Source of the DNA: Vibrio gallicus
GTDB lineage: Bacteria; Pseudomonadota; Gammaproteobacteria; Enterobacterales; Vibrionaceae
Assembly (NCBI RefSeq): GCF_024346875.1
Contig: NZ_AP024871.1
Coordinates: 930,001 to 994,000 of the forward strand
Direction: 5' to 3'
Length of the DNA: 64,000 bases
Numbering within the stretch: position 1 is the first letter of the stretch; each line of letters starts with the position of its first letter. A model generated the notes under the pieces. The model ran no database searches. It was not told where the DNA came from and worked only from the letters and a program-made list of their open reading frames with translations. The translations under genes were made by a program, and so were the position numbers. Shown piece by piece: positions 1 to 64,000 of the stretch.

Positions 1-14
1 AATCGAGCGTGCGC

Positions 15-54
15 TGTCCCTAAATGAACACTAGGTGCCAATGTTTAGGGAACA
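15..54. repeat. Imperfect inverted repeat at window edge
   Basis: TGTCCCTAAA (15-24) is mirrored by TTTAGGGAACA (44-54) with one bulged base and a 19-base loop. A second imperfect hairpin, ATGCAAAAG with CTTTTTGCAT, follows at 54-78. No gene is visible before hinT. The hairpins could be the end of an upstream transcription unit or decayed repeat DNA; the window edge prevents a decision. Confidence 0.3.
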
Positions 55-235
55 TGCAAAAGATTGAGCTTTTTGCATGAAATTGCAAGTATTGATGAGG
101 ATAATAAATCTAAGTGACCATTTTTGGTTAAGACTTAATATGCTTACTACTTACCCCTACATCTTTGATGTAATTGCAATTTCCTTAACCATGGTGCACT
201 CTTGTATCATTGTCAAAATTGAGATGAGATATAGC

Positions 236-586
236 ATGGCTGAAGAAACAATATTTAGTAAAATCATACGCCAAGAGATCAAATCAGATTTGATTTATCA
301 AGACGAACTCGTTACTGCATTTCAGGATATTAATCCCCGCGCCCCTTTGCATATTTTGATTGTGCCTAACCATGTTATTGCCACGGTTAATGATGCGACG
401 GAAGAGGACGAGCGAGCATTAGGACGTATGTTTACGGTTGCCGCCAAGATTGCAAAAGATGAAGGCATTGCAACCGATGGCTATCGGTTGATAGTAAATT
501 GCAATTCTTATGGCGGGCAAGAGGTTTACCATATACATATGCATTTAGTGGGTGGTAAGCCGCTAGGACCGATGCTGGTTGGTTAA
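236..586 (+). CDS. hinT: HIT family purine nucleoside phosphoramidase HinT
   Basis: The 116-residue product is a full-length HinT, a cytosolic hydrolase of AMP-lysine and aminoacyl-adenylate type phosphoramidates. The histidine triad HIHMHL lies near the C-terminus, followed by the GGKPLGPM tail seen in bacterial HinT. The N-terminal segment ([12 protein letters not shown]) is where this family starts, so the ATG at 236, behind a GAGATGAGA purine stretch, is chosen over an upstream in-frame ATG at 77 whose extra 53 residues look non-coding. The next gene starts inside the stop codon (TAATG), so hinT is probably the first gene of a unit with the three lipoprotein genes, as in Vibrio and Enterobacteria. 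Confidence 0.93.
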
Positions 587-1986
587 TGAAAGATAGAAAA
601 CGCATGTATCGCACAGCTTCAATTGTAGTTTGTAGCGCACTATTGAGTGCCTGTGCGTCGCTGTCAGCTGGAAATTTATTTAGCCATTATACCGCACAGA
701 ATCATGACGTGTATCAATCGCTAGAGTCTGGATATTATCTAAAAGCGCAACAGCTGTTGCCTGAAGAGCGAGCGGGTGACATTTTAGATAACCTAGAGCG
801 GGGTCGCGTTGATTTTCTTGCAGCTTCTTATCCGCAGAGCCTATCTGCTTTTGAAGGTAGCGATAAGGCGGTGCAAGAATGGCAAAATCAGGCAGTGATT
901 TCGATTAGCGAAACCGCAACCAGCGTTGGAGCATTAGCTGTAAACGACAACCTCACCAATTACGAACCAGCAGACTATGAACTCGGATTTTTACATCTAT
1001 ATCTAGGCTTAAACTACATTCAAAAGAATAGTTTAGAGGGTGCACTGGTTGAAATGCGCCGTGCTAATCAAGTTCAAGAGCGAGCTCGTAAGAAACGAGA
1101 ATCTGATTTGGAATCTGCCCAAGCAGATATGAAGAAGAACGGGTTGAGCCCAAACTTGGGTAGTGTTCTTTCGCGCTACCCGGATGCCGGAGATAAACTA
1201 AAAGCAATACAGAATGGTTATCTGCTTTATTTATCAGCTCTTCTTTATGAGACGCAAGGCGACCCGAATGGTGCTTATGTTGACTACCGCCGTGCACTGG
1301 CCGTTGCGCCGCACAATAAACAAGTTATTGATGGTACCTTAAGGGTAGCAACTGAACTTGGCATGCGACAAGATCTAGCACTACTGAATAAGCAGTATGG
1401 CGCATATAAGCCACTTCCTAAAGGGGAAGGGCGGGTCATTATATTAGATGAGCGTGGTGTGGTGAAGGCAATGAGTGATTGGAGCCTTACTTTACCTATC
1501 TATGACAGTCGTGGCGATGTAGGTTTTTATTCTATCGCTTTGCCTTACTATGATGACAACGCCACCCAGAGATTTGGTGCGTTGCAACTAGATGGTAACG
1601 GTATAGTTGCTGATGAGCTGGTTGATGTGAACCTTATGGCGAGCAACCAACTTTCCGAGCAGATGCCAAAGATTTTATTGAGACAGGCGCTGCGCACTGT
1701 TACAAAAGATCAGGTGCGTAAGCAGACGGCCTCAGGAAATGATATTGCGAATGTGGTGTTTAACGTATTTAACACCCTAACTGAGCAGCCTGATACCCGA
1801 AGCTGGCAATCATTACCCGCTACGGTGTATAGCTCTGGTGCTACACTAAATGAAGGGCAACATAAGCTTTTTGTAGCAGGAACTCGCTATGAGTTCCCTG
1901 TACGTAGTGGGCAAACAACTCTAGTGTGGCTATCACGTCAGGGAAATAACGTCACTATTTGGCATAAATTGTTAGGGGCAATTTAA
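586..1986 (+). CDS. COG3014-type outer-membrane lipoprotein
   Basis: This 466-residue lipoprotein begins with a signal peptide ending in the lipobox L20-S-A-C23, so it should be acylated at Cys23 and sent to the outer membrane by Lol. The first 270 residues are helical and TPR-like (for example YELGFLHLYLGLNYIQK and AYVDYRRALAVAPHNK), consistent with a protein-protein interaction scaffold. The family (COG3014) has no established activity. It starts by TAATG overlap with hinT and its own stop overlaps the ycfL start, so it is translationally coupled within a hinT-COG3014-ycfL-lpoB unit. The neighbours suggest a cell-wall or envelope role, but this is inference. Confidence 0.8.
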   Translation: MKDRKRMYRTASIVVCSALLSACASLSAGNLFSHYTAQNHDVYQSLESGYYLKAQQLLPEERAGDILDNLERGRVDFLAASYPQSLSAFEGSDKAVQEWQNQAVISISETATSVGALAVNDNLTNYEPADYELGFLHLYLGLNYIQKNSLEGALVEMRRANQVQERARKKRESDLESAQADMKKNGLSPNLGSVLSRYPDAGDKLKAIQNGYLLYLSALLYETQGDPNGAYVDYRRALAVAPHNKQVIDGTLRVATELGMRQDLALLNKQYGAYKPLPKGEGRVIILDERGVVKAMSDWSLTLPIYDSRGDVGFYSIALPYYDDNATQRFGALQLDGNGIVADELVDVNLMASNQLSEQMPKILLRQALRTVTKDQVRKQTASGNDIANVVFNVFNTLTEQPDTRSWQSLPATVYSSGATLNEGQHKLFVAGTRYEFPVRSGQTTLVWLSRQGNNVTIWHKLLGAI

Positions 1987-2375
1987 TGAAAAAATGGATC
2001 TTTGTATTGATTGCAATATTGAGCGTCGCAGGTTGTGCAACTAATACAGCCGGGCTGCGAGTTGATGGCAAATCGCAGAAGGTTTTGTTTGGTGATAACG
2101 TGCTGGGCAGCCGCTTACTTATCGATGATATTTCGACGGTCGAAAAAGATGGTCGTACACGTGGTATCGTGACTGTAAGTAGCAACTATAAGGCAGATCT
2201 TCGTATTCAATATCGTTTTTATTGGTATGACGATAACGGGTTGGAGGTAAATACCAAACCCTCAGCTTGGCGCCAAGACGTTGTAAGGGGATTCGAAACA
2301 CGAACCCTATCCGAGATTTCAATTAATCCAGAAGGAACCCAATTTAGGGTTCAAGTTCGAGAAGCAGACAATTAA
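1986..2375 (+). CDS. ycfL: YcfL family lipoprotein (DUF1425)
   Basis: A 129-residue lipoprotein with a short signal peptide and lipobox V14-A-G-C17. The mature part resembles the YcfL beta-sandwich family: a strand-rich region with the conserved-looking YRFYWYDDNGLEV segment and a C-terminal RVQVREAD strand. In Enterobacteria ycfL sits directly before lpoB, as here (6-9 bases apart). The molecular function is not established. The start overlaps the upstream stop by one base, with a GGGG ribosome-binding stretch nine bases before it. Confidence 0.82.
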   Translation: MKKWIFVLIAILSVAGCATNTAGLRVDGKSQKVLFGDNVLGSRLLIDDISTVEKDGRTRGIVTVSSNYKADLRIQYRFYWYDDNGLEVNTKPSAWRQDVVRGFETRTLSEISINPEGTQFRVQVREADN

Positions 2376-2384
2376 GGAAATATG

Positions 2385-2975
2385 ATGAAGAAAAGTGTCA
2401 TTGCACTGTTGGGTCTAGCGGTCATTCTTGGCGGCTGTTCAAATAAGGTTAACTACGGTGATGCGCAAGCAGTAGAAACGACTACCGTTGACTTTGGTTC
2501 AACAGACTTGCAAAAAATTGCTGCTGAGATGGTAGATAGCATGCTGAACTCAGGTTCAGTGGCTGCAATCACTAAGGATCAACGTCCGATTGTGTTTGTA
2601 GAGCGCATTAAAAATAAAACGAGTGAGCATATTGATACCGAATCTATTACAGACTCAGTCTCAACAAAAATGCTCAATTCTGGAAAGTTCCGTTTTGTGG
2701 ATATGGACCGCGTAGAGTCAGTGCGTAAGCAACTCAAGTTCCAAAATAACGATGAACTAGTTGATCAATCAAGCGCTATCCAGTTCGGTCAAATGGTTGG
2801 TGCGCAATATATGCTTTATGGCAACCTGTCTAGTATTGTCAAAGAAGCAGGCAGTGATAAAGACGTCTATTATAAAATGACCATGCGTTTGATGGACTTG
2901 AAAACAGGTTTAATTGAATGGGCCGATGAGACAGAGATTCGCAAACAGCAGTCGAAGAGCTTATTGGGTTTATAA
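2385..2975 (+). CDS. lpoB: Penicillin-binding protein activator LpoB
   Basis: LpoB is an outer-membrane lipoprotein that crosses the periplasm and activates the peptidoglycan synthase PBP1b. The product has a signal peptide with lipobox L-G-G-C (Cys18 from this start), a short linker, and the globular domain with family-typical segments such as TDLQKIAAEMVDSML, RPIVFVERIKN and the C-terminal GLIEWADETEIRKQ. Two ATGs lie in tandem (2382 and 2385). AAGGA at 2374-2378 is spaced better for the second, giving 196 residues. The linker is much shorter than in enteric LpoB. A strong terminator follows, so lpoB closes the hinT unit. Confidence 0.9.
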   Translation: MKKSVIALLGLAVILGGCSNKVNYGDAQAVETTTVDFGSTDLQKIAAEMVDSMLNSGSVAAITKDQRPIVFVERIKNKTSEHIDTESITDSVSTKMLNSGKFRFVDMDRVESVRKQLKFQNNDELVDQSSAIQFGQMVGAQYMLYGNLSSIVKEAGSDKDVYYKMTMRLMDLKTGLIEWADETEIRKQQSKSLLGL

Positions 2976-2984
2976 TCGATTAAT

Positions 2985-3012
2985 AAAAGGCCAGTATCAC
3001 TGGCCTTTTTTA
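2985..3012 (+). terminator. Intrinsic terminator after lpoB
   Basis: The stem AAAAGGCCAGT / ACTGGCCTTTT (2985-2995 with 2999-3009) has a three-base loop and runs into a T tract, ten bases after the lpoB stop. Confidence 0.85.
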
Positions 3013-3189
3013 TTGAGAGTTATCAATAAAATCAGACCAAGATCAACCTTTTATCCTTTACTTTGCTGCTTTAGCAGAGCTTTTACAATAAATTTTATGT
3101 GACTACTTTCCCTGCCTTCATTTCGTGTTAAATTTAATAGTATCGCAGGCTAAAGCGACTTAAATAGTGTCGTAAACAAGGACGGCTTC

Positions 3190-3729
3190 ATGATTATTTA
3201 TCTTCACGGTTTTGACTCAACCAGCCCAGGGAACCACGAAAAAGTACTGCAACTGCAGTTTATTGACGATGATGTTCGCTTTATCAACTACAGCACACTT
3301 CATCCTAAGCATGATATGGCCCACCTTCTGAAAGAGGTGCACAAGACTATAGAGTCTTCAGAAGATGCAAACCCTATAATTTGTGGAGTAGGGTTAGGTG
3401 GATTTTGGGCAGAGCGAATCGGCTTTTTGTGTGGTATTAAACAGGTCATTTTCAATCCAAACCTTCACCCAGAGCGCACTATGTTAGGACGTATTGATCG
3501 CCCTGAAGAGTATGATGACATAGCAACTAAGTGTGTTGAGCAGTATCGCATCAAAAACAAGGAACACTGCCTAGTGATTCTGTCAGAGCAAGATGAGGTT
3601 CATGATAATAAAATCACGGCTTCTGAGCTGCAAGATTACTATAAAATCATTTGGGATGAGAACGAAACCCACAAGTTCAAGAAAATTTCCCACCATTTGC
3701 AAACGATGAAGTCATTTAAGGAAGCATAG
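3190..3729 (+). CDS. ycfP: YcfP/YqiA family alpha/beta-hydrolase-like protein (UPF0227)
   Basis: A 179-residue cytosolic protein starting [15 protein letters not shown], the hallmark N-terminus of the YqiA/YcfP esterase-like family. The nucleophile-elbow position reads [10 protein letters not shown]: the usual GxSxG serine is a leucine, and YcfP-type members commonly lack an intact triad, so hydrolase activity is doubtful. HHLQTM near the C-terminus supplies the histidine position. In Enterobacteria ycfP lies between this lipoprotein cluster and ndh, as here. AAGGA seven bases before the ATG fixes the start. It is flanked by terminators, so it is probably monocistronic. Confidence 0.85.
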
Positions 3730-3754
3730 AATTCCTTAGTCAATATCGTATGAC

Positions 3755-3780
3755 AAAAGCCGCTTTTTAGCGGCTTTTTT
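3755..3780 (+). terminator. Intrinsic terminator after ycfP
   Basis: The stem AAAAGCCGCT / AGCGGCTTTT (3755-3764 with 3769-3778) has a four-T loop and a trailing T tract. Confidence 0.85.
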
Positions 3781-3844
3781 GTGCGTGTTTAACACTTTTA
3801 AATACTAATTCATTAATTAAAGTAAGGTTTATTTAATATAGATA

Positions 3845-3872
3845 TTGCTCGCACGATACTTTTAGATATAAT
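3845..3872 (+). promoter_or_regulatory. Sigma-70 promoter for ndh
   Basis: A perfect -10 hexamer TATAAT (3867-3872) lies 16 bases after a TTGCTC -35-like element (3845-3850). Transcription would start near 3879, about 145 bases before the ndh ATG. It is inferred from sequence only. Confidence 0.5.
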
Positions 3873-3888
3873 GCCAATTAAACAAAAA

Positions 3889-3902
3889 TTGATTTAGATC
3901 AA
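3889..3902. promoter_or_regulatory. FNR operator (perfect consensus) before ndh
   Basis: TTGATTTAGATCAA is an exact match to the FNR consensus TTGAT-N4-ATCAA. Its centre lies about 17 bases downstream of the predicted ndh transcription start, a position expected to block transcription. E. coli FNR is known to repress ndh anaerobically; the position here suggests the same outcome by promoter occlusion or roadblock. Confidence 0.75.
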
Positions 3903-4023
3903 AAAAAGTTTAAAAGCAGAATGATGGTTTCAGGGCTTTATACCTAAGTAATTTTGAAAGCAATAAGTGAACTCACTTAGGTATGAATCTTTTAATTAAA
4001 TTGCAGTATCAAGGAGTGTTCAC

Positions 4024-5313
4024 ATGGCACGAATCATAATTGTTGGCGGCGGCGCTGGCGGATTAGAGTTGGCAACAAAATTAGGGCGAAAGTTTAGACG
4101 TGATTCTAAAAACTCAGTAACCTTAGTGGATCGTAAGGCGAGCCATTTATGGAAGCCTTTACTGCATGAAGTCGCTACGGGTTCACTTGATGCTGGTGTT
4201 GATGCATTGAGTTATCGCGCTCATGCCAAAAATCATGGTTTCGATTTTCAGATGGGTAGCCTTTCTGACATCGATCGTGAACGAAAAGTAATTGTTCTTG
4301 ATGAGCTGAAAGATACTTCAGGTGAACTCTTAATTCCAGTGCGTGAACTTGAGTATGACTTCCTTGTGATGGCGATTGGTTCTACGTCTAATGATTTTAA
4401 TACCCCTGGTGTTCGTGAAAACTGTATATTCTTAGATAGTCCTGAGCAGGCGCATCGCTTCCGTGAAGAGATGAATAATCAGTTCCTCAAACTACACGCA
4501 AACTCGGGGCAAGAGTCGGTTGATATCGCCATTGTAGGTGCGGGTGCTACAGGTGTTGAGCTATCGGCAGAGCTACATAATGCGATTAAAGAGCTGCGCA
4601 ACTACGGCTTTGGTGACCTCGATTCAAGCAAACTAAATGTTAACTTGGTAGAAGCGGGCGAGCGTATCTTACCTGCCTTACCTACACGTATTTCGTCATC
4701 TGCTCATCAAGAGTTAACCAAAATAGGTGTAAATGTACGCACTGCGACTATGGTGACTCAAGCGGAACCAGACGGCCTAACAACTAAAGATGGTGATAAA
4801 ATCCCAGCCCAAATAATGGTTTGGGCAGCTGGTATTAAAGCTCCTGATTTTATTAAGGATATAGCTGGACTTGAGACGAATCGTATTAATCAGTTAGTAG
4901 TAAAAGAGACCCTGCAAACGACTCGTGATGAGCAGATATTTGTCATTGGTGACCTAGCTCAGTGTACGCAAAAAGATGGTAAATTTGTTCCGCCAAGGGC
5001 GCAAGCAGCCCACCAGATGGCAAGCCATGCCTATAAAAATATTATGGCGATGATGAACAATAAACCGCTTACAAATTATACTTACAATGACCGTGGCTCA
5101 TTAGTATCGTTAAGCCGATTCTCTACCGTAGGCAGTTTAATGGGGAACTTGACTAAGGGGTCTATGATGATCGAGGGGCGTATTGCTCGCGTAGCGTATA
5201 TATCATTGTATCGAATGCATCAAATGGCACTTCATGGCACCTTTAAAACAGCACTTATGATGTTAGTGGGTCGAATTAACCGTGTATTGCGTCCAAACCT
5301 TAAGCTTCACTAA
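4024..5313 (+). CDS. ndh: Type II NADH:quinone oxidoreductase Ndh
   Basis: NDH-2 passes electrons from NADH to quinone at the inner face of the cytoplasmic membrane without pumping protons. The 429-residue product has the N-terminal FAD dinucleotide-binding motif GGGAGG (residues 8-13), a second Rossmann motif for NADH ([12 protein letters not shown], near residue 171), the VWAAGIKAP segment, and the second FAD-contact IGDLAQ. The C-terminal third is amphipathic and basic, as needed for monotopic membrane binding. AAGGAG before the ATG supports the start. Expression is probably shut down without oxygen through the FNR box at 3889-3902. It is a single-gene unit ended by a strong terminator. 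Confidence 0.95.
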
Positions 5314-5334
5314 CTCTTTCCAGTTACCAGTTTG

Positions 5335-5375
5335 AAAAAACCTCAATAATTACATCTTAATTATTGAGGTTTTTT
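5335..5375. terminator. Bidirectional intrinsic terminator after ndh
   Basis: A long 18-base-pair stem, AAAAAACCTCAATAATTA with its complement (5335-5352 and 5358-5375), encloses a five-base loop. A and T tracts on both sides allow termination in either direction. Confidence 0.85.
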
Positions 5376-5419
5376 GTACCCTAATCCACTTCCTAGCGAA
5401 ACAATAAATACCAAAAACA

Positions 5420-5459
5420 AAACGGGACACACACCATAATTAAGGTGTGTGTCCCGTTT
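5420..5459. repeat. REP-like palindrome, copy 1
   Basis: A perfect 16-base-pair stem, AAACGGGACACACACC with GGTGTGTGTCCCGTTT, has an eight-base loop. Its GGTGTGTGTCCC core recurs at 6658-6673, 6698-6710 and 21933-21945, always between genes. It has no T tract of its own, so a terminator role is unlikely. A REP/RAYT-type repetitive element is the best guess. Confidence 0.6.
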
Positions 5460-5491
5460 AATTTGTTGCAAGCGGTGTAATCAACATCTCA

Positions 5492-5534
5492 GGACAGGCA
5501 CCTGATTAAGTGTTAACTACTGAGGTGCCTGTCC
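5492..5534. repeat. REP-like palindrome, diverged copy 2
   Basis: GGACAGGCACCT (5492-5503) and AGGTGCCTGTCC (5523-5534) form a perfect 12-base-pair stem around a 19-base loop. It is a sister of the palindrome at 5420-5459 with matching substitutions on both arms (GCC for TGT), so the stem is preserved while the sequence changes. It lies just after the stop codon of the minus-strand ATP-grasp gene. Confidence 0.6.
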
Positions 5535-5545
5535 CATCTAGATAT

Positions 5546-6511
5546 TTAGAGATTAGTTTTTTCCGCTAGTTGGACGAGATAATCGGCAATGGCTTCCATC
5601 CCTGACTTAGGTAACCCAGCTCGGGTTTCTGCCTTTGAATTGTAATTAGTATTGGTGTTCACATCATAAGAGTACCACTTGCCGCTTGCGTCACAAATAA
5701 CCTCAATTCCTGCAATATCGATATGATTGTCGGACAAAAAGCGCTCATGCTGTTTGATTAGAGGATAGCTATCTAGTTGCGTTGTAACTTCAAATTTTTC
5801 GGCTGTGTGATTCTGTGATGGTTGCTCGTGTTCAAATGCAGGGCAGAACGTATTTTCAATAGCGCACCCATCTGCCGGGCAAAGCTCAAACCCACCTTCA
5901 GTTGAGACTTTAACCGCATATAGAAATTTTCCACCTACATATTCACAGCGAATAATGTAGGGCTGCTCTGATTGGATATATTCCTGAAGTAACCAGATCC
6001 CGTCGAGTGGGGCATCTTCCTTTAGCCTTCGAAGTGCGATCTTTAACTCATTGATTGAATTAAACTTCTCAACTCCGAGACCTTTACCACCTCGATTGGG
6101 TTTGATAATCAGCGGCCAAGTATTAAATTTTTCAGCGGCAGATACGATGAGCTCACTACCAACGACAGCTTGCGTTCTAGGTGTAGCAATGCCTGCTTTT
6201 TGCAGTGCTGCATATTGAGAAATTTTACATACTTCAAGGTCAATCACACCATTACCATTGACCACGGTAACATTGTGTAAGCTAAGCCATTTATCGATAA
6301 CGCGTGTGAGTTCGGGTGCGTAGCGATGACCGCGGGTATGGGAGGAAGCGCTCATTCGATTATAGTAGATAGCATCTTCCGGGATAGAGTCAAACTCGAT
6401 ATGGGCTTGATTCACAAACCATGCTTTGGCTGGCACATTGAGTTTTTCAAAGGCGTGCTGGAGTGGGACGATCCATTCTTCGTTTTCGTGCAGAATATAG
6501 ATGGGCTTCAT
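5546..6511 (-). CDS. ATP-grasp ligase-like protein (RimK-like, COG0189 type)
   Basis: A 321-residue soluble protein with ATP-grasp signatures. PLIIKPNRGGKGLGVEKF (near residues 132-149) is the lysine plus glycine-rich nucleotide loop, WLLQEYIQ follows at about 174-181, and the metal-binding strand reads YSYDVNTNTNYN. This matches RimK/D-alanine-ligase-like enzymes that join a carboxylate to an amine through an acyl phosphate. The substrate is unknown, and no other peptide-biosynthesis gene lies nearby. The gene stands alone between ndh and csiV with REP-like repeats on both sides, which hints at past insertion. Uncertainty concerns the substrate, not the fold. Confidence 0.75.
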   Translation of the reverse strand: MKPIYILHENEEWIVPLQHAFEKLNVPAKAWFVNQAHIEFDSIPEDAIYYNRMSASSHTRGHRYAPELTRVIDKWLSLHNVTVVNGNGVIDLEVCKISQYAALQKAGIATPRTQAVVGSELIVSAAEKFNTWPLIIKPNRGGKGLGVEKFNSINELKIALRRLKEDAPLDGIWLLQEYIQSEQPYIIRCEYVGGKFLYAVKVSTEGGFELCPADGCAIENTFCPAFEHEQPSQNHTAEKFEVTTQLDSYPLIKQHERFLSDNHIDIAGIEVICDASGKWYSYDVNTNTNYNSKAETRAGLPKSGMEAIADYLVQLAEKTNL

Positions 6512-6657
6512 ACGCTTTCCTTAAATTTAGTTACCAATCCTTGATTGAATAGATTGCCAAATTTGTATGTAAAAGCCAGTAGCAATATGTGATTTAGTAT
6601 ATGAGATCAGCCTAATTTATAGCTTTAGTGTCTATGGTGTGAGTTAGGTTTATATAG

Positions 6658-6673
6658 AAGTGTGTGTCCCGTT
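6658..6673 (+). repeat. REP-like half unit (AGTGTGTGTCCCGTT)
   Basis: It carries the same core and CCCGTT flank as the right arm of the palindrome at 5444-5459, but no left arm is visible. It is probably a decayed copy. Confidence 0.5.
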
Positions 6674-6697
6674 GAGTTTTGAATGGAGCCACTACAG

Positions 6698-6710
6698 AGG
6701 TGTGTGTCCC
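6698..6710 (+). repeat. REP-like half unit (AGGTGTGTGTCCC)
   Basis: A second single-armed copy of the GGTGTGTGTCCC core, 40 bases after the previous one and in the same orientation. It is followed by TTTTGGTG repeats of low complexity (6711-6738). Confidence 0.5.
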
Positions 6711-6750
6711 TTTTGGTGCTTTTGGTGTTCTTTTGGTGATATGGGGATAT

Positions 6751-6777
6751 AAAAAAGGCTGCCTTGTTAGGCAGCCT
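6751..6777 (-). terminator. Intrinsic terminator after csiV
   Basis: Read on the minus strand, AGGCTGCC / GGCAGCCT (6770-6777 with 6756-6763) forms a hairpin followed by six T residues, 19 bases after the csiV stop. Confidence 0.8.
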
Positions 6778-6795
6778 AGTGGGTATTGGGGGAGC

Positions 6796-7587
6796 TTAAT
6801 TTTGTACTCGACGCACTTGAATTATCATGCCCATCAATGGGTTGTCTAGGTAATGGGTTTCACCACTGCGCATACGACGCTTCTGCTGCATGCGATAATC
6901 CTTGAGATAAGTAACGACCTCTTTTTTCGGAGATACGTCTTCTAGGTTACCCGATTGGACGGTATTGCTGCTTGTATCAGCAAGTACTGCAAAGTTTTCG
7001 CTATCCTTAAGTTCGTCAGGTTTGACTTCTTTAAAGGTTACGCTTTTTACGCTTGGTTCACGCAGATTTAGAGCGGTTTCAGCAAATAGGTAGTGTTGCA
7101 CGTAGACTTGAAGCTTTCCGTCTAGCTCATAAAGTGGTTTTACAACCGATGAGCCATCAAGGGCTTTGCCGCTCTTTTCACTACCAATTTTGGTGCCATC
7201 TGGATGAAACTCTTTTGAGAAGTCATGCCCAGCTTGGATATGGAATTTAGGAGCACTAGCGCGTCCGTTATCACCTTGGCGCCATGCCTTATGCAACAGT
7301 ACCTCAAATCCAGCATGTTGCTTGAGCTTATCGCGTTCTTTCAGCAACTTATAGTGGCTGTACGATAGCATTTGCGCGCCTTTCTTTTGGCGATAGGCGT
7401 GGTTGCTAAACGGTTCTACACCGGTCATATCGATCTTCGGTGGAGTCTCAGGCCAAGATTCTTGAGTTTTCTCGGCGTCAACCACGCGCTTGAAGATCAG
7501 TACTTCAACATCAAATTGTCTCCCTTTTGCCATAGCTAGACTAGGTAGCAGTACTAGCGATAGTAGTAGTGGGATAAATTTCTTCAT
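6796..7587 (-). CDS. csiV: CsiV family peptidoglycan-binding protein
   Basis: A 263-residue secreted protein with a classical signal peptide (MKKFIPLLL...AMA, cleavage after residue 20). The mature protein opens with the FDVEVLIFKR segment typical of CsiV and ends in a strand-rich domain (LDNPLMGMIIQVRRV). CsiV is a Vibrio/Shewanella periplasmic protein needed with LpoA for PBP1a activity in V. cholerae under some conditions. The family is usually encoded directly downstream of mfd, as here, with a 75-base gap. GGAG six bases before the ATG supports the start. A terminator ends the unit. Confidence 0.85.
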   Translation of the reverse strand: MKKFIPLLLSLVLLPSLAMAKGRQFDVEVLIFKRVVDAEKTQESWPETPPKIDMTGVEPFSNHAYRQKKGAQMLSYSHYKLLKERDKLKQHAGFEVLLHKAWRQGDNGRASAPKFHIQAGHDFSKEFHPDGTKIGSEKSGKALDGSSVVKPLYELDGKLQVYVQHYLFAETALNLREPSVKSVTFKEVKPDELKDSENFAVLADTSSNTVQSGNLEDVSPKKEVVTYLKDYRMQQKRRMRSGETHYLDNPLMGMIIQVRRVQN

Positions 7588-7662
7588 TTTGGCTCCATAG
7601 CTTGTTTATTGCCGTTTATCTTAATGAATTGTATCAGTTTTTCACGAACTCGCAGAATTGAT

Positions 7663-10600
7663 TTAAGCGGCTCGGTTTTGAGCGAAGCGATCAATGAGGT
7701 CGACAACAAAATTAATCCGCTCCCGCCTGTCTGCGAGTGGCTGGATAAACTTGATTTTAGTCGGCCCATCCATGGCATATTTCTGGGGTTCTGATTGTAA
7801 CAGTTTAACCAAATACATTGGGTTAATGTCAGCATCGGGATAAAACTCTAGGTAGCCGCCTTTTTCATGTGCTTCAACCTTATCGATCTTAATCGTTGCC
7901 GCAGCCAGTCTTATCTTCGCAACCTGCAATAGGTTCTGAGTTGCATCAGGTAGAGGACCGAATCTATCTATAAGCTCTACTTTCAACTCGGTTAGTTGAT
8001 TATGGTTCGCTACGCTAGCAATACGCTTGTATAGCGATAGACGGGTGTTTATGTCTGGAATGAAATCTTCAGGGAGTAGGGCTGGAATACGTAACTCTAC
8101 CTCGGTTTGCTCGCGTAATAGGTCATCTAGTGATGGCTCTTTGCCTTCTTTTAGCGCCGCTACGGCTTGCTCTAACATCTCCATATATAGAGTAAAGCCA
8201 ACCGAATGGATTTGACCACTTTGTTCATCCCCCAGTAATTCACCTGCGCCACGGATCTCAAGGTCGTGGGTCGCTAGCGTGAACCCTGCGCCTAAGTCCT
8301 CTAAAGATGCGATAGCCTCGAGGCGTTTAGCGGCATCTTTGCTTATTGCTTTAGGGTGTGGGGTCAGCATATAGGCATAAGCTTGGTGATGTGAGCGTCC
8401 TACACGGCCACGTAATTGATGCATCTGAGCCAGACCAAGATTATCCGCTCGATTCATAATAATGGTATTGGCAGTCGGTACATCGATACCCGTTTCAATA
8501 ATGGTAGTACACACCAGCAGATTGAATCTTTGGTGGTAGAAGTCATTCATTACCGTTTCCAGTTCCCGCTCGCGCATTTGTCCGTGTGCGGTGGTTACTC
8601 TCGCTTCTGGAATGAGCTTAGTAAGATCATCGGCGACTTTTTGAATGGTTTCAACCTGATTGTGTAGGAAGTAAACCTGTCCACCACGCATAATTTCACG
8701 CAGCACCGCTTCGCGAATTACAGCATCGTCGCTTTGGCGGACAAAGGTTTTGATGGCTAAACGCCTAGCTGGTGGGGTGGCGATAATGGAAAGATCGCGC
8801 ATGCCACTCATTGCCATATTCAGAGTTCTTGGAATAGGGGTGGCGGTTAAGGTCAAGATATCGACATCTGAGCGCATTGCCTTCATCTTCTCTTTTTGTC
8901 TTACCCCAAACCTGTGTTCTTCATCGACAATAAGCAGTCCAAGATCCGCAAATTTGATGTCATCTTGAAGCAGTTTATGGGTGCCGACTATGATATCAAC
9001 CTTGCCCTCTGCGACGTCACTAAGGATCTGTTTTTGTTCCTTGGCGCTTTTAAAGCGAGACAAAACCTCGACTCGTACTGGGAGGTTAGCGAAGCGGTCG
9101 CGAAAGTTCTCAAAGTGTTGTTGCGCCAGTAGCGTAGTGGGTACCAAAACTGCGACTTGTTTGGCGTTATCGCTGCAAAGGAAGGCTGCGCGCATAGCAA
9201 CCTCTGTTTTACCAAAGCCTACATCGCCACATACCAAGCGATCCATAGCTTTGGCTTGGCACATGTCAGATAAAACCGCATTGATAGCTTGGTTCTGATC
9301 GTCGGTTTCTTCAAACGGAAAGCCGGCTTTAAATTGAGCATAGGCATCACGGTCAAGGGTAAACTTATAGCCAGGCTTGAGTTCGCGTTTTGCGTATACG
9401 TCCAGTAGTTCAGCGGCGACATCGCGCACTTTCTCCGCCGCTTTGCGTCTTGCTTTACCCCATGATTCACTGCCAAGTCGGTTGATCGGTGCTTTGTCTT
9501 CGGCACCACCAGAGTAACGACTGATAAGATTAAGCGACGCTACCGGGACATACAGCTTGGCTTCATTTTGATATTCAAGGGTGACATATTCGGTTTTTAT
9601 TCCGCCTGCTTCGAGGGTTTGCAGTCCCAGATAGCGACCTACGCCATGGTCTAAGTGTACAACCGGTTGACCGGGCTTGAGCTCGGCTAGGTGCCTAATA
9701 ATGGTATCGCTGTTAACCGCTCGCTTATCTTTTTTACGGCGTTGGATAACGCGGTCACCCAATAAGTCGCTCTCACATACCATGACAAAATCAGGGGATT
9801 GATGTAAAAAGCCGTGCTCAGATGAACCAAGAATGAGAGCGAATTTATCATCGCTATCAAGAGCTTGCTTGAGGGATTGATATACCTTAGGTTTGATCTT
9901 GACCGGTTTAAGTAGTTCTAGTAGCGCCTCTCTGCGACCTTCAGACTCAACTGAAAAAATAACTTTACCTGCGTAGCTTTCACTAAATTGGCGTAGCGCG
10001 CTCATTGGCTCTTTAGTTTGCTGTTTCGAGGCCATATCCGGCAAGGGTTCAATGCTGAGGTCGCACTTACCGCCACGGTTACCTATGGACTCTTTTCCCA
10101 GTTTTATTTGAGGCCATTTTTTTAAATGGGAAAAAAGCTCATCTTTGGCCTGCCATAGAGATTTTGGTTCTAGAAGTGGTCTTAAGGGATCAACTTTACG
10201 CTGTTCAAAACGATACTCGACGTCGGTTAGGAAGGTATCAATTGCCGCTTCAGTATCCCCAACACTGAGCATTAGGGTGCTGTCTGGCATATAGTCAAAT
10301 AAGGTTTCGGTATTATCGAAAAATAGCGGTTGCCAATATTCGATACCGGCCGGCCAGACTCCCTTAGAAACCTGCATGTAGACTGATTCAGGCTCGCGTC
10401 GTGCATCAAAGCGTTGACGCCATCGAATACGAAAATCTTCGATGGCCTCTTCGTCAGTTGGGAACTCGTGCGCGGGAAGTAATCGAATTTGGTCGATTTC
10501 TTCTATGGTTCTTTGGTTTTCCGGATCGAAGGTGCGGATGGTATCAATTTCATCATCAAAGAAGTCAACCCGATACGGGTCTTGACTACCCATAGGGAAA

Positions 10601-11118
10601 AGATCGAGTATTGACCCACGACTTGCATATTCACCCGGTCCAAATACTTGGTCTACATTGCGGTATCCAGACTTCTCAAGCTGTAGGCGCAGTTTATCTA
10701 ATGAGAATAAGTCACCGGCCTTCACCATTAAGGTGTGCTGAAGTAAGAACTCTCGTGGCGACTGGCGTTGCAAAAGGGTGCTGACAGGAACCAACACTAT
10801 GCCACTGTCTAGAGTAGGCATTTGATATAGAGCCGCGATACGGTCAGATATTATCTCTTGATGAGGAGAGAAGTTATCATAGGGCAAGGTTTCCCAATCA
10901 GGAAATAGTGTGACCGGAGCTTGGCTAAATTGCTCAACCTCTGATTGCAGCTTTAATGCTGTTTGCGGATCATTAACAATGAGCAGTACTGGCCCTTGAT
11001 GGGCACGTTCTAGCTCTGAAATCGCGATAGCTAAAGATGCACCATGAAGATTGCCGATCTGTTTCTTGTCTCCGGCCGCATTGGCAACGGGAAGAGAGAG
11101 CAAGGTTTGCTTGTCCAT
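7663..11118 (-). CDS. mfd: Transcription-repair coupling factor Mfd
   Basis: Mfd is a DNA translocase that removes stalled RNA polymerase and recruits UvrA to lesions. The 1151-residue product has, in order: a UvrB-like module (LPYDNFSPHQEIISDRIA, GPGEYASRGSILDLFPMGS), the RNA-polymerase-interaction domain (PVVHLDHGVGRYLGL), the RecG-like motor with Walker A GDVGFGKTEVAMRA and Walker B VDEEHRFG, motif VI HQLRGRVGRS, and the C-terminal TRCF domain (TEVELRIPALLPEDFIPD). Start: an upstream in-frame ATG at 11172 gives an N-terminus unlike Mfd, whereas MDKQTLLSLP at 11118 matches the family length (about 1150). The divergent lolC lies 294 bases away. Confidence 0.96.
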   Translation of the reverse strand: MDKQTLLSLPVANAAGDKKQIGNLHGASLAIAISELERAHQGPVLLIVNDPQTALKLQSEVEQFSQAPVTLFPDWETLPYDNFSPHQEIISDRIAALYQMPTLDSGIVLVPVSTLLQRQSPREFLLQHTLMVKAGDLFSLDKLRLQLEKSGYRNVDQVFGPGEYASRGSILDLFPMGSQDPYRVDFFDDEIDTIRTFDPENQRTIEEIDQIRLLPAHEFPTDEEAIEDFRIRWRQRFDARREPESVYMQVSKGVWPAGIEYWQPLFFDNTETLFDYMPDSTLMLSVGDTEAAIDTFLTDVEYRFEQRKVDPLRPLLEPKSLWQAKDELFSHLKKWPQIKLGKESIGNRGGKCDLSIEPLPDMASKQQTKEPMSALRQFSESYAGKVIFSVESEGRREALLELLKPVKIKPKVYQSLKQALDSDDKFALILGSSEHGFLHQSPDFVMVCESDLLGDRVIQRRKKDKRAVNSDTIIRHLAELKPGQPVVHLDHGVGRYLGLQTLEAGGIKTEYVTLEYQNEAKLYVPVASLNLISRYSGGAEDKAPINRLGSESWGKARRKAAEKVRDVAAELLDVYAKRELKPGYKFTLDRDAYAQFKAGFPFEETDDQNQAINAVLSDMCQAKAMDRLVCGDVGFGKTEVAMRAAFLCSDNAKQVAVLVPTTLLAQQHFENFRDRFANLPVRVEVLSRFKSAKEQKQILSDVAEGKVDIIVGTHKLLQDDIKFADLGLLIVDEEHRFGVRQKEKMKAMRSDVDILTLTATPIPRTLNMAMSGMRDLSIIATPPARRLAIKTFVRQSDDAVIREAVLREIMRGGQVYFLHNQVETIQKVADDLTKLIPEARVTTAHGQMRERELETVMNDFYHQRFNLLVCTTIIETGIDVPTANTIIMNRADNLGLAQMHQLRGRVGRSHHQAYAYMLTPHPKAISKDAAKRLEAIASLEDLGAGFTLATHDLEIRGAGELLGDEQSGQIHSVGFTLYMEMLEQAVAALKEGKEPSLDDLLREQTEVELRIPALLPEDFIPDINTRLSLYKRIASVANHNQLTELKVELIDRFGPLPDATQNLLQVAKIRLAAATIKIDKVEAHEKGGYLEFYPDADINPMYLVKLLQSEPQKYAMDGPTKIKFIQPLADRRERINFVVDLIDRFAQNRAA

Positions 11119-11412
11119 AATTTGTGTGTGGTTCCTACACGCCCTAAGTAGATTATCATTATCGTAAACCACGCTTACATATCAACCAGTAACGGATAAA
11201 TACGATGCAACCGCTCAAAAATTAGGTCAATCTTGCTTTCTGGCAGTCAATATTGGGTTCAGATCGGGCTATGGCTTTAAAAAATACCCTTAAAATTCTG
11301 CATACCTCAATAAAAACCAAGCATTACTTGAAGTGAATTGCAGATAGTCGTTACAGTAATGGGTCAAGCTAGCCCTTTGGCTGCGGAAGCACCACACATT
11401 ATGGATATATAT

Positions 11413-12621
11413 ATGTTTCGACCCGTTTCTTTGTTTATTGGCTTAAGGTACCTACAGGGCCGCTCTGGTGATAGGTTTAGCCAATTTGTTTCGTATATGT
11501 CCACTGCGGGAATTACGATTGGGGTGCTGTCTTTGGTTACTGTTTTATCAGTAATGAATGGCTTTGAAGGGCAACTTAAAGGTCGAATACTCGGCGTGCT
11601 ACCACAAGCGATTATCGGCATGGAAAGTGGGCGAACACCTGAGTCCGCGACCCCTCCTGATTTTATCTCCAAATTGGGCCATATAAATGAAATCGTGCCT
11701 ATTGTCGAAGGTGAAGCGGTGCTGCAAAGCCCTTCCCACCTTATGGCAGGACAGATGGTAGGTATTAACGGTGCGCCCGATGAACCGCTACGAGAGTTTA
11801 TGCTCTCAGGTAGCGTTGATGCCCTGCAAGCGGGCAAATATCGGATATTGATTGGGCATACGCTAGCTCGTCAATTAAAGGTAACTCAAGGCGATAAGGT
11901 TCGTTTGTTAGTGACTAATGCAAGTCAGTATTCACCAATTGGTCGTATCCCGAGTCAGCGTAATTTTACTATCGCAGGTATCTTTAATACCGGCTCTGAT
12001 ATTGATGCCCAACTGATGGTAACCAATATAGAGGATGCGGCACGTTTACTTCGTTTGCCAAAGCATACCGTCAGTGGGTGGCGACTATATCTAGATGACC
12101 CATTTATGGTTTCTAGCTTAGCTAAAACTCAGCTACCTCAAGGATGGCAATGGCAAGATTGGCGAGCGCAAAGGGGCGAGCTATTTCAGGCGGTTAAAAT
12201 GGAGAAAAATATGATGGGCTTGATGCTCGGGCTTATCGTAGGTGTAGCGGCATTTAATATTATATCAGCATTAATCATGGTGGTTATGGAGAAACAATCT
12301 GAAGTGGCGATTCTAAAAACGCAAGGTATGAGTCAAGAACAGGTCATGGCGGTATTTGTGGTGCAAGGTGCAAGTAGTGGTGTGATTGGCGCGGTATGTG
12401 GCGGGCTACTCGGAATGTTATTAGCGAGCAATCTAAATTCGATCTTACAGGCATTTGGAGCGTCTCTATATGCTTATGGTGGGCAACTACCGGTTATGGT
12501 CGAGCCTTCTCAGGTTGCAATAGTAGTAGGTCTTGCAGTCGCTCTCAGCGTTCTTGCAACCCTTTTTCCATCTTATCGGGCAGCATCCGTTAAACCTGCC
12601 GAGGCATTGAGATATGAGTAA
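11413..12621 (+). CDS. lolC: Lipoprotein-releasing ABC transporter permease LolC
   Basis: LolC, with LolE and LolD, extracts outer-membrane lipoproteins from the inner membrane and hands them to LolA. The 402-residue product starts [17 protein letters not shown], the canonical LolC N-terminus. For that reason the ATG at 11413 is preferred over in-frame starts at 11338 and 11401. It has TM1 near residues 25-47, a large periplasmic domain (with [13 protein letters not shown]), and three C-terminal TM helices ending [28 protein letters not shown] is typical of the family. It overlaps lolD by eight bases, so lolCDE is one operon. Confidence 0.94.
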
Positions 12622-13306
12622 CTTATTAAGCTGTCAAAACCTAACCAAGGTTTATCGTGAAGGCAGTGTGGATACCGAAGTCCTGAAAGGGGTGAGCTTT
12701 GATATTAAAGCGGGAGAACTAGTTTCTATCGTGGGCAGCTCCGGTTCAGGCAAAAGCACGCTATTGCATATTTTAGGTGCTCTTGATGAGTCAAGTGCTG
12801 GTGGGGTGCAATTTCAGCAACAACCTCTAGATAAACTAAGCGCAAATCAGCAGGCAAAACTGCGTAATCAATATCTCGGTTTTGTGTATCAATTTCACCA
12901 TCTTTTAGCGGATTTTTCTGCGGTTGAAAACGTTGCAATGCCTTTACTTATTGGTGGCACAAAACCACAGCTGGCTAAGCAAAAAGCGATTGAGCTTCTG
13001 AAAAAAGTAGGGCTAGAACACCGCCTTGAGCATAGACCCTCGGAGCTGTCTGGCGGAGAGAGACAGCGGGTTGCCATCGCTAGAGCCTTGGTTAATGAAC
13101 CGGCTTTGGTACTTGCTGATGAGCCAACAGGTAACCTAGACCACAGTACTGCGTTAGATATTTATGATCTTATGCGCGAGCTTAATCAAAAATCAGGCAC
13201 TGCTTTTTTAGTGGTTACTCACGATAGTGAATTGGCGAGTAAAATGGACAGAAAAATGCATATGCAAGATGGTCTGTTGTTAAAAAGTGAAGAGGGCGCT
13301 TCGTGA
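12614..13306 (+). CDS. lolD: Lipoprotein-releasing ABC transporter ATPase LolD
   Basis: The 230-residue cytosolic ATPase energises the LolCDE transporter. It has Walker [10 protein letters not shown] (residues 41-49), the Q loop at FVYQFHHLL, the signature LSGGERQRV, Walker [13 protein letters not shown] and the switch histidine in [24 protein letters not shown] is characteristic of LolD among the MacB-like ATPases. It overlaps lolC by eight bases and lolE by four, which implies translational coupling of all three subunits. Confidence 0.95.
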
Positions 13307-14547
13307 TTTCATCGCTCTCTCTATTTATTGGAGCGCGCTTTAGTCGTGCCAAACAACGCAATAAAATGGTCTCCTTTATTTCACTTTCTTCAACCCTTGG
13401 CATTATGGTTGGGGTTGCGGTCATTATTGTGGGTTTGTCCGCGATGAATGGCTTTGAAAGGGAGCTGCAAAATAGGGTGTTAGCTGTGGTTCCCCATGGG
13501 AACTTTACCGCAGTCAACAAGCCAATAGAGGATTGGCAGGCGTTGGTTAAATATATCCAAAATAAACCCCAGGCTGTCGCCGCGGCGCCGTTTGTGAAGT
13601 TTACCGCGTTAGCCGAAAAAGGCACCCATCTGAAAGCGGTTCAGGTACAAGGGATTGACCCTAGTTTAGAGCAGGGGGTTTCTGATCTGTATCGCTTTGT
13701 TAAAGGAGATGCTTGGCACTCCTTTAAAGCAGGCGATCGGAATATGATCCTTGGGCAAGGGGTGGCGAATCAGCTTGGAGTGAAAGTTGGTGATGCCATC
13801 TCGATTATGATCCCAAGTCCTCCACAAAATGGTCGTACCCAAGCACCTAAGAGGGTACGAGTGAAGATATCTGGGATCTTCTCTCTAGGCGGTCAACTCG
13901 ACCATTCCTTAGCACTAGTCCCCCTTGCTGATGCACAAGGGTATTTAGCTATGGGAGATACAGTAAACGGGATCTCAGTTAAAACGACCGATGTATTTAA
14001 TGCGCAGCCGTTAATGCGCAGCTTGGGAAATACGTTACCCTTGTATGTGTATATCAATACTTGGCAGCAGGATTTTGGTTATATCTACCGCGATATCCAG
14101 ACAGTGAGAACCATAATGTACCTAGTCATGGTGCTAGTGATTGGGGTGGCTAGCTTTAATATTGTGTCGACCTTAATGATGGCAGTAAAAGATCGCGCAG
14201 CTGAGGTGGCAATTTTGCGTACTATGGGGGCGCAAGACTCACTAATTAAAGCAATATTTATGTGGCAAGGGGTCTTTTCTGGGGTATTGGGTGCAATAAT
14301 TGGCAGCATATTGGGGCTGGTTGTTGCGTCAAATCTTACGGTGTTAATCAAAGGTGTAGAGGCGCTGATTGGGCACCATTTCTTATCCGGAGATATCTAT
14401 TTTATAGATTTCCTGCCTTCTGAGGTGCATAGCAGTGATGTACTTTTGGTCTCGGGAACCGCGATATTGCTAAGCTTGATTGCAACTTGGTTTCCCGCAC
14501 GAAAAGCGGCAAGGCTGAACCCAGCTATGGTGTTGAGTTCGAAATAA
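13303..14547 (+). CDS. lolE: Lipoprotein-releasing ABC transporter permease LolE
   Basis: The 414-residue permease partner of LolC opens [20 protein letters not shown], followed by TM1, a periplasmic domain and three C-terminal TM helices ([20 protein letters not shown] onward). The [12 protein letters not shown] segment after TM1 is shared with LolC. The start is a GTG at 13303 that overlaps the lolD stop as GTGA. A strong bidirectional hairpin ends the operon. Separate LolC and LolE, rather than a LolF homodimer, are typical of gammaproteobacteria. Confidence 0.94.
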
Positions 14548-14568
14548 ACTAAGACTGAATAAAGTATT

Positions 14569-14602
14569 AAAAAAGCGCTAACTCCATGAGTAGCGCTTTT
14601 TT
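14569..14602. terminator. Bidirectional terminator between lolE and DUF2062 gene
   Basis: AAAAAAGCGCTA-ACTC and GAG-TAGCGCTTTTTT pair around a three-base loop with one bulge. A and T tracts on both sides serve the two convergent genes. Confidence 0.8.
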
Positions 14603-14613
14603 TGTAGCTAGTG

Positions 14614-15138
14614 TTATGAGAACGGGTTGAGCTTGAGTTTCCGTTTTTGCCAGCTGCGAACTACTGAATAGCGCCACAACGCGCGGATGCCAAAGTAACC
14701 AGTAATTGAGCATACAGCAGCACAGATAGCACATCCTAGTAGAAACGGAGGGCCGATAGTCGACATCTGTGATACGAGGTAATCCCATGATAGCTCGAAA
14801 TGGAAGCTCTGTGGCGGTACATGCATCAACAACGAGCCTATCTTGTACGCAAAATAGAACATAATCGGCATGGTTATCGGATTGCTTATCCATACTAGCG
14901 CTACTGATAACGGTAGGTTTACACCAAATAGTATGGCCAGTCCAGCGGCCATGATCATCTGACTAGGCAGAGGAACAAAGCACATAAATAGACCAACAGC
15001 AAATGCACCTGAGGCGGAGCGACGGTTCAAAACCCATAGGTTTGGGTTGTACAGTACATTCCCGAATATTCGAAGCGCTTTTTGACGTTTGATGACTTCA
15101 TGGTCAGGCATAAAGCGTTGAATAAATTTTCTAGGCAT
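14614..15138 (-). CDS. DUF2062 domain-containing membrane protein
   Basis: A 174-residue inner-membrane protein of the DUF2062 family. After a basic N-terminus (MPRKFIQRFMPDHEVIKRQKAL) come the conserved-looking ASGAFAVGLFMCFVPLPSQM segment, a TM helix, the WISNPITMPIMFYFAYKIG motif and a further TM near residues 130-150. The function is unknown; related proteins are often encoded near comEC and msbA in gammaproteobacteria. Its start codon lies only eight bases from the divergent comEC start, so the promoters must lie inside each other's coding sequence, or one start is misassigned. Confidence 0.8.
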   Translation of the reverse strand: MPRKFIQRFMPDHEVIKRQKALRIFGNVLYNPNLWVLNRRSASGAFAVGLFMCFVPLPSQMIMAAGLAILFGVNLPLSVALVWISNPITMPIMFYFAYKIGSLLMHVPPQSFHFELSWDYLVSQMSTIGPPFLLGCAICAAVCSITGYFGIRALWRYSVVRSWQKRKLKLNPFS

Positions 15139-15146
15139 AAGGGAAT

Positions 15147-17390
15147 ATGGCTCTCTTATTAGCTAAACGAAACTTGATTGTGTTTTCTACGACTATTGTC
15201 GTGACAATGAATGGGCACATCTTTCCTGATGCTATATGGCTAATTCCGTTGCTTGTTCTAGCGCTAGTGTGTTGCCGCCGCTTCGAAATACCGATGGGGC
15301 ATGCCGTTTTGTTGGCAACAGTGGTTAGTCTAGTACACGTTTCTCAATTTGTGAGACAAACCAACACCTTATTCAATTGTGGTTCAGATATTACCATAGA
15401 TGTTGAGATTGAAAGTACCTTTAAAGCGAATCTTTATTTTGCAACATCACCAGTATCATTTAGTGGAGTCAATCACTGCGGGTCTCCGGTGAAAGGGAGG
15501 CTTATGCTACGAGTAAAGCATGATACCCATCAACTATCCTCTGCAAATGACCAGCATATACCGTTCAAACTCGGTGAAATATGGAAAGTTCGGGTCAAGC
15601 TAAAACCTGTACGGGGATTACAAAATGGTGTGGGATTCGACTTAGAGAAGCATTTTGCAAGCCGCGAGTTACTCGCAACCGCAGAAGTTATAGAGGTAGT
15701 CGCACGGGTCGGTAAAGCCAACCTGCGCGGACGGGTGTTTGAAAAATTCTATCAATTAAGTCGTGAATTTAAACAGCAACCCTTGATGCTGGCGTTGATG
15801 TTTGGCGAACGAAGCGAAATCAATAGCGACTTATGGGAGCAACTGCGTTATAGCGGACTTGCACACCTGATTGCAATATCGGGGCTACATATAGGAATGG
15901 CATTTGGGATTGGGTGGGGAATAGGGTGCGCTGTTCGTATCTGTTATGGGCGGGCAATCTGGCTTCCTTTCATATTGGCGATGGGAACGGCTCTATTTTA
16001 TGCATGGTTAGCGGGTTTTAGCGTTCCAACGCAACGAGCGCTGTTGATGTGCGCTATCTGGAGTATTACCTGCTACGCGCAACTACGATTGCCCAGATGG
16101 CATCTATTATATTTGATTGTGGCGGTTATTTTAGCCTTGTCTCCAAACTCTGCTTTAGATAACAGCTTGTGGTTGAGCGTTGGAGCCGTTGCGACCTTGT
16201 TTGTTGTTACTCGAGTCTGTGTACTGGTGCCTTATTTGGTGCTACGAGCCATCGCCCTTCAATTGTTGTTATCGGTAGCGTTAATCCCATTGTCAATAGG
16301 GATCCTAGGCGGGTTCTCTGTGGTGTCCTTTGTGTACAACTTGGTCTTCATTCCTTTGGTTTCGTTGATCGTGGTACCAGCGCTGTTCTTGTCGTTTATA
16401 ACTATGGGTTTAAACGAGAACTGGGCGAGAATGATATTAAGCGGAGTTGACCAATTACTCTCCGGACTCGCTCAATCTTTAGCGTGGGTAAGCCCTGAGT
16501 TGTGGATTGATGCGCCTAAATTTATTACGGCTACTGTTTTGATAGCCATATTAGGTGGTTTAATTCTATATTATCGCCATTGGCTATTGCTCTGTTTACT
16601 ACTGACTGCATCAAGCTATCAGGCGCCGCTGAGTTGGAAGTTAGATGTACTGGATGTGGGACACGGTTTAGCGGTACTTGTTCATCGAAATGGCAAGGCT
16701 TTACTATATGATACCGGTGCAAGCTGGTCGACGGGCAGTATGGCAAAGCAGGTGGTCATGCCGGTACTGAACTACGAATCGTTAGATCTCGAAGGCATGT
16801 TTGTCAGCCATTGGGATAATGACCACAGTGGTGGGGCAACGATTATTTCAGATTCCCTTGCCCCGCCAATGAGATTTTCTTCGCAACAACAATCAGGCTA
16901 TTTACCATGTCTACGAGGAATGCATTGGTGGTGGGAGGGGTTAACGGTGAGGATTCTGTGGCCGCCAATAACCGTTTATCGAGCTTATAACCCACACTCC
17001 TGTGTTATCGAAATCAGCGATGGGCAGCATACGGTGTTGTTGACGGGAGATATTAATCTGTTGGTTGAGTATCAATTACAGAAACAGTTATCCGCTGTTG
17101 ATGTGGTTTTGGTGCCACATCACGGTAGTGTCACCTCTTCAAGTTGGCGATTTATTGAGCGCATCAAGCCAAAGGTTGCAATTGCATCAGCATCAGCAGC
17201 AGGCAAATGGCAATTTCCGGCACCTAAAATTAAACAAAGGTATCTAAAATCAGGAAGTAATTGGTTAGATACTGCACAGTATGGGCGTGTTGAAGTGCGT
17301 TTTTTCCACCAAAATATGAGCATTCGCACTTATCGGGGAAGACAATATGAAGCTTGGTATAGGCAGATTTTGCGTAAGGGAGTAGAATGA
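15147..17390 (+). CDS. comEC: DNA-uptake channel protein ComEC/Rec2
   Basis: ComEC moves single-stranded DNA across the inner membrane during natural transformation. The 747-residue product has an N-terminal OB-like region, the competence domain (PLMLALMFGERSEI ... GLAHLIAISGLHIGMAFG) with about nine TM helices, and a C-terminal metallo-beta-lactamase-like nuclease domain (LDVLDVGHGLAVL, SHWDNDHSGG, LLTGDI, VPHHGS). All metal-ligand positions I can check in that domain look intact. An alternative ATG at 15207 lacks a ribosome-binding site, whereas AAGGGA precedes 15147 at close spacing. msbA follows 32 bases downstream. Confidence 0.93.
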   Translation: MALLLAKRNLIVFSTTIVVTMNGHIFPDAIWLIPLLVLALVCCRRFEIPMGHAVLLATVVSLVHVSQFVRQTNTLFNCGSDITIDVEIESTFKANLYFATSPVSFSGVNHCGSPVKGRLMLRVKHDTHQLSSANDQHIPFKLGEIWKVRVKLKPVRGLQNGVGFDLEKHFASRELLATAEVIEVVARVGKANLRGRVFEKFYQLSREFKQQPLMLALMFGERSEINSDLWEQLRYSGLAHLIAISGLHIGMAFGIGWGIGCAVRICYGRAIWLPFILAMGTALFYAWLAGFSVPTQRALLMCAIWSITCYAQLRLPRWHLLYLIVAVILALSPNSALDNSLWLSVGAVATLFVVTRVCVLVPYLVLRAIALQLLLSVALIPLSIGILGGFSVVSFVYNLVFIPLVSLIVVPALFLSFITMGLNENWARMILSGVDQLLSGLAQSLAWVSPELWIDAPKFITATVLIAILGGLILYYRHWLLLCLLLTASSYQAPLSWKLDVLDVGHGLAVLVHRNGKALLYDTGASWSTGSMAKQVVMPVLNYESLDLEGMFVSHWDNDHSGGATIISDSLAPPMRFSSQQQSGYLPCLRGMHWWWEGLTVRILWPPITVYRAYNPHSCVIEISDGQHTVLLTGDINLLVEYQLQKQLSAVDVVLVPHHGSVTSSSWRFIERIKPKVAIASASAAGKWQFPAPKIKQRYLKSGSNWLDTAQYGRVEVRFFHQNMSIRTYRGRQYEAWYRQILRKGVE

Positions 17391-17422
17391 TTAGTAACTG
17401 AATAAAAAATAAAGCAATTTCT

Positions 17423-19171
17423 ATGTCAAATTTCTCAGACGAATCTACCTGGCAAACTTTCAAGCGTTTGTGGAAATACATACGTCTGTATAAATTAGGG
17501 TTGATTGTGGCGGCTATCGCATTAGTGATAAACGCGGCAGCAGATACCTATATGATTTCCCTATTAAAGCCATTACTTGATGAAGGCTTTGGTGATGTTG
17601 AATCTAATTTCTTAAAAACCCTGCCTTGGATCATCCTTGCGATGATTATCATAAGGGGGATAAGTGGATTCATCTCCACCTACGGGTTGAGTTGGGTTTC
17701 AGGCAATGTGGTGATGCTAATGCGTCGCGCAGTGTTTAACCACTTTATGCACATGCCCGTTCCTTTCTTTGACCGTGAATCTACCGGTGGGTTGCTATCA
17801 CGTATTACCTACGATAGTGAGCAGGTAGCCAGTGCAACCAGTAAAGCATTGGTTAGCTTGGTTCGTGAAGGTGCTTATATTATTGGTCTTTTGACCCTTA
17901 TGTTTTGGAATAGCTGGCAGCTGTCATTGGTGTTACTGGTTGTTGCGCCATTTGTGGCATTTGCTATTCGTAAGGTTTCTAAGCGATTTAGAAAGATTAG
18001 TAAGAACATGCAAACCATGATGGGGCAAGTGACCTCATCTGCCGAGCAGATGCTAAAGGGACATAAAGTTGTATTAAGCTATGGTGGCCAGCAGGTAGAA
18101 CGAGAGCGTTTTGATGACGTTTCTAACCGCATGCGTCAGCAGAGTATGAAGATGGTTTCCGCGCAAGCTGCTGCAAACCCTATCGTGCAGCTTATCGCTT
18201 CATTTGCATTGGTAGCTGTGCTTTATCTTGCCAGTATTGATCAGATTCGTGCTGATTTAACGCCTGGTACGTTTACTGTGATTTTCTCAGCGATGTTTGG
18301 CTTAATGCGTCCTCTAAAATCACTTACCAATGTGACCTCGGATTTCCAACGCGGTATGGCAGCAGCGCACACCTTGTTTAGTCTCATGGACCTTGATACT
18401 GAGACGGATACAGGTAAGCGTGAAGTTAAGCGTGCAACGGGTAATGTATCAGTGAAGGATGTAACCTTTAGCTACCAAGGTAAAGAAAAGCCTGCATTAC
18501 GTAACGTTAGCTTTACCATTCCTGAGGGTAAAACCTTGGCCTTAGTCGGACGTTCTGGCTCCGGTAAGAGTACCATCGCTAATCTATTTACCCGTTTTTA
18601 TGATGTAGACGATGGTGAAATAGACCTTGATGGACACGATATTCGTGATTATCGTCTTGAGAATCTTCGCAGTCAATTTGCTCTGGTTTCGCAAAACGTG
18701 CATCTGTTTAACGACACTATAGCCAATAATATTGCCTATGCTGCTGAGGGTGAATATAGCCGCGAACAGATTGAGCATGCGGCTAAATTGGCACACGCCT
18801 TAGAGTTTACCGAGCGCATGCCTGATGGGTTGGATACCATGATAGGTGAGAATGGTGCAAGCTTATCCGGTGGCCAGCGTCAGCGTATCGCGATTGCACG
18901 AGCACTGTTAAGAGACGCACCAGTACTGATACTCGATGAGGCAACCTCGGCTTTAGATACTGAATCAGAGCGCGCTATTCAATCGGCATTAGATGAGCTG
19001 CAAAAAGATAAAACGGTGCTGGTTATTGCACACCGCTTGTCTACCATCGAGAGTGCTGATGAGATCTTAGTGGTTGATGAGGGTGAGATTGTTGAGCGCG
19101 GTACGCACGCACAGCTTATCGAGAAAGATGAAGCTTATGCACAACTTCATCGCATCCAGTTCGGTGGCTAA
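17423..19171 (+). CDS. msbA: Lipid A export ABC transporter MsbA
   Basis: MsbA is a homodimeric half-transporter that flips core-lipid A across the inner membrane. The 582-residue product has six TM helices in the first 310 residues, then an ATPase domain with Walker [10 protein letters not shown], the signature LSGGQRQRI, Walker [12 protein letters not shown] and the switch histidine in VIAHRLST. Its length equals enteric MsbA (582), and lpxK follows after five bases, the standard msbA-lpxK pair. The start has only a weak upstream ribosome-binding stretch (AAAGCAA). Confidence 0.96.
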
Positions 19172-19176
19172 TAAAC

Positions 19177-20175
19177 GTGGTTCATTTTTTGTGGTTTAGT
19201 CGCCATCCGCTACGTTTTCTATTTTGGCCACTATTGTGGCCATTAAGCTTATTATTTGCCGCCGCTAGCCGCCGCCGCAAACAGCAGTTTATGGCAGGCA
19301 AACGTGAGGTGTATAAAGCACCGGTGCCTGTGATTGTGGTAGGTAATATTACCGCGGGTGGTAATGGCAAAACTCCGGTGGTGATATGGCTAGTTGAGCT
19401 ATTACAGCAACAAGGCTTAAAGGTGGGCGTTGTTTCGCGAGGTTATGGGGCCACGGCCCCAAGCTACCCGCTATTAGTGGGCAATCAAACGCCTGCAGAG
19501 CATTGTGGTGATGAGCCTAAACTTATTGCTCAGCGCACAGGGGCCACGGTTATGGTTGATCCTGTGCGAGCGCAAGCCGTTAAAGCATTATTGGAACATG
19601 GGGTAGATGTTGTAGTGTGTGATGATGGGTTACAACACTATGCTTTGGCTCGAGATATTGAATTTATTGTGATCGATGGGGTGCGCCGCTTTGGTAATCA
19701 GAATCTGATACCTCTAGGTCCACTGCGCGAGTCTACTCAACGCTTGTCTGAGGTCGATTTTTTGATTACCAATGGTGGGACGGCGCAGTCAGGCGAATTT
19801 GCCATGAGCCTTGCTCCTGATCTTGCTATTAACCTAGTCACTGGTGAGCAAAAAGTGGTGTCTGAGCTTGGAAGGTTAACGGCAATCGCGGCAATCGGAC
19901 ATCCACCGAGATTCTTCAATACCCTCGAACAGATGCAAGCCCATGTTATCACTTGCAAAGGCTTTACCGATCACAAGGCTCTGACAGCCGACGATATTCA
20001 GCCACTAATGACAGCTAGTGATGCCTTAATTATGACAGAAAAAGATGCGGTTAAATGTCGTGATTTTGCACATTCGAACTGGTGGTATTTACCGGTTTCA
20101 GCCAATATATCATCACGCAATACGACAACCGTTTTAGATAAGATTAATGAGGTTTTAAAGGAATATGGATCATAG
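19177..20175 (+). CDS. lpxK: Tetraacyldisaccharide 4'-kinase LpxK
   Basis: LpxK phosphorylates the 4' position of the lipid A disaccharide at the inner membrane. The 332-residue protein has an N-terminal membrane helix ([15 protein letters not shown]), then the P-loop [12 protein letters not shown] (about residues 54-65), a GVVSRGYG segment and [15 protein letters not shown], all expected in LpxK. The start is a GTG at 19177, five bases after msbA. The 3' end overlaps the small gene ycaR by 11 bases. Confidence 0.94.
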
Positions 20176-20344
20176 ACTGCTAGAAATCGTAGCTTGTCCA
20201 GTATGTAAAGGTAAGCTGGCATTTGATAAAGAAAAACAAGAACTTGTATGCAAGTTTGATCGCTTAGCTTATCCAATAAAAGAAGGCATTCCTGTGTTAT
20301 TGGAGCCTGAAGCTCGCATTATGACAATAGACGAAGGTCGTTAA
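20165..20344 (+). CDS. ycaR: Trm112-family small protein YcaR
   Basis: This 59-residue gene is nested between lpxK and kdsB. The protein ([18 protein letters not shown]...) matches YcaR, a Trm112-like zinc-ribbon-type protein. It keeps C11-P-V-C14 and a further Cys29, and continues with [17 protein letters not shown]. Trm112 proteins elsewhere activate methyltransferases; the role of YcaR is not established. Its ATG lies inside the lpxK end (11-base overlap), and its stop is two bases before the kdsB start, so it is co-translated within msbA-lpxK-ycaR-kdsB, as in E. coli. Confidence 0.92.
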
Positions 20345-20346
20345 GT

Positions 20347-21102
20347 ATGTCTTTTACGGTAATCATTCCTGCTCGCTATCAATCATCACGTCTACCGGGA
20401 AAGCCGTTAGCTGATATCTGTGGTAAAACCATGATTGAGCGTGTATACCAGCAAGCACTGCAAGCGGGTGCGGACTCAGTGGTAGTTGCAACCGATGATG
20501 AGCGCGTAGCCCAAGAGGTTAAGCGTTTTGGCGGTGTGGTATGCATGACGTCAAGTCGCCATGAATCAGGGACTGAGCGCCTTGCAGAAGTGGTGCAAAA
20601 GATGGGTATCAGCGATGAACATATCGTGGTGAATGTTCAAGGGGATGAGCCATTAATCCCACCTCAGATCATTACTCAAGTCGCGAATAATCTTGCCCAA
20701 AGTGATGCGCCGATGGCGACACTAGGGGTAGATATTGAGAGTGCAGAAGAGGCATTTAACCCGAATGCGGTGAAGGTGATTGCAGATGAACAAGGTTATG
20801 CAATGTACTTTAGTCGCGCTACTATCCCGTGGGATCGCGACCAGTTTGCCGCAGATAAGAACACACTCCGCCAACCTTTAATGCGCCATATTGGTATTTA
20901 TGCCTACCGTGCTGGGTTTATCAATACCTATATCAATTGGCAACCCTCTGCACTTGAGCGTATTGAATCACTCGAGCAATTACGTGTACTGTGGTATGGA
21001 GAGAAAATCCATGTAGAGCGAGCTAAGGTAGCGCCTGCCGCTGGTGTGGATACTCAGCAAGACCTTGATGAAGTAAGACGCATCTTCGCCAGCAGTAACT
21101 AA
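20347..21102 (+). CDS. kdsB: 3-deoxy-manno-octulosonate cytidylyltransferase KdsB
   Basis: KdsB makes CMP-Kdo, the activated sugar for the LPS inner core. The 251-residue protein opens [22 protein letters not shown], the nucleotide-binding signature of the family. It also has [24 protein letters not shown] and, near the C-terminus, [15 protein letters not shown], all diagnostic. It is the last gene of the lipid A/Kdo operon, followed by a hairpin. Confidence 0.96.
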
Positions 21103-21118
21103 ACTCACGTCAAAATTT

Positions 21119-21155
21119 AACAAATGCAGCGGTATTAGATACCACTGCATTTGTT
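21119..21155. terminator. Hairpin terminator between kdsB and nitroreductase gene
   Basis: Nested perfect stems, AACAAATGCAG / CTGCATTTGTT outside and GGTAT / ATACC inside, lie between two convergent genes. The T tract is weak, so the read-through level is uncertain. Confidence 0.65.
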
Positions 21156-21159
21156 GTTC

Positions 21160-21819
21160 TTAAACGACCTTAAACACATCTTCCATGGCTAATCTTGATT
21201 TTGGCTGGCCAAAGTTTCGGTCTAACTGTTGTGAATGATAGCCCATAGCGAGTGCCACATCGCACACATAGCCACCTAGTTCATCGGCAAACTCTTCAGC
21301 AATCAGCTCAGAATCGATACCTTCCATCGGCGTTGCATCAATGCCCATACGCGCAACAACGTGTAGTGCATTGCCAAGTGCGATATAGGTTTGTGCTTTG
21401 GTCCAACTGGCATTACAGCCATTTTCATCACTATGAAGTGCGGCAAAATGAAATGCGCCATTGAGCACATCATCGTACACTTCAGGTTTCAAGCGACCTA
21501 AAGCTACATTGATATCGAGTACTTTTTTGTAGTCCTCTTTTTTGTATATAGGGTTGTGTGCGAACAAAATGATATGCGAGGCATCGGTGGCGTGGTGTTG
21601 ATTTGGCTGATATTTATTTTTGAATGTGGCATCTAAGCGTGCTTTACCAGCCTCGCTTTCAATCAAGATAAATCGCCACGGCTGGGAGTTTATCGAAGAG
21701 GCTGACAAGCGAATGGCTTCTTTGATTATGGCGATATCTTGCGGTGGGATACGGCGATTTCTATCATATTTTTTAGTGGTATATCGGCTAGTTAGGTCTT
21801 CAATGATTTGATGTGACAT
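21160..21819 (-). CDS. NfsB-like NAD(P)H nitroreductase (FMN-dependent)
   Basis: A 219-residue flavoprotein of the NfsB/dihydropteridine-reductase/FRase I group. The N-terminal SRYTTKKYDRNRRIP carries basic FMN-phosphate contacts. RLSASSINSQPWRFILIESEAGK is the FMN-binding stretch, and the C-terminal KSRLAMEDVFKVV matches the family end (217-219 residues). It likely reduces quinones, nitro compounds or flavins with NAD(P)H. It is a single gene with no apparent tie to its neighbours; the hydrogenase locus begins on its other side. Confidence 0.85.
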   Translation of the reverse strand: MSHQIIEDLTSRYTTKKYDRNRRIPPQDIAIIKEAIRLSASSINSQPWRFILIESEAGKARLDATFKNKYQPNQHHATDASHIILFAHNPIYKKEDYKKVLDINVALGRLKPEVYDDVLNGAFHFAALHSDENGCNASWTKAQTYIALGNALHVVARMGIDATPMEGIDSELIAEEFADELGGYVCDVALAMGYHSQQLDRNFGQPKSRLAMEDVFKVV

Positions 21820-21932
21820 ATGCGTTTCCTAGGATGTAAATGCTTTGAATATGATTAAGTGTAGTAGCCCTATTGTAGGGATATCGGTATTCTTTAGGCT
21901 CTGCTAGCCAATAGTTATAAAACAATAATTTG

Positions 21933-21945
21933 AGGTGTGTGTCCT
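21933..21945 (+). repeat. REP-like half unit overlapping the hupE leader
   Basis: AGGTGTGTGTCC matches the core of the repeats at 5420-5459 and 6658-6710. A second shortened match, AAAGGTGTGT (21955-21963), follows and supplies the purine-rich ribosome-binding stretch six bases before the hupE ATG. Confidence 0.45.
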
Positions 21946-21966
21946 TTAAGCATAAAGGTGTGTTAG

Positions 21967-22533
21967 ATGTATAGGTTACTGTTTTTAATTTGTTTTGTAA
22001 GCTCACCGGTATTTGCTCATTCTGGGCATTTAGATGCAAGTAGTGGGTTTAGTGCGGGATTCTTGCATCCCTTTTTGGGGTTAGACCATTTATTTGCCAT
22101 GCTGTGCGTTGGGATCACCAGTTCTAGGTTGGGGGGGCGTGCAATTTGGGCTGTGCCTGGGCTGTTTATCGGTGTAATGACGATTGGCTTTATTCTCGGA
22201 AAGCAGGGGATACCTTTTGCTTATTTTGAGTCTCTAATTGGGCTTTCTTTAGTGTTCTTTGGTATTTTATTAGTACCGACTATGAAGCTACGAATAGGCT
22301 ACATCGTGTGGCCGATTATGGTATTTGCAATCGCACATGGGTATGCCCATGGCAGTGAGATTGGTGTATTACATAATCCATGGGACTTCCAACAAGGCTT
22401 TTTGTTGGCTTCGGTAATTATTCATATTTGTGGCGTTATGCTTGGCTTTATTCCCACTTCGAATCCATACGTTCAACGTGGTGTTAAAGCGGGGTTTGTT
22501 GCGATAGCCGTATATGGCATCTTTTTGATTTGA
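21967..22533 (+). CDS. hupE: HupE/UreJ family nickel permease
   Basis: HupE proteins are inner-membrane nickel permeases that feed hydrogenase or urease assembly. The 188-residue product has a cleavable signal peptide (MYRLLFLICFVSSPVFA, residues 1-17) leaving an N-terminal HSGH, then the family motif HPFLGLDHLFAMLCVG and five to six TM helices with conserved histidines (AIAHGYAHGSE). No urease genes are visible, and the convergent gene is hypD, so it is best read as the nickel supplier of this hydrogenase. It is transcribed on its own, toward the hyp operon, and shares the terminator at 22558-22591. Confidence 0.9.
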   Translation: MYRLLFLICFVSSPVFAHSGHLDASSGFSAGFLHPFLGLDHLFAMLCVGITSSRLGGRAIWAVPGLFIGVMTIGFILGKQGIPFAYFESLIGLSLVFFGILLVPTMKLRIGYIVWPIMVFAIAHGYAHGSEIGVLHNPWDFQQGFLLASVIIHICGVMLGFIPTSNPYVQRGVKAGFVAIAVYGIFLI

Positions 22534-22557
22534 AGACGGCCCTATCTATCACCGATC

Positions 22558-22591
22558 AAAAATGGCGAATTGATTACAACTCGCCATTTTT
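22558..22591. terminator. Bidirectional terminator between hupE and hypD
   Basis: AAAAATGGCGA / TCGCCATTTTT, extended by GAATTG-CAACTC pairing with a mismatch, lies between convergent hupE and the hyp operon and can end both transcripts. Confidence 0.8.
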
Positions 22592-22615
22592 AATTATTCA
22601 GTATGATAGAGCAGA

Positions 22616-23743
22616 TTATTGGTGCGGCTTTACTTGAACATTATATTGGTAGTAAGCCGAGCAAGCGCCTTCATTGGATACCATGAGCGCCCCAACCGGA
22701 TTGGCAGGTGTGCACTCTTTGCCAAATAATGGGCAATCGGTAGGCTTTGCTAGTCCTTTTATCACGTTGGCGCAGCGACACCCTTCTGGTTCTGCAATTC
22801 GATTTGGGTTTAGGTTATATCTCGTAGAGGCATCAAATTTTTGATAAGCCGGTTTCAGCTTAAGCCCTGACTCATCGATATTGCCGAGACCTCGCCAATC
22901 ACTAGACTGCGCAATAGTGAATACATCGTTAATTGCCAGCTGTGCCAATTGGTTACCACTATCGGAAACGGCACGTTGGTAGCAGTTAACTACATCCACT
23001 TGCTCATTGCTCACTTGGTCGACAATGGATTCGATTGCCATCAGGAAATCAAGCGGTTCAAATCCGGCTGTGGCGACGGGTAGTTGATACTCATCATTAC
23101 AGAACTGATAGTGCTTTTGACCTGTAATAATTGATACATGTCCCGGAGCTACTAGTCCATTTAAGCGAACGTTTTCATCATCTAATACCGAGCGTAGAGC
23201 TGGCTCAAGTAATATATGATGACAAAGTACTGAAAAGTTAGTTACGTTCTGACGCGCAGCTTGCTGAAGAGTCAGGGCTGTGGGTGGGGTCGTCGTTTCA
23301 AAGCCAATTGCAAAAAATACCACGTCTTTGTCTGGATTTTGCTTGGCTAACGCTAACGCATCTAGCGGCGAGTAGACGATACGAATATCCGCGCCACGAG
23401 CCTTAGCCGCTAATAGATTACCATCTTGGCCAGGAACGCGCATTGCATCGCCATAACTACAGAAAATAACGTTATCTTGTTCAGCAATCTCAATCGCTTC
23501 ATTAATGCGTTGGCGCGGCAATACACACACAGGACAGCCAGGGCCATGCACAAATTCAATGCTATCATTGAGAAGCTTATCTAAACCAAAGCGGAAGATA
23601 GTATGGGTATGACCACCACACACCTCCATGATTTGCAGAGGTTTGCTAGGTGACAGCTGCTCAAGTTTATTGTTGATAGATTCAACCAGCGCCATTACCT
23701 TTTCTGGTTGGCGGTATTCACTAATGAATTTCACTGTGTTCAC
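22616..23743 (-). CDS. hypD: Hydrogenase Fe(CN)2CO maturation factor HypD
   Basis: HypD is a [4Fe-4S] protein that, with HypC, holds the iron while cyanide and CO ligands are attached. The 375-residue product has ICEVCGGHTH-type residues (IMEVCGGHTHTIFRFG), FVHGPGCPVCVLPR, GFETTTPPTA and the C-terminal cysteine set (GCRCANVIKGLAKPTDCPLFGKEC in outline) that binds the cluster. It is the last gene of the operon and overlaps hypC by 23 bases, a coupling that fits the HypCD complex. Confidence 0.95.
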   Translation of the reverse strand: MNTVKFISEYRQPEKVMALVESINNKLEQLSPSKPLQIMEVCGGHTHTIFRFGLDKLLNDSIEFVHGPGCPVCVLPRQRINEAIEIAEQDNVIFCSYGDAMRVPGQDGNLLAAKARGADIRIVYSPLDALALAKQNPDKDVVFFAIGFETTTPPTALTLQQAARQNVTNFSVLCHHILLEPALRSVLDDENVRLNGLVAPGHVSIITGQKHYQFCNDEYQLPVATAGFEPLDFLMAIESIVDQVSNEQVDVVNCYQRAVSDSGNQLAQLAINDVFTIAQSSDWRGLGNIDESGLKLKPAYQKFDASTRYNLNPNRIAEPEGCRCANVIKGLAKPTDCPLFGKECTPANPVGALMVSNEGACSAYYQYNVQVKPHQ

Positions 23744-23969
23744 CCATTTGTTCTATTAACTCCAGAGTCTCGGTCGCTTCTTGCTCACTGATAATCGCCA
23801 GCGCGAACCCTACGTGGACTAATACCCATTGCTCTATCAATGATTCGCTATTTTCAAGCCAAACACATGCCGCGTTCACCTCGCGTTTAAGTCCATTAAT
23901 TGACACTGTGACTAGCTGTTGTTCTGGATCCGAGATTGCAACTATCTGTGCAGGTACACCTAAACACAT
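23721..23969 (-). CDS. hypC: Hydrogenase maturation chaperone HypC
   Basis: An 82-residue HypC/HybG family protein. After removal of Met1, Cys2 of MCLGVPAQIVAI would carry the iron ligand-transfer role, and the WVLVHVGFALAIISEQEA segment is typical. HypC shuttles the Fe(CN)2CO unit from HypD to the large-subunit precursor. It overlaps hypD and sits two bases from hypB. A second, diverged member lies at 28632-28874. Confidence 0.95.
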   Translation of the reverse strand: MCLGVPAQIVAISDPEQQLVTVSINGLKREVNAACVWLENSESLIEQWVLVHVGFALAIISEQEATETLELIEQMGEHSEIH

Positions 23970-23970
23970 A

Positions 23971-25002
<1,032 letters not shown>

Positions 25003-25003
25003 G

Positions 25004-25339
25004 TTAATTTACCTCTATATGTTTTACTTTCATTTCGCTACCGTCAATAACCACATATTGATGTCCTTTGCACTTAGGGCAAGGGTCGGTGCGAGAATGG
25101 TAGTCAAATTGGGCCAAGCAAGTCATACAAAATATACTGCCTGGGACTGTTTCTATAGTTAATACTGCATCTTGTGCGGGGGTATTGTTAGTTACCGCGC
25201 TAAAGCCAAACTGCAAGGCATCGATTTCGATACCAGATAATTCTCCAACACTAATTACAACCTCACTGATTTGCTCTTGCGGTTGAATATGGTCTAAGGC
25301 TATCTGGACGATATTCTGTGCTATCGACATTTCATGCAT
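25004..25339 (-). CDS. hypA: Nickel metallochaperone HypA
   Basis: A 111-residue HypA. The N-terminal MHEMSIA contains His2, the nickel ligand. A zinc loop of two CxxC motifs (FCMTC and PCPKC, about residues 70-92) is intact. HypA works with HypB to load nickel into the large subunit. Its stop is one base before the hypB start, and the HupK-like gene ends three bases upstream. Confidence 0.94.
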
Positions 25340-25342
25340 AGT

Positions 25343-26266
25343 CTATTCATTACCCTTGTCGCTGTTGGTTGAGTCAAATTCAATACTCACTTCCATACAG
25401 GGAAAGTGGGTGAGTATCCATACCGACAACGCGAGTGGATAGTCGGCTAATTGTTTAAGATTTATGCCTAATAAACTGCGGCTTAGGCTATCAACGATAC
25501 CCGATGTGGGTACCTGTATTGTATATTGTTTAACCGCACTATTGTGCCAAGTGACGTGATGGCTAAGCTGCCCCCTTGCCGCATCAACCGTACCGTCAAA
25601 ACGCTGGTTAGAGTGATAATGCTGTGGCTGAATAACGTCGATTTGTGCATCAACTAGCTCCTGCCACATCGCTTGGATACGATCTACAATTGTGGGAGTA
25701 ATCTGCTGCATACGCACGCTTGGGCCTGATTCATATTGCTGCAAGACGGATTGCTCAGTATATAACTGCTTCGCCCAATGCTGCTGGTGTATGTACTCAA
25801 TAATCGGCTTAAACAGGGCGCTTTTAAAATCGACTGTCGTTATTGGCTCATCAATTGTTATTGGTACGGCTTGGCTATTGGCAAGCCATATATCATGGGC
25901 TAGCCGCGCTTTATACGCCATCAGTTGTTGGCGAAATTGCGTGAACAGCGCTTGTTGTGAGGGTTGCGCGGTAAATAACAGTTGAAATATTCGCCACAGT
26001 TGCCAGCTAATTTCTAACATGCGTTCCAACGCCAGTGCTTGATTTTGTGCTTGTTGTTGAGCTTGATTTGCACTGATACCTTGGGTGTGAAAAAAGGCGC
26101 TATTATGCGCTTGTCCACACTGCTTGTAGATTAAATTGAGGCGCTTGTTTACCGTAGCGGCATCTTGATTTAATAACACTGCATTTACGTTGGGGTAATT
26201 AAATTGGGCGAAGCAGTCGCGAATTATATCGTGCTCTATGTGTAGCTTTAGAATGATACCCGGCAT
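25343..26266 (-). CDS. HupK-like degenerate paralogue of the hydrogenase large subunit
   Basis: A 307-residue protein that I read as HupK-like. It follows the outline of a [NiFe] large subunit but lacks the nickel site. Where HyaB has RICGVCTYSH, it has KQCGQAHNSAF (Cys50 kept, second Cys lost). A mid-protein ARGQLSHHV echoes the large-subunit PRGMLSHW. The end FPCMEVSIEF replaces DPCMACAVH, losing one cysteine and the cleavage-site histidine. HupK in Rhizobium is known to assist maturation; a scaffold holding the Fe(CN)2CO unit is the usual proposal. The start is the ATG overlapping the hypF stop (TAATG); an upstream in-frame start at 26323 lies inside hypF and is less likely. Confidence 0.7.
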   Translation of the reverse strand: MPGIILKLHIEHDIIRDCFAQFNYPNVNAVLLNQDAATVNKRLNLIYKQCGQAHNSAFFHTQGISANQAQQQAQNQALALERMLEISWQLWRIFQLLFTAQPSQQALFTQFRQQLMAYKARLAHDIWLANSQAVPITIDEPITTVDFKSALFKPIIEYIHQQHWAKQLYTEQSVLQQYESGPSVRMQQITPTIVDRIQAMWQELVDAQIDVIQPQHYHSNQRFDGTVDAARGQLSHHVTWHNSAVKQYTIQVPTSGIVDSLSRSLLGINLKQLADYPLALSVWILTHFPCMEVSIEFDSTNSDKGNE

Positions 26267-28629
26267 TAATTGGTTGCTCCCGTGTGTAACTGACCTGAAG
26301 CTGGTAACTGCCTGCGATGCCAAGCAATCAATGCTTGGCCAACACTAATACCGCCGTCGTTAGCAGGGATAGTGCTGTGTATTAATGGGATTTGGTTTTG
26401 TTTAGTTAGGCCATGTTTTAACAGCATTAGTAGCAGGCTGTTTTGCATGACACCACCACTTAACACCACTTGGTTGGTGGATGCCAGTGGCTTTGCATCG
26501 TGCAACCAACACAAAACTATGTGCGCCAAGTATCGATGGAAAAATAGCGCTATGTGTGCGTTTGATTGCTGCCCATATTTTAGTAATAAGTGCTGCCACA
26601 TAAGCTCAATAGAGGGATTAGGGTCGCTGTGTTGCAAATCAGTAAGCTCAAGATGTGCCATATTAAACCCTTGCCATGCCAGCCCCTCTAATGTCATTGC
26701 GGCTTGGCCTTCAAAGCTTTGCTGTTCAAATACATCGCTAACTAACGCAGCTACGGCATCAAAAAGGCGTCCAGTGCTGCTGGCTATAGGGCTGTTGATG
26801 TTATTTTTCATCGCTTGGCGCAACAGTGGTAGTGGCTTGCATGATAATTGCTGTAAGGCGCTGTTTGGCACCTGAGTACCATGGTGGGTTTGCCATGTTG
26901 GAACATGGGTTTCGAGCTGGGCTAATAGATTTCGCCACGGCTGGATTGATGCCTTGTCACCACCAATTAACGGGACTGCGGGTAAGCCTGTAATTCGCTG
27001 ACAGGTGGCATAATTGGCAATAAATAGCTCCCCACCAAATAGGTTATGTGAGCAATTGTCATGTATATCATCGTTCCAACCTAAGCCGTCAAGGGTCACA
27101 GCGAGCATGGGGTTGTGATAACGAGAGATCTGATTATCCGCTAAGCAGGCTGCGATATGGGCGTGATGATGGTTTACGCTCGCTTGCGCTACATGAGTAA
27201 ATAGAGCGTTGGCATACTGATGAGTGATATAGCCAGTGTGGCAATCATAAGCCCCGAGTGTGGTTTGATGAGCAAATAGGCTCTGCGTATCTTGGATAGT
27301 TGTCTTTATCTCATCCACTATCATAGGATTAGATGCATCACCGAGGTGGGGCATCATCAGGGCTCGTCCGCGCTTTGTAATGCATGTAGCTTGCTTGAGA
27401 TCCGAGCCTAAGGCTAAGACGCCATCGCAGTGTTCAAACCCGGCAGGTAGGTCTAACATTTGAGGGACATAACCACGAGCACGGCGCATGATACTGGCTT
27501 TGCCATCAATGACCTGTACGATACTGTCGTCGAGGCGACGTACAATGTCACGATTATGGGTTAAAAACAAATCACACAGTTGCCCAAGTTGTGCCAAGGC
27601 TTGCAGGTTATCGATTGGCATTGGAAAGCCACTTTTGTTAGCCGATGTCATAACCAGAGGCCTATCGCACAGTTCCAATAATAGGTGCTGTAGAGGATTG
27701 CTAGGCAGCATAATGCCGATATATGGCATGGCAAAACTCACGTTCTCTGCCACGAGAGAATTGGGTTTTGGTTTAAGCAATACAATTGGCGCGGCGGCGC
27801 TAAGCAATTGACGCTGCTCTTCTTGGTTAACGTAGGCGATAGCGCGGACAGCATCAATATCTTTAACCATCAACGCAAACGGCTTATGTGGACGGTGTTT
27901 TCTGTGGCGCAAGGTAGTGACTGCGCAAGCATTGGTTGCATCAACCGCTAGATGAAATCCACCTACACCTTTAATTGCAACTGTCTTACCGCAGAGTAGT
28001 TGCTTTGCACACCAATCGAGAGGCTGCCCGCCTGCCTGTGAGACCGGCTTACCTTGGTTATCTTGAACCGTGATACTTGGCCCACAGGTAGGGCAAGCGG
28101 TAGGTTGCGCATGGAAGCGTCGATCCCTTGGGTCTTGATATTCGAGTTGGCATGTATTGCACAATTCAAAGGAGGCCATAGAGGTGTTCGCTCTATCGTA
28201 TGGTATGGCTTTTATGATGGAATAGCGTGGCCCACAATGGATGCAATTGGTAAATTCATAGCCATGGCGCGAATCCTTAGAATCATGGATTTCTTGTAAG
28301 CAGTGTTCACAGGTAGCAGCATCGGGTGCAATGCTGGTATCCATAATGCCGGCATTAGATTGAGATATAACAAAGTCGGTATAGGATTTAATCTCGATAT
28401 TACTTTGGGTTATGGAATCTATGACAGAAAGTTTAGGAGCATATTGCGAAATCGCGTCGATAAACTGCTCAATCTTGCTGTCTGGTTTTAGCTTAATGCC
28501 GACCCCGTTTGCGTCATTGTATACCTCACCCAATAGTCGAAACTGATGTGCTAATTGCCAGACAAATGGCCGGAAACCGACCCCTTGTACTTGGCCTTTG
28601 ATTCGAATAAGAACACCAGTTTCTGGCAT
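26266..28629 (-). CDS. hypF: Carbamoyltransferase HypF
   Basis: HypF turns carbamoyl phosphate into the thiocarbamate on HypE that becomes the cyanide ligands. The 787-residue product has all modules: acylphosphatase (GQVQGVGFRPFVWQLA, residues 9-24), paired zinc-finger motifs (CEHC, CIHC, CNTC, CPTC), a YrdC-like domain (KHRPHKPFALMVKDI ... VMTSANKSG) and the Kae1-like carbamoyltransferase domain with HHHAHIAACL, VTLDGLGW, VVLSGGVMQN and ANDGGISVGQ. The gene lies between a second hypC-like gene and the HupK-like gene, all closely spaced. Confidence 0.96.
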   Translation of the reverse strand: MPETGVLIRIKGQVQGVGFRPFVWQLAHQFRLLGEVYNDANGVGIKLKPDSKIEQFIDAISQYAPKLSVIDSITQSNIEIKSYTDFVISQSNAGIMDTSIAPDAATCEHCLQEIHDSKDSRHGYEFTNCIHCGPRYSIIKAIPYDRANTSMASFELCNTCQLEYQDPRDRRFHAQPTACPTCGPSITVQDNQGKPVSQAGGQPLDWCAKQLLCGKTVAIKGVGGFHLAVDATNACAVTTLRHRKHRPHKPFALMVKDIDAVRAIAYVNQEEQRQLLSAAAPIVLLKPKPNSLVAENVSFAMPYIGIMLPSNPLQHLLLELCDRPLVMTSANKSGFPMPIDNLQALAQLGQLCDLFLTHNRDIVRRLDDSIVQVIDGKASIMRRARGYVPQMLDLPAGFEHCDGVLALGSDLKQATCITKRGRALMMPHLGDASNPMIVDEIKTTIQDTQSLFAHQTTLGAYDCHTGYITHQYANALFTHVAQASVNHHHAHIAACLADNQISRYHNPMLAVTLDGLGWNDDIHDNCSHNLFGGELFIANYATCQRITGLPAVPLIGGDKASIQPWRNLLAQLETHVPTWQTHHGTQVPNSALQQLSCKPLPLLRQAMKNNINSPIASSTGRLFDAVAALVSDVFEQQSFEGQAAMTLEGLAWQGFNMAHLELTDLQHSDPNPSIELMWQHLLLKYGQQSNAHIALFFHRYLAHIVLCWLHDAKPLASTNQVVLSGGVMQNSLLLMLLKHGLTKQNQIPLIHSTIPANDGGISVGQALIAWHRRQLPASGQLHTGATN

Positions 28630-28631
28630 GT

Positions 28632-28874
28632 TTAGATCTCTCCGCTCTGCATTTTGTCGAAGATAATCTGATAAAGCTCAAGGCTTTCTAATGCCGCGTC
28701 TTCTTGCATAGTTTGCACCGCTCGGCCTGATTGGATCAGTACATAATCACCCAAAGCTAAAGGGTCAGTAATAAGGTGGATATCAACTTCTCGAGTTGTA
28801 CCTAAGGTATCAACCAGAGCAGTTTGGTTGGTGAGATCAAGCTTGGTGATCTTAGAAGGAATAGAAAAACACAT
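28632..28874 (-). CDS. Second HypC/HybG/HupF-family chaperone
   Basis: An 80-residue HypC-family protein, MCFSIPSKITKLD..., with the essential Cys2 and a LGDYVLIQSGRAVQTM strand pair matching the family, but clearly diverged from the HypC at 23721-23969. Organisms with more than one HypC-type protein often dedicate one to a particular large subunit (HybG) or to late cofactor protection (HupF). Only one large subunit is visible here, so the two may act at different steps. It lies two bases upstream of hypF and 15 bases after the HypF-like gene. Confidence 0.88.
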   Translation of the reverse strand: MCFSIPSKITKLDLTNQTALVDTLGTTREVDIHLITDPLALGDYVLIQSGRAVQTMQEDAALESLELYQIIFDKMQSGEI

Positions 28875-28889
28875 ACTATATTCTTATGC

Positions 28890-30623
28890 CTAGCGAGTGA
28901 GTTGGGCGTCGTTTGCGACAAACATTGAACCGAATACTAGATTCATTGCAGTTAAGTCTGAATCGTAGCTGTGAGTAAGCTGGACGTTTTTAGATAAGCG
29001 TAAGCGCAACAACTCTAAAAAGATTGGATTATCGAATTCGTTACCAGCTAAGGTGAGCTTTTCAAAGCCAAGGTGTTGATCAAATCGTTCAATCCATGCA
29101 CATAGATAGTCAGCAAGACTGTCTAAGAAGCCAGCAACGATGACTTTGTTATCATCTGGCATGGCTACGTAATAACTCAGTACTGATTGAAATGCTTTAA
29201 CCCAATCGATTTCTAAGGTATCACCTTTGGTTATGAGCTCGAATTCAACGCGAGGTAAGTTCTCAAACTTGTTCGAGATAACCGTTGCTACAGCACTGTT
29301 ACTGGCTTGCACTAAGGTCGCACCGTTATCACTTAGACCAAGGATAATAGCGAGTAATCCCAACATATCGCTTAGGCTGCCATTTGCGGTAGGAGCGTTT
29401 GCAATACGTTGACCATTAGCCTCTATGAACCGAGCCACCAGTTGCGTACTAGTGGGGTCTAATTCTGTTATTTGGTTAAGTAAATCCCTAAGGATGATCT
29501 CTTTACTGTACTGCGGCGCTTCGAACAGCCATTGATAGTCATAGGTTTTCTTATTATCTATGCGGTGTAATAGCCCAGAAGGGTATCGGTTATCAAGATA
29601 AAGCACGGCGCATTTCTTTGGAAAACGATCGCGCTGGAGAAGGTTTTCTAGAGCGTACGCAGCACTCATCTCGGGTTTAGACAAAGGGTGCGGATTATTG
29701 TCGCGCTTAATGCTGAGCGTGCCTTTTTTCCACTGTGCGTTTAAACCTAGTGCTGCGACTGAGGTGTGTATAGGCTGATGGGTAATTAAGGACTCAGGCT
29801 GCGGGGCGTTATCAAAATATAGGATGTCAGTCCCAAATTTAAGGATATGAGGACTGGTGTCGTCACCGTCTAATACAAATGCGTGGATATCCTGACCTGC
29901 ACAATAGGTTGCAATTGTGTACGCCAGTTTGTGTGCCGGTAATGAAACGATGTAAGTATCAAGCGGTAATTGATATTTTTGTTTGAAGTCGGGCTTAATG
30001 GCTAAGCGTAGACTCGGCTTTTCAATACTGAGTAATAGTTGCAGATCGCGCTCGGTGACAAAGCAGGCGTTTTGCAATGCTTCAATGCTAGTAAAAACCA
30101 TACGTTGTTGGTGCGGTTCAATATCTGTAAGTGGAAGCCAAGTTTCATTGACAATGTGACTGCCGTAGAGAGATTGAAGCGTCAGTGGTTTTTGCTCAAC
30201 CAAGACCTCAGTCGATTGCAATAGCTGCTGGGTATCTGAAGGTATTACGGCCTGTTCATTGACTGTGATAGCGTTAATTATCGCGCTTTCACACACAGGG
30301 CAGAGGTGAGTAAAATCATCTTTACACTGCTCACAATAGTGCACGTAATCCACAGACTCACTAGTGGTCAGTAATTTACTGCTACCTTTGAATGACGGCA
30401 CTGCGCTGATGTCTGTGCCGGTTATAGAGCAAGACAACGGAAAGCTTTGCCCTATAATATTAGCCAGTTCGGTGATCTCATCTTGGTCGCCATTGGCTTC
30501 AACATGATAGCCATTACTATCATGATAAATGGCATGCACTAACTTGCGTTGCAGTAATTCGTTGCATCGCCTAGCGTACAAATCAATCTGTTTAGTGGTA
30601 AAAAAGCTGAATCGAATAATCAT
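28890..30623 (-). CDS. Degenerate HypF-like hydrogenase-associated protein
   Basis: A 577-residue protein of no firmly known function. By eye it is collinear with HypF. Residues 1-68 resemble the acylphosphatase fold (AIYHDSNGYHV versus VYNDANGVGI) without the VQGVGFR catalytic loop. Two CxxC pairs (C97/C100, C108/C111) replace the larger zinc fingers. A YrdC-like part aligns (LLLSIEKPSLRLAIKP versus LLSAAAPIVLLKPKP) without the RPxxKP motif. At the end, LAGNEFDN (525-532) stands for LSGGVMQN, and DLTAMNLVFGS for NDGGISVGQ. Catalysis is therefore unlikely. It may correspond to the HydE-type accessory protein of epsilonproteobacteria, which I cannot verify. It lies between hyaD and the second hypC, so a maturation scaffold is the best guess. 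Confidence 0.65.
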   Translation of the reverse strand: MIIRFSFFTTKQIDLYARRCNELLQRKLVHAIYHDSNGYHVEANGDQDEITELANIIGQSFPLSCSITGTDISAVPSFKGSSKLLTTSESVDYVHYCEQCKDDFTHLCPVCESAIINAITVNEQAVIPSDTQQLLQSTEVLVEQKPLTLQSLYGSHIVNETWLPLTDIEPHQQRMVFTSIEALQNACFVTERDLQLLLSIEKPSLRLAIKPDFKQKYQLPLDTYIVSLPAHKLAYTIATYCAGQDIHAFVLDGDDTSPHILKFGTDILYFDNAPQPESLITHQPIHTSVAALGLNAQWKKGTLSIKRDNNPHPLSKPEMSAAYALENLLQRDRFPKKCAVLYLDNRYPSGLLHRIDNKKTYDYQWLFEAPQYSKEIILRDLLNQITELDPTSTQLVARFIEANGQRIANAPTANGSLSDMLGLLAIILGLSDNGATLVQASNSAVATVISNKFENLPRVEFELITKGDTLEIDWVKAFQSVLSYYVAMPDDNKVIVAGFLDSLADYLCAWIERFDQHLGFEKLTLAGNEFDNPIFLELLRLRLSKNVQLTHSYDSDLTAMNLVFGSMFVANDAQLTR

Positions 30624-30655
30624 GCCAAACCTTTTGCGGTCAAGATAAAATGGGC

Positions 30656-31180
30656 TTATAGCGCAGGGATATCTGTAATGGATAGGTCGTTGAGTTTTAT
30701 TACCTCAACTTGCTGCTGCTGCAAGTGTGTAACAAGCGCCTGCTCCATGATTGGAACTGCGGCTTGGACTTGGTCCGATAATTCAAAACTCATAGATTCA
30801 AGTACAGTGGGGCTGACGCCAAGTACGTAAGTTTTAGGGCGATCGCCGACGATATCCATCATATTTAGGGTAGCTAACATTTCAACTTCGTGGGCACTAC
30901 CTTGAAAGTCAATATGGCTTGGAACCGCATCAAAATCAAAGAAGTAAACCTTACCGGTCTCCTTTTCTGATGAGTTAATCGTATCGATGACCACGACCTG
31001 TTCATATCTACTTAGCAAAGGAATAAGCCCATGGGCAAGGGTGCCTCCATCAATAATATCGATGTTATATAGGCTGCTATTGAGCTGATATTTTTGTTCG
31101 ATCAGTTTTGCAAACCTTACGCCGATACCTTCATCGGCGTAAAGAATGTTACCAATCCCTAAGATTAAGAGATTGCTCAC
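30656..31180 (-). CDS. hyaD: Hydrogenase maturation endopeptidase HyaD (M52 family)
   Basis: A 174-residue protease that cuts the C-terminal tail from the large subunit after nickel insertion. It has the family motifs LGIGNILYADEGIGVR (the glutamate is a nickel ligand), IDGGTLAHGL, VVVIDTINSS (aspartate ligand) and the SAHEVEM histidine. YVLGVSPTVLESM completes the signature. The 3' tail is slightly longer than usual. Its start overlaps hyaC by four bases (ATGA). Confidence 0.93.
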   Translation of the reverse strand: MSNLLILGIGNILYADEGIGVRFAKLIEQKYQLNSSLYNIDIIDGGTLAHGLIPLLSRYEQVVVIDTINSSEKETGKVYFFDFDAVPSHIDFQGSAHEVEMLATLNMMDIVGDRPKTYVLGVSPTVLESMSFELSDQVQAAVPIMEQALVTHLQQQQVEVIKLNDLSITDIPAL

Positions 31181-31881
31181 TTATTGAAATCCCCGTGATC
31201 GTGATGATCGGGGTGATAGTAATCTAACCCTGAAATCATAGGGTCAACTGAGCTCACCTTAAAACGAACCGCAGTGAAGATCACCATATAAATATGAACA
31301 ATGATAAACACCAAGAAAACCCAGGTGACTTCGTGATGCAGGGTGCGAATGAAGGCTAATCCACCAACATCCTCAAGCATACCTACAACCCAGTTTGCGA
31401 TAGGCAAGATAGCGCCACCAAGGTTATCGTGATATACGTTTGCATATAAGATAAGTCCGGTTGCACACATCAGCATAATGACCAAAGTCAAAAAGAAATA
31501 GGTCATAAACTGCAATACATTGTAAGCGCCATTTTTTTCCTTTGGCCCTTGATATGTATAAGCCTTCATTACCGATATCCAAGCCTTGATCTTGAAAATA
31601 TCTTTAAATGAACGGCGCTCAATATCGCTTCTACTAAAGAAGAATAAATAGGTTCTAATCATAGTAATGGCAACCAAAAGGAAGCCAAATATTTGATGTG
31701 TAAAACGAACCCAGCCCTGGACTAGATGGTCACTCGTTCCCATTGATACCAAAAACGGCCATGAGATGTAGAAACCAGTAATAGCCAGCATTCCGATAGC
31801 CACCAGTCTTAACCAGTGGCAGATTCGAATTGCAGCACTAAAGGTTACTTCACGAGCGTAACGTGCTTTGTTGTTAGCCAT
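31177..31881 (-). CDS. hyaC: Ni/Fe-hydrogenase b-type cytochrome subunit HyaC
   Basis: A 234-residue integral membrane dihaem cytochrome b that anchors the hydrogenase and passes electrons from H2 to quinone. Four TM helices are evident, with haem-ligand-type histidines in RICHWLRLVAI, RFTHQIFGFLLV and LHHEVTWVFLVFIIVHIY. This makes the enzyme a membrane-bound, periplasm-facing uptake hydrogenase. The C-terminus is His/Asp-rich (YYHPDHHDHGDF). Confidence 0.94.
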   Translation of the reverse strand: MANNKARYAREVTFSAAIRICHWLRLVAIGMLAITGFYISWPFLVSMGTSDHLVQGWVRFTHQIFGFLLVAITMIRTYLFFFSRSDIERRSFKDIFKIKAWISVMKAYTYQGPKEKNGAYNVLQFMTYFFLTLVIMLMCATGLILYANVYHDNLGGAILPIANWVVGMLEDVGGLAFIRTLHHEVTWVFLVFIIVHIYMVIFTAVRFKVSSVDPMISGLDYYHPDHHDHGDFNK

Positions 31882-31894
31882 ATGAATATCCTAA

Positions 31895-33598
31895 TTATAC
31901 CGCGGGTTTCACTTCAAACTGGCTGAGTTCATTGCCTTCGAAATCCATAACGTGTACAGCACATGCCATACATGGGTCAAACGAGTGAATGACACGAATA
32001 ACCTCTAAAGGTTTCTTAGGATCTTCAAGTTTCAAGCCAATTAAATCCGCTTCGTATGGACCAATATTGCCATTTGCATCAACAGGGCCTGAGTTCCATG
32101 TCGATGGAACAACCGCTTGATAATTGGCAACCTTTCCGTCTTTAACACGGATCCAGTGACTGAGCATACCGCGTGGCGCCTCAATCATAGAGTAGCCCTC
32201 ACTTTCGCTTGGAACCTTGCTCATATCAGGTTTACGATAGGTTTCGTCATCGACTAAAATATTATCGATTAGCGCTTGTAAGGTTTCGAATGCTGCGTTG
32301 GTTACGATACGTGTTTGCAGCATACGTGCCGCCGTACGGCCTAAGGTGGTAAATAGTGCTTCTACCGGTAATCCGGTTGTTTTTAAGAAGTCATTTACTT
32401 CATCGACAACAACTTGATTGCCTTTAGCGTAGTTCACCACCATAGATGCTAACGGTCCTACCTCAAACGGTTGACCATCATAGCGAGGTGATTTAACCCA
32501 GCTGTATTTACCGTCTTGGTCTAGGGTCGGTAGCTTACCGTATACGGTTTCGCGATCCTTCATCCCGGTATATTCCGGTTCAGTTTGACCATCAAATGGG
32601 TGCAGTGGTTCATCACCTTTGTACCAAGAGTGGGTCACGTCTTCCTTAATAAGGCTAGGGTCAAGGTCGAATACCTGACTGATGTCGCCGTTCTTAATTA
32701 CACCGCTGTGCAGCAAGTGAGTCTCGCCTTTAGTGAAGAATTCTTGGGTAGTTAAGAAGTTTGGAACACCGACCTTGCCCAGTACTGAAGGCTCGGCTTT
32801 GTACGCTTCGGCTGCCATCAAGATATCAGGGTAGTAAGCGCGTTCGATAAAGTCTTGTACCGTTGCTAGCTTAGTCTTCCACTCTTGTAAACGTGCCGGG
32901 TTTAGCATGTCTCTAACTGAGGTAATCCCGCCGACAACCAATGATTGAGGGTGTGGGCTCTTACCGCCAAAGATAGCCATTAGCTCCGCGGCGATACGCT
33001 GAACATCTAGAGCCTTTAGGTAGTGAGACAAGGCAATTAAGTTCTGCTCTGGGGTGAATCTGTAGGTTTTGTTTCCCCAATACGCATTGGCAAATGGACC
33101 AAGCTTACCGGTATCAACCAGTTTTTGAACTTTTTGTTGAGCGGCTCGTAAATCACCCGCGCCAGCGGCAATAGGTACATCAGTATACTGCAATGCAACC
33201 TGAGCGGCTTTTTCAGGGCTTGCTGAAAGAGCGGCAACGACATCTACCCAATCCAGGGCATGCAGGTGGTAAAAGTGGACGATATGGTCGTGAATATTTA
33301 AAGATGCATGGATCAAGCTGCGAATGAACTTGGCATTTTTAGGGATCTCTACCCCCAATGCTTTCTCTACCGCTTCAGTACCACAACGATAGTGCGAATA
33401 GGTGCACACCCCACAAATACGCTGTACTAATAAGCCAACGTCAAATACCGAGCGGTCTTTTAGGATAACTTCAATACCACGCCATAATGACGAAGAAGAG
33501 TAGGCCTTCTGTACCACATTGTTTTCATCAACTTCTACTTCAATGCGTAGGTGACCTTCGATACGAGTGATCGGATCTATAACGACACGCTTGCTCAT
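31895..33598 (-). CDS. hyaB: [NiFe] hydrogenase large subunit HyaB
   Basis: The 567-residue catalytic subunit carries the Ni-Fe(CN)2CO site. The N-terminal nickel motif is RICGVCTYSH, and the C-terminal one is DPCMACAVH, followed by an 18-residue tail (VMDFEGNE...) to be removed by HyaD after the histidine. The EAPRGMLSHW segment is canonical. Sequence features fit the group 1 membrane-bound uptake enzymes. The start codon overlaps the hyaA stop (TAATG), which supports equal synthesis of both subunits. Confidence 0.97.
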   Translation of the reverse strand: MSKRVVIDPITRIEGHLRIEVEVDENNVVQKAYSSSSLWRGIEVILKDRSVFDVGLLVQRICGVCTYSHYRCGTEAVEKALGVEIPKNAKFIRSLIHASLNIHDHIVHFYHLHALDWVDVVAALSASPEKAAQVALQYTDVPIAAGAGDLRAAQQKVQKLVDTGKLGPFANAYWGNKTYRFTPEQNLIALSHYLKALDVQRIAAELMAIFGGKSPHPQSLVVGGITSVRDMLNPARLQEWKTKLATVQDFIERAYYPDILMAAEAYKAEPSVLGKVGVPNFLTTQEFFTKGETHLLHSGVIKNGDISQVFDLDPSLIKEDVTHSWYKGDEPLHPFDGQTEPEYTGMKDRETVYGKLPTLDQDGKYSWVKSPRYDGQPFEVGPLASMVVNYAKGNQVVVDEVNDFLKTTGLPVEALFTTLGRTAARMLQTRIVTNAAFETLQALIDNILVDDETYRKPDMSKVPSESEGYSMIEAPRGMLSHWIRVKDGKVANYQAVVPSTWNSGPVDANGNIGPYEADLIGLKLEDPKKPLEVIRVIHSFDPCMACAVHVMDFEGNELSQFEVKPAV

Positions 33599-34743
33599 TA
33601 CGCTTCCTCGTCCAGTTTTTTACCAAAAATACTTGCTACAGCATGGACAGTGATGCCCACAGCAGCAATACCTAATACAGCGGTACCAATATAATCTGAG
33701 GTCTTATCAAGGCTTGATGTAAAGTCTCGACGTCCTAGAGGTTTTTCAAATTCCGACATTGCATCCCAAAAGTTTGGTTCAGAGCAGCCAATACAACCAT
33801 GCCCTGCGAGAACAGGCCAACTGGTGCCACCGTTGAAACGCTGAGTTGGACAGTTGTTGTAGGTATAAGGACCCTTACAGCCAACCTTAAATAAGCAGTA
33901 GCCTTGTTTAGCGCCTTCATCACCAAACTCTTCTACAAATTCACCAGCATCAAAGTGACCACGACGCTCACAGTTGTCGTGAACTCGTGCACCGTATGCC
34001 CAACGTGGGCGGTTGTAGATATCAAGAGGTGGCAGTTTGCCAAACATAATGAAGTACATCAGTGTGCCAACGATATTTCGCTCACTTGGAGGACAACCCC
34101 CAAGGTTCACCACTGGTTTATCAATTACCTTGTGAATACCTTTAGCGCCCGTTGGGTTGGGAGCGGCAGCTTGTACGCCACCAAAAGAAGCACAGGTACC
34201 AACTGCAACAATAGCCGCCGCGCCGTCTGCAGCTTCTTCTAGGATTTTCATCCCAGTTTTGCCTTTGGCTCCGACGGTTAAAAATGTGCCATTATTTGCC
34301 GTAGGTACTGCACCTTCAACAGCCAGTAGGTACTGGCCGTGGTAAGCACTTAGTGCATGCTCAAGGTTTTCTTCAGCTTGCCAGCCGGCAGCTGCCATTA
34401 ATGTCTCATGGTATTCAAGAGATAAGTGGTCAAAGATCAGCGTATCTAGGGTAGGGGTATCGGCGCGAACCAGAGACTCAGAACACCCTGTACATTCAGC
34501 GAGGTGCAGCCATACCAAAGGAATACGGTCAGAGAGTTCCGCTGCTTTGGCGACCATAGGAGCAAATTCCATAGGCAATGCAAGCGCGGCGGCAGTCATC
34601 GATGACCATTTCATAAATTCACGACGATTAATGCCCGATTGGTCGATGTTTTCTACCAAAGGGGTCGTCTTCATCGCTGGCATAGCAGATAGCTTATCTA
34701 ATCTGTTTTTACAGATGTCCATCAATGCTTGATAATTGAACAT
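33598..34743 (-). CDS. hyaA: [NiFe] hydrogenase small subunit HyaA
   Basis: The 381-residue iron-sulfur subunit has a Tat signal with twin arginines at residues 40-41 (NRREFMKW) that exports the folded dimer. The proximal cluster motif reads ECTGCSESLVR, with glycine at residue 86, and a later GTCASFGGVQ also has glycine where oxygen-tolerant Hyd-1 has its extra cysteines. This points to a standard oxygen-sensitive cluster, like Hyd-2. HDNCERRGHFDAGEF and the GHGCIGCSEPNFWD cluster ligands are intact. A C-terminal hydrophobic helix (YIGTAVLGIAAVGITVHAV) is the membrane anchor. GGAG before the ATG supports the start. Confidence 0.96.
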   Translation of the reverse strand: MFNYQALMDICKNRLDKLSAMPAMKTTPLVENIDQSGINRREFMKWSSMTAAALALPMEFAPMVAKAAELSDRIPLVWLHLAECTGCSESLVRADTPTLDTLIFDHLSLEYHETLMAAAGWQAEENLEHALSAYHGQYLLAVEGAVPTANNGTFLTVGAKGKTGMKILEEAADGAAAIVAVGTCASFGGVQAAAPNPTGAKGIHKVIDKPVVNLGGCPPSERNIVGTLMYFIMFGKLPPLDIYNRPRWAYGARVHDNCERRGHFDAGEFVEEFGDEGAKQGYCLFKVGCKGPYTYNNCPTQRFNGGTSWPVLAGHGCIGCSEPNFWDAMSEFEKPLGRRDFTSSLDKTSDYIGTAVLGIAAVGITVHAVASIFGKKLDEEA

Positions 34744-34759
34744 GGTGTTGCTCCGACAA

Positions 34760-34912
34760 TTATAGTTTTTTATATAAAACGCAAAAAAGCACTAATGCTA
34801 ATGCAATTGATGATGCGCTGAGCGGACCGTTAACATGGCTATGAATAAAGCCGGTGTTATGTGCAAAGGCCGTCATTGGTAAACATGCTACGACAGCAAG
34901 TAATTTTTTCAT
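34760..34912 (-). CDS. 50-residue exported His-containing membrane peptide
   Basis: A small gene between hypE and hyaA on the same strand. The product opens MKKLLAVVACLPMTAFA, a clear signal peptide, and continues HNTGFIHSHVNGP (three histidines). It ends in a hydrophobic helix (SSIALALVLFCVLY) with KKL at the C-terminus. GGAG precedes the ATG at good spacing, and the stop is 16 bases before the hyaA start. I do not recognise the family. The mature N-terminus (AHN...) faintly recalls HupE. A periplasmic metal-handling or hydrogenase-membrane accessory role is possible but unproven. Confidence 0.72.
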   Translation of the reverse strand: MKKLLAVVACLPMTAFAHNTGFIHSHVNGPLSASSIALALVLFCVLYKKL

Positions 34913-34942
34913 TGTTGTGATTCTCCAATTAGTGCTACACGG

Positions 34943-35959
34943 CTAACATATGCGAGGAAGCTGTTCACCGGTGGGCATAAATAGTTTTTTTTGTGCGCCA
35001 TATAAACTCTCGATAAAGACACCATCAACAGAGTTAACAACGTTACCGATTATGGTTGCGTCTTGTCCAAAGGGGAGGCTTTTGATAGTCGCCAGCAGAG
35101 ACTCAGCCTGCTTAGCGTCTACAAAAATTACCGCTTTCCCTTCGTTGGCCATTAACAGCGGGTCAAGGCCGAGTATTTCCGAAACCGCAGTCACTTCTGG
35201 ATGAAGAGGCAAGGAGGCTTCGTTGATGATCATTCCAAGCTTGGATTGGTCTGCTATCTCATTACATACCGCAGCTACTCCACCACGAGTGGCATCGCGC
35301 ATCGCGTGTACACCTGGGTGTTGCAATAGCGGTTGGGTTAATAAATTCAATGGTGCGCAGTCGCTCACAATTGAGCCAGATAAGGCTAATTCATTACGTG
35401 CTTGTAAAATAGCGACGGCGTGATCGCCTAAGGTACCGGTGACGATAATCTTGTCACCGTTTTGGATCTCAGTCGTAGCGACATTGCATTGGCTCGGTAT
35501 GACGCCAATACCAGCAGTATTAATAAAAATCTTGTCACATGCCCCTCTAGCGACAACTTTGGTGTCACCCGTGACTATGCTAACCCCTGCCTCTTTTGCC
35601 GTTTGCGCCATAGCGATTACGATTTGCTCAAGGTCGGTCATAGGTAAACCTTCTTCAAGAACAAAACCGACGCTAAGGTACTTAGGAATTGCGCCACCTA
35701 CAGCAAGGTCATTGACCGTGCCGCAGACTGCGAGTTTCCCAATATTGCCACCTGGGAAAAAAATTGGGTCAATCACAAAACTGTCAGTGGCAAATGCAAG
35801 GCGGTCGCCTTGTTGCGCTAATGCATCTAACGGGATACGAGCCTGATCTTCTAGGTTATTTAGCTGTTCATTATTAAAGTGGTGTAGAAACATCTCTTTG
35901 ATAAGAGACTGCATCTTTTGACCACCACTTCCGTGTTCTAAGGTTATTAACTGAGACAT
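34943..35959 (-). CDS. hypE: Hydrogenase cyanide-ligand factor HypE
   Basis: HypE dehydrates its own carbamoylated C-terminal cysteine to a thiocyanate, the source of the CN ligands. The 338-residue product has the PurM-like N-terminal domain starting ITLEHGSGGQKMQSLI, the GDTKVVARG loop, and ends PRIC with the essential terminal cysteine. The ATG at 35959 gives the family N-terminus; an in-frame start at 36004 would add 15 unrelated basic residues. Unusually, hypE is the promoter-proximal gene, ahead of the structural genes, while the other hyp genes are distal. Confidence 0.95.
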   Translation of the reverse strand: MSQLITLEHGSGGQKMQSLIKEMFLHHFNNEQLNNLEDQARIPLDALAQQGDRLAFATDSFVIDPIFFPGGNIGKLAVCGTVNDLAVGGAIPKYLSVGFVLEEGLPMTDLEQIVIAMAQTAKEAGVSIVTGDTKVVARGACDKIFINTAGIGVIPSQCNVATTEIQNGDKIIVTGTLGDHAVAILQARNELALSGSIVSDCAPLNLLTQPLLQHPGVHAMRDATRGGVAAVCNEIADQSKLGMIINEASLPLHPEVTAVSEILGLDPLLMANEGKAVIFVDAKQAESLLATIKSLPFGQDATIIGNVVNSVDGVFIESLYGAQKKLFMPTGEQLPRIC

Positions 35960-36037
35960 AGTATTTAGTGAACACTTTTTTGAGCGAATGCGCGATAAAA
36001 TCAAATTACGCGGGTGGGCGCAACAACTGTAAATGTA

Positions 36038-36068
36038 ATTATAGATTCATTTAATGGAATGCTGACAA
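36038..36068 (-). promoter_or_regulatory. Candidate promoter of the hypE-hya-hyp operon
   Basis: Read on the minus strand, TTGTCA (36063-36068) precedes a perfect TATAAT (36038-36043) with a 19-base spacer, longer than ideal. It lies about 80 bases before the hypE start. I saw no convincing FNR or sigma-54 site here. Confidence 0.35.
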
Positions 36069-36108
36069 TTTAACCAAAAGCGACTTTTTTAATGCACGCG
36101 GTTATGTA

Positions 36109-36612
36109 TTAAAATCCGCCGGCCCAACGGTCAAATTCGTTGATTTTATGCCATTCCTTCTCTGTACGAGGTTTTGGAAAGTAGGGGAGTCTGAGGAGTT
36201 TTTCGTCTGGCAACAATACCCAATCAGGGGTAATTTTTAGCCGTTGAATGTGTTGGCTATTACTGGCTTTTACATACATGTAATAGCCATCACTGTGGGT
36301 ATTTGCATAGCTGGCAACCTTGACTTTATCCCCGTTGGGGAGTTGAACCATGCGCCCGAGTGGAAAGAGTTGATGCAAAGCAAAGCTGACATGGGCGTCT
36401 TGGCAGATACCTTGCTTAAATCGTGATAAACCAATAACGGTCGAGGTAGTACGTAGGCTCCAACCCGCAAGAGACAATCCCTTAAGCGTGTCTTTGAAAG
36501 GGACACCCTTCTCCATACCTTCATTGGAAATAAATTGCACTATGACATCATCATTGTTTTGCTCTAGGATCTGCAAAAATTGTTCGCCAGTCTTGTCTGC
36601 GAGAAGTTTCAT
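36109..36612 (-). CDS. Hypothetical protein upstream of the hydrogenase operon
   Basis: A 167-residue soluble protein I do not recognise. It has no signal peptide or membrane segment. Visible features are a mixed alpha/beta N-terminus (KTGEQFLQILEQNNDDVIVQF), a central strand-rich part (GRMVQLPNGDKVKVASYANT) and a proline/aromatic C-terminal tail (LPYFPKPRTEKEWHKINEF). It has ordinary codon use and an acceptable start. It shares the strand of hypE, with a gap of about 150 bases holding a candidate promoter, so it is probably separate from the hydrogenase operon. No function is proposed. Confidence 0.6.
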   Translation of the reverse strand: MKLLADKTGEQFLQILEQNNDDVIVQFISNEGMEKGVPFKDTLKGLSLAGWSLRTTSTVIGLSRFKQGICQDAHVSFALHQLFPLGRMVQLPNGDKVKVASYANTHSDGYYMYVKASNSQHIQRLKITPDWVLLPDEKLLRLPYFPKPRTEKEWHKINEFDRWAGGF

Positions 36613-36751
36613 CTTTCACCCGATAGCTCATAGAGAGCGGTTGCCTTTGAGACCTTTTCGACTCAAGGGGCTATTGTCGAAATGCTATTTAGCTATGTCA
36701 TTTGAGGATAACACCTGCGACAAGGGATATTTTAGGTGAAAGCTTAGATAT

Positions 36752-36792
36752 AAAAAAATGCCCTAATAACCGGATGTCGGGTTATTAGGGCA
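36752..36792 (-). terminator. Intrinsic terminator after ycgB
   Basis: A perfect 13-base-pair stem, TGCCCTAATAACC / GGTTATTAGGGCA, has an eight-base loop. On the minus strand it is followed by seven T residues. Confidence 0.88.
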
Positions 36793-36812
36793 AAGTTGCT
36801 TCACGAAGGTTA

Positions 36813-38339
36813 TTAGATGTGCTGACTATAGTTGTTTCGAACAGGGCAAGTCGCAAGAATATCTCGGTGCCCTGATTCCTTCACCTCTTCCAAAATTACA
36901 TCAAAACCCCATAACCTATATAGGTGCTTTAGAACATCTTCGTGATTATCGGCCAGTGGAATTCGCTGATGAGGCACATGTTGCAAAGTGAGTGAACGAT
37001 TCCCTTTGACATCAACGTTCCACACCTGAATATTGGGCTCTAGGTTGCTTAGGTTGTATTGCGCCGCGAGGGATTCTCGTATTTGTTGGTAGCCGACTTC
37101 ATCATGAATAGCGTCCACTTCGATATAATTCTTTCTATCGTCATCGCGAATGGAAAATAATCGAAAATCACGAATTAACTTAGGCGACAGATATTGGCTA
37201 ATAAAGCTCTCATCCTTGAAGTTTTGCATTGCAAAATGTACCGATTCAAGCCAGTCACTACCGGCTAAATCAGGAAACCATTCTCGGTCTTCATCGGTGG
37301 GATGCTCACAAATTCTACGTATGTCTTGGAACATAGCAAAACCTAGAGCGTAGGGGTTGATGCCGTTGAAGTAGGGACTATTGTAAGCAGGTTGTGCTAC
37401 AACACTGGTGTGGCTGTGTAAAAACTCAAGCATGAAGCGATCAGTGACTAAGCCCTCATCATATAGATGGTTTAAAATGGTGTAGTGCCAAAATGTGGCC
37501 CAGCCTTCATTCATTACTTGGGTCTGTTTTTGCGGATAAAAATATTGGCTTACCTTGCGTACGATACGCACGGTTTCGCGCTGCCATGACTCTAATAGCG
37601 GGGCATGCTTTTCTATGAAATAGAGGATGTTTTCCTGAGGTTCATTGGGGAATCGGATCTGTTCTTGATGCTCTTCACGCACACTCTTAGGTACGGTTCG
37701 CCATAATTCGTTGACCTGTGATTGCAGATATTTTTCGCGCTCTTCTTGCCTATGTGTCTCTTCGGCAATGGAGATTTTTTCAGGGCGCTTATATCTGTCT
37801 ACCCCATAATTCATCAACGCGTGACACGAATCGAGTAGTTTTTCTACCTCTTCAACGCCGTACTTCTCTTCGCAGTTGGAGATATAATTTTTGGCAAACA
37901 GTAGGTAGTCGATAATTGAACCGGCGTCGGTCCAGGTTTTGAACAGATAATTGCCTTTGAAAAATGAGTTGTGTCCGTAACTTGCATGCGCAATAACGAG
38001 TGCCTGCATGGTGACGGTATTTTCTTCCATTAGATAGGCGATACAAGGATTAGAATTGATCACTATCTCGTAGGCAAGACCCATCTGACCGTGCTTGTAG
38101 TTCTGCTCAGTTTGAATGAATTTCTTACCAAATGACCAATGATTGTAGTTGATAGGCATACCGATACTGGAGTAGGCATCCATCATCTGTTCGGCGGTAA
38201 TCACTTCTATTTGGTTGGGATAGGTATCTAGTTTGTAGTGCTGTGCGACACGCTTAATCTGCTGGTGGTACTCCTCAAGTAACCCAAATGTCCAATCGGG
38301 CCCATCGCAGAGCGGTTTAGTTTTAACATCCTTGGTCAT
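36813..38339 (-). CDS. ycgB: SpoVR family protein YcgB
   Basis: A 508-residue cytosolic protein of the SpoVR family, named for a Bacillus cortex gene but widespread in proteobacteria. DGPDWTFGLLEEYHQQIKRVA, the histidine-rich GHNSFFKGNYLFK and MNEGWATFWHYTILNHLYDEG are family hallmarks. The HxxxE-like arrangement around NEGWATFWHY suggests a possible metal site, but no activity is established. It lies 10 bases after yeaH and closes the yeaG-yeaH-ycgB operon, known in E. coli as a stationary-phase and nitrogen-stress module. Confidence 0.93.
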   Translation of the reverse strand: MTKDVKTKPLCDGPDWTFGLLEEYHQQIKRVAQHYKLDTYPNQIEVITAEQMMDAYSSIGMPINYNHWSFGKKFIQTEQNYKHGQMGLAYEIVINSNPCIAYLMEENTVTMQALVIAHASYGHNSFFKGNYLFKTWTDAGSIIDYLLFAKNYISNCEEKYGVEEVEKLLDSCHALMNYGVDRYKRPEKISIAEETHRQEEREKYLQSQVNELWRTVPKSVREEHQEQIRFPNEPQENILYFIEKHAPLLESWQRETVRIVRKVSQYFYPQKQTQVMNEGWATFWHYTILNHLYDEGLVTDRFMLEFLHSHTSVVAQPAYNSPYFNGINPYALGFAMFQDIRRICEHPTDEDREWFPDLAGSDWLESVHFAMQNFKDESFISQYLSPKLIRDFRLFSIRDDDRKNYIEVDAIHDEVGYQQIRESLAAQYNLSNLEPNIQVWNVDVKGNRSLTLQHVPHQRIPLADNHEDVLKHLYRLWGFDVILEEVKESGHRDILATCPVRNNYSQHI

Positions 38340-38349
38340 AATACCTTCC

Positions 38350-39621
38350 TTAAGCGATCTCTTTTTTAAACAGTTCTCTAAATACAGGAAAGATGTCGTC
38401 TTGAGTACGAATGTTCTTCAATGCAAAATTGTCGAATTGTGAACTGACTTTTTCGTACTCATGCCATAAGGTTTGATGGCTACGACGGGTTATTTCTATA
38501 TAGGAATAGAACTGACATTGCGGCAATAAAGCGTCCTTTAAAAGCGCACTACAACGTGGTGAGTCATCAGCCCAGTTATCGCCATCTGACGCTTGCGCCG
38601 CATAGATGTTCCATTGTGCGGTAGGGTAACGCTGTTTGACGATATCATTCATTAGATTGAGAGCGCTGGAAACTATAGTTCCGCCAGTCTCTTGTGAATA
38701 AAAGAACTCGTGTTCGTCGACTTCTTTGGCTTGAGTATGGTGACGGATAAATACCACCTCAACGTTTTCGTAGGTACGGTTCAAAAATAGGTATAGCAGT
38801 ACGTAGAAACGCTTAGCAATATCCTTGGTTGCTTGGTCCATAGAGCCTGACACATCCATCAAACAGAACATGACTGCTTGGCTGGAAGGTATAGGGCGTT
38901 TTTCGTAATTCTTGAATCTCAGATCGAAGGTATCAATAAAAGGGATGTTTTTGATCTTGCTACGCAGTTCATCGATCTGCTGCTTTATTTCTTTTTCTTG
39001 AAAGGGTTGTGCCGGCTCTTGGATTTTTAGAGAGTCAAGCTCGCTTTCAAGATCCCGTAATCGACGTTTTTTACCTGCGGTTAGCGCGGTTCGTCTTGCC
39101 AAAGATTGTTGCAAGGAGCGAACTACCGATATATTGGCAGGAATACCCGCAGATTGATAACCAGAGCGATGGGTCTTCCACTCTGTGATTCGATTTACCT
39201 GCTTTTTTTGTAGATTGGGTAGAGCTAGGTCTTCAAATAGGATATCCAGATACTCTTCTTTGCTTATCTGAAACATGAAGTCGTCTTCACCTTCACCGTC
39301 AGGACTTGCATCGCCCTCTCCGGAACCGCTACCGCCTTTACCACTAGGCGGTCTTTCGACACGATCACCGCGAGTAAATTGGTCATTTCCAGGATGTACA
39401 CGACCCCGATCTCCCCCTTGCCCTTGATGAAACATCGGTTCGGAGATGTCTTGTTTTGGGATCGTAATATCTTCACCGTTCTCAGTATCAGTAATAGAAC
39501 GACGATTTACGGCATCGGAAACCGCTTCTTTGATTTTTTGTTTATGTCGGCGAATAAAGCGTTGTCGATTAACCGTACTCTTATTCTTACCGTTCAGTCT
39601 TCTGTCAATAAACTGAGCCAT
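38350..39621 (-). CDS. yeaH: YeaH/YhbH family protein (DUF444)
   Basis: A 423-residue DUF444 protein. It has a basic N-terminus ([18 protein letters not shown]), a glycine-rich flexible region around residues 83-112, a central coiled part, and a von Willebrand A-like domain with the MIDAS motif DVSGSMD (about residue 252). It is co-encoded with the kinase YeaG (107 bases upstream) and YcgB, and is regarded as their partner. The precise function is unknown. Confidence 0.93.
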
Positions 39622-39728
39622 GTACCACCTCTAATTCGATAAACAGTGGGAACTCCCTGTTCGATAATATGGGTTAGGTGAGTGCCCTTTACTTTAAAGG
39701 GCACTGTCTTACCGATATCTAACTGGCT

Positions 39729-41663
39729 TTATGAGGATTTACGCACGCGTAAATACCATTCAGAAAGTAAGCGAACCTGTTTCTCGGTATAGCCTTTTTC
39801 CATCATACGAGCCACGAAATCATCGTGTTTACGTTGGTCTTCGGTGGATGTTTTCGCATTAAATGAGATGACAGGCAGTAACTCTTCAGTATTTGAGAAC
39901 ATCTTCTTCTCAATCACTGTGCGCAGTTTCTCATAGCTGGTCCAATTTGGATTTTGCCCGCTATTATTGGCGCGAGCGCGTAGTACAAAGTTTACGATTT
40001 CATTTCGGAAATCTTTCGGGTTACTAATACCAGCTGTTTTCTCGATTTTTTCTAGCTCATTGTTGAGCGATGAGCGATCAAACAGTTGTCCGGTTTCAGG
40101 ATCGCGATACTCTTGGTCTTGGATCCAGAAATCGGCATAGGTGACATAGCGGTCGAAGATGTTCTGCCCATATTCAGAATAAGACTCAAGATAGGCGGTT
40201 TGTACTTCTTTACCGATAAACTCGACATAGCGAGGTACTAAATAGCCTTTTAAGAACTCTAGATAGCGCTCAGCGGTTTCTTGCGGGAATTGCTCGCGCT
40301 CTACCTGCTGTTCGATCACATAGAATAGGTGTACAGGGTTTGCTGCTACCTCAGTTTGGTCAAAGTTAAATACCCGCGAAAGGATCTTAAATGAGAAACG
40401 GGTAGAAAGCCCAGACATGCCTTCATCAACGCCAGCGAAGTCTTTGTATTCTTGATGGCTCTTGGCTTTTGGGTCTGTGTCTTTGAGGGTTTCGCCATCA
40501 TAGACTCGCATCTTGCTATACAAAGATGAGTTTTCTGGATCTTTTAAACGCGACAAGATAGAGAACTGCGCTAGCATGTCCAGGGTGCTAGGAGCACAAG
40601 GGGCGTTACAAAGCTCACTGTTTTCAAGTAGCTTCTTGTAGATTTTGACCTCTTCAGAAACACGTAAACAATACGGTACTTTTACTATGTATACGCGGTC
40701 TAAAAACGCCTCATTGTTCTTGTTGTTTCTAAAGGTCTGCCACTCGGATTCGTTGGAGTGAGCGAGAATCATACCGTCAAATGGCAGCGCAGATAACCCT
40801 TCAGTACCGTTGAAGTTGCCTTCTTGAGTCGCAGTTAAAAGCGGGTGCAATACCTTAATCGGCGCCTTAAACATCTCAACGAATTCCATAAGCCCTTGGT
40901 TGGCTTTACATAATGCACCGGAGTAGCTATATGCGTCAGGATCGTCTTGTGAGTAGTGCTCAAGTTTACGAATATCGACTTTGCCGACTAACGTTGAAAT
41001 GTCCTGGTTGTTTTCATCACCAGGTTCGGTTTTTGCAATGCCCACTTGATCCAAGATAGAAGGGCGAACCTTGACCACCTTAAATTTGGTGATGTCACCA
41101 CCAAATTCATGCAGACGTTTTGCAGCCCAAGGGGACATGATGGAGCGTAAGTAGCGTGACTCTATGCCATACTCACTGCGCAGTAGTTCTGCATCTTCGC
41201 TTGGGTCGAATAAGCAAAATGGGTGATCATTCACCGGGCTTCGCTCACCGTTGGCACTCAGAATATAGATAGGCATTTGTTGCATTAAAGCTTTCAGCTT
41301 TTCTGCAATAGATGATTTACCACCGCCAACTGGACCTAGAAGATATAGAATTTGTTTTTTCTCTTCTAGACCTTGGGCGGCGTGTTTGAGATAGGATACT
41401 ATCTGTTCTATCGCTTCTTCCATGCCATAGAAATCTTTGAATGTGTCATACCTTGCGATAACGCGATTTGAAAAAATACGGCTTAGATGTGGGTCTTGAG
41501 CCGTGTCGATAAGTGTCGGTTCCCCAATAGCATGAAGAAGACGCTCCGCAGAGTTAGCGTATGCGGTTTTGTCTTCTCTACACAGTGATAGAAACTCCTG
41601 AATAGATAACTCTTCTTCCTTGGAAGCCTCGTATCTAGATTGGAAATGGTCGAAAATACTCAT
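39729..41663 (-). CDS. yeaG: PrkA-type serine protein kinase YeaG
   Basis: A 644-residue PrkA family protein. The AAA+ N-terminal module has Walker A GPVGGGKSSIAEKL (about residues 109-122) and the PrkA-type downstream segment FNGTEGLSALPFDGMILAHSN. The C-terminal PrkA domain ends in a basic tail. Family members show kinase, or in some species ATP-dependent protease, activity. E. coli YeaG acts in adaptation to nutrient limitation. GGGGA about ten bases before the ATG supports the start. It is the first gene of the operon. Confidence 0.94.
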   Translation of the reverse strand: MSIFDHFQSRYEASKEEELSIQEFLSLCREDKTAYANSAERLLHAIGEPTLIDTAQDPHLSRIFSNRVIARYDTFKDFYGMEEAIEQIVSYLKHAAQGLEEKKQILYLLGPVGGGKSSIAEKLKALMQQMPIYILSANGERSPVNDHPFCLFDPSEDAELLRSEYGIESRYLRSIMSPWAAKRLHEFGGDITKFKVVKVRPSILDQVGIAKTEPGDENNQDISTLVGKVDIRKLEHYSQDDPDAYSYSGALCKANQGLMEFVEMFKAPIKVLHPLLTATQEGNFNGTEGLSALPFDGMILAHSNESEWQTFRNNKNNEAFLDRVYIVKVPYCLRVSEEVKIYKKLLENSELCNAPCAPSTLDMLAQFSILSRLKDPENSSLYSKMRVYDGETLKDTDPKAKSHQEYKDFAGVDEGMSGLSTRFSFKILSRVFNFDQTEVAANPVHLFYVIEQQVEREQFPQETAERYLEFLKGYLVPRYVEFIGKEVQTAYLESYSEYGQNIFDRYVTYADFWIQDQEYRDPETGQLFDRSSLNNELEKIEKTAGISNPKDFRNEIVNFVLRARANNSGQNPNWTSYEKLRTVIEKKMFSNTEELLPVISFNAKTSTEDQRKHDDFVARMMEKGYTEKQVRLLSEWYLRVRKSS

Positions 41664-41868
41664 AACAAAAATCCCCTTTAAAATGTTACAAGACCAGATG
41701 AAAGATAGCGTTCTCCCCCTAATATAATCCTAGTCAGAAATGCACAGATTTGCTTGAAATATAATAACTTTTTTCTCAAACTAACTACCTTGTTAGACCC
41801 AAATTATGTATATAATCAGCAATAACAATAGGCGCTATTGGATGCGCGTAGAACGAAAGGGATGTTGG

Positions 41869-42609
41869 GTGAAATTGTTAACAAGTATTGCAGTGAGCAC
41901 CATGTTGGTCTCGGGTGGTGCATCCGCTGGTTGGTCTGTAGGTGTCGGTGCATCATATTCACCTGCTGTGTATAAAGGAACACCGTCAAATCGAGTCGTA
42001 ATCCCTGTTATAGGTTATGAGGGAGAGCATGTTTATTTTCGCGGATTCTCAGCTGGTTATCGAATTTGGAAGCAACGCTCGCCACATAACATTGTGTTCA
42101 AATTAGCCTATGACCCGCGAACCTTAAAACCATCAGACTCTGACGATGCCTTTGTTAGGCAAGTGGACAAAAGAAAAAGTACTGCATTGGGTGGGGTGTC
42201 ATACCAGTATATGAACCGTTCCTTAGGTATGTTTGAGTTAACACTTGCTGGTGACATGCTTGGCCGTAGTGATGGCGCATACGCAGAAACCGTATATCGC
42301 ATCCCGTTTCGAGGAGAGCGATGGATGCTAACCCCTGCGCTGGGTTTGGCGTGGAACTCTTCGAAGCTTAACAATTACCTATATGGTATCTCGGATAGTG
42401 AGGCAGACCGTCTAAACGTCGATAGCTTTGCCCCAGCGGGAGACACTCAAGTGTTTGTTGGCTTGAGAGGTCTGTATAGCATAACCGATAATATTCGCTT
42501 CGTAGCTGGGGTGCGCTATACCCAATTACAAGGGGATCTAGAACACAGTCCATTACTTGGTAGTACCCACTCGACTGCGGCAAACATTGGCGTGGTATAC
42601 GCTTTTTAG
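41869..42609 (+). CDS. MipA/OmpV family outer-membrane protein
   Basis: An outer-membrane beta-barrel of the MipA/OmpV family. The signal peptide (LLTSIAVSTMLVSGGASA) is followed by WSVGVGASYSPAVYKG, alternating amphipathic strands and a C-terminal aromatic residue (GVVYAF) needed for barrel insertion. Three in-frame starts exist. The GTG at 41869 has AAAGGGA six bases upstream and gives a normal signal peptide, while ATGs at 41806 and 41842 lack ribosome-binding sites and would add a basic extension. Family roles include murein-enzyme scaffolding and porin-like activity; neither is assigned here. Confidence 0.82.
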   Translation: MKLLTSIAVSTMLVSGGASAGWSVGVGASYSPAVYKGTPSNRVVIPVIGYEGEHVYFRGFSAGYRIWKQRSPHNIVFKLAYDPRTLKPSDSDDAFVRQVDKRKSTALGGVSYQYMNRSLGMFELTLAGDMLGRSDGAYAETVYRIPFRGERWMLTPALGLAWNSSKLNNYLYGISDSEADRLNVDSFAPAGDTQVFVGLRGLYSITDNIRFVAGVRYTQLQGDLEHSPLLGSTHSTAANIGVVYAF

Positions 42610-42624
42610 ATAAAGTTTCTGGAT

Positions 42625-42662
42625 AAAAAACACCCCAGTAATGGTGTAAATTACTGGGGTGT
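42625..42662. terminator. Terminator between ompV-like gene and yfbU
   Basis: A perfect stem CACCCCAGTAAT / ATTACTGGGGTG (42631-42642 with 42650-42661) is followed by a six-T tract on the minus strand, so it mainly ends yfbU but may also serve the convergent gene. Confidence 0.82.
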
Positions 42663-42686
42663 GAATTCTAATATTAGCAGAGATGG

Positions 42687-43187
42687 TTAGGCGTTGAATA
42701 CCTGAGTGATTTCACTGGCAGACAAATGATACTGGCGAGGACAGTTGCGCCACGTAGTAAGCATGCGACGATATTTATCAAGCATTGGCACTTGGCTGTT
42801 AAAGTGATGGTCTGCTTTATCAAATTGAGGGTAAAGCCCTTCAGTGTCGGTAATAAAGCGAACGTAGTTAACAATATGTGCTTCGGTTGCAATATCAAAG
42901 CCCAAAAACATCAGACGACGCTTATCGACTTGGCTTTGATTGTTCGCATCAAGCATCTTGTAAGACTCTTGCATCGCATGATACATCTCCATAATGTCGA
43001 TAATTTCACGACAATCGGATTCGCTTATATGACCAAAATCTTTGTCCAGCTCTCGCATTTGTAAGCCATAGCCGCGTTCAACGATTTTTTGTAGACGCTC
43101 ATATTTGTCTTTATCCTCTGGAGAGAGTTTTGACATTAGATAGTATTGGTTTGAAAGGATCAAACGCTGTGCGTTAGTCATTTCCAT
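42687..43187 (-). CDS. yfbU: YfbU family protein (UPF0304)
   Basis: A 166-residue helical cytosolic protein. [38 protein letters not shown] and [21 protein letters not shown] are the YfbU family signatures, and the length matches. The function is not established. It is downstream of pflA on the same strand, but pflA has its own terminator, so it may be expressed separately. Confidence 0.92.
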
Positions 43188-43208
43188 AGTAGTATTTCCC
43201 TCGAGTCA

Positions 43209-43237
43209 CAATAAAAAGCCTTCAAAAAGTGAAGGCT
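43209..43237 (-). terminator. Intrinsic terminator after pflA
   Basis: AGCCTTC / GAAGGCT (43217-43223 with 43231-43237) is followed on the minus strand by a T-rich tract. It lies between pflA and yfbU. Confidence 0.7.
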
Positions 43238-43257
43238 AAATCTATAGGCTTAATGCC

Positions 43258-43992
43258 TTAATATTTTACATTGTTGTTGTATTGGCTAAGAATTCCAGCG
43301 ATCTTATCCATAGTTTCTTTTGATGGTGGTTCAACGTCGTGTAGTGGGTAATCAAAGCCCATAGCTTCCCATTTGTGCTCACCTAATCTATGGTAAGGAA
43401 GTAGCTCAACTTTCTCGATGTTGTCCATATCTTTAATGAACTCACCTAGCATATGAATCTCTTCTTCATCATCGGTATAGCCTGGAACTATAACGTGACG
43501 AATCCAGGTTTTTTGACCGATTTTTTGTAGATAACGAGCAAAGTCTAGGGTGCGACGGTTTGAAACTCCGATGAAGTCGTGATGAATCTCGTCTTTCATA
43601 TGTTTTAGATCGAGCATCACAAGGTCAGTAGCCTCAAGAATTTCGTCAATGACTTCAGTATGGCGACGTACATAGCCATTGGTATCAAGGCAGGTATGAA
43701 TGCCTTCAGCTTGTGCGGCGCGGAAAAAGTCACGAACGAATTCTGGTTGCATTAGAGCCTCACCACCTGAGCAGGTGATACCACCACCGGAAGCATTCAT
43801 AAAGTGACGGTATGATTGTGCTTCTTTAACCAGCTCATCTACCGTGACTTCTTTTCCGCCGTGTGGATCCCATGTGTCTCTATTGTGGCAATACATGCAA
43901 CGCATTAAGCAGCCTTGTAAGAATACAATAAAACGAATTCCTGGCCCGTCAACGGTACCGCATGATTCAAAGGAATGGATTTTACCTTTCAT
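43258..43992 (-). CDS. pflA: Pyruvate formate-lyase activating enzyme PflA
   Basis: A radical-SAM enzyme that installs the glycyl radical on PflB. The 244-residue product has the CLMRCMYC (CxxxCxxC) cluster motif, [17 protein letters not shown] and the LDLKHM segment. The ATG at 43992 has GAGAG just upstream and is preferred to an in-frame TTG at 44004. Its partner gene pflB lies 2.8 kb away (46821-49097), separated by dbpA and lpxR, rather than adjacent as in E. coli. Confidence 0.95.
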
Positions 43993-44263
43993 ATTAGCTC
44001 TCAAACTGATTAAACGTTTGTCGCAGGCCTTGGATCAGACTTTGCGATTTGGATAGCTTCAGTGTATTACAAATAAGAGGCGAAACCTAGGTTAAGCGCT
44101 TTATATTCTTGGGTTTTTATAGCCAGATTTTAAGTAGGAAATATCCTGCAAATTGCTTCATAATTAGGAACTGTTGATGATTTAGTCAGATTAATTTGCA
44201 ATTGGTGCGATTAATCTATAATTTTGTCGCCCCGTTATCGGTTTCCCAACACAAGGACTTCTC

Positions 44264-45643
44264 TTGAGCGATTCTCAATTTAAGCAACTATCACTGTCTC
44301 AGCCTTTACTAGACAACCTTGCAACCTTAGGGTATGCACAAATGACGCCTATTCAAGCACAAAGTTTACCTATGATGCTGGAAGGTAAGGATGTGATAGG
44401 TCAGGGCAAGACCGGCTCTGGTAAAACAGCCGCATTTGGTTTGTCACTGCTTAGCAATTTGAATGTTAAGCGCTTTCGAGTTCAATCTCTGGTGTTGTGT
44501 CCAACGCGAGAGTTGGCTGATCAGGTGGCTAAAGAGATCCGTAAGCTGGCACGTGCTATCCATAATATTAAGGTATTAACCTTGTGTGGTGGCATGCCAA
44601 TGGGGCCGCAGATAGGCTCTCTTGAACATGGTTCACATATTTTAGTAGGCACGCCGGGGCGTATCTTAGATCACCTTGAAAGAGGTCGTATTAACCTCAG
44701 TGAGCTAAACACCTTAGTGCTGGATGAAGCAGACCGTATGCTAGATATGGGGTTCCAAGACGCGTTGGACGCCATCATTAGTGAAGCGCCTTCTGAGCGT
44801 CAAACCTTGCTGTTTAGTGCGACTTTCCCAGATAAGATCAAAGAGGTTGCCGCGCGTATCATGCAAAACCCACAGCATGTGAAGGTGGCGTCTACTCATG
44901 ATAAAAGCAGCATTGTACAGCACTTCCACAAAGTCGGTAATGATGATGATCGTATGAATGCACTGGAGACTCTGCTTTTGGTGCATCAACCGGAGTCAGC
45001 GGTTATTTTTTGCAATACCAAGCGTGAAGTAAAAGATGTGGCGGATGAGCTTCATTATCGCGGCTTTAGCGTGATTGATATCCATGGTGACCTAGAACAA
45101 CGAGACCGAAATCAAACCTTAGTGCAGTTCTCTAATAAAAGTGTCTCTATCTTAGTGGCAACCGATGTTGCAGCGCGTGGCCTTGATGTTGAAAACCTAG
45201 ATGCAGTAATTAACTATCAGCTTTCACGTGACCCAGAAGTCCACGTTCACCGTATCGGTCGCACTGGGCGAGCTGGCAGTAAAGGCGTGGCTTGCAGCTT
45301 GTTTAGCGACAAAGAACATTATCGCGTCGCTATGATTGATGAGTATATGGATATTGCGATTGATGCAGAGCCATTGCCACAAGCCCAAGACAAATCACCA
45401 CTTAGACCTAAAATGGTTACGATTGATATTGCTGGTGGTAAAAAGCAAAAAGTACGTGCAGGGGATATCTTAGGAGCGCTTACTGGACAAAACGGTGTTG
45501 ATGGTAAATTGGTGGGCAAAATCAACCTATTCGATATGCGCTCATATGTGGCAGTCGATCGCTCCATTGCCTCTGCCGCCCTTAAAAAACTTGAAAACGG
45601 TAAGATGAAAGGGCGCAATTTTAGAGCGCGCTTGATGAAGTAA
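44264..45643 (+). CDS. dbpA: ATP-dependent 23S-rRNA helicase DbpA
   Basis: A DEAD-box helicase that remodels 23S rRNA helix 92 in 50S assembly. The 459-residue product has the Q motif (MTPIQAQSLP), Walker A GKTGSGKTA, DEADRML, SAT, the C-terminal RecA motifs HRIGRTGRAGS, and the DbpA RNA-binding domain (VRAGDILGALTGQNGVDGKL). The start is a TTG at 44264 with AAGGA seven bases upstream, giving MSDSQF. It is a single gene with its own terminator. Confidence 0.95.
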   Translation: MSDSQFKQLSLSQPLLDNLATLGYAQMTPIQAQSLPMMLEGKDVIGQGKTGSGKTAAFGLSLLSNLNVKRFRVQSLVLCPTRELADQVAKEIRKLARAIHNIKVLTLCGGMPMGPQIGSLEHGSHILVGTPGRILDHLERGRINLSELNTLVLDEADRMLDMGFQDALDAIISEAPSERQTLLFSATFPDKIKEVAARIMQNPQHVKVASTHDKSSIVQHFHKVGNDDDRMNALETLLLVHQPESAVIFCNTKREVKDVADELHYRGFSVIDIHGDLEQRDRNQTLVQFSNKSVSILVATDVAARGLDVENLDAVINYQLSRDPEVHVHRIGRTGRAGSKGVACSLFSDKEHYRVAMIDEYMDIAIDAEPLPQAQDKSPLRPKMVTIDIAGGKKQKVRAGDILGALTGQNGVDGKLVGKINLFDMRSYVAVDRSIASAALKKLENGKMKGRNFRARLMK

Positions 45644-45663
45644 AAGACGAATATAAGATATTT

Positions 45664-45698
45664 AATCCCGGTAGCTACACACTACCGGGATTTTTTTT
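45664..45698 (+). terminator. Intrinsic terminator after dbpA
   Basis: AATCCCGGTAG / CTACCGGGATT with a seven-base loop runs into an eight-T tract. The T tract overlaps the stop codon of the convergent lpxR. Confidence 0.88.
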
Positions 45699-46698
45699 AG
45701 AATAACCAAAATAGGGCAAGAGAGCCGTTGGTATGAAACGAGCGCGGATCTTCTCGGTAATCACGGGTTTTGGTTGAAACAGCGAGGCTCGCCCCCCAAC
45801 CTCGGTAATACCCCAACACACCGGCGGTAACGGTCGCTTGTAGGTGCTCGACCTCAGAGGCGGTAATTCCGTCATCTGGCCTGTCACCCTCGATAGTTAT
45901 ATCATTGAATCTAAATCGCCCTTCGAGACCACTGTACAGATACCATCCGCTTTTGCTGCGAATGATCAAACCTGGGTCGATGGAGGATTCGTTATTAACC
46001 TTAGCACTGCCAAAACTGGAGCCCAAGTTGCTCCCCCAACGCCACATTGCGCCTCCTGCTAACTCACTTCTGAAATTCCCTGCCATGATTCTACCCTGAG
46101 TACTTAGTTCATGAGTTGTGCTGCCACTTACAGAGCTTTCATACCACTTATCGTTTCGTTGATAGTTTAAATTCAAAACCACCTGATTGCTTATTTGGTT
46201 GTCCCAACCTTGGGGATCATCCGATTTAATAATACTGTGTACAAATTTCTGTCCTTGCTCGGCGTAGGAGTTCGGTCCCATAGTGCCAAACATTAGGCTA
46301 TAAGAATTGATACTGTCAGGTTTGATGGCATATAGAGTCGATGATAGGTAGAGAAGGCCAGCATAGGGGCGCTCGCCTGGTACGGGATCGGGATTCTCTA
46401 TATCCTTTGGCGTCCACATCTTCTGTCCAAGTTCAATATTAAACCGATGTAGGGTATCGCCATTGGGTGAAGCATCAAAATCTGTACCTGGTAAGGCGTT
46501 GAATATACTGTCGTGGCTGATATCAAAATCGTTGGTGTAGCTTATAAATACACCATTGGTATAGTCTTGATCCGTAGTAACTATGCTGTCGTTATCTATC
46601 CCGAAATAGATAGAGCTATTTTGGGCGAATGTAGGCGCTGTAAATAAAAGGGAGAGGATAAAAAGGGGGCGCGCTAGCGGTTGTGGGTAAGGTGACAT
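45697..46698 (-). CDS. lpxR: LpxR family lipid A 3'-O-deacylase
   Basis: An outer-membrane beta-barrel enzyme family that removes the 3' acyloxyacyl chain of lipid A. The 333-residue product has a signal peptide (cleavage after FAQ, about residue 26), then FGIDNDSIVTTDQDYTNG, the calcium-site region, GERPYAGLLYL, and QKFVHSIIKSDDPQGWDNQ with the catalytic-type histidine. The C-terminus (LALFWLF) is aromatic, as for barrel insertion. It lies in a core region far from the lipid A operon at 17-21 kb. Confidence 0.85.
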   Translation of the reverse strand: MSPYPQPLARPLFILSLLFTAPTFAQNSSIYFGIDNDSIVTTDQDYTNGVFISYTNDFDISHDSIFNALPGTDFDASPNGDTLHRFNIELGQKMWTPKDIENPDPVPGERPYAGLLYLSSTLYAIKPDSINSYSLMFGTMGPNSYAEQGQKFVHSIIKSDDPQGWDNQISNQVVLNLNYQRNDKWYESSVSGSTTHELSTQGRIMAGNFRSELAGGAMWRWGSNLGSSFGSAKVNNESSIDPGLIIRSKSGWYLYSGLEGRFRFNDITIEGDRPDDGITASEVEHLQATVTAGVLGYYRGWGASLAVSTKTRDYREDPRSFHTNGSLALFWLF

Positions 46699-46756
46699 AT
46701 TGCTCCATGCTCATACTTCATGTCTTAATCCATTGACTTGAGTATGCCACATAAAG

Positions 46757-46786
46757 GTAAAAAAAAACCCCGCTAGTGCGGGGTTT
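46757..46786 (-). terminator. Intrinsic terminator after pflB
   Basis: AAACCCCGC / GCGGGGTTT (46765-46773 with 46778-46786) has a four-base loop, and on the minus strand the T tract continues for several more bases. Confidence 0.88.
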
Positions 46787-46820
46787 AATTTGTAACTTTC
46801 AGTCTAGGTCAAATTTTGAC

Positions 46821-49097
46821 TTATAGAGACTCAGTGAAAGTACGAGCGATAACGTCTTGTTGTTGCTCTTGAGTTAGAGAGTTAAAACGCACTGCGTAAC
46901 CCGATACACGGATAGTTAGCTGTGGGTAGTTCTCAGGATGCTTAACTGCATCTTCAAGAGTTTCACGGTTTAGAACGTTAACGTTAAGGTGTTGACCACC
47001 TTCTACTGAAGTTTCATGGTGGAAGTAACCATCCATAAGACCAGCAAGGTTAGCACGTTGGCTATCTTCGTCTTTACCTAGAGCGTTAGGTACGATAGAG
47101 AAAGTATAAGAGATACCGTCTTGTGCATCAGCAAATGGTAGTTTACCAACTGAAGTTAGAGACGCTACAGCACCTTTCTCATCACGTCCGTGCATTGGGT
47201 TTGCACCTGGAGCAAATGGAGCACCAGCACGACGACCGTCAGGAGTGTTACCCGTTTTCTTACCATAAACCACGTTTGAAGTGATAGTAAGGATAGACTG
47301 AGTAGGGATAGCATTACGATACGTGTTAAGTTTACGGATCTTGTTCATGAATGTAGAAACAAGGTCACAAGCAATATCATCAACACGTGGGTCGTTGTTA
47401 CCGAACTTAGGATAGTCACCCTCGATTTCGAAATCGACAGCGATGCCATTTTCGTCGCGAACTGGTTTAACAGTTGCGTATTTGATTGCAGATAGTGAGT
47501 CAGCTGCAACAGATAGACCAGCAATACCACAAGCCATTGTACGCTTAACGTCACGGTCATGAAGAGCCATTAGAGACGCTTCATAGCTGTATTTGTCGTG
47601 CATGAAGTGGATGCTGTTTAGAGCAGTTACGTATTGCTTAGCTAGCCAATCCATGAAGTGATCCATACGTTGCATTAGATCGTCGTAGTCTAGAACTGCG
47701 TCTTCGATCTTAGGCATGTTAGGGCCAACTTGGATCTTAAGTTTCTCATCCACACCACCGTTGATAGTGTAAAGCATAGTTTTAGCAAGGTTAGCACGAG
47801 CTCCGAAGAACTGCATTTGCTTACCAACAACCATTGGAGATACACAACAAGCGATAGCGTAGTCATCAGACTCAAGGTCAGGACGCATTAGGTCATCATT
47901 TTCGTACTGGATAGAAGAAGTATCGATAGATACTTTAGCACAGAACTTTTTGAAACCTTCAGGTAGTGCTTCAGACCAAAGAACAGTGATGTTCGGCTCT
48001 GGAGAAGGACCCATAGTGTATAGGCTGTTTAGGAAACGGAAGTTAGAACGAGTAACTAGTGTACGTCCGTCAAGACCCATACCACCCATTGACTCTGTAG
48101 CCCAGATTGGGTCACCAGAGAATAGTTCATCGTATTCAGGAGTACGTAGGAAACGAACCATACGTAGCTTCATTACGAAGTGGTCAATCATTTCTTGAGC
48201 TTGAACTTCAGTGATTTTGCCAGCAGCAATATCACGTTCGATGAAGATATCAAGGAAAGAAGAAGTACGACCAAGTGACATAGCCGCGCCGTTTTGAGAT
48301 TTAACAGCAGCTAGGTAACCGAAGTAAGTCCATTGGATAGCTTCTTGAGCAGTTTCTGCAGGTTTAGAAATGTCTAAGCCGTAAGAAGCTGCCATAGCTT
48401 TGATTTGACCTAGAGCACGATGTTGCTCTGCAATTTCTTCACGAAGTTGCATAGTCATGTGTAGGTCTTCGCCGTTTTCAAATCTTTCTTGTAGAGAAGT
48501 GAATTGAGCTAGTTTGTCTTTAATTAGGAAGTCAATCCCGTAAAGAGCGATACGACGGTAGTCACCAATGATACGACCACGGCCATATGCATCAGGAAGA
48601 CCTGTTAGAACGCCAGATTTACGACATTTTAGGATTTCTGGAGTGTAGATATCGAATACGCCAGCATTGTGCGTTTTACGGTATTCTGTGTAGATTTTCT
48701 TAACTTCAGGATCAAGTACGCGACCGTAAGCTTTAGCAGAACCCTCAACCATACGGATACCACCGTTAGGAATGATTGCACGCTTAAGTGGCGCATCAGT
48801 TTGAAGACCAACGATAGTTTCAAGGTCTTTTTCGATGTAACCAGCAGCATGAGATGTGATGGTAGAGATAACTGAAGTATCGAAATCAACAGGGGCGTGG
48901 GTGCTGTTCTCTTGTTTGATACCTACCATAACTTTAGCCCAAAGCGCGTCAGTTGCTTCAGTACCTTCAGTTACTAGGAAAGACTCATCGCCTTCATATG
49001 GCGTGTAGTTTTTCTGAATGAAATCACGAACGTTTACTTCATTTTGCCACTCGCCCGCAGCAAAATTTTCCCAAGCTTTAGCAAATTGCTCTGCCAT
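46821..49097 (-). CDS. pflB: Pyruvate formate-lyase PflB
   Basis: A glycyl-radical enzyme converting pyruvate and CoA to acetyl-CoA and formate during fermentation. The 758-residue product has the paired catalytic cysteines in ACCVSPM and the radical glycine Gly733 in RVSGYAVRF, 25 residues from the end. Codon use is strongly biased, as in highly expressed genes. The start has AAAGGTAGG upstream. The next gene upstream is a DUF3360 transporter rather than focA. A diverged FNR-like site lies at 49282-49295. Confidence 0.97.
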
Positions 49098-49410
49098 GAT
49101 GTACCTACCTTTTTAGTAGAAAAAAAACGTGCATTTTCTTATATCCAATGATGTAAGAGTGTCAGATTGACACCGCACACTAATAATTAATAACAATATG
49201 AGTAAATTACAAATCCTGATAACTCATTCGTATTGTTACTACGTAGTGCCTTCCGCCCTAACTCAAAAATAATTATAAATATTAAACTAAATCAATAAAA
49301 GCATTTTTTTGCAAACTATGTAGTCAAAACTGAATCTAGATATTTCACACCACCCATAATTTTGTCTCTTGCTAAGAAAAGGGTAGTGCATTCACACTAC
49401 CCTGCAACCT
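49098..49410. other. Intergenic region upstream of pflB
   Basis: This AT-rich stretch carries the DUF3360 terminator (49377-49402) and an imperfect FNR-like palindrome, TTAAACTAAATCAA (49282-49295, right half perfect). No small gene or RNA is apparent. The AT-rich hexamers are too many to choose a promoter. Confidence 0.4.
49377..49402 (-). terminator. Terminator after DUF3360 gene
   Basis: GGGTAGTG / CACTACCC with a six-base loop is followed on the minus strand by a short T tract. It separates the DUF3360 gene from pflB, so pflB needs its own promoter or read-through. Confidence 0.7.
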
Positions 49411-50946
49411 TTATAAGAAAGCTTTGATGCCATATTGAGGCTCAAGCATGCCGACCGCTAACATAGCGACTAGACATATAACGAACACCCCAACAGGAAT
49501 AACGATTTTATCGACAAAAGAGAGGCGTGCTGCGCGCTCTTTATCGCCAATAAGGCCATTATTATCTAAGAACATGGTTAATGCCCACGCGAGAACTGGG
49601 TTGGCAACAACTGCCGCAAAGATACAGATACCGGCAGCTTGTGAGTCCTTAGTTTCTTTTACCATCTGCATACCAGCCTCTAATAGAGGAAGGAATACAC
49701 CTACTAGCAGTGCGATACGCATTACTGGAGGCCATACTGCGATATCCATAGGGAAGCCTAAAATCGCAACGATGATACAAAGGACGCCAAGCAGAATCGC
49801 GCCACCTGGAATAGGGCGCTTCGCAATCGCCGCGGGAATCATGTAAGTACCCCAAGAAGAAGTGATGTTACCACCACCAACCGCAGTACCAACCATCTGG
49901 CGGATAGAACACATGGTCATGGTGTCATCAACATCCATCAAAACTTTTTCAGTTTTCTTTGGATAGTTGAGTTCTTGGAATATACGGTGACCTAGGAAAT
50001 CAGGAGACCACATGGCTACGGCAAGAATTGCAAAAGGAAGTGATGCAATAAACTGTGACAGGTTAGGTAGGCCAAGTTGCCAACCTTGCTCTGTGCTTCC
50101 CCACCAATATACAGGGTTTAGATTTGGAATTCCCATTTGGGTTTCAAAGGAAAGGTCGAATCCAGCACCTAAGGCTAGAGCAATTAACAGCCCTGCAATG
50201 GCACAAACTGGGATCGCTAACCAACGCATCCCTATTTTCGCAAGGTAGGCATATATGGCAATGTTAAGACCTAATACAACGAGGCCAACATAACCCATAC
50301 TGCCGGCAACAACGTCAGCACTTTGTAGACCGCTTGCCCAAGACTGTATAGAACCAATCTGGCTCATTGTCCCGGTAAACCCAAGGAAGATAAGCAATCC
50401 ACCAGCGGTCCCCTCGGATGTGAGGTTCACCAGCTTTGAGCCACCTTTAAAGTAACTTAATAGCAGGCCGAAAACACCAAGTAACACAGCCAATGCAAGA
50501 GGGTGAGCACCCGCTAATGCGATAGAGCCAATAAGTGGAATCATTGGGCCGTGGTTACCAGCAAGGTTTGCTCGAGGGTTAAAAAATCCAGAAGCTAAAA
50601 CACAGAACAATAATGCAGGGATTAACATCTCAACACGAGCAACTTCAATAGCGAAGTCTTTACCTAGGTGAACATGGTCATATGCTTGGGTTAATCCGTC
50701 GGCCCACGACATCATCACCGCTGAGTACATCGCGATAATGCCAATGGTACCTGCTAGTGCTGGCACTAGGTCTTCAAGTTCGAAGCGGAAGTCACGGCCA
50801 GGTAGGTTTAAGCCAAAACGGCGTGGCTTCATGATTTGTAGTTCATGGTCTAGATATTCAGAGCGGCTAGAAAACTCTGATGCAGGGCGATGTAGTTCAG
50901 AATAACTTTTTTCTTCTGACTGTGCCTTATTCACTGCGTCGGACAT
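49411..50946 (-). CDS. DUF3360 family putative anion transporter
   Basis: A 511-residue inner-membrane protein with about 11-12 TM helices. A conserved cytosolic N-terminus (YSELHRPASEFSSRSEYLDH) precedes PGRDFRFELEDLVPALAGTIG, and NLTSEGTAGGLLIFLGFTGT resembles the core of the SulP/NCS2 fold. DUF3360 proteins are typical of vibrios and have no established substrate. Here the gene lies directly upstream of pflB on the same strand, where focA is found in many relatives. Together with the FNR-like site at 51148-51161, this suggests transport of a fermentation-related anion; that is inference. Confidence 0.85.
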   Translation of the reverse strand: MSDAVNKAQSEEKSYSELHRPASEFSSRSEYLDHELQIMKPRRFGLNLPGRDFRFELEDLVPALAGTIGIIAMYSAVMMSWADGLTQAYDHVHLGKDFAIEVARVEMLIPALLFCVLASGFFNPRANLAGNHGPMIPLIGSIALAGAHPLALAVLLGVFGLLLSYFKGGSKLVNLTSEGTAGGLLIFLGFTGTMSQIGSIQSWASGLQSADVVAGSMGYVGLVVLGLNIAIYAYLAKIGMRWLAIPVCAIAGLLIALALGAGFDLSFETQMGIPNLNPVYWWGSTEQGWQLGLPNLSQFIASLPFAILAVAMWSPDFLGHRIFQELNYPKKTEKVLMDVDDTMTMCSIRQMVGTAVGGGNITSSWGTYMIPAAIAKRPIPGGAILLGVLCIIVAILGFPMDIAVWPPVMRIALLVGVFLPLLEAGMQMVKETKDSQAAGICIFAAVVANPVLAWALTMFLDNNGLIGDKERAARLSFVDKIVIPVGVFVICLVAMLAVGMLEPQYGIKAFL

Positions 50947-51527
50947 AAATCCTCGTTAAATTAATGTAAAAATGAAAGATAGTTACGTTTCAAAAATACG
51001 CAAGCCAAAAGGGTGAGAAGCTCAAAATACCGTGACAAAACGATTTTTTGAGGTACACACCACAACTCCGCTTAAACTAAAATTTGAAAATTACTATTCA
51101 TATTTGAATCTAGTGTGCGAGTTTAACAAGTTGTTACCCGATTTCTCTTGATCTTGATCAGGTAAAGAAATTACTGAAATAAAAATACAATTTTATTTTG
51201 CAAATAAAACCGGAAAACACCAGCAAATGTCATATCTAAGGTAAATGTTCAAGATTCAAAAGTGTGGGGTAGATCTCGATGTTACTTAATTGTTATTGCG
51301 AGGTGTTTTGTGATACAAAGGGTTTGTATAAGTTGAGTCTAATTTCGTTATTTATGTGGTTAAATTGAATGTTATTCGTTTATAGAAATAAATAGTCACA
51401 GTTTATTGGTATTTATGGTTATTAATTAGTGATTTGTAAGCGTTGATATTCGAAATTCATAATGGTAATTTGACCGGCTACCTATGGAAAATTACGCCTA
51501 GAGCCCATAACAAGGAGTATTGAGCGG
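50947..51527. other. Divergent regulatory region (DUF3360 gene / amino-acid importer)
   Basis: A 581-base AT-rich region between divergent genes. It contains a near-perfect FNR box (51148-51161) nearer to the DUF3360 gene. Near the importer are ARG-box-like half-sites, TGAATGTTATTCG (51365-51377) and CGAAATTCATA (around 51450), too imperfect to call. No ORF or structured RNA was recognised. Confidence 0.4.
51148..51161. promoter_or_regulatory. Near-perfect FNR operator upstream of DUF3360 gene
   Basis: TTGATCTTGATCAG matches TTGAT-N4-ATCAA at nine of ten positions. It lies about 200 bases before the DUF3360 start and 367 before the importer ATPase start, so the DUF3360 gene is the more likely target. 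Confidence 0.6.
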
Positions 51528-52298
51528 ATGAAAGATGTACCCGCATTGCAGATAAAAAATTTGCATAAAACCTTTGGACAAAACGAAGTATTAAAAGGGA
51601 TCTCTTTAGATGCTCATAAGGGAGACGTTATCTCCATTATCGGTAGCTCTGGCTCAGGCAAAAGTACCTTTTTGCGCTGTATCAACCTTTTAGAAACGCC
51701 GACTGCGGGCGAAATTTGGGTTAACGGTGAGCTGATTCAGATGAAAAATGGGCGCAAGGGTATCGCCGAGCCAGCAAATGCAAAACAGGTTCAGCGTATT
51801 CGTTCTCGCCTGGCGATGGTATTTCAAGGATTTAATTTGTGGTCGCATATGACTGTTTTGGAGAATGTCGTTGAAGCTCCAATACATGTGTTAGGTGTAC
51901 CAAAATCACAAGCTATTGAAAATGCAGAACTGATATTAAAGAAAGTGGGTCTGTACGATCGTAAAGATTACTATCCAGGTCACCTTTCCGGTGGTCAGCA
52001 GCAACGCGCCGCTATTGCCCGAGCGTTGGCGGTCGACCCTGAGGTTATGTTGTTCGATGAGCCAACATCGGCACTTGACCCTGAACTGGTTGGAGAAGTA
52101 TTGGGGGTAATGCGTGATTTGGCCGAAGAAGGGCGAACCATGCTAGTTGTTACCCACGAAATGGCCTTTGCAAGAGATGTTTCTAATCATGTAATGTTTT
52201 TGCATCAAGGCTTAGTTGAAGAGCAAGGTAATCCTTCGAAGCTGTTCACCGATCCGGAGTCCGAGCGACTCAAACAATTTATCTCATCTATTTATTAA
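51528..52298 (+). CDS. HisP/ArtP-type basic amino-acid ABC transporter ATPase
   Basis: A 256-residue ATPase very similar in layout to HisP. It has Walker [11 protein letters not shown] loop MVFQGFNLWSHMTVLENV, signature LSGGQQQRA, Walker B VMLFDEPTSALD and VVTHEMAFARDV. The NLWSHMTVLENVVEAPIHVLG stretch is characteristic of the His/Arg/ornithine importers. It heads the order ATPase, binding protein, permease, permease, like artP-I-Q-M of E. coli. CAAGGAGT before the ATG supports the start. Confidence 0.92.
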   Translation: MKDVPALQIKNLHKTFGQNEVLKGISLDAHKGDVISIIGSSGSGKSTFLRCINLLETPTAGEIWVNGELIQMKNGRKGIAEPANAKQVQRIRSRLAMVFQGFNLWSHMTVLENVVEAPIHVLGVPKSQAIENAELILKKVGLYDRKDYYPGHLSGGQQQRAAIARALAVDPEVMLFDEPTSALDPELVGEVLGVMRDLAEEGRTMLVVTHEMAFARDVSNHVMFLHQGLVEEQGNPSKLFTDPESERLKQFISSIY

Positions 52299-52361
52299 CC
52301 GAAGTGCTCTTAAAGCACTCACACAACACAACATAAAACCGTAGATCACAGGAGTATGGAT

Positions 52362-53135
52362 ATGAAAAAGTGGTTAGTTGCAGCAACAATTGCTGTCACC
52401 GCATTGTCAGGTGTAGCACAAGCTAAAGAATGGAAGACAGTACGCTTTGGTATTGAGGGTGCGTACCCTCCATTTAACAAAACGGAAGCTGATGGCACTC
52501 TTAGTGGTTTTGATGTCGACATTGCTAATGCGCTTTGTAAAGAAATGGATGCTAAGTGCGTATTAGTTGCCCAAGATTGGGATGGTATGATTCCTTCACT
52601 GCTCGCACGTAAGTTTGACGGTATTATTGCGGCAATGTCGATTACCCCTGAGCGTCAAAAGCGTGTAGATTTTACTCATAAATACGCGCAGATCCCAAGT
52701 ACCTTTGTGGCGAAGAAGGGCGCAAACCTGGACTTTTCTAAAGCAGGTCTAAACGGGGTTAAGATTGGTGTTCAGCGTGCAACAACGCATGATAAATACA
52801 TCTCTGACAATTATAAAACGGCAGAGATTGTTCGCTACGGATCGTTTGACGAAGCATATTTAGACCTTGCCAATGGGCGCGTATCGGCGGTCATGGGTGA
52901 AGCATCTTCATTAGAAGAAGGCGTACTCAATGCAAAAGGTGGCGATCAGTATGAGCTTGTTGGGCCATCGTTAACAGATGCCAAATGGTTTGGTGAAGGT
53001 ATGGGGATTGCGACACGTAAGCAAGACAAAGACCTGACTGAGCAGCTAAACAAAGCGATTGATTCGATTCGTGAAAAAGGTATCTATCAACAAATAGCGA
53101 AAAAATACTTTGATTATGACGTTTACGGTGATTAA
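52362..53135 (+). CDS. Periplasmic basic amino-acid binding protein (HisJ/ArgT/ArtI-like)
   Basis: A 257-residue secreted binding protein. The signal peptide (MKKWLVAATIAV...AQA) is cut after about residue 21. The mature part has VRFGIEGAYPPFNKTEADG, LSGFDVDIANALC, DWDGMIPSLLARKFDGI and MSITPERQKRVDFT, the signature of the polar-amino-acid family. Asp/Glu and Ser/Thr residues in these motifs fit arginine, ornithine, lysine or histidine. An ATG six bases upstream (52356) is possible, but AGGAG is better spaced for 52362. A strong hairpin follows the gene inside the operon. Confidence 0.92.
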   Translation: MKKWLVAATIAVTALSGVAQAKEWKTVRFGIEGAYPPFNKTEADGTLSGFDVDIANALCKEMDAKCVLVAQDWDGMIPSLLARKFDGIIAAMSITPERQKRVDFTHKYAQIPSTFVAKKGANLDFSKAGLNGVKIGVQRATTHDKYISDNYKTAEIVRYGSFDEAYLDLANGRVSAVMGEASSLEEGVLNAKGGDQYELVGPSLTDAKWFGEGMGIATRKQDKDLTEQLNKAIDSIREKGIYQQIAKKYFDYDVYGD

Positions 53136-53169
53136 TCGAGTTTAAATAGGCCCGTTTGGCCTGATTAGT

Positions 53170-53207
53170 AGTGCCTCTGCTGTCATCGCAGAGGCACTGT
53201 TTTTATT
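53170..53207 (+). terminator. Intra-operon terminator/attenuator after binding-protein gene
   Basis: A perfect 11-base-pair stem AGTGCCTCTGC / GCAGAGGCACT with a seven-base loop is followed by GTTTTTATT. It lies between the binding protein and the permease genes, where partial termination would give the usual excess of binding protein. Confidence 0.8.
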
Positions 53208-53281
53208 GCGGTTATTTCCGCATCTACAAACCAATAGCGAAGTAACGTCTATAACCTTATAGGCAATGTTGGGAAAATATT

Positions 53282-54022
53282 ATGTTTGATTTACAGGGAT
53301 ACGAAGCCACGATACTTAATGGTGCTTGGCTTACCGTACAGGTGGCACTGCTATCATTACTGCTAGCTATGGTCTTAGGTATGCTTGGTGCATTAGCGAA
53401 GTTATCCAATTCTTATATAGCTAAGGGGATAGCAACACTATATACCACAATAATTCGCGGGATCCCTGACCTTGTTTTAATGATGCTGATCTTCTTCGGT
53501 GGCCAGATATTATTGAACAATAGCCTATACGGCATTAATGAATGGTTAAATAATTATTTCACCTCCAGCGATCCTAATCATGAATGGGTATCTTATCTTC
53601 CTGATTATATTGATATAAGCCCCTATGCAGCAGGTATTTTGACCATTGGTTTCATCTTTGGTGCCTATATGGCAGAGACTTTTCGTGGTGCAATTATGGC
53701 CGTTGATGTCGGCGAAATGGAAGCCGCTAAGGCGTATGGCATGAGCCCAGTTCTAGCATTCAAACGGGTGTTATTTCCGCAAATGATTCGCCATGCCCTG
53801 CCAGGGTTTGGTAACAATTGGCTAGTGTTGCTTAAAACAACGGCACTTGTATCCCTGATCGGACTGGAAGATATGGTGCGTGTTGGTTCATTAGCCGCGG
53901 GTACTACTAAGATGCCATTCACTTTTTATATGGCGGTTTCTATTATCTTCCTTTTCTTCACTGCGGTATCGACAGGCATTTTGAAGCTTGTGGAACGTAA
54001 ATTTAGCATTCAAGCGAGGTAG
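53282..54022 (+). CDS. HisQ/ArtQ-type ABC transporter permease
   Basis: A 246-residue permease with five TM helices and the EAA loop GEMEAAKAYGMSPVLAFKRVLFPQ in outline, which docks on the ATPase. Compared with E. coli HisQ (228 residues) it carries an extra periplasmic segment of some 25-35 residues after TM2 (around INEWLNNYFTSSDPNHEW). It pairs with the next gene as a heterodimer. The two are three bases apart. Confidence 0.9.
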   Translation: MFDLQGYEATILNGAWLTVQVALLSLLLAMVLGMLGALAKLSNSYIAKGIATLYTTIIRGIPDLVLMMLIFFGGQILLNNSLYGINEWLNNYFTSSDPNHEWVSYLPDYIDISPYAAGILTIGFIFGAYMAETFRGAIMAVDVGEMEAAKAYGMSPVLAFKRVLFPQMIRHALPGFGNNWLVLLKTTALVSLIGLEDMVRVGSLAAGTTKMPFTFYMAVSIIFLFFTAVSTGILKLVERKFSIQAR

Positions 54023-54024
54023 TC

Positions 54025-54708
54025 ATGGATTTTTCTATCATAGGCGAGAGCTTGGATATCTACATTGATGGCTTATACACCACATTATGGTTGGTTGCGG
54101 CAGCACTGATTATTGGCTTAGCGTTTGCGATTCCGATTGCGATTGCGCGTAACAGTAAGAACTGGTTATTGGTCGCCCCGACTTGGTCGTTTATTTATTT
54201 CTTTAGAGGGACACCACTTCTGGTTCAGCTGTATCTTATTTACTATGGTATGGATCAGTTTATTCCGGTTAAAGATACCTTATGGGAGCACGCTTGGTTC
54301 TGTGCTTTAGTCGCGTTTGCTCTTAACACCTGTGCCTATACTTCCGAAATTATTCGTGGCGCAATTAATGGGTTATCAAAAGGTGAGATTGAGGCGGCAA
54401 AAGCGTACGGTATGAGTCCATTTTTGACTTACAAGCGTATTATTCTACCGAGTGCGCTGCGCCGAGCATTGCCTGCATATAGTAACGAAGTGATTTTCAT
54501 GATTCATGGCTCAGCAGTAGCAGGTATAATTACCATCATGGATATTACGGGTGCCGCTCGTTTGGTGAATTCACGTTATTACGCTCCGTTCGAGTCATTT
54601 TTGACTGCTGGACTGTTTTATATGTGTTTAACCTTTACTGTGATCTGGTTATTCAAGAGGGCAGAGAAACGCTTCCTAGCCTATATGAGACCTCTAGAGT
54701 CGAAATAA
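54025..54708 (+). CDS. HisM/ArtM-type ABC transporter permease
   Basis: A 227-residue permease with five TM helices, FIYFFRGTPLLVQLYLIYYG after TM2, and the EAA loop GEIEAAKAYGMSPFLTYKRI. It forms the channel with the preceding gene product. It starts three bases after that gene and is followed by a strong terminator, so it closes the importer operon. Confidence 0.92.
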   Translation: MDFSIIGESLDIYIDGLYTTLWLVAAALIIGLAFAIPIAIARNSKNWLLVAPTWSFIYFFRGTPLLVQLYLIYYGMDQFIPVKDTLWEHAWFCALVAFALNTCAYTSEIIRGAINGLSKGEIEAAKAYGMSPFLTYKRIILPSALRRALPAYSNEVIFMIHGSAVAGIITIMDITGAARLVNSRYYAPFESFLTAGLFYMCLTFTVIWLFKRAEKRFLAYMRPLESK

Positions 54709-54714
54709 GAAAAC

Positions 54715-54742
54715 AAAATGCCGACAGATGTCGGCATTTTTT
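54715..54742. terminator. Terminator between amino-acid importer operon and xthA
   Basis: AAAATGCCGAC / GTCGGCATTTT (54715-54725 with 54730-54740) with a four-base loop and T tract sits between convergent units. Confidence 0.88.
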
Positions 54743-54770
54743 ATATAGGTACTAAGAGCATGCATTCCTG

Positions 54771-55577
54771 CTATTTGAATGAGCTCCAAATTGGAGCGTG
54801 GTCGGAAGGCTTTTCTATTGCGCGCAATTCATAGTCAACGTCTGATTCTACACACTTAGCGGCTAGACTTGGGGTGGCAAGAATCACATCGATGCGTAAT
54901 CCTCGGTTGTCAGGGAAGCCCTTAGAGCGATAATCAAACCAAGAAAAACGATCATTTACCTGCGGATGAAGTTTGCGAAAGGTGTCCTCAAAGCCCCAAT
55001 CTGTAAGGGTTTTAAGCCATTCCCGCTCTTCTGGTTGAAATGAACATTTTCCGCTCTTTAACCAACGCTTGCGATTAGGTTCACCAATCCCAATATCATC
55101 ATCTGTTGGGCTAATATTGATATCACCCATTACAATCACTTGTTCATCATTGCTATGGTGAGTATTGAGATAGCCCATCAAATCTTTATAAAACTGACGT
55201 TTATATGGGTACTTGGTCTCATGACTAATGTTATCACCTTGCGGGAAGTAGCCGTTGAGAATAGTAACCGGCTGACCTTGCTCATCCTCAACTGTGACCA
55301 TAATCATACGCTTTTGGTGATCTTCGTTATCCGTTGGAAAGCCTTTAACAACACTGATGGGTTGTTTCTTGCATAACATAGCCACGCCGTAGTGCGCTTT
55401 TTGTCCGTGATGAAACACCTTGTAGCCCATAGCCTCAACGTCTTGCAATGGAAAGGCTTCGTCATGAACCTTGATCTCTTGCAGGCCAATAACGTCCGGT
55501 TGATGTTTATCGATGATGGCTTGCAGTTGATGTAATCTGGCACGTAAGCCATTAATATTGAAGCTAATTACCTTCAT
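54771..55577 (-). CDS. xthA: Exodeoxyribonuclease III XthA
   Basis: The main AP endonuclease and 3' repair exonuclease. The 268-residue product has [18 protein letters not shown], the metal ligand glutamate in [39 protein letters not shown] and the C-terminal [10 protein letters not shown] with the catalytic Asp-His. The length equals E. coli ExoIII (268). It lies 77 bases downstream of rsmS and may be read from the dinG-priC unit as well as its own promoter. Confidence 0.96.
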
Positions 55578-55654
55578 GTTTTTCCCAGTTTGGTTACCTT
55601 ACATCCATTGTAACCATAAGCGAGGGTATCGAGTATGTCAGTTGATAACAATTT

Positions 55655-55828
55655 TCATCTTTGGCTATCGTTTGCTTGTTTTTTGCGCTGTAGATCTTGT
55701 TTTACTATCTCAAGCGCAGATAGTGCGATCTCTGGAGAGATGTCATTACTCTCTAGAAGATAGATCAGGTCTACCGCTAACTTAACATCGGACGGTGCGT
55801 TATCTAAAGGGGAGTTGTTGTCAGCCAT
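55655..55828 (-). CDS. rsmS: RsmS/YbaM-like small regulatory protein (DUF2496)
   Basis: A 57-residue protein matching the RsmS/YbaM family: APSDVKLAVDLIYLLESNDI followed by ALSALEIVKQDLQRK. RsmS in plant-pathogenic Enterobacteria affects exoenzyme and secondary-metabolite control; its biochemical role is unclear. The ATG overlaps the priC stop (TAATG), and the priC-ybaM order is the same in E. coli, which confirms it as a real gene despite its size. Confidence 0.92.
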   Translation of the reverse strand: MADNNSPLDNAPSDVKLAVDLIYLLESNDISPEIALSALEIVKQDLQRKKQANDSQR

Positions 55829-56376
55829 TATTGATGTTGCTCTCGGTAGGTGATCTGTTTTTCAAGTTTGACGATTGCCTGCTTACATCGTTCTAAGCGC
55901 TGGTCTGTCTTTAGTACTTCTTGTTGGGCATGGCTGCGATTAAAACCGCTCGCTTGCTCCAAAGCGTTATTTTTATCGATAACTAATTCTTGTAGCCTAC
56001 GTTCCCACTCTTTGTGTTGCGCCAATTCTTGATAGAGCTGATTTATTGGCTTTCGATAGTAGCTTGAGTGTTTGGGCTCATCTTTACGAAAATGGGAGGT
56101 AGAAATCTCTCGTTGTAGGGCGCTTATCTGAGATACAAGTCTTTCAGTAAGGTATTGGGCGCGAGGGGTCGTAAGTCGCTGGTGTCGTTGTTCAGAGCAT
56201 ATTGATTCAAAGGTGCGGCTAGCTTCATCTACGCACGGTACCAGAAGTTTTGCGCGACATTGAAAAAGCCCACTATCAAATAAAGGGAGATGGTGCTCTC
56301 CTCTCTTTTTATCCAATTGTGCGGCATAGTGTTTTAGTTGAGTGAGCTTCTCTGAAAGCCTTGAAAAATCCGCCAT
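55828..56376 (-). CDS. priC: Primosomal replication protein PriC
   Basis: A 182-residue helical protein of the PriC (N'') family, which restarts stalled replication forks by loading DnaB. DFSRLSEKLTQLKHYAAQLD at the N-terminus, FDSGLFQCRAKLLVPCVDE and HKEWERRLQELVIDKNNAL are the conserved features. It overlaps rsmS by one base and lies nine bases after the TSUP transporter gene. Confidence 0.9.
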   Translation of the reverse strand: MADFSRLSEKLTQLKHYAAQLDKKRGEHHLPLFDSGLFQCRAKLLVPCVDEASRTFESICSEQRHQRLTTPRAQYLTERLVSQISALQREISTSHFRKDEPKHSSYYRKPINQLYQELAQHKEWERRLQELVIDKNNALEQASGFNRSHAQQEVLKTDQRLERCKQAIVKLEKQITYREQHQ

Positions 56377-56385
56377 TAGGTGTCC

Positions 56386-57165
56386 TTATAAGGTAACAAA
56401 CCACGCTTCGATAGCCAATTTAACTGCAAGTATAGTGACAACGGTGATGAAGACAGGACGTATAAATTTCGCTCCAAATCGTATCGCTGAATGCGCACCG
56501 ATAAAGGCGCCTAGCATCAGGCATACACCCATAGTTAACCCCAACATCCAATTGATGTGTCCGAGTAATGCGAAGGTTATTAACGAGGTAACATTACTGG
56601 TAAAGTTCATCGCTTTTGAAAGACCGGATGCCAATAAGATATTGAGGCGATGTAACGCCATACTACTCACGGTCCAAAAGGCGCCAGTACCAGGTCCTGC
56701 GACCCCATCATAGAATCCTAGGCTAAGACCCTGTCCTATCTGAGTATAGGTATGCTTAGTCGTTGGCTCTGGCATATTGTTGGTGTTGGCATGAGGCGTT
56801 TTATGAAAGATGGTATACAGTGCCGCTGCCAAAATGATAAGAGGCAGCGCTTTATCGAGCCACTCGGTTGAAATGGCATCGACAACCAAGGTGCCGATGG
56901 TTGCGCCAATTAAGGTGGCAATAAAACACGGTAACCACAACTTTGGCTTAAAGAGCTTTTTCTTGTAATACGTAAGCGCGGCAGTAGATGAAGCAAAACT
57001 GGCTGCGAGCTTATTGGTACCTAAAGCTATATGAGGGGGAAGCCCCATTGACAGTAATGTTGGCACAGTTAGCATGCCGCCACCGCCGGCAACTGCATCA
57101 ATAAATCCTGCCACAAAAGCGACTACGCCCAATAGTAGTAACATGGACGGTTCCAAATATTCCAT
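56386..57165 (-). CDS. TSUP family transporter (TauE/SafE, YfcA-like)
   Basis: A 259-residue inner-membrane protein with seven to eight TM helices. AGFIDAVAGGGGMLTVPTLL near the N-terminus and a second repeat motif, GFYDGVAGPGTGAFWTVSSM, form the two half-repeats of the TSUP family. Members export sulfite, sulfonates or other small organic anions; the YfcA-like group has no fixed substrate. It lies 18 bases after dinG and nine before priC, so it is part of that transcription unit. Confidence 0.88.
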   Translation of the reverse strand: MEYLEPSMLLLLGVVAFVAGFIDAVAGGGGMLTVPTLLSMGLPPHIALGTNKLAASFASSTAALTYYKKKLFKPKLWLPCFIATLIGATIGTLVVDAISTEWLDKALPLIILAAALYTIFHKTPHANTNNMPEPTTKHTYTQIGQGLSLGFYDGVAGPGTGAFWTVSSMALHRLNILLASGLSKAMNFTSNVTSLITFALLGHINWMLGLTMGVCLMLGAFIGAHSAIRFGAKFIRPVFITVVTILAVKLAIEAWFVTL

Positions 57166-57183
57166 CTGTATAATGCTGCCTAT

Positions 57184-59253
57184 TTATTCAATTCGTCGTT
57201 TAAAGGGAGGTAATGAGTCGAGTAGGGCTTTACCATAGCGCTTTGATACTAAACGACGGTCGAAGATTACGACTCTACCAGAATCGTTCTCTTTTCGCAG
57301 TAGGCGCCCTACAGATTGAATCAATTTTTTACTCGCCTCTGGGACAGATATCTGCATAAACGGATTTCCTCCCCTTTGTTCTATATATTCTGCGTGTGCC
57401 TCTTCCACCGGTGAGGTGGGAACTGCGAATGGTATCTTGGTAATCACTAGGTTTTCTAGAAGCTTACCGGGCAAGTCTAAGCCTTCAGAAAAACTGCCAG
57501 TACCAAATAAAATACTTGTTTTTCCTTTATTGATCATCTTTTTATGGTTGCTGATGATCTCCATGCGGGACGCATCACCTTGAACTTGAAGGTACCATCC
57601 TTTTTTTTGCAGTTTAGGTTCTAGCTTTTGCGCTACTTGATTCATCTGCCAATAAGAGGCAAAAAGTACCAGATTGGCTTTGTCGGCTTCTAGCCAGTCA
57701 ATAAGCTGCTCTGCAAGATAATCGGTAAACTGAGGCGCGGCCGGTTCGTATTTAAGTTTTGGGATAATAAGCTCAGCGTTATTTTGATAGTCAAATGGTG
57801 AAGCTAGAGCCAAAAACTGGGTAGCGTCTTCTCTGTCCATAGAGATCCCACTTTCAAAACAAAAATATTGGAATGAATTGAGTGCGCGTAGGGTGGCGGA
57901 TACTGCCACTGCACCGACACATTTTTGCCACAGTTGTTTTTCTAAAACGCGGCCTACTTCCAGCGGTGAGACACTTACCGTGAAGTCATTCTCTCGTTCT
58001 TTGCTTATCTCAAACCAGCGCGCTAAAGGCGCACCTTTTTCTTTAATCGGCTCTGCCATTAAAGACCATACCTTGGCAAGATTTTCCAGTCGTTGTAAGA
58101 AGAAGCCACTTTCCGCTAATGCGGGTTCAGCAAGCTTGGCCGAGAGTTCGCCGTCTTTGACTCGTTCGCTAATGAGTTCGATAACCTTGGCTAACGCCAA
58201 GCTGGCTTTGTGGGTGGTCGTTTTGAGCTCTTTACTTACATTAGTTAGCCAGTCGGGAAGCTCGCCATTTTCAAAGCGATAGACCCCATCCTTGAATTGC
58301 TCTGGGTTAAGGGTGCGTGCCACCTGCAATAGGTTAGGGATGGTATCGGCAATTGATGACTGCAACTCAGATAAAAAGCGGTCGACCCGCGATGCTTCGG
58401 CCAGAGTACTTATTTTAGATGAGTTTTTATTTAGGGTTTCTAACCAAGCTGCGACGCCTTTTAGGCTTGCCGATGCCGAGGCGTGATCACGTGCTACCCG
58501 AGGAAGGTGATGGGCTTCGTCAAAAACATAAATGGTTTGTTCTGGTTCAAACAGAATAACGCCACCACCAAGGTCAAGGTCGGCCATCACCAGACTATGA
58601 TTTGCAATTACAACATCTGCCTTGTCGAGCTCTGAGCGCGATTTTTGGAAAGGGCAGTTGCGGTGAGCGGGTAGCCCATTATTACAGCTGTGCTTGTCGC
58701 TGACGATACTTTGCCAAACTGAGTCCTTGATTGGTTTTGGCCAGGAGTCTCTATCGCCATCCCATTTGTTGTCAGATAGTGCCTTATATAGACGCTGTAA
58801 CAGGTCGATATCACTCTTGTTTGGTTTTGTTTCAAACATCGCTATTTGGGAGTCTTCAGCGCCGGCGGCAATGGCTAATTTTTCGGCGCAGCAATAGCGT
58901 TGTCTCCCTTTTGCCAATATGAATGAAAATTCAAAGTCGACCAACCTTCGATATAAGGGCAAGTCTTTATTAATTAACTGCTCTTGTAGTGCAACGGTAG
59001 CGGTTGAGATGACCACTTTGCGGTTATTGAACTTTGCTACAGGGATAGTTGCCATTAAGTAAGCCAAAGACTTACCTATGCCTGTTCCAGCTTCAGCCAC
59101 AATAGTACGTCGAGATTTATGGTATTCGCCGGTTAGGGTTTTTGCTATTTCTGCCACTAGATAATTTTGCGCACGACGCGGAATGAAATTGTCGAGTTGA
59201 GCATGCAAGTTTTTATAACTGCCACGAATGGCATCTTGGATTTTTCGGTTCAT
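57184..59253 (-). CDS. dinG: ATP-dependent DNA helicase DinG
   Basis: An XPD-like 5'-3' helicase that resolves R-loops and G4/D-loop structures. The 689-residue product has FIPRRAQNYLVAEIAKTL, Walker A EAGTGIGKSLAYL, iron-sulfur-type cysteines (RYCCAEK, SCNNGLPAHRNCPF), the DEAH box FDEAHHLP, and C-terminal motifs LFGTGSFSEGLDLPG and IQSVGRLLRKE. The ATG at 59253 gives the usual N-terminus (MNRKIQDAIRGSYKNL). An in-frame TTG at 59277 would add eight residues. It is the first gene of a dinG-TSUP-priC-rsmS unit. No LexA box was seen near the start. Confidence 0.92.
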   Translation of the reverse strand: MNRKIQDAIRGSYKNLHAQLDNFIPRRAQNYLVAEIAKTLTGEYHKSRRTIVAEAGTGIGKSLAYLMATIPVAKFNNRKVVISTATVALQEQLINKDLPLYRRLVDFEFSFILAKGRQRYCCAEKLAIAAGAEDSQIAMFETKPNKSDIDLLQRLYKALSDNKWDGDRDSWPKPIKDSVWQSIVSDKHSCNNGLPAHRNCPFQKSRSELDKADVVIANHSLVMADLDLGGGVILFEPEQTIYVFDEAHHLPRVARDHASASASLKGVAAWLETLNKNSSKISTLAEASRVDRFLSELQSSIADTIPNLLQVARTLNPEQFKDGVYRFENGELPDWLTNVSKELKTTTHKASLALAKVIELISERVKDGELSAKLAEPALAESGFFLQRLENLAKVWSLMAEPIKEKGAPLARWFEISKERENDFTVSVSPLEVGRVLEKQLWQKCVGAVAVSATLRALNSFQYFCFESGISMDREDATQFLALASPFDYQNNAELIIPKLKYEPAAPQFTDYLAEQLIDWLEADKANLVLFASYWQMNQVAQKLEPKLQKKGWYLQVQGDASRMEIISNHKKMINKGKTSILFGTGSFSEGLDLPGKLLENLVITKIPFAVPTSPVEEAHAEYIEQRGGNPFMQISVPEASKKLIQSVGRLLRKENDSGRVVIFDRRLVSKRYGKALLDSLPPFKRRIE

Positions 59254-59760
59254 GGCTAGGCTATTGATAAGTGACAAAATTGATTATACCACAGCTTAAC
59301 AATGTGGTTGTAAATGTGCGTTAAATCACATTTTGATCAATAAGTGGTGCGTAAGCATCAAAACTAGGAATTTTTTTTAAATTGCAGTGTCGCAAAATAT
59401 TCAGTCTTTATATGCGCTCAATTGCGTCACTTTTGGAGTATTAGTCTGTATTTTATGTATTTTTATATTTTTTATATCGAGTTAATGATTGGTTTAGGTA
59501 TGTTTTACTTTTGTTTCATTTGGTCGCATTTATGTGATCGCTATTTATTTATTTTATATAAGTCATTGTATTTAAAGTGTTTTATTTTTATAAAAACATA
59601 TAACTCATGGATTTGACAATGTTTTATAAATTTCGCAATGTGTCTGCGGGTTCAGAACATTACAAATCTCAAACACTGATTTTTGAATTCTAATAAAAAT
59701 TACAATTTTTCCGAGTCAACCATTTTAGATTCGAGTTACAAATAAAGGATGTGAGTTAAC
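59254..59760. other. AT-rich region upstream of the porin gene
   Basis: About 500 bases, extremely AT-rich between 59440 and 59600. An open frame at 59422-59616 consists of low-complexity Tyr/Phe/Leu/Ile residues and is not credible. A consensus-like TTGACA lies at 59613-59618 with only a weak -10 (CAATGT) 17 bases on. The porin ribosome-binding site AAAGGA ends ten bases before the ATG. The composition suggests a curved, protein-bound promoter. Confidence 0.4.
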
Positions 59761-60810
59761 ATGAAAAAAACACTATTAGCCCTAGCTGTAGCATCTCTAG
59801 CTGCAACTTCTGTAAACGCAGCAGAAATCTACAAGTCAGACGACGGTTCAGTAGACTTTTACGGTCAACTACGTCAAGAACTTCGTTTTGAAGAGAAAAA
59901 TGACCACGATGCAACATTGAGCTCTGGTTCTTCTCGTACAGGTGTTAAGGGTCAATACGCAATCACAGATAGCGTAGATGTAGTAGGCCTTGTTGAGCTA
60001 GGCATTCGCGACAACACTGACGTTAACGTACGTCAGCACTATGTTGGTTTCGCTGGTGACTTCGGTACAATCAAATTTGGTAAGCAGTGGATTACTTCGG
60101 ATGACGTGTACGGCGCTGATTACTCTTACTTCTTCGGTGGTTCTGCACTACGTCACGCAACACTTTCAGGCGCTCTACACGACTCACAAATCAAATACTC
60201 TTTTGATGGCGAAAACTTCTGGGTTAAAGGTGGTTGGGGTCTAAACGAAGGTGACTCGAACCAAGATCTTTACGAATTGTTTGTGGGTACATCTTTCGGT
60301 GATTTGGCATTGCACGTAGGTGCTGGTTACAACCGCGATCGCAATACTGAACTGGTTGATAATGTTACAGATCCAGATAACCCAACAACTCTAAATGCTG
60401 ATCTTTCAAACACTTATGCAGAGTTTACTGCAGAGTACGGCCTTGGTGATAGCCTAATTGGTTTCACTTACTACTGGGCAACGTTAGAAAATGAAGCCAA
60501 CGGCCATACTATCGATGAAAACGGTCTTTCTCTTGCAGGTATTTTCCAGATGATGGAAAAAACAGCACTTTACGGTGGTGTTGAATACACAATGCAAAAA
60601 GCTAACGACTTCGATTTCGACGAAGATGGTACAGTTGCATACGTTGGTATCGCGCACAAGTTTAACTCTTGGGCACGTGTATACGGTGAATACGGTTACG
60701 GCGACGGTACTACTCTAGGTTTCCACAACCAAGGTCAAGACGCTCAAGTTGCACCAACAACGGCTGATGCAGAAAGCAATTTCGCAATTGGCGCACGTTT
60801 CTACTGGTAA
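59761..60810 (+). CDS. Gram-negative general porin (OmpU/OmpL-like)
   Basis: A 349-residue trimeric-porin family protein. The signal peptide ends at NAA (about residue 21), followed by EIYKSDDGSVDFYGQLRQEL, the typical first strand. FGTIKFGKQW and the C-terminal NFAIGARFYW with terminal Trp are family signatures, the last being the BAM recognition signal. The mature protein is rich in Asp/Glu, so cation selectivity is likely. Codon use is strongly biased toward abundant tRNAs, implying high expression. It is a single gene with its own terminator. Confidence 0.92.
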   Translation: MKKTLLALAVASLAATSVNAAEIYKSDDGSVDFYGQLRQELRFEEKNDHDATLSSGSSRTGVKGQYAITDSVDVVGLVELGIRDNTDVNVRQHYVGFAGDFGTIKFGKQWITSDDVYGADYSYFFGGSALRHATLSGALHDSQIKYSFDGENFWVKGGWGLNEGDSNQDLYELFVGTSFGDLALHVGAGYNRDRNTELVDNVTDPDNPTTLNADLSNTYAEFTAEYGLGDSLIGFTYYWATLENEANGHTIDENGLSLAGIFQMMEKTALYGGVEYTMQKANDFDFDEDGTVAYVGIAHKFNSWARVYGEYGYGDGTTLGFHNQGQDAQVAPTTADAESNFAIGARFYW

Positions 60811-61129
60811 TCACTAGTAAAACATAAGTACTTCAATGCCCAGCCTCAGTGCTGGGCATTTTCATTTCTGAAGACATAAAATCCCGCCTAAAAATGTTTT
60901 TTACCTTTTTTTATCTTCGTATTACCCCCTTTAAAACAGTGGCTTATAACTTGAATTGAAGCCTGAGAACATTTATCAAGATACGAGTTTTTAGCTGGCT
61001 GACTAATGCCGTGAAGCACTAGCGCAATCGTTTGTTTTTTATGTTAAAATCGCCTAGAAATGACGCGAGTCAAATCTATCAAAAACAGAAGCTGTCAACA
61101 GCTCTAATGAAAAACAGGATTTCCCCAAA
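60811..61129. other. Porin-glgA intergenic region
   Basis: It holds the porin terminator (60835-60867) and a possible extended -10 promoter for glgA, TGTTAAAAT (61042-61050), about 80 bases before the ATG. No small gene or conserved RNA was recognised. Confidence 0.35.
60835..60867 (+). terminator. Intrinsic terminator after the porin gene
   Basis: AATGCCCAGC / GCTGGGCATT with a six-base loop (60835-60844 with 60851-60860) is followed by a T-rich tract. Confidence 0.82.
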
Positions 61130-62578
61130 ATGTCACAATTAAAAGTTTGGTTTACAGTTTCCGAAGCTGAAGGACTGGTAAAAAGTGGTGGCTTGGCTGA
61201 TGTAGGTAAGGCATTGCCAAAAGCACTACAAAATGCAGGTTCAGAGGTTGCGATTGCGATCCCAGGTTATGCCAAATTGCCTAATCTTGCTAATAGCCCG
61301 GTTATCTTAGAAACAGCACTTGAACATTGGCCACATACACCGTACGCGGTTCGTAAACTAGAGCTAGATGGTGTCGCTGTGTACGCATTCGAATGTGCGC
61401 AATATTTTAATCGTCCAGAAATGTATGCCGAGCGAAATCAAGCGTATGCGGACAATGGCGAACGCTTTGCTTTTTTTGCTGCGGCAAGCCTAGATGCGTT
61501 ACCTAAACTGGGTTTCCAACCAGACATTATTCATGCTAATGATTGGCATACTGGTTTAGTACCGTTCTTGCTTAAAACGCGCTTTGTTCATGACGACTTT
61601 TTTAGTGCAACCAAGAGTGTAATTACTATCCATAATGCGTTGTTTAAAGGGAACTTCTCTTTAGATGAGGTGAATAACATCCCTGAACTTCGTGACGCAC
61701 CAGCGGATAAGGTAGGCTATGGGTACAACGGTATTAGTACCCTGCGAGCAGGTATTCACTATGCTGATAAAGTGAATGCCGTAAGCCCAAATTATGCACA
61801 AGAGTTAAAGACTCCACTGGGCTCACATGGTTTGGTTCACGACTTTGTAGCTCGCTCTGAAGACTTCTGTGGCATTGTTAATGGTTGTGACTATAGTGAA
61901 TGGTCCCCGTCAGCAGACCCATATTTGGCTAAGAAATACAAAGCAACCAAAGCCAGCCTTAAAACGGGCAAAGCGGCCAATAAAGCGGCTTTGCAAGAGC
62001 TAGTGCAATTGCCTGCTGCTAAGGTTCCTATGTATGGCATGGTGTGTCGTTTAACCCATCAAAAAGGCTTTCACTATTTACTACCGATATTAGAGAAGGT
62101 ATTACACAATGATGTTCAGTTGGTGATTGTGGGTACTGGTGACCCTGAGATTGCAGCTCAACTTCATGCTGTATCTGAGCAATTTGGTGATAAATTTGCC
62201 TTTGTTGAAGCATACGATAACAAACTCGCTCACCTTGTAGAGGCGGGGGCTGACTTCTTCCTTATGCCTTCAGAATTCGAAGCGTGTGGACTAAATCAAA
62301 TCTATTCTATGGCTTATGGCACCTTACCTATTGTACGCGCGGTTGGTGGACTAAAAGACACGGTTAATGATTATGATAGCGACCCCCAAACAGCGACTGG
62401 ATTTGCATTTGATGAGCCGCAAGCGAGTGATTTGTTAGCTATTATGCAGCGTGCATTGATCCTGTACCTGCAAGACCCAGCGGAGTTTGCTAATTTGCAG
62501 CTACGCGCTATGAAGCAAGATTTCGGATGGAATATTGCCGCTGAACGTTATGTAGAGATGTATCGCAGCGCTTTATAA
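61130..62578 (+). CDS. glgA: Glycogen synthase GlgA
   Basis: It transfers glucose from ADP-glucose to growing glycogen chains. The 482-residue GT5 enzyme has the ADP-glucose loop KSGGLADVGKALPKAL (about residues 18-33), IIHANDWHTGLVPFLL, AVSPNYAQE, GIVNGCDYSEW, and the C-terminal nucleotide-site motif MPSEFEACGLNQIYSMAYGT. The length is normal. No glgC is adjacent, so the ADP-glucose supply is encoded elsewhere. It is a single-gene unit. Confidence 0.95.
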   Translation: MSQLKVWFTVSEAEGLVKSGGLADVGKALPKALQNAGSEVAIAIPGYAKLPNLANSPVILETALEHWPHTPYAVRKLELDGVAVYAFECAQYFNRPEMYAERNQAYADNGERFAFFAAASLDALPKLGFQPDIIHANDWHTGLVPFLLKTRFVHDDFFSATKSVITIHNALFKGNFSLDEVNNIPELRDAPADKVGYGYNGISTLRAGIHYADKVNAVSPNYAQELKTPLGSHGLVHDFVARSEDFCGIVNGCDYSEWSPSADPYLAKKYKATKASLKTGKAANKAALQELVQLPAAKVPMYGMVCRLTHQKGFHYLLPILEKVLHNDVQLVIVGTGDPEIAAQLHAVSEQFGDKFAFVEAYDNKLAHLVEAGADFFLMPSEFEACGLNQIYSMAYGTLPIVRAVGGLKDTVNDYDSDPQTATGFAFDEPQASDLLAIMQRALILYLQDPAEFANLQLRAMKQDFGWNIAAERYVEMYRSAL

Positions 62579-62604
62579 TTAACTGAATAATCAATAATTT
62601 TATC

Positions 62605-62639
62605 AAAGCCTAGTTCGGATTTTTTCTGAACTAGGCTTT
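62605..62639. terminator. Terminator after glgA
   Basis: A perfect 12-base-pair stem AAAGCCTAGTTC / GAACTAGGCTTT has an 11-base T-rich loop and a short following T tract. Confidence 0.78.
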
Positions 62640-62748
62640 ATTTATATATAAGACCACAAAAATGGGATTTAACTTTTAACCCAAATAGGCAGTAAAGTGT
62701 TTGGGAAATAGCGTGCATAAACTTACCCTATGCATGGAGGTGCAAGAT

Positions 62749-63570
62749 ATGGATTGGTCAAAGCGCTATGCATTGCTATTTATTACCCTAGTTATCGGTA
62801 TAACTTGGGGATTTAATTATTATATATTTGAAAACCAGAATCATCTGGATATGTATACGTTGAGTATGATTATTCCAGGGGTTGTGGCGGTTTTGTTGAA
62901 TCTTATACGCTATCAAAATATACAGGGTGTGATATCGCCTTTTAATAAACCTATATCGAGACAAATCATCGGTTTCTCTGTGGTTTATCCGGTGCTTTTC
63001 ATTACTGTGTTGGCTGTATTAGATGTGCTGTGTTTGATAGGAACTATCGATTATCAAAGGCTAGAAACCTTACAGTGGTTCCCGTCACTATCGGTCGTAG
63101 TTACTGGCTTGTTGATTGTTTGCGCCGAAGAGTATGGATGGCGCGGATTTTTACTCCCTAATTTAGCTAAATGTTATGGAGAGCTATCCGCAACCATAGT
63201 GGTTGGGGTTGTATGGGCAGTATGGCATGTACCCGCTATTTTGTTTGTAGCCAAGCTCACTCAAGTTGGCAACGTATTTACCCTAGTTGGCGTACAAATA
63301 TGCGCAATGTTCGTATTTTCACTGCCGTTTGCTTATTGCTACTTTAAGTCAGGCAGCATAGTGCCGCCGATACTGCTCCACTTTATATGGAACTATTACA
63401 ATCCATTAATATTGGGGAGTATTTACAATAATCGACACGGTATTATTGATGGTGACATATTGGTAATTAACGGGGAAGGGGTCGCAGGCGTCGTGCTAGG
63501 TTCGCTATTTCTGCTTTGGTTTATTCCGCGATTGATGAAACGCAGATTGCCACCGATTTACTCGATATAG
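62749..63570 (+). CDS. CPBP family intramembrane glutamic endopeptidase
   Basis: A 273-residue membrane protein with about eight TM helices. The Abi/CPBP motifs are present: CAEEYGWRGFLLP (EExxxR), VWAVWHVPAILF (histidine motif) and LLHFIWNYYNP (third motif). Eukaryotic relatives (Rce1) cleave prenylated proteins; bacterial ones are linked to bacteriocin self-immunity or protein processing. No bacteriocin gene is visible here. The ATG at 62749 has GGAGG seven bases upstream and is preferred to in-frame starts at 62701 (TTG) and 62734. Confidence 0.87.
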   Translation: MDWSKRYALLFITLVIGITWGFNYYIFENQNHLDMYTLSMIIPGVVAVLLNLIRYQNIQGVISPFNKPISRQIIGFSVVYPVLFITVLAVLDVLCLIGTIDYQRLETLQWFPSLSVVVTGLLIVCAEEYGWRGFLLPNLAKCYGELSATIVVGVVWAVWHVPAILFVAKLTQVGNVFTLVGVQICAMFVFSLPFAYCYFKSGSIVPPILLHFIWNYYNPLILGSIYNNRHGIIDGDILVINGEGVAGVVLGSLFLLWFIPRLMKRRLPPIYSI

Positions 63571-63576
63571 ATATAA

Positions 63577-63607
63577 AAAAACGGCTACCTAATAGGTAGC
63601 CGTTTTT
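63577..63607. terminator. Bidirectional terminator between CPBP gene and purB
   Basis: A perfect 14-base-pair stem AAAAACGGCTACCT / AGGTAGCCGTTTTT around a three-base loop, with A and T tracts on both sides, serves the convergent genes. Confidence 0.88.
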
Positions 63608-63619
63608 ATAAGGGTATGA

Positions 63620-64000
<381 letters not shown>

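What the first reader, a model, noticed from the sequence alone, without database searches (positions are those of the whole stretch)
28890..30623. A catalytically dead HypF look-alike inside a complete hydrogenase locus
The 577-residue product can be laid over HypF from end to end by eye: an acylphosphatase-like start, reduced CxxC fingers, a YrdC-like part and a Kae1-like end. Every catalytic motif I can locate is altered: no VQGVGFR loop, no RPxxKP, LAGNEFDN in place of LSGGVMQN, and DLTAMNLVFGS in place of NDGGISVGQ. A true HypF is encoded two genes away. This looks like a pseudo-enzyme kept for binding, perhaps a HypE or HypCD docking platform that organises cyanide transfer. It may equal the HydE-type factor of epsilonproteobacteria, which I cannot confirm.
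Basis: partly seen in the sequence, partly recalled or inferred. Interest (0 to 1): 0.8.

Follow-up and report, generated by a model that had tools for sequence, protein, structure and literature searches.

The report
Dead HypF copy serving one hydrogenase
A gene in a hydrogen-oxidising operon encodes a worn-out copy of the enzyme HypF that has lost its catalytic residues yet is kept by selection beside one type of hydrogenase; it belongs to the known but unexplained HydE family, which that hydrogenase needs in Helicobacter.

Summary
Standard single-sequence tools barely see the 577-aa protein, but it is the gene directly after hydD in hydABCD operons of Shewanella, Ferrimonas, Photobacterium and Campylobacterota: the HydE of hydABCDE (Helicobacter HP0635). 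A profile of 53 HydE sequences aligns with HypF end to end (hhalign E 1.2e-18). AlphaFold models of this protein (pLDDT 93.6) and of a 490-aa Campylobacter HydE match HypF crystal structures best. Of 111 near-invariant HypF positions, 72 align and 12 are kept in at least half of HydE rows. Acylphosphatase and Kae1-site catalytic residues are kept in at most 2 of 44-46 rows; one of two zinc fingers survives in 36 of 46. The gene is under purifying selection (median dN/dS 0.19, HypF 0.17). It tracks one hydrogenase type: among 295 order members, the 19 genomes with HydE are the 19 with the matching HydB, and 0 of 24 genomes with only other large subunits have it. HydE follows the hydABCD genes more than HypF, and several duplicated hydABCD sets carry their own hydE. 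Best reading: a non-catalytic, hydrogenase-specific maturation adaptor. The step and partners (HypE, HypCD or HydB) are inferred, untested. The HypF ancestry was not seen in the listings of the searches made.

The parts
28890..30623 (-). hydE, 577-aa HypF-derived protein without HypF catalytic residues
   Evidence: ORF; homologues directly after hydD in 50 of 78 HydB-bait loci; HypF profile match; AlphaFold/Foldseek
30396..30623 (-). residues 1-76, acylphosphatase-like domain (beta-alpha-beta-beta-alpha-beta), catalytic Arg and Asn lost
   Evidence: DSSP of the model; hhalign of this part alone E 2.4e-4, probability 43.8; R20 and N38 of HypF kept in 0 of 45 rows
30291..30335 (-). residues 97-111, single zinc finger C97/C100/C108/C111
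   Evidence: aligned to HypF C157/C160/C179/C182; all four Cys in 36 of 46 rows, none in 8
29799..30278 (-). residues about 116-275, YrdC-like domain with the SxEKP motif (S199, E201, K202, P203)
   Evidence: hhalign of finger plus YrdC part E 2e-10; E201 and P203 46 of 46
28893..29768 (-). residues 286-577, Kae1-like domain, HHxAH metal motif lost
   Evidence: hhalign E 2e-9; Kae1/TsaD chains next after HypF in structure searches
29028..29051 (-). LAGNEFDN (residues 525-532) in place of HypF LSGGVMQN
   Evidence: first Gly kept in 46 of 46, second in 1 of 46
28929..28958 (-). DLTAMNLVFG (residues 556-565) in place of HypF PANDGGISVG; family consensus DLDGxNxAxG
30656..31180 (-). hydD, maturation endopeptidase
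   Evidence: TIGR00072, PF01750
31177..31881 (-). hydC, cytochrome b subunit
   Evidence: PF01292
31895..33598 (-). hydB, NiFe large subunit
33598..34743 (-). hydA, NiFe small subunit
   Evidence: TIGR00391
28632..28874 (-). HypC/HupF-family chaperone gene between hydE and hypF
   Evidence: PF01455 E 1.3e-17
26266..28629 (-). true hypF with all HypF domains
   Evidence: TIGR00143 743.5 bits; Pfam domains
25343..26323 (-). HupK-like protein, degenerate NiFe large-subunit relative
   Evidence: PF00374 sub-threshold, E 2.8e-4
34943..36004 (-). hypE
   Evidence: TIGR02124

Best explanation
The gene is hydE. HydE descends from HypF and has lost the residues with which HypF makes and transfers carbamoyl-adenylate, but keeps the HypF fold (shown by sequence profiles and by predicted structure). 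It is kept by selection as a maturation factor, probably non-catalytic, for one hydrogenase type, the HydABC (Wolinella/Helicobacter-like) respiratory enzyme (tie shown by co-occurrence). The likely mechanism is inferred: the HypF-derived body binds part of the ligand-assembly machinery (HypE or the HypCD/HypE complex), while fast-evolving surfaces recognise the cognate HydB precursor, so that HydE addresses Fe(CN)2CO assembly or delivery to that large subunit. It would be a dead maturation enzyme turned adaptor, as HoxV/HupK is a dead large subunit turned scaffold.
Against: No interaction was tested and no complex was modelled. HydE is the most divergent of the six proteins compared (mean p-distance 0.714; HypF 0.548, HydB 0.306), which is odd for a hub with several partners. 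The zinc finger is incomplete or absent in 10 of 46 rows. D460, S483 and S502 are nearly invariant and not HypF-invariant, so an unrecognised site is not excluded. In L158 (genome G853) two hydABC sets share one hydD and one hydE, and in L159 a hydA-hydB-hydD set has no hydE beside it though its genome has hydE elsewhere. In the second sampled group two genomes have HydB without HydE, and HydB score does not cleanly separate them. PMC4992972 says that HydD and HydE localise the hydrogenase to the membrane, and a table in PMC7695850 says it of HydE, whose discussion calls the function unknown (passages).
Confidence: 0.55

Rival explanations
1. HydE is a chaperone of the small subunit, of Tat export or of membrane assembly (HydA/HydC), and its HypF ancestry is only a recycled fold.
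For: PMC4992972 places HydD and HydE, and a table of PMC7695850 places HydE, in membrane localisation (passages). HydE distances follow HydA (rho 0.910) and HydC (0.902) almost as well as HydB. Two hyd sets without a HydC-labelled gene also lack HydE beside them (L159; L071).
Against: HydD, named with it, belongs to the large-subunit endopeptidase family, so the localisation statement is a weak guide. HypF ancestry points to the large-subunit cofactor pathway. In 6 of 6 Campylobacter loci examined hydE lies away from hydABCD and overlaps hypF. L073 and L083 have a HydC-labelled gene but no HydE in the genome.
Confidence: 0.2
2. HydE is a cryptic enzyme with chemistry of its own, for example handling another ligand precursor between the YrdC-like and Kae1-like parts.
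For: The complete HypF fold is kept. A few residues are (nearly) invariant: S64, E201, P203, G527, D460, S483, S502. The metabolic source of the CO ligand in anaerobic maturation is unresolved (PMC12134894, passages).
Against: No cluster of invariant charged residues; nine columns reach 44 of 46 rows, against 111 HypF columns at 27 of 28 (divergence not matched). Acylphosphatase and Kae1-site motifs are gone. Hydrogenases of other types in the same survey occur without HydE.
Confidence: 0.13
3. HydE is a regulator or decoy of HypF, forming mixed HypF/HydE:HypE complexes that adjust cyanide supply.
For: Same fold, same operon, overlap with hypF in the Campylobacter loci. After correction for HydB, HydE distances keep some correlation with HypF (0.32; HydD control 0.13).
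Against: HydE is needed for hydrogenase activity in H. pylori (passages). HypF distances break with hydABCD while HydE distances do so less: window HypF is 48-49% identical to three loci and 31-37% to the other 41. In L044, L045, L047 and L162 two hydE copies share a stretch with one hypF (the rest of those genomes was not checked for hypF).
Confidence: 0.08
4. A decaying pseudogene of HypF without function.
For: Catalytic residues lost; broken copies in a few genomes.
Against: Purifying selection at HypF level, co-occurrence with HydB in two sampled groups, mutant phenotype in H. pylori (passages).
Confidence: 0.02

Closest known systems
HydE of hydABCDE (Helicobacter pylori HP0635; Campylobacterota type)
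   Same: Same place after hydD, sequence homology, a UniRef relative of the Helicobacter pametensis protein named 'Protein hydE', same HypF fold.
   Different: Campylobacterota copies seen here run from 490 to about 750 aa and some lack the finger; the window has a HypC/HupF-family gene between hydE and hypF. The H. pylori protein itself was not fetched.
HypF (carbamoyl phosphate-converting enzyme; carbamoyl-HypE ligase)
   Same: All domains in the same order; predicted fold.
   Different: One finger instead of two; acylphosphatase and Kae1-site residues gone; below the cut-off of every HypF-related model scanned.
HoxV/HupK (large-subunit relatives used as Fe(CN)2CO scaffold)
   Same: Same evolutionary logic: a relative of a pathway protein turned dedicated assembly factor (passages of PMC12134894 and PMC3534401).
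   Different: HupK derives from the large subunit, not from HypF; a HupK-like gene is also present in this window.
HydE of [FeFe]-hydrogenase maturation (radical SAM; recalled)
   Same: Only the name.
   Different: No radical SAM family in the Pfam scans; different fold.
HyaE of E. coli-type operons (recalled)
   Same: Recalled, from no call: the Shewanella gene is sometimes called hyaE.
   Different: Recalled: E. coli HyaE is a small thioredoxin-like protein; no such Pfam match here.

Membership tests
HydE of hydABCDE operons | Gene directly after hydD in a hydABC operon | tested here: met
   Window; in 50 of 78 HydB-bait loci the HydE ORF starts between 82 bases before and 86 bases after the hydD end
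HydE of hydABCDE operons | Sequence homology to Campylobacterota HydE | tested here: met
   phmmer with the window protein alone labels several of them at E <= 1e-3; the profile joins the rest
HydE of hydABCDE operons | Required for hydrogenase but not urease activity | not testable with these tools
   Reported for H. pylori (passages of PMC7695850)
HypF | HypF fold: acylphosphatase, finger, YrdC, Kae1 | tested here: met
   (one finger only)
HypF | Match to the HypF equivalog model TIGR00143 | tested here: not met
   0 NCBIfam families at E 0.01 for this protein; 743.5 bits for the neighbouring HypF
HypF | Acylphosphatase catalytic Arg and Asn | tested here: not met
   kept in 0 of 45 rows
HypF | Kae1-like motifs HHxAH, SGG, NDGG | tested here: not met
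   H487, H488, H491 in 1 of 45 each; second Gly of SGG in 1 of 46 (the first in 46 of 46); N757 and D758 in 0 of 46
HypF | YrdC RPxxKPxA motif | tested here: inconclusive
   No HydE residue aligns to K249/P250; the R246 position is R in 16 of 46
HypF | Two zinc fingers | tested here: not met
   no HydE residue aligns to the first finger; the second is kept
HupK/HoxV | Homology to the NiFe large subunit | tested here: not met
   No PF00374 match for the 577-aa protein; the neighbour at 25343-26323 has one, sub-threshold
[FeFe]-hydrogenase HydE (radical SAM) | Radical SAM domain | tested here: not met
   Pfam scans

The most novel reading that the evidence does not exclude
A pseudo-carbamoyltransferase acts as the address label of cofactor assembly: HydE carries the HypF surface that HypE (or HypCDE) recognises and a fast-evolving surface fitted to one large subunit, so that each HydABC-type hydrogenase has its own HydE that draws the shared ligand machinery to it. 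This would be a specificity layer in NiFe maturation beside the HypC/HybG chaperones.
Probability: 0.33. Interest if true: 0.72.

Novelty: new variant of a known kind. Interest (0 to 1): 0.52.

Why it matters
HydE has long been known to be needed for Helicobacter hydrogenase (Benoit 2004, as cited) with no function assigned: PMC7695850 calls it unknown, PMC5557546 'not fully understood' (passages), and a 2025 review of NiFe cofactor assembly does not contain the name (0 occurrences in PMC12134894). Placing it as a HypF descendant without catalytic residues, tied to one hydrogenase type, turns an orphan into a testable factor of the Fe(CN)2CO pathway. It adds a case, beside HupK/HoxV, of a dead copy made into an assembly factor. 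It bears on making HydABC-type hydrogenases in foreign hosts, where hydE may have to be supplied.

Tried and rejected
Single-sequence searches were nearly blind: the search for homologous proteins with P0001 gave one relative, and with a 5-row alignment no more (7999 candidates were scored each time); phmmer against PDB gave none. The class-wide search with the 5-row alignment gave 5 of 369 genomes, one of them the window's own; the other four were weak and are HypF (L086, L087, L089, L088), so they were not counted as HydE. Absence of hydE after hydD in the C. jejuni-type loci looked at first like a counter-example; the whole-genome search showed it next to hypF. Pseudogene and unrelated-fold readings were rejected. 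No PHROGs or PADLOC scan was made. The origin of HydE within the HypF tree was not tested, as its branch is too long. Rows dropped: L076, L082 and L084 were not searched genome-wide; hydE fragments of L038, L055 and L101 were left out of the alignments; five of the 53 bait-locus HydE ORFs, close to others (L010, L011, L018, L020, L033), were left out of A3, and rows 80% or more identical to another were left out of the 46-row counts; the first hyd sets (a) of L044, L045 and L047 were left out of the distance comparison but kept in the trees. In one search seven of 145 positives have best E between 1e-22 and 1e-28 and were not looked at one by one; the strongest HypF cross-hit seen in whole genomes was 1.1e-11. 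Searches for print. I saw their listings (titles and abstract starts), none of which presents HydE as a HypF relative; nine papers were looked into further, as passages only, and subscription journals are not held.

Full report
What is there. The ORF at 28890-30623 on the minus strand encodes 577 residues from an ATG. It stands in a complete NiFe-hydrogenase operon: hydA, hydB, hydC, hydD, this gene, a HypC/HupF-family gene, hypF, a HupK-like gene, hypA, hypB, a second HypC-family gene, hypD, with hypE upstream.

Which family. In 50 of 78 a profile-matching ORF of 430 aa or more lies in the locus, 53 ORFs in all, each starting between 82 bases before and 86 bases after the end of hydD. Of the other 28, 25 genomes were searched whole: 13 hold HydE elsewhere, broken, or cut by a contig end, and 12 do not (the cross-hits L103-L106 are HypF). 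The split follows HydB identity to the window: 63 of 64 loci at 49% or more have HydE (the exception, L037, is a 3-kb contig of a metagenome genome), and 0 of 11 tested loci at 48% or less do. The positives include Shewanella, Ferrimonas, Photobacterium, Arcobacter, Sulfurovum, Nautiliaceae, Campylobacter and Helicobacter. This is the hydABCDE order of Helicobacter (hydABCDE = hp0631 to hp0635, PMC4992972 passage), and a relative of the Helicobacter pametensis protein is named 'Protein hydE' in UniRef. The window gene is therefore HydE. The H. pylori protein itself was not fetched, so that last link is by gene order and homology.

Dead site. Of 111 HypF columns conserved in at least 27 of 28 rows, 72 align to a HydE residue and 12 are kept in at least half of 46 non-redundant HydE rows. 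The kept ones are the four cysteines of the second finger, P65, S277, P281, L317, the first glycine, N730 and L733 of the SGGVMQN region, and G764. The acylphosphatase Arg and Asn are kept in 0 of 45, each His of HHxAH in 1 of 45, D514 in 2 of 44, the second SGG glycine in 1 of 46, N757 and D758 in 0 of 46. The KPxA part of the YrdC motif has no aligned HydE residue, so that motif is inconclusive. Roles of these HypF residues are recalled from the HypF literature. HydE's own conserved positions are few: S64, E201, P203, G527 in 46 of 46; L197, S483, A487, S502 in 45; D460 (E in the window) in 44. The E201-P203 stretch lies on a motif also seen in the HypF consensus (SxExPIVL). This does not look like a new active site, but D460, S483 and S502 deserve a test.

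Still under selection. Over 24 close pairs the median dN/dS is 0.187 for HydE, 0.171 for HypF (two pairs saturated), 0.096 for HydB, 0.106 for HydD (pairs overlap, several dS values are high, and HydE reaches 0.68 in pairs with L068). HydE is the most divergent of the six proteins compared (mean p-distance 0.714 in 45 loci).

Tied to one hydrogenase. In 295 genomes of the window's order, 19 hold HydE and the same 19 hold HydB at 68% identity or more; 24 further genomes hold only other large subunits (best identity 44-50%) and none of them has HydE (both calls report a draw of 295 and the handles agree). In 150 genomes drawn from the phylum of G496 (the genome of the C. jejuni locus L066), 145 have HydE and 147 have HydB. 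The three without HydB have no HydE. Two (G633, G636) have HydB at E near 1e-170 but no HydE; against a clean rule, G584, G518 and G523 score no better for HydB (4e-167, 5e-99, 4e-90, the last two as two matches each) and do have HydE. Across 45 loci HydE distances correlate with HydA 0.910, HydB 0.917, HydC 0.902, HydD 0.914 and HypF 0.636; corrected for HydB, HydE keeps 0.32 with HypF where the HydD control keeps 0.13 (not corrected for shared ancestry). Arcobacter-type genomes with two hydABCD sets have a hydE in each set and one hypF in the stretch seen (L044, L045, L047; L162); a further genome has two such sets on separate contigs (L160, L161). The second type forms one clade with support 1.0 in both HydB and HydE trees of 57 rows. 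Exceptions: in L158 two hydABC sets share one hydD and one hydE; in L159 a hydA-hydB-hydD set without hydC has no hydE beside it.

Neighbourhood of displaced copies. In 6 of 6 Campylobacter genomes examined (L093-L096, L098, L101) hydE lies away from hydABCD, directly upstream of and overlapping hypF. So the gene keeps company either with hydD or with hypF.

Mechanism. Shown: HydE identity, HypF descent, loss of catalytic residues, selection, a tie to HydABC-type hydrogenases. From the literature (passages only): H. [quoted passage not shown] HypE and HypF form an alpha2beta2 complex and HypE visits HypCD transiently (PMC12134894). Inferred: HydE uses the inherited HypE-facing fold and a diverging surface to bring the ligand machinery to its cognate HydB. 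The precedent is HoxV, a large-subunit relative that carries Fe(CN)2CO, and its relative HupK (PMC12134894 and PMC3534401 passages). I put 0.55 on the non-catalytic, hydrogenase-specific adaptor and 0.33 on the sharper HypE-and-HydB version. Membrane or small-subunit chaperone, hidden enzyme, and HypF regulator remain open.

Novelty. The gene family is known; no title or abstract start listed in my searches (named in Tried and rejected) presents it as a HypF descendant, though automatic annotation already hints at it (PF22521 and a UniRef name beginning 'Carbamoyltransfer' on the V. halioticoli protein). I rate it a new variant of a known kind.

Noticed in passing
window 25343-26323 (-): HupK-like protein, a degenerate relative of the NiFe large subunit (PF00374 sub-threshold, E 2.8e-4). 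The operon thus carries two worn-out paralogues, HydE and HupK. Relatives were labelled in L023 and L034, and a similar ORF lies after hypF in L005.
   Followed up: partly
window 28632-28874 (-) and 23721-23969 (-): Two HypC/HupF-family genes; the first lies between hydE and hypF. A similar gene sits in the same place in L005, L023 and L034. Window HypF is closest to these three (48-49% against 31-37% for the other 41 loci), as if a hypC2-hypF-hupK module had been exchanged while hydABCDE stayed.
   Followed up: partly
window 23971-25002 (-): HypB with a very long His-rich N-terminal stretch including a (GH)n run, perhaps a nickel store.
   Followed up: no
window 36109-36612 (-): 167-aa ORF upstream of hypE with no Pfam or NCBIfam match.
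   Followed up: no
L158 3013-11146: Tandem hydABC-hydABCDE in one genome (HydB copies 78% identical), sharing a single hydD and hydE.
   Followed up: partly
L038 12966-14688 and L101 1185-2706: hydE reading frame broken in the Photobacterium damselae and C. jejuni 414 records; intact copies exist in relatives. Sequencing error or real loss was not decided.
   Followed up: no
window 21967-22533 (+): HupE/UreJ-family gene at the end of the hyp cluster, on the opposite strand (PF04955, E 4.7e-43).
   Followed up: no
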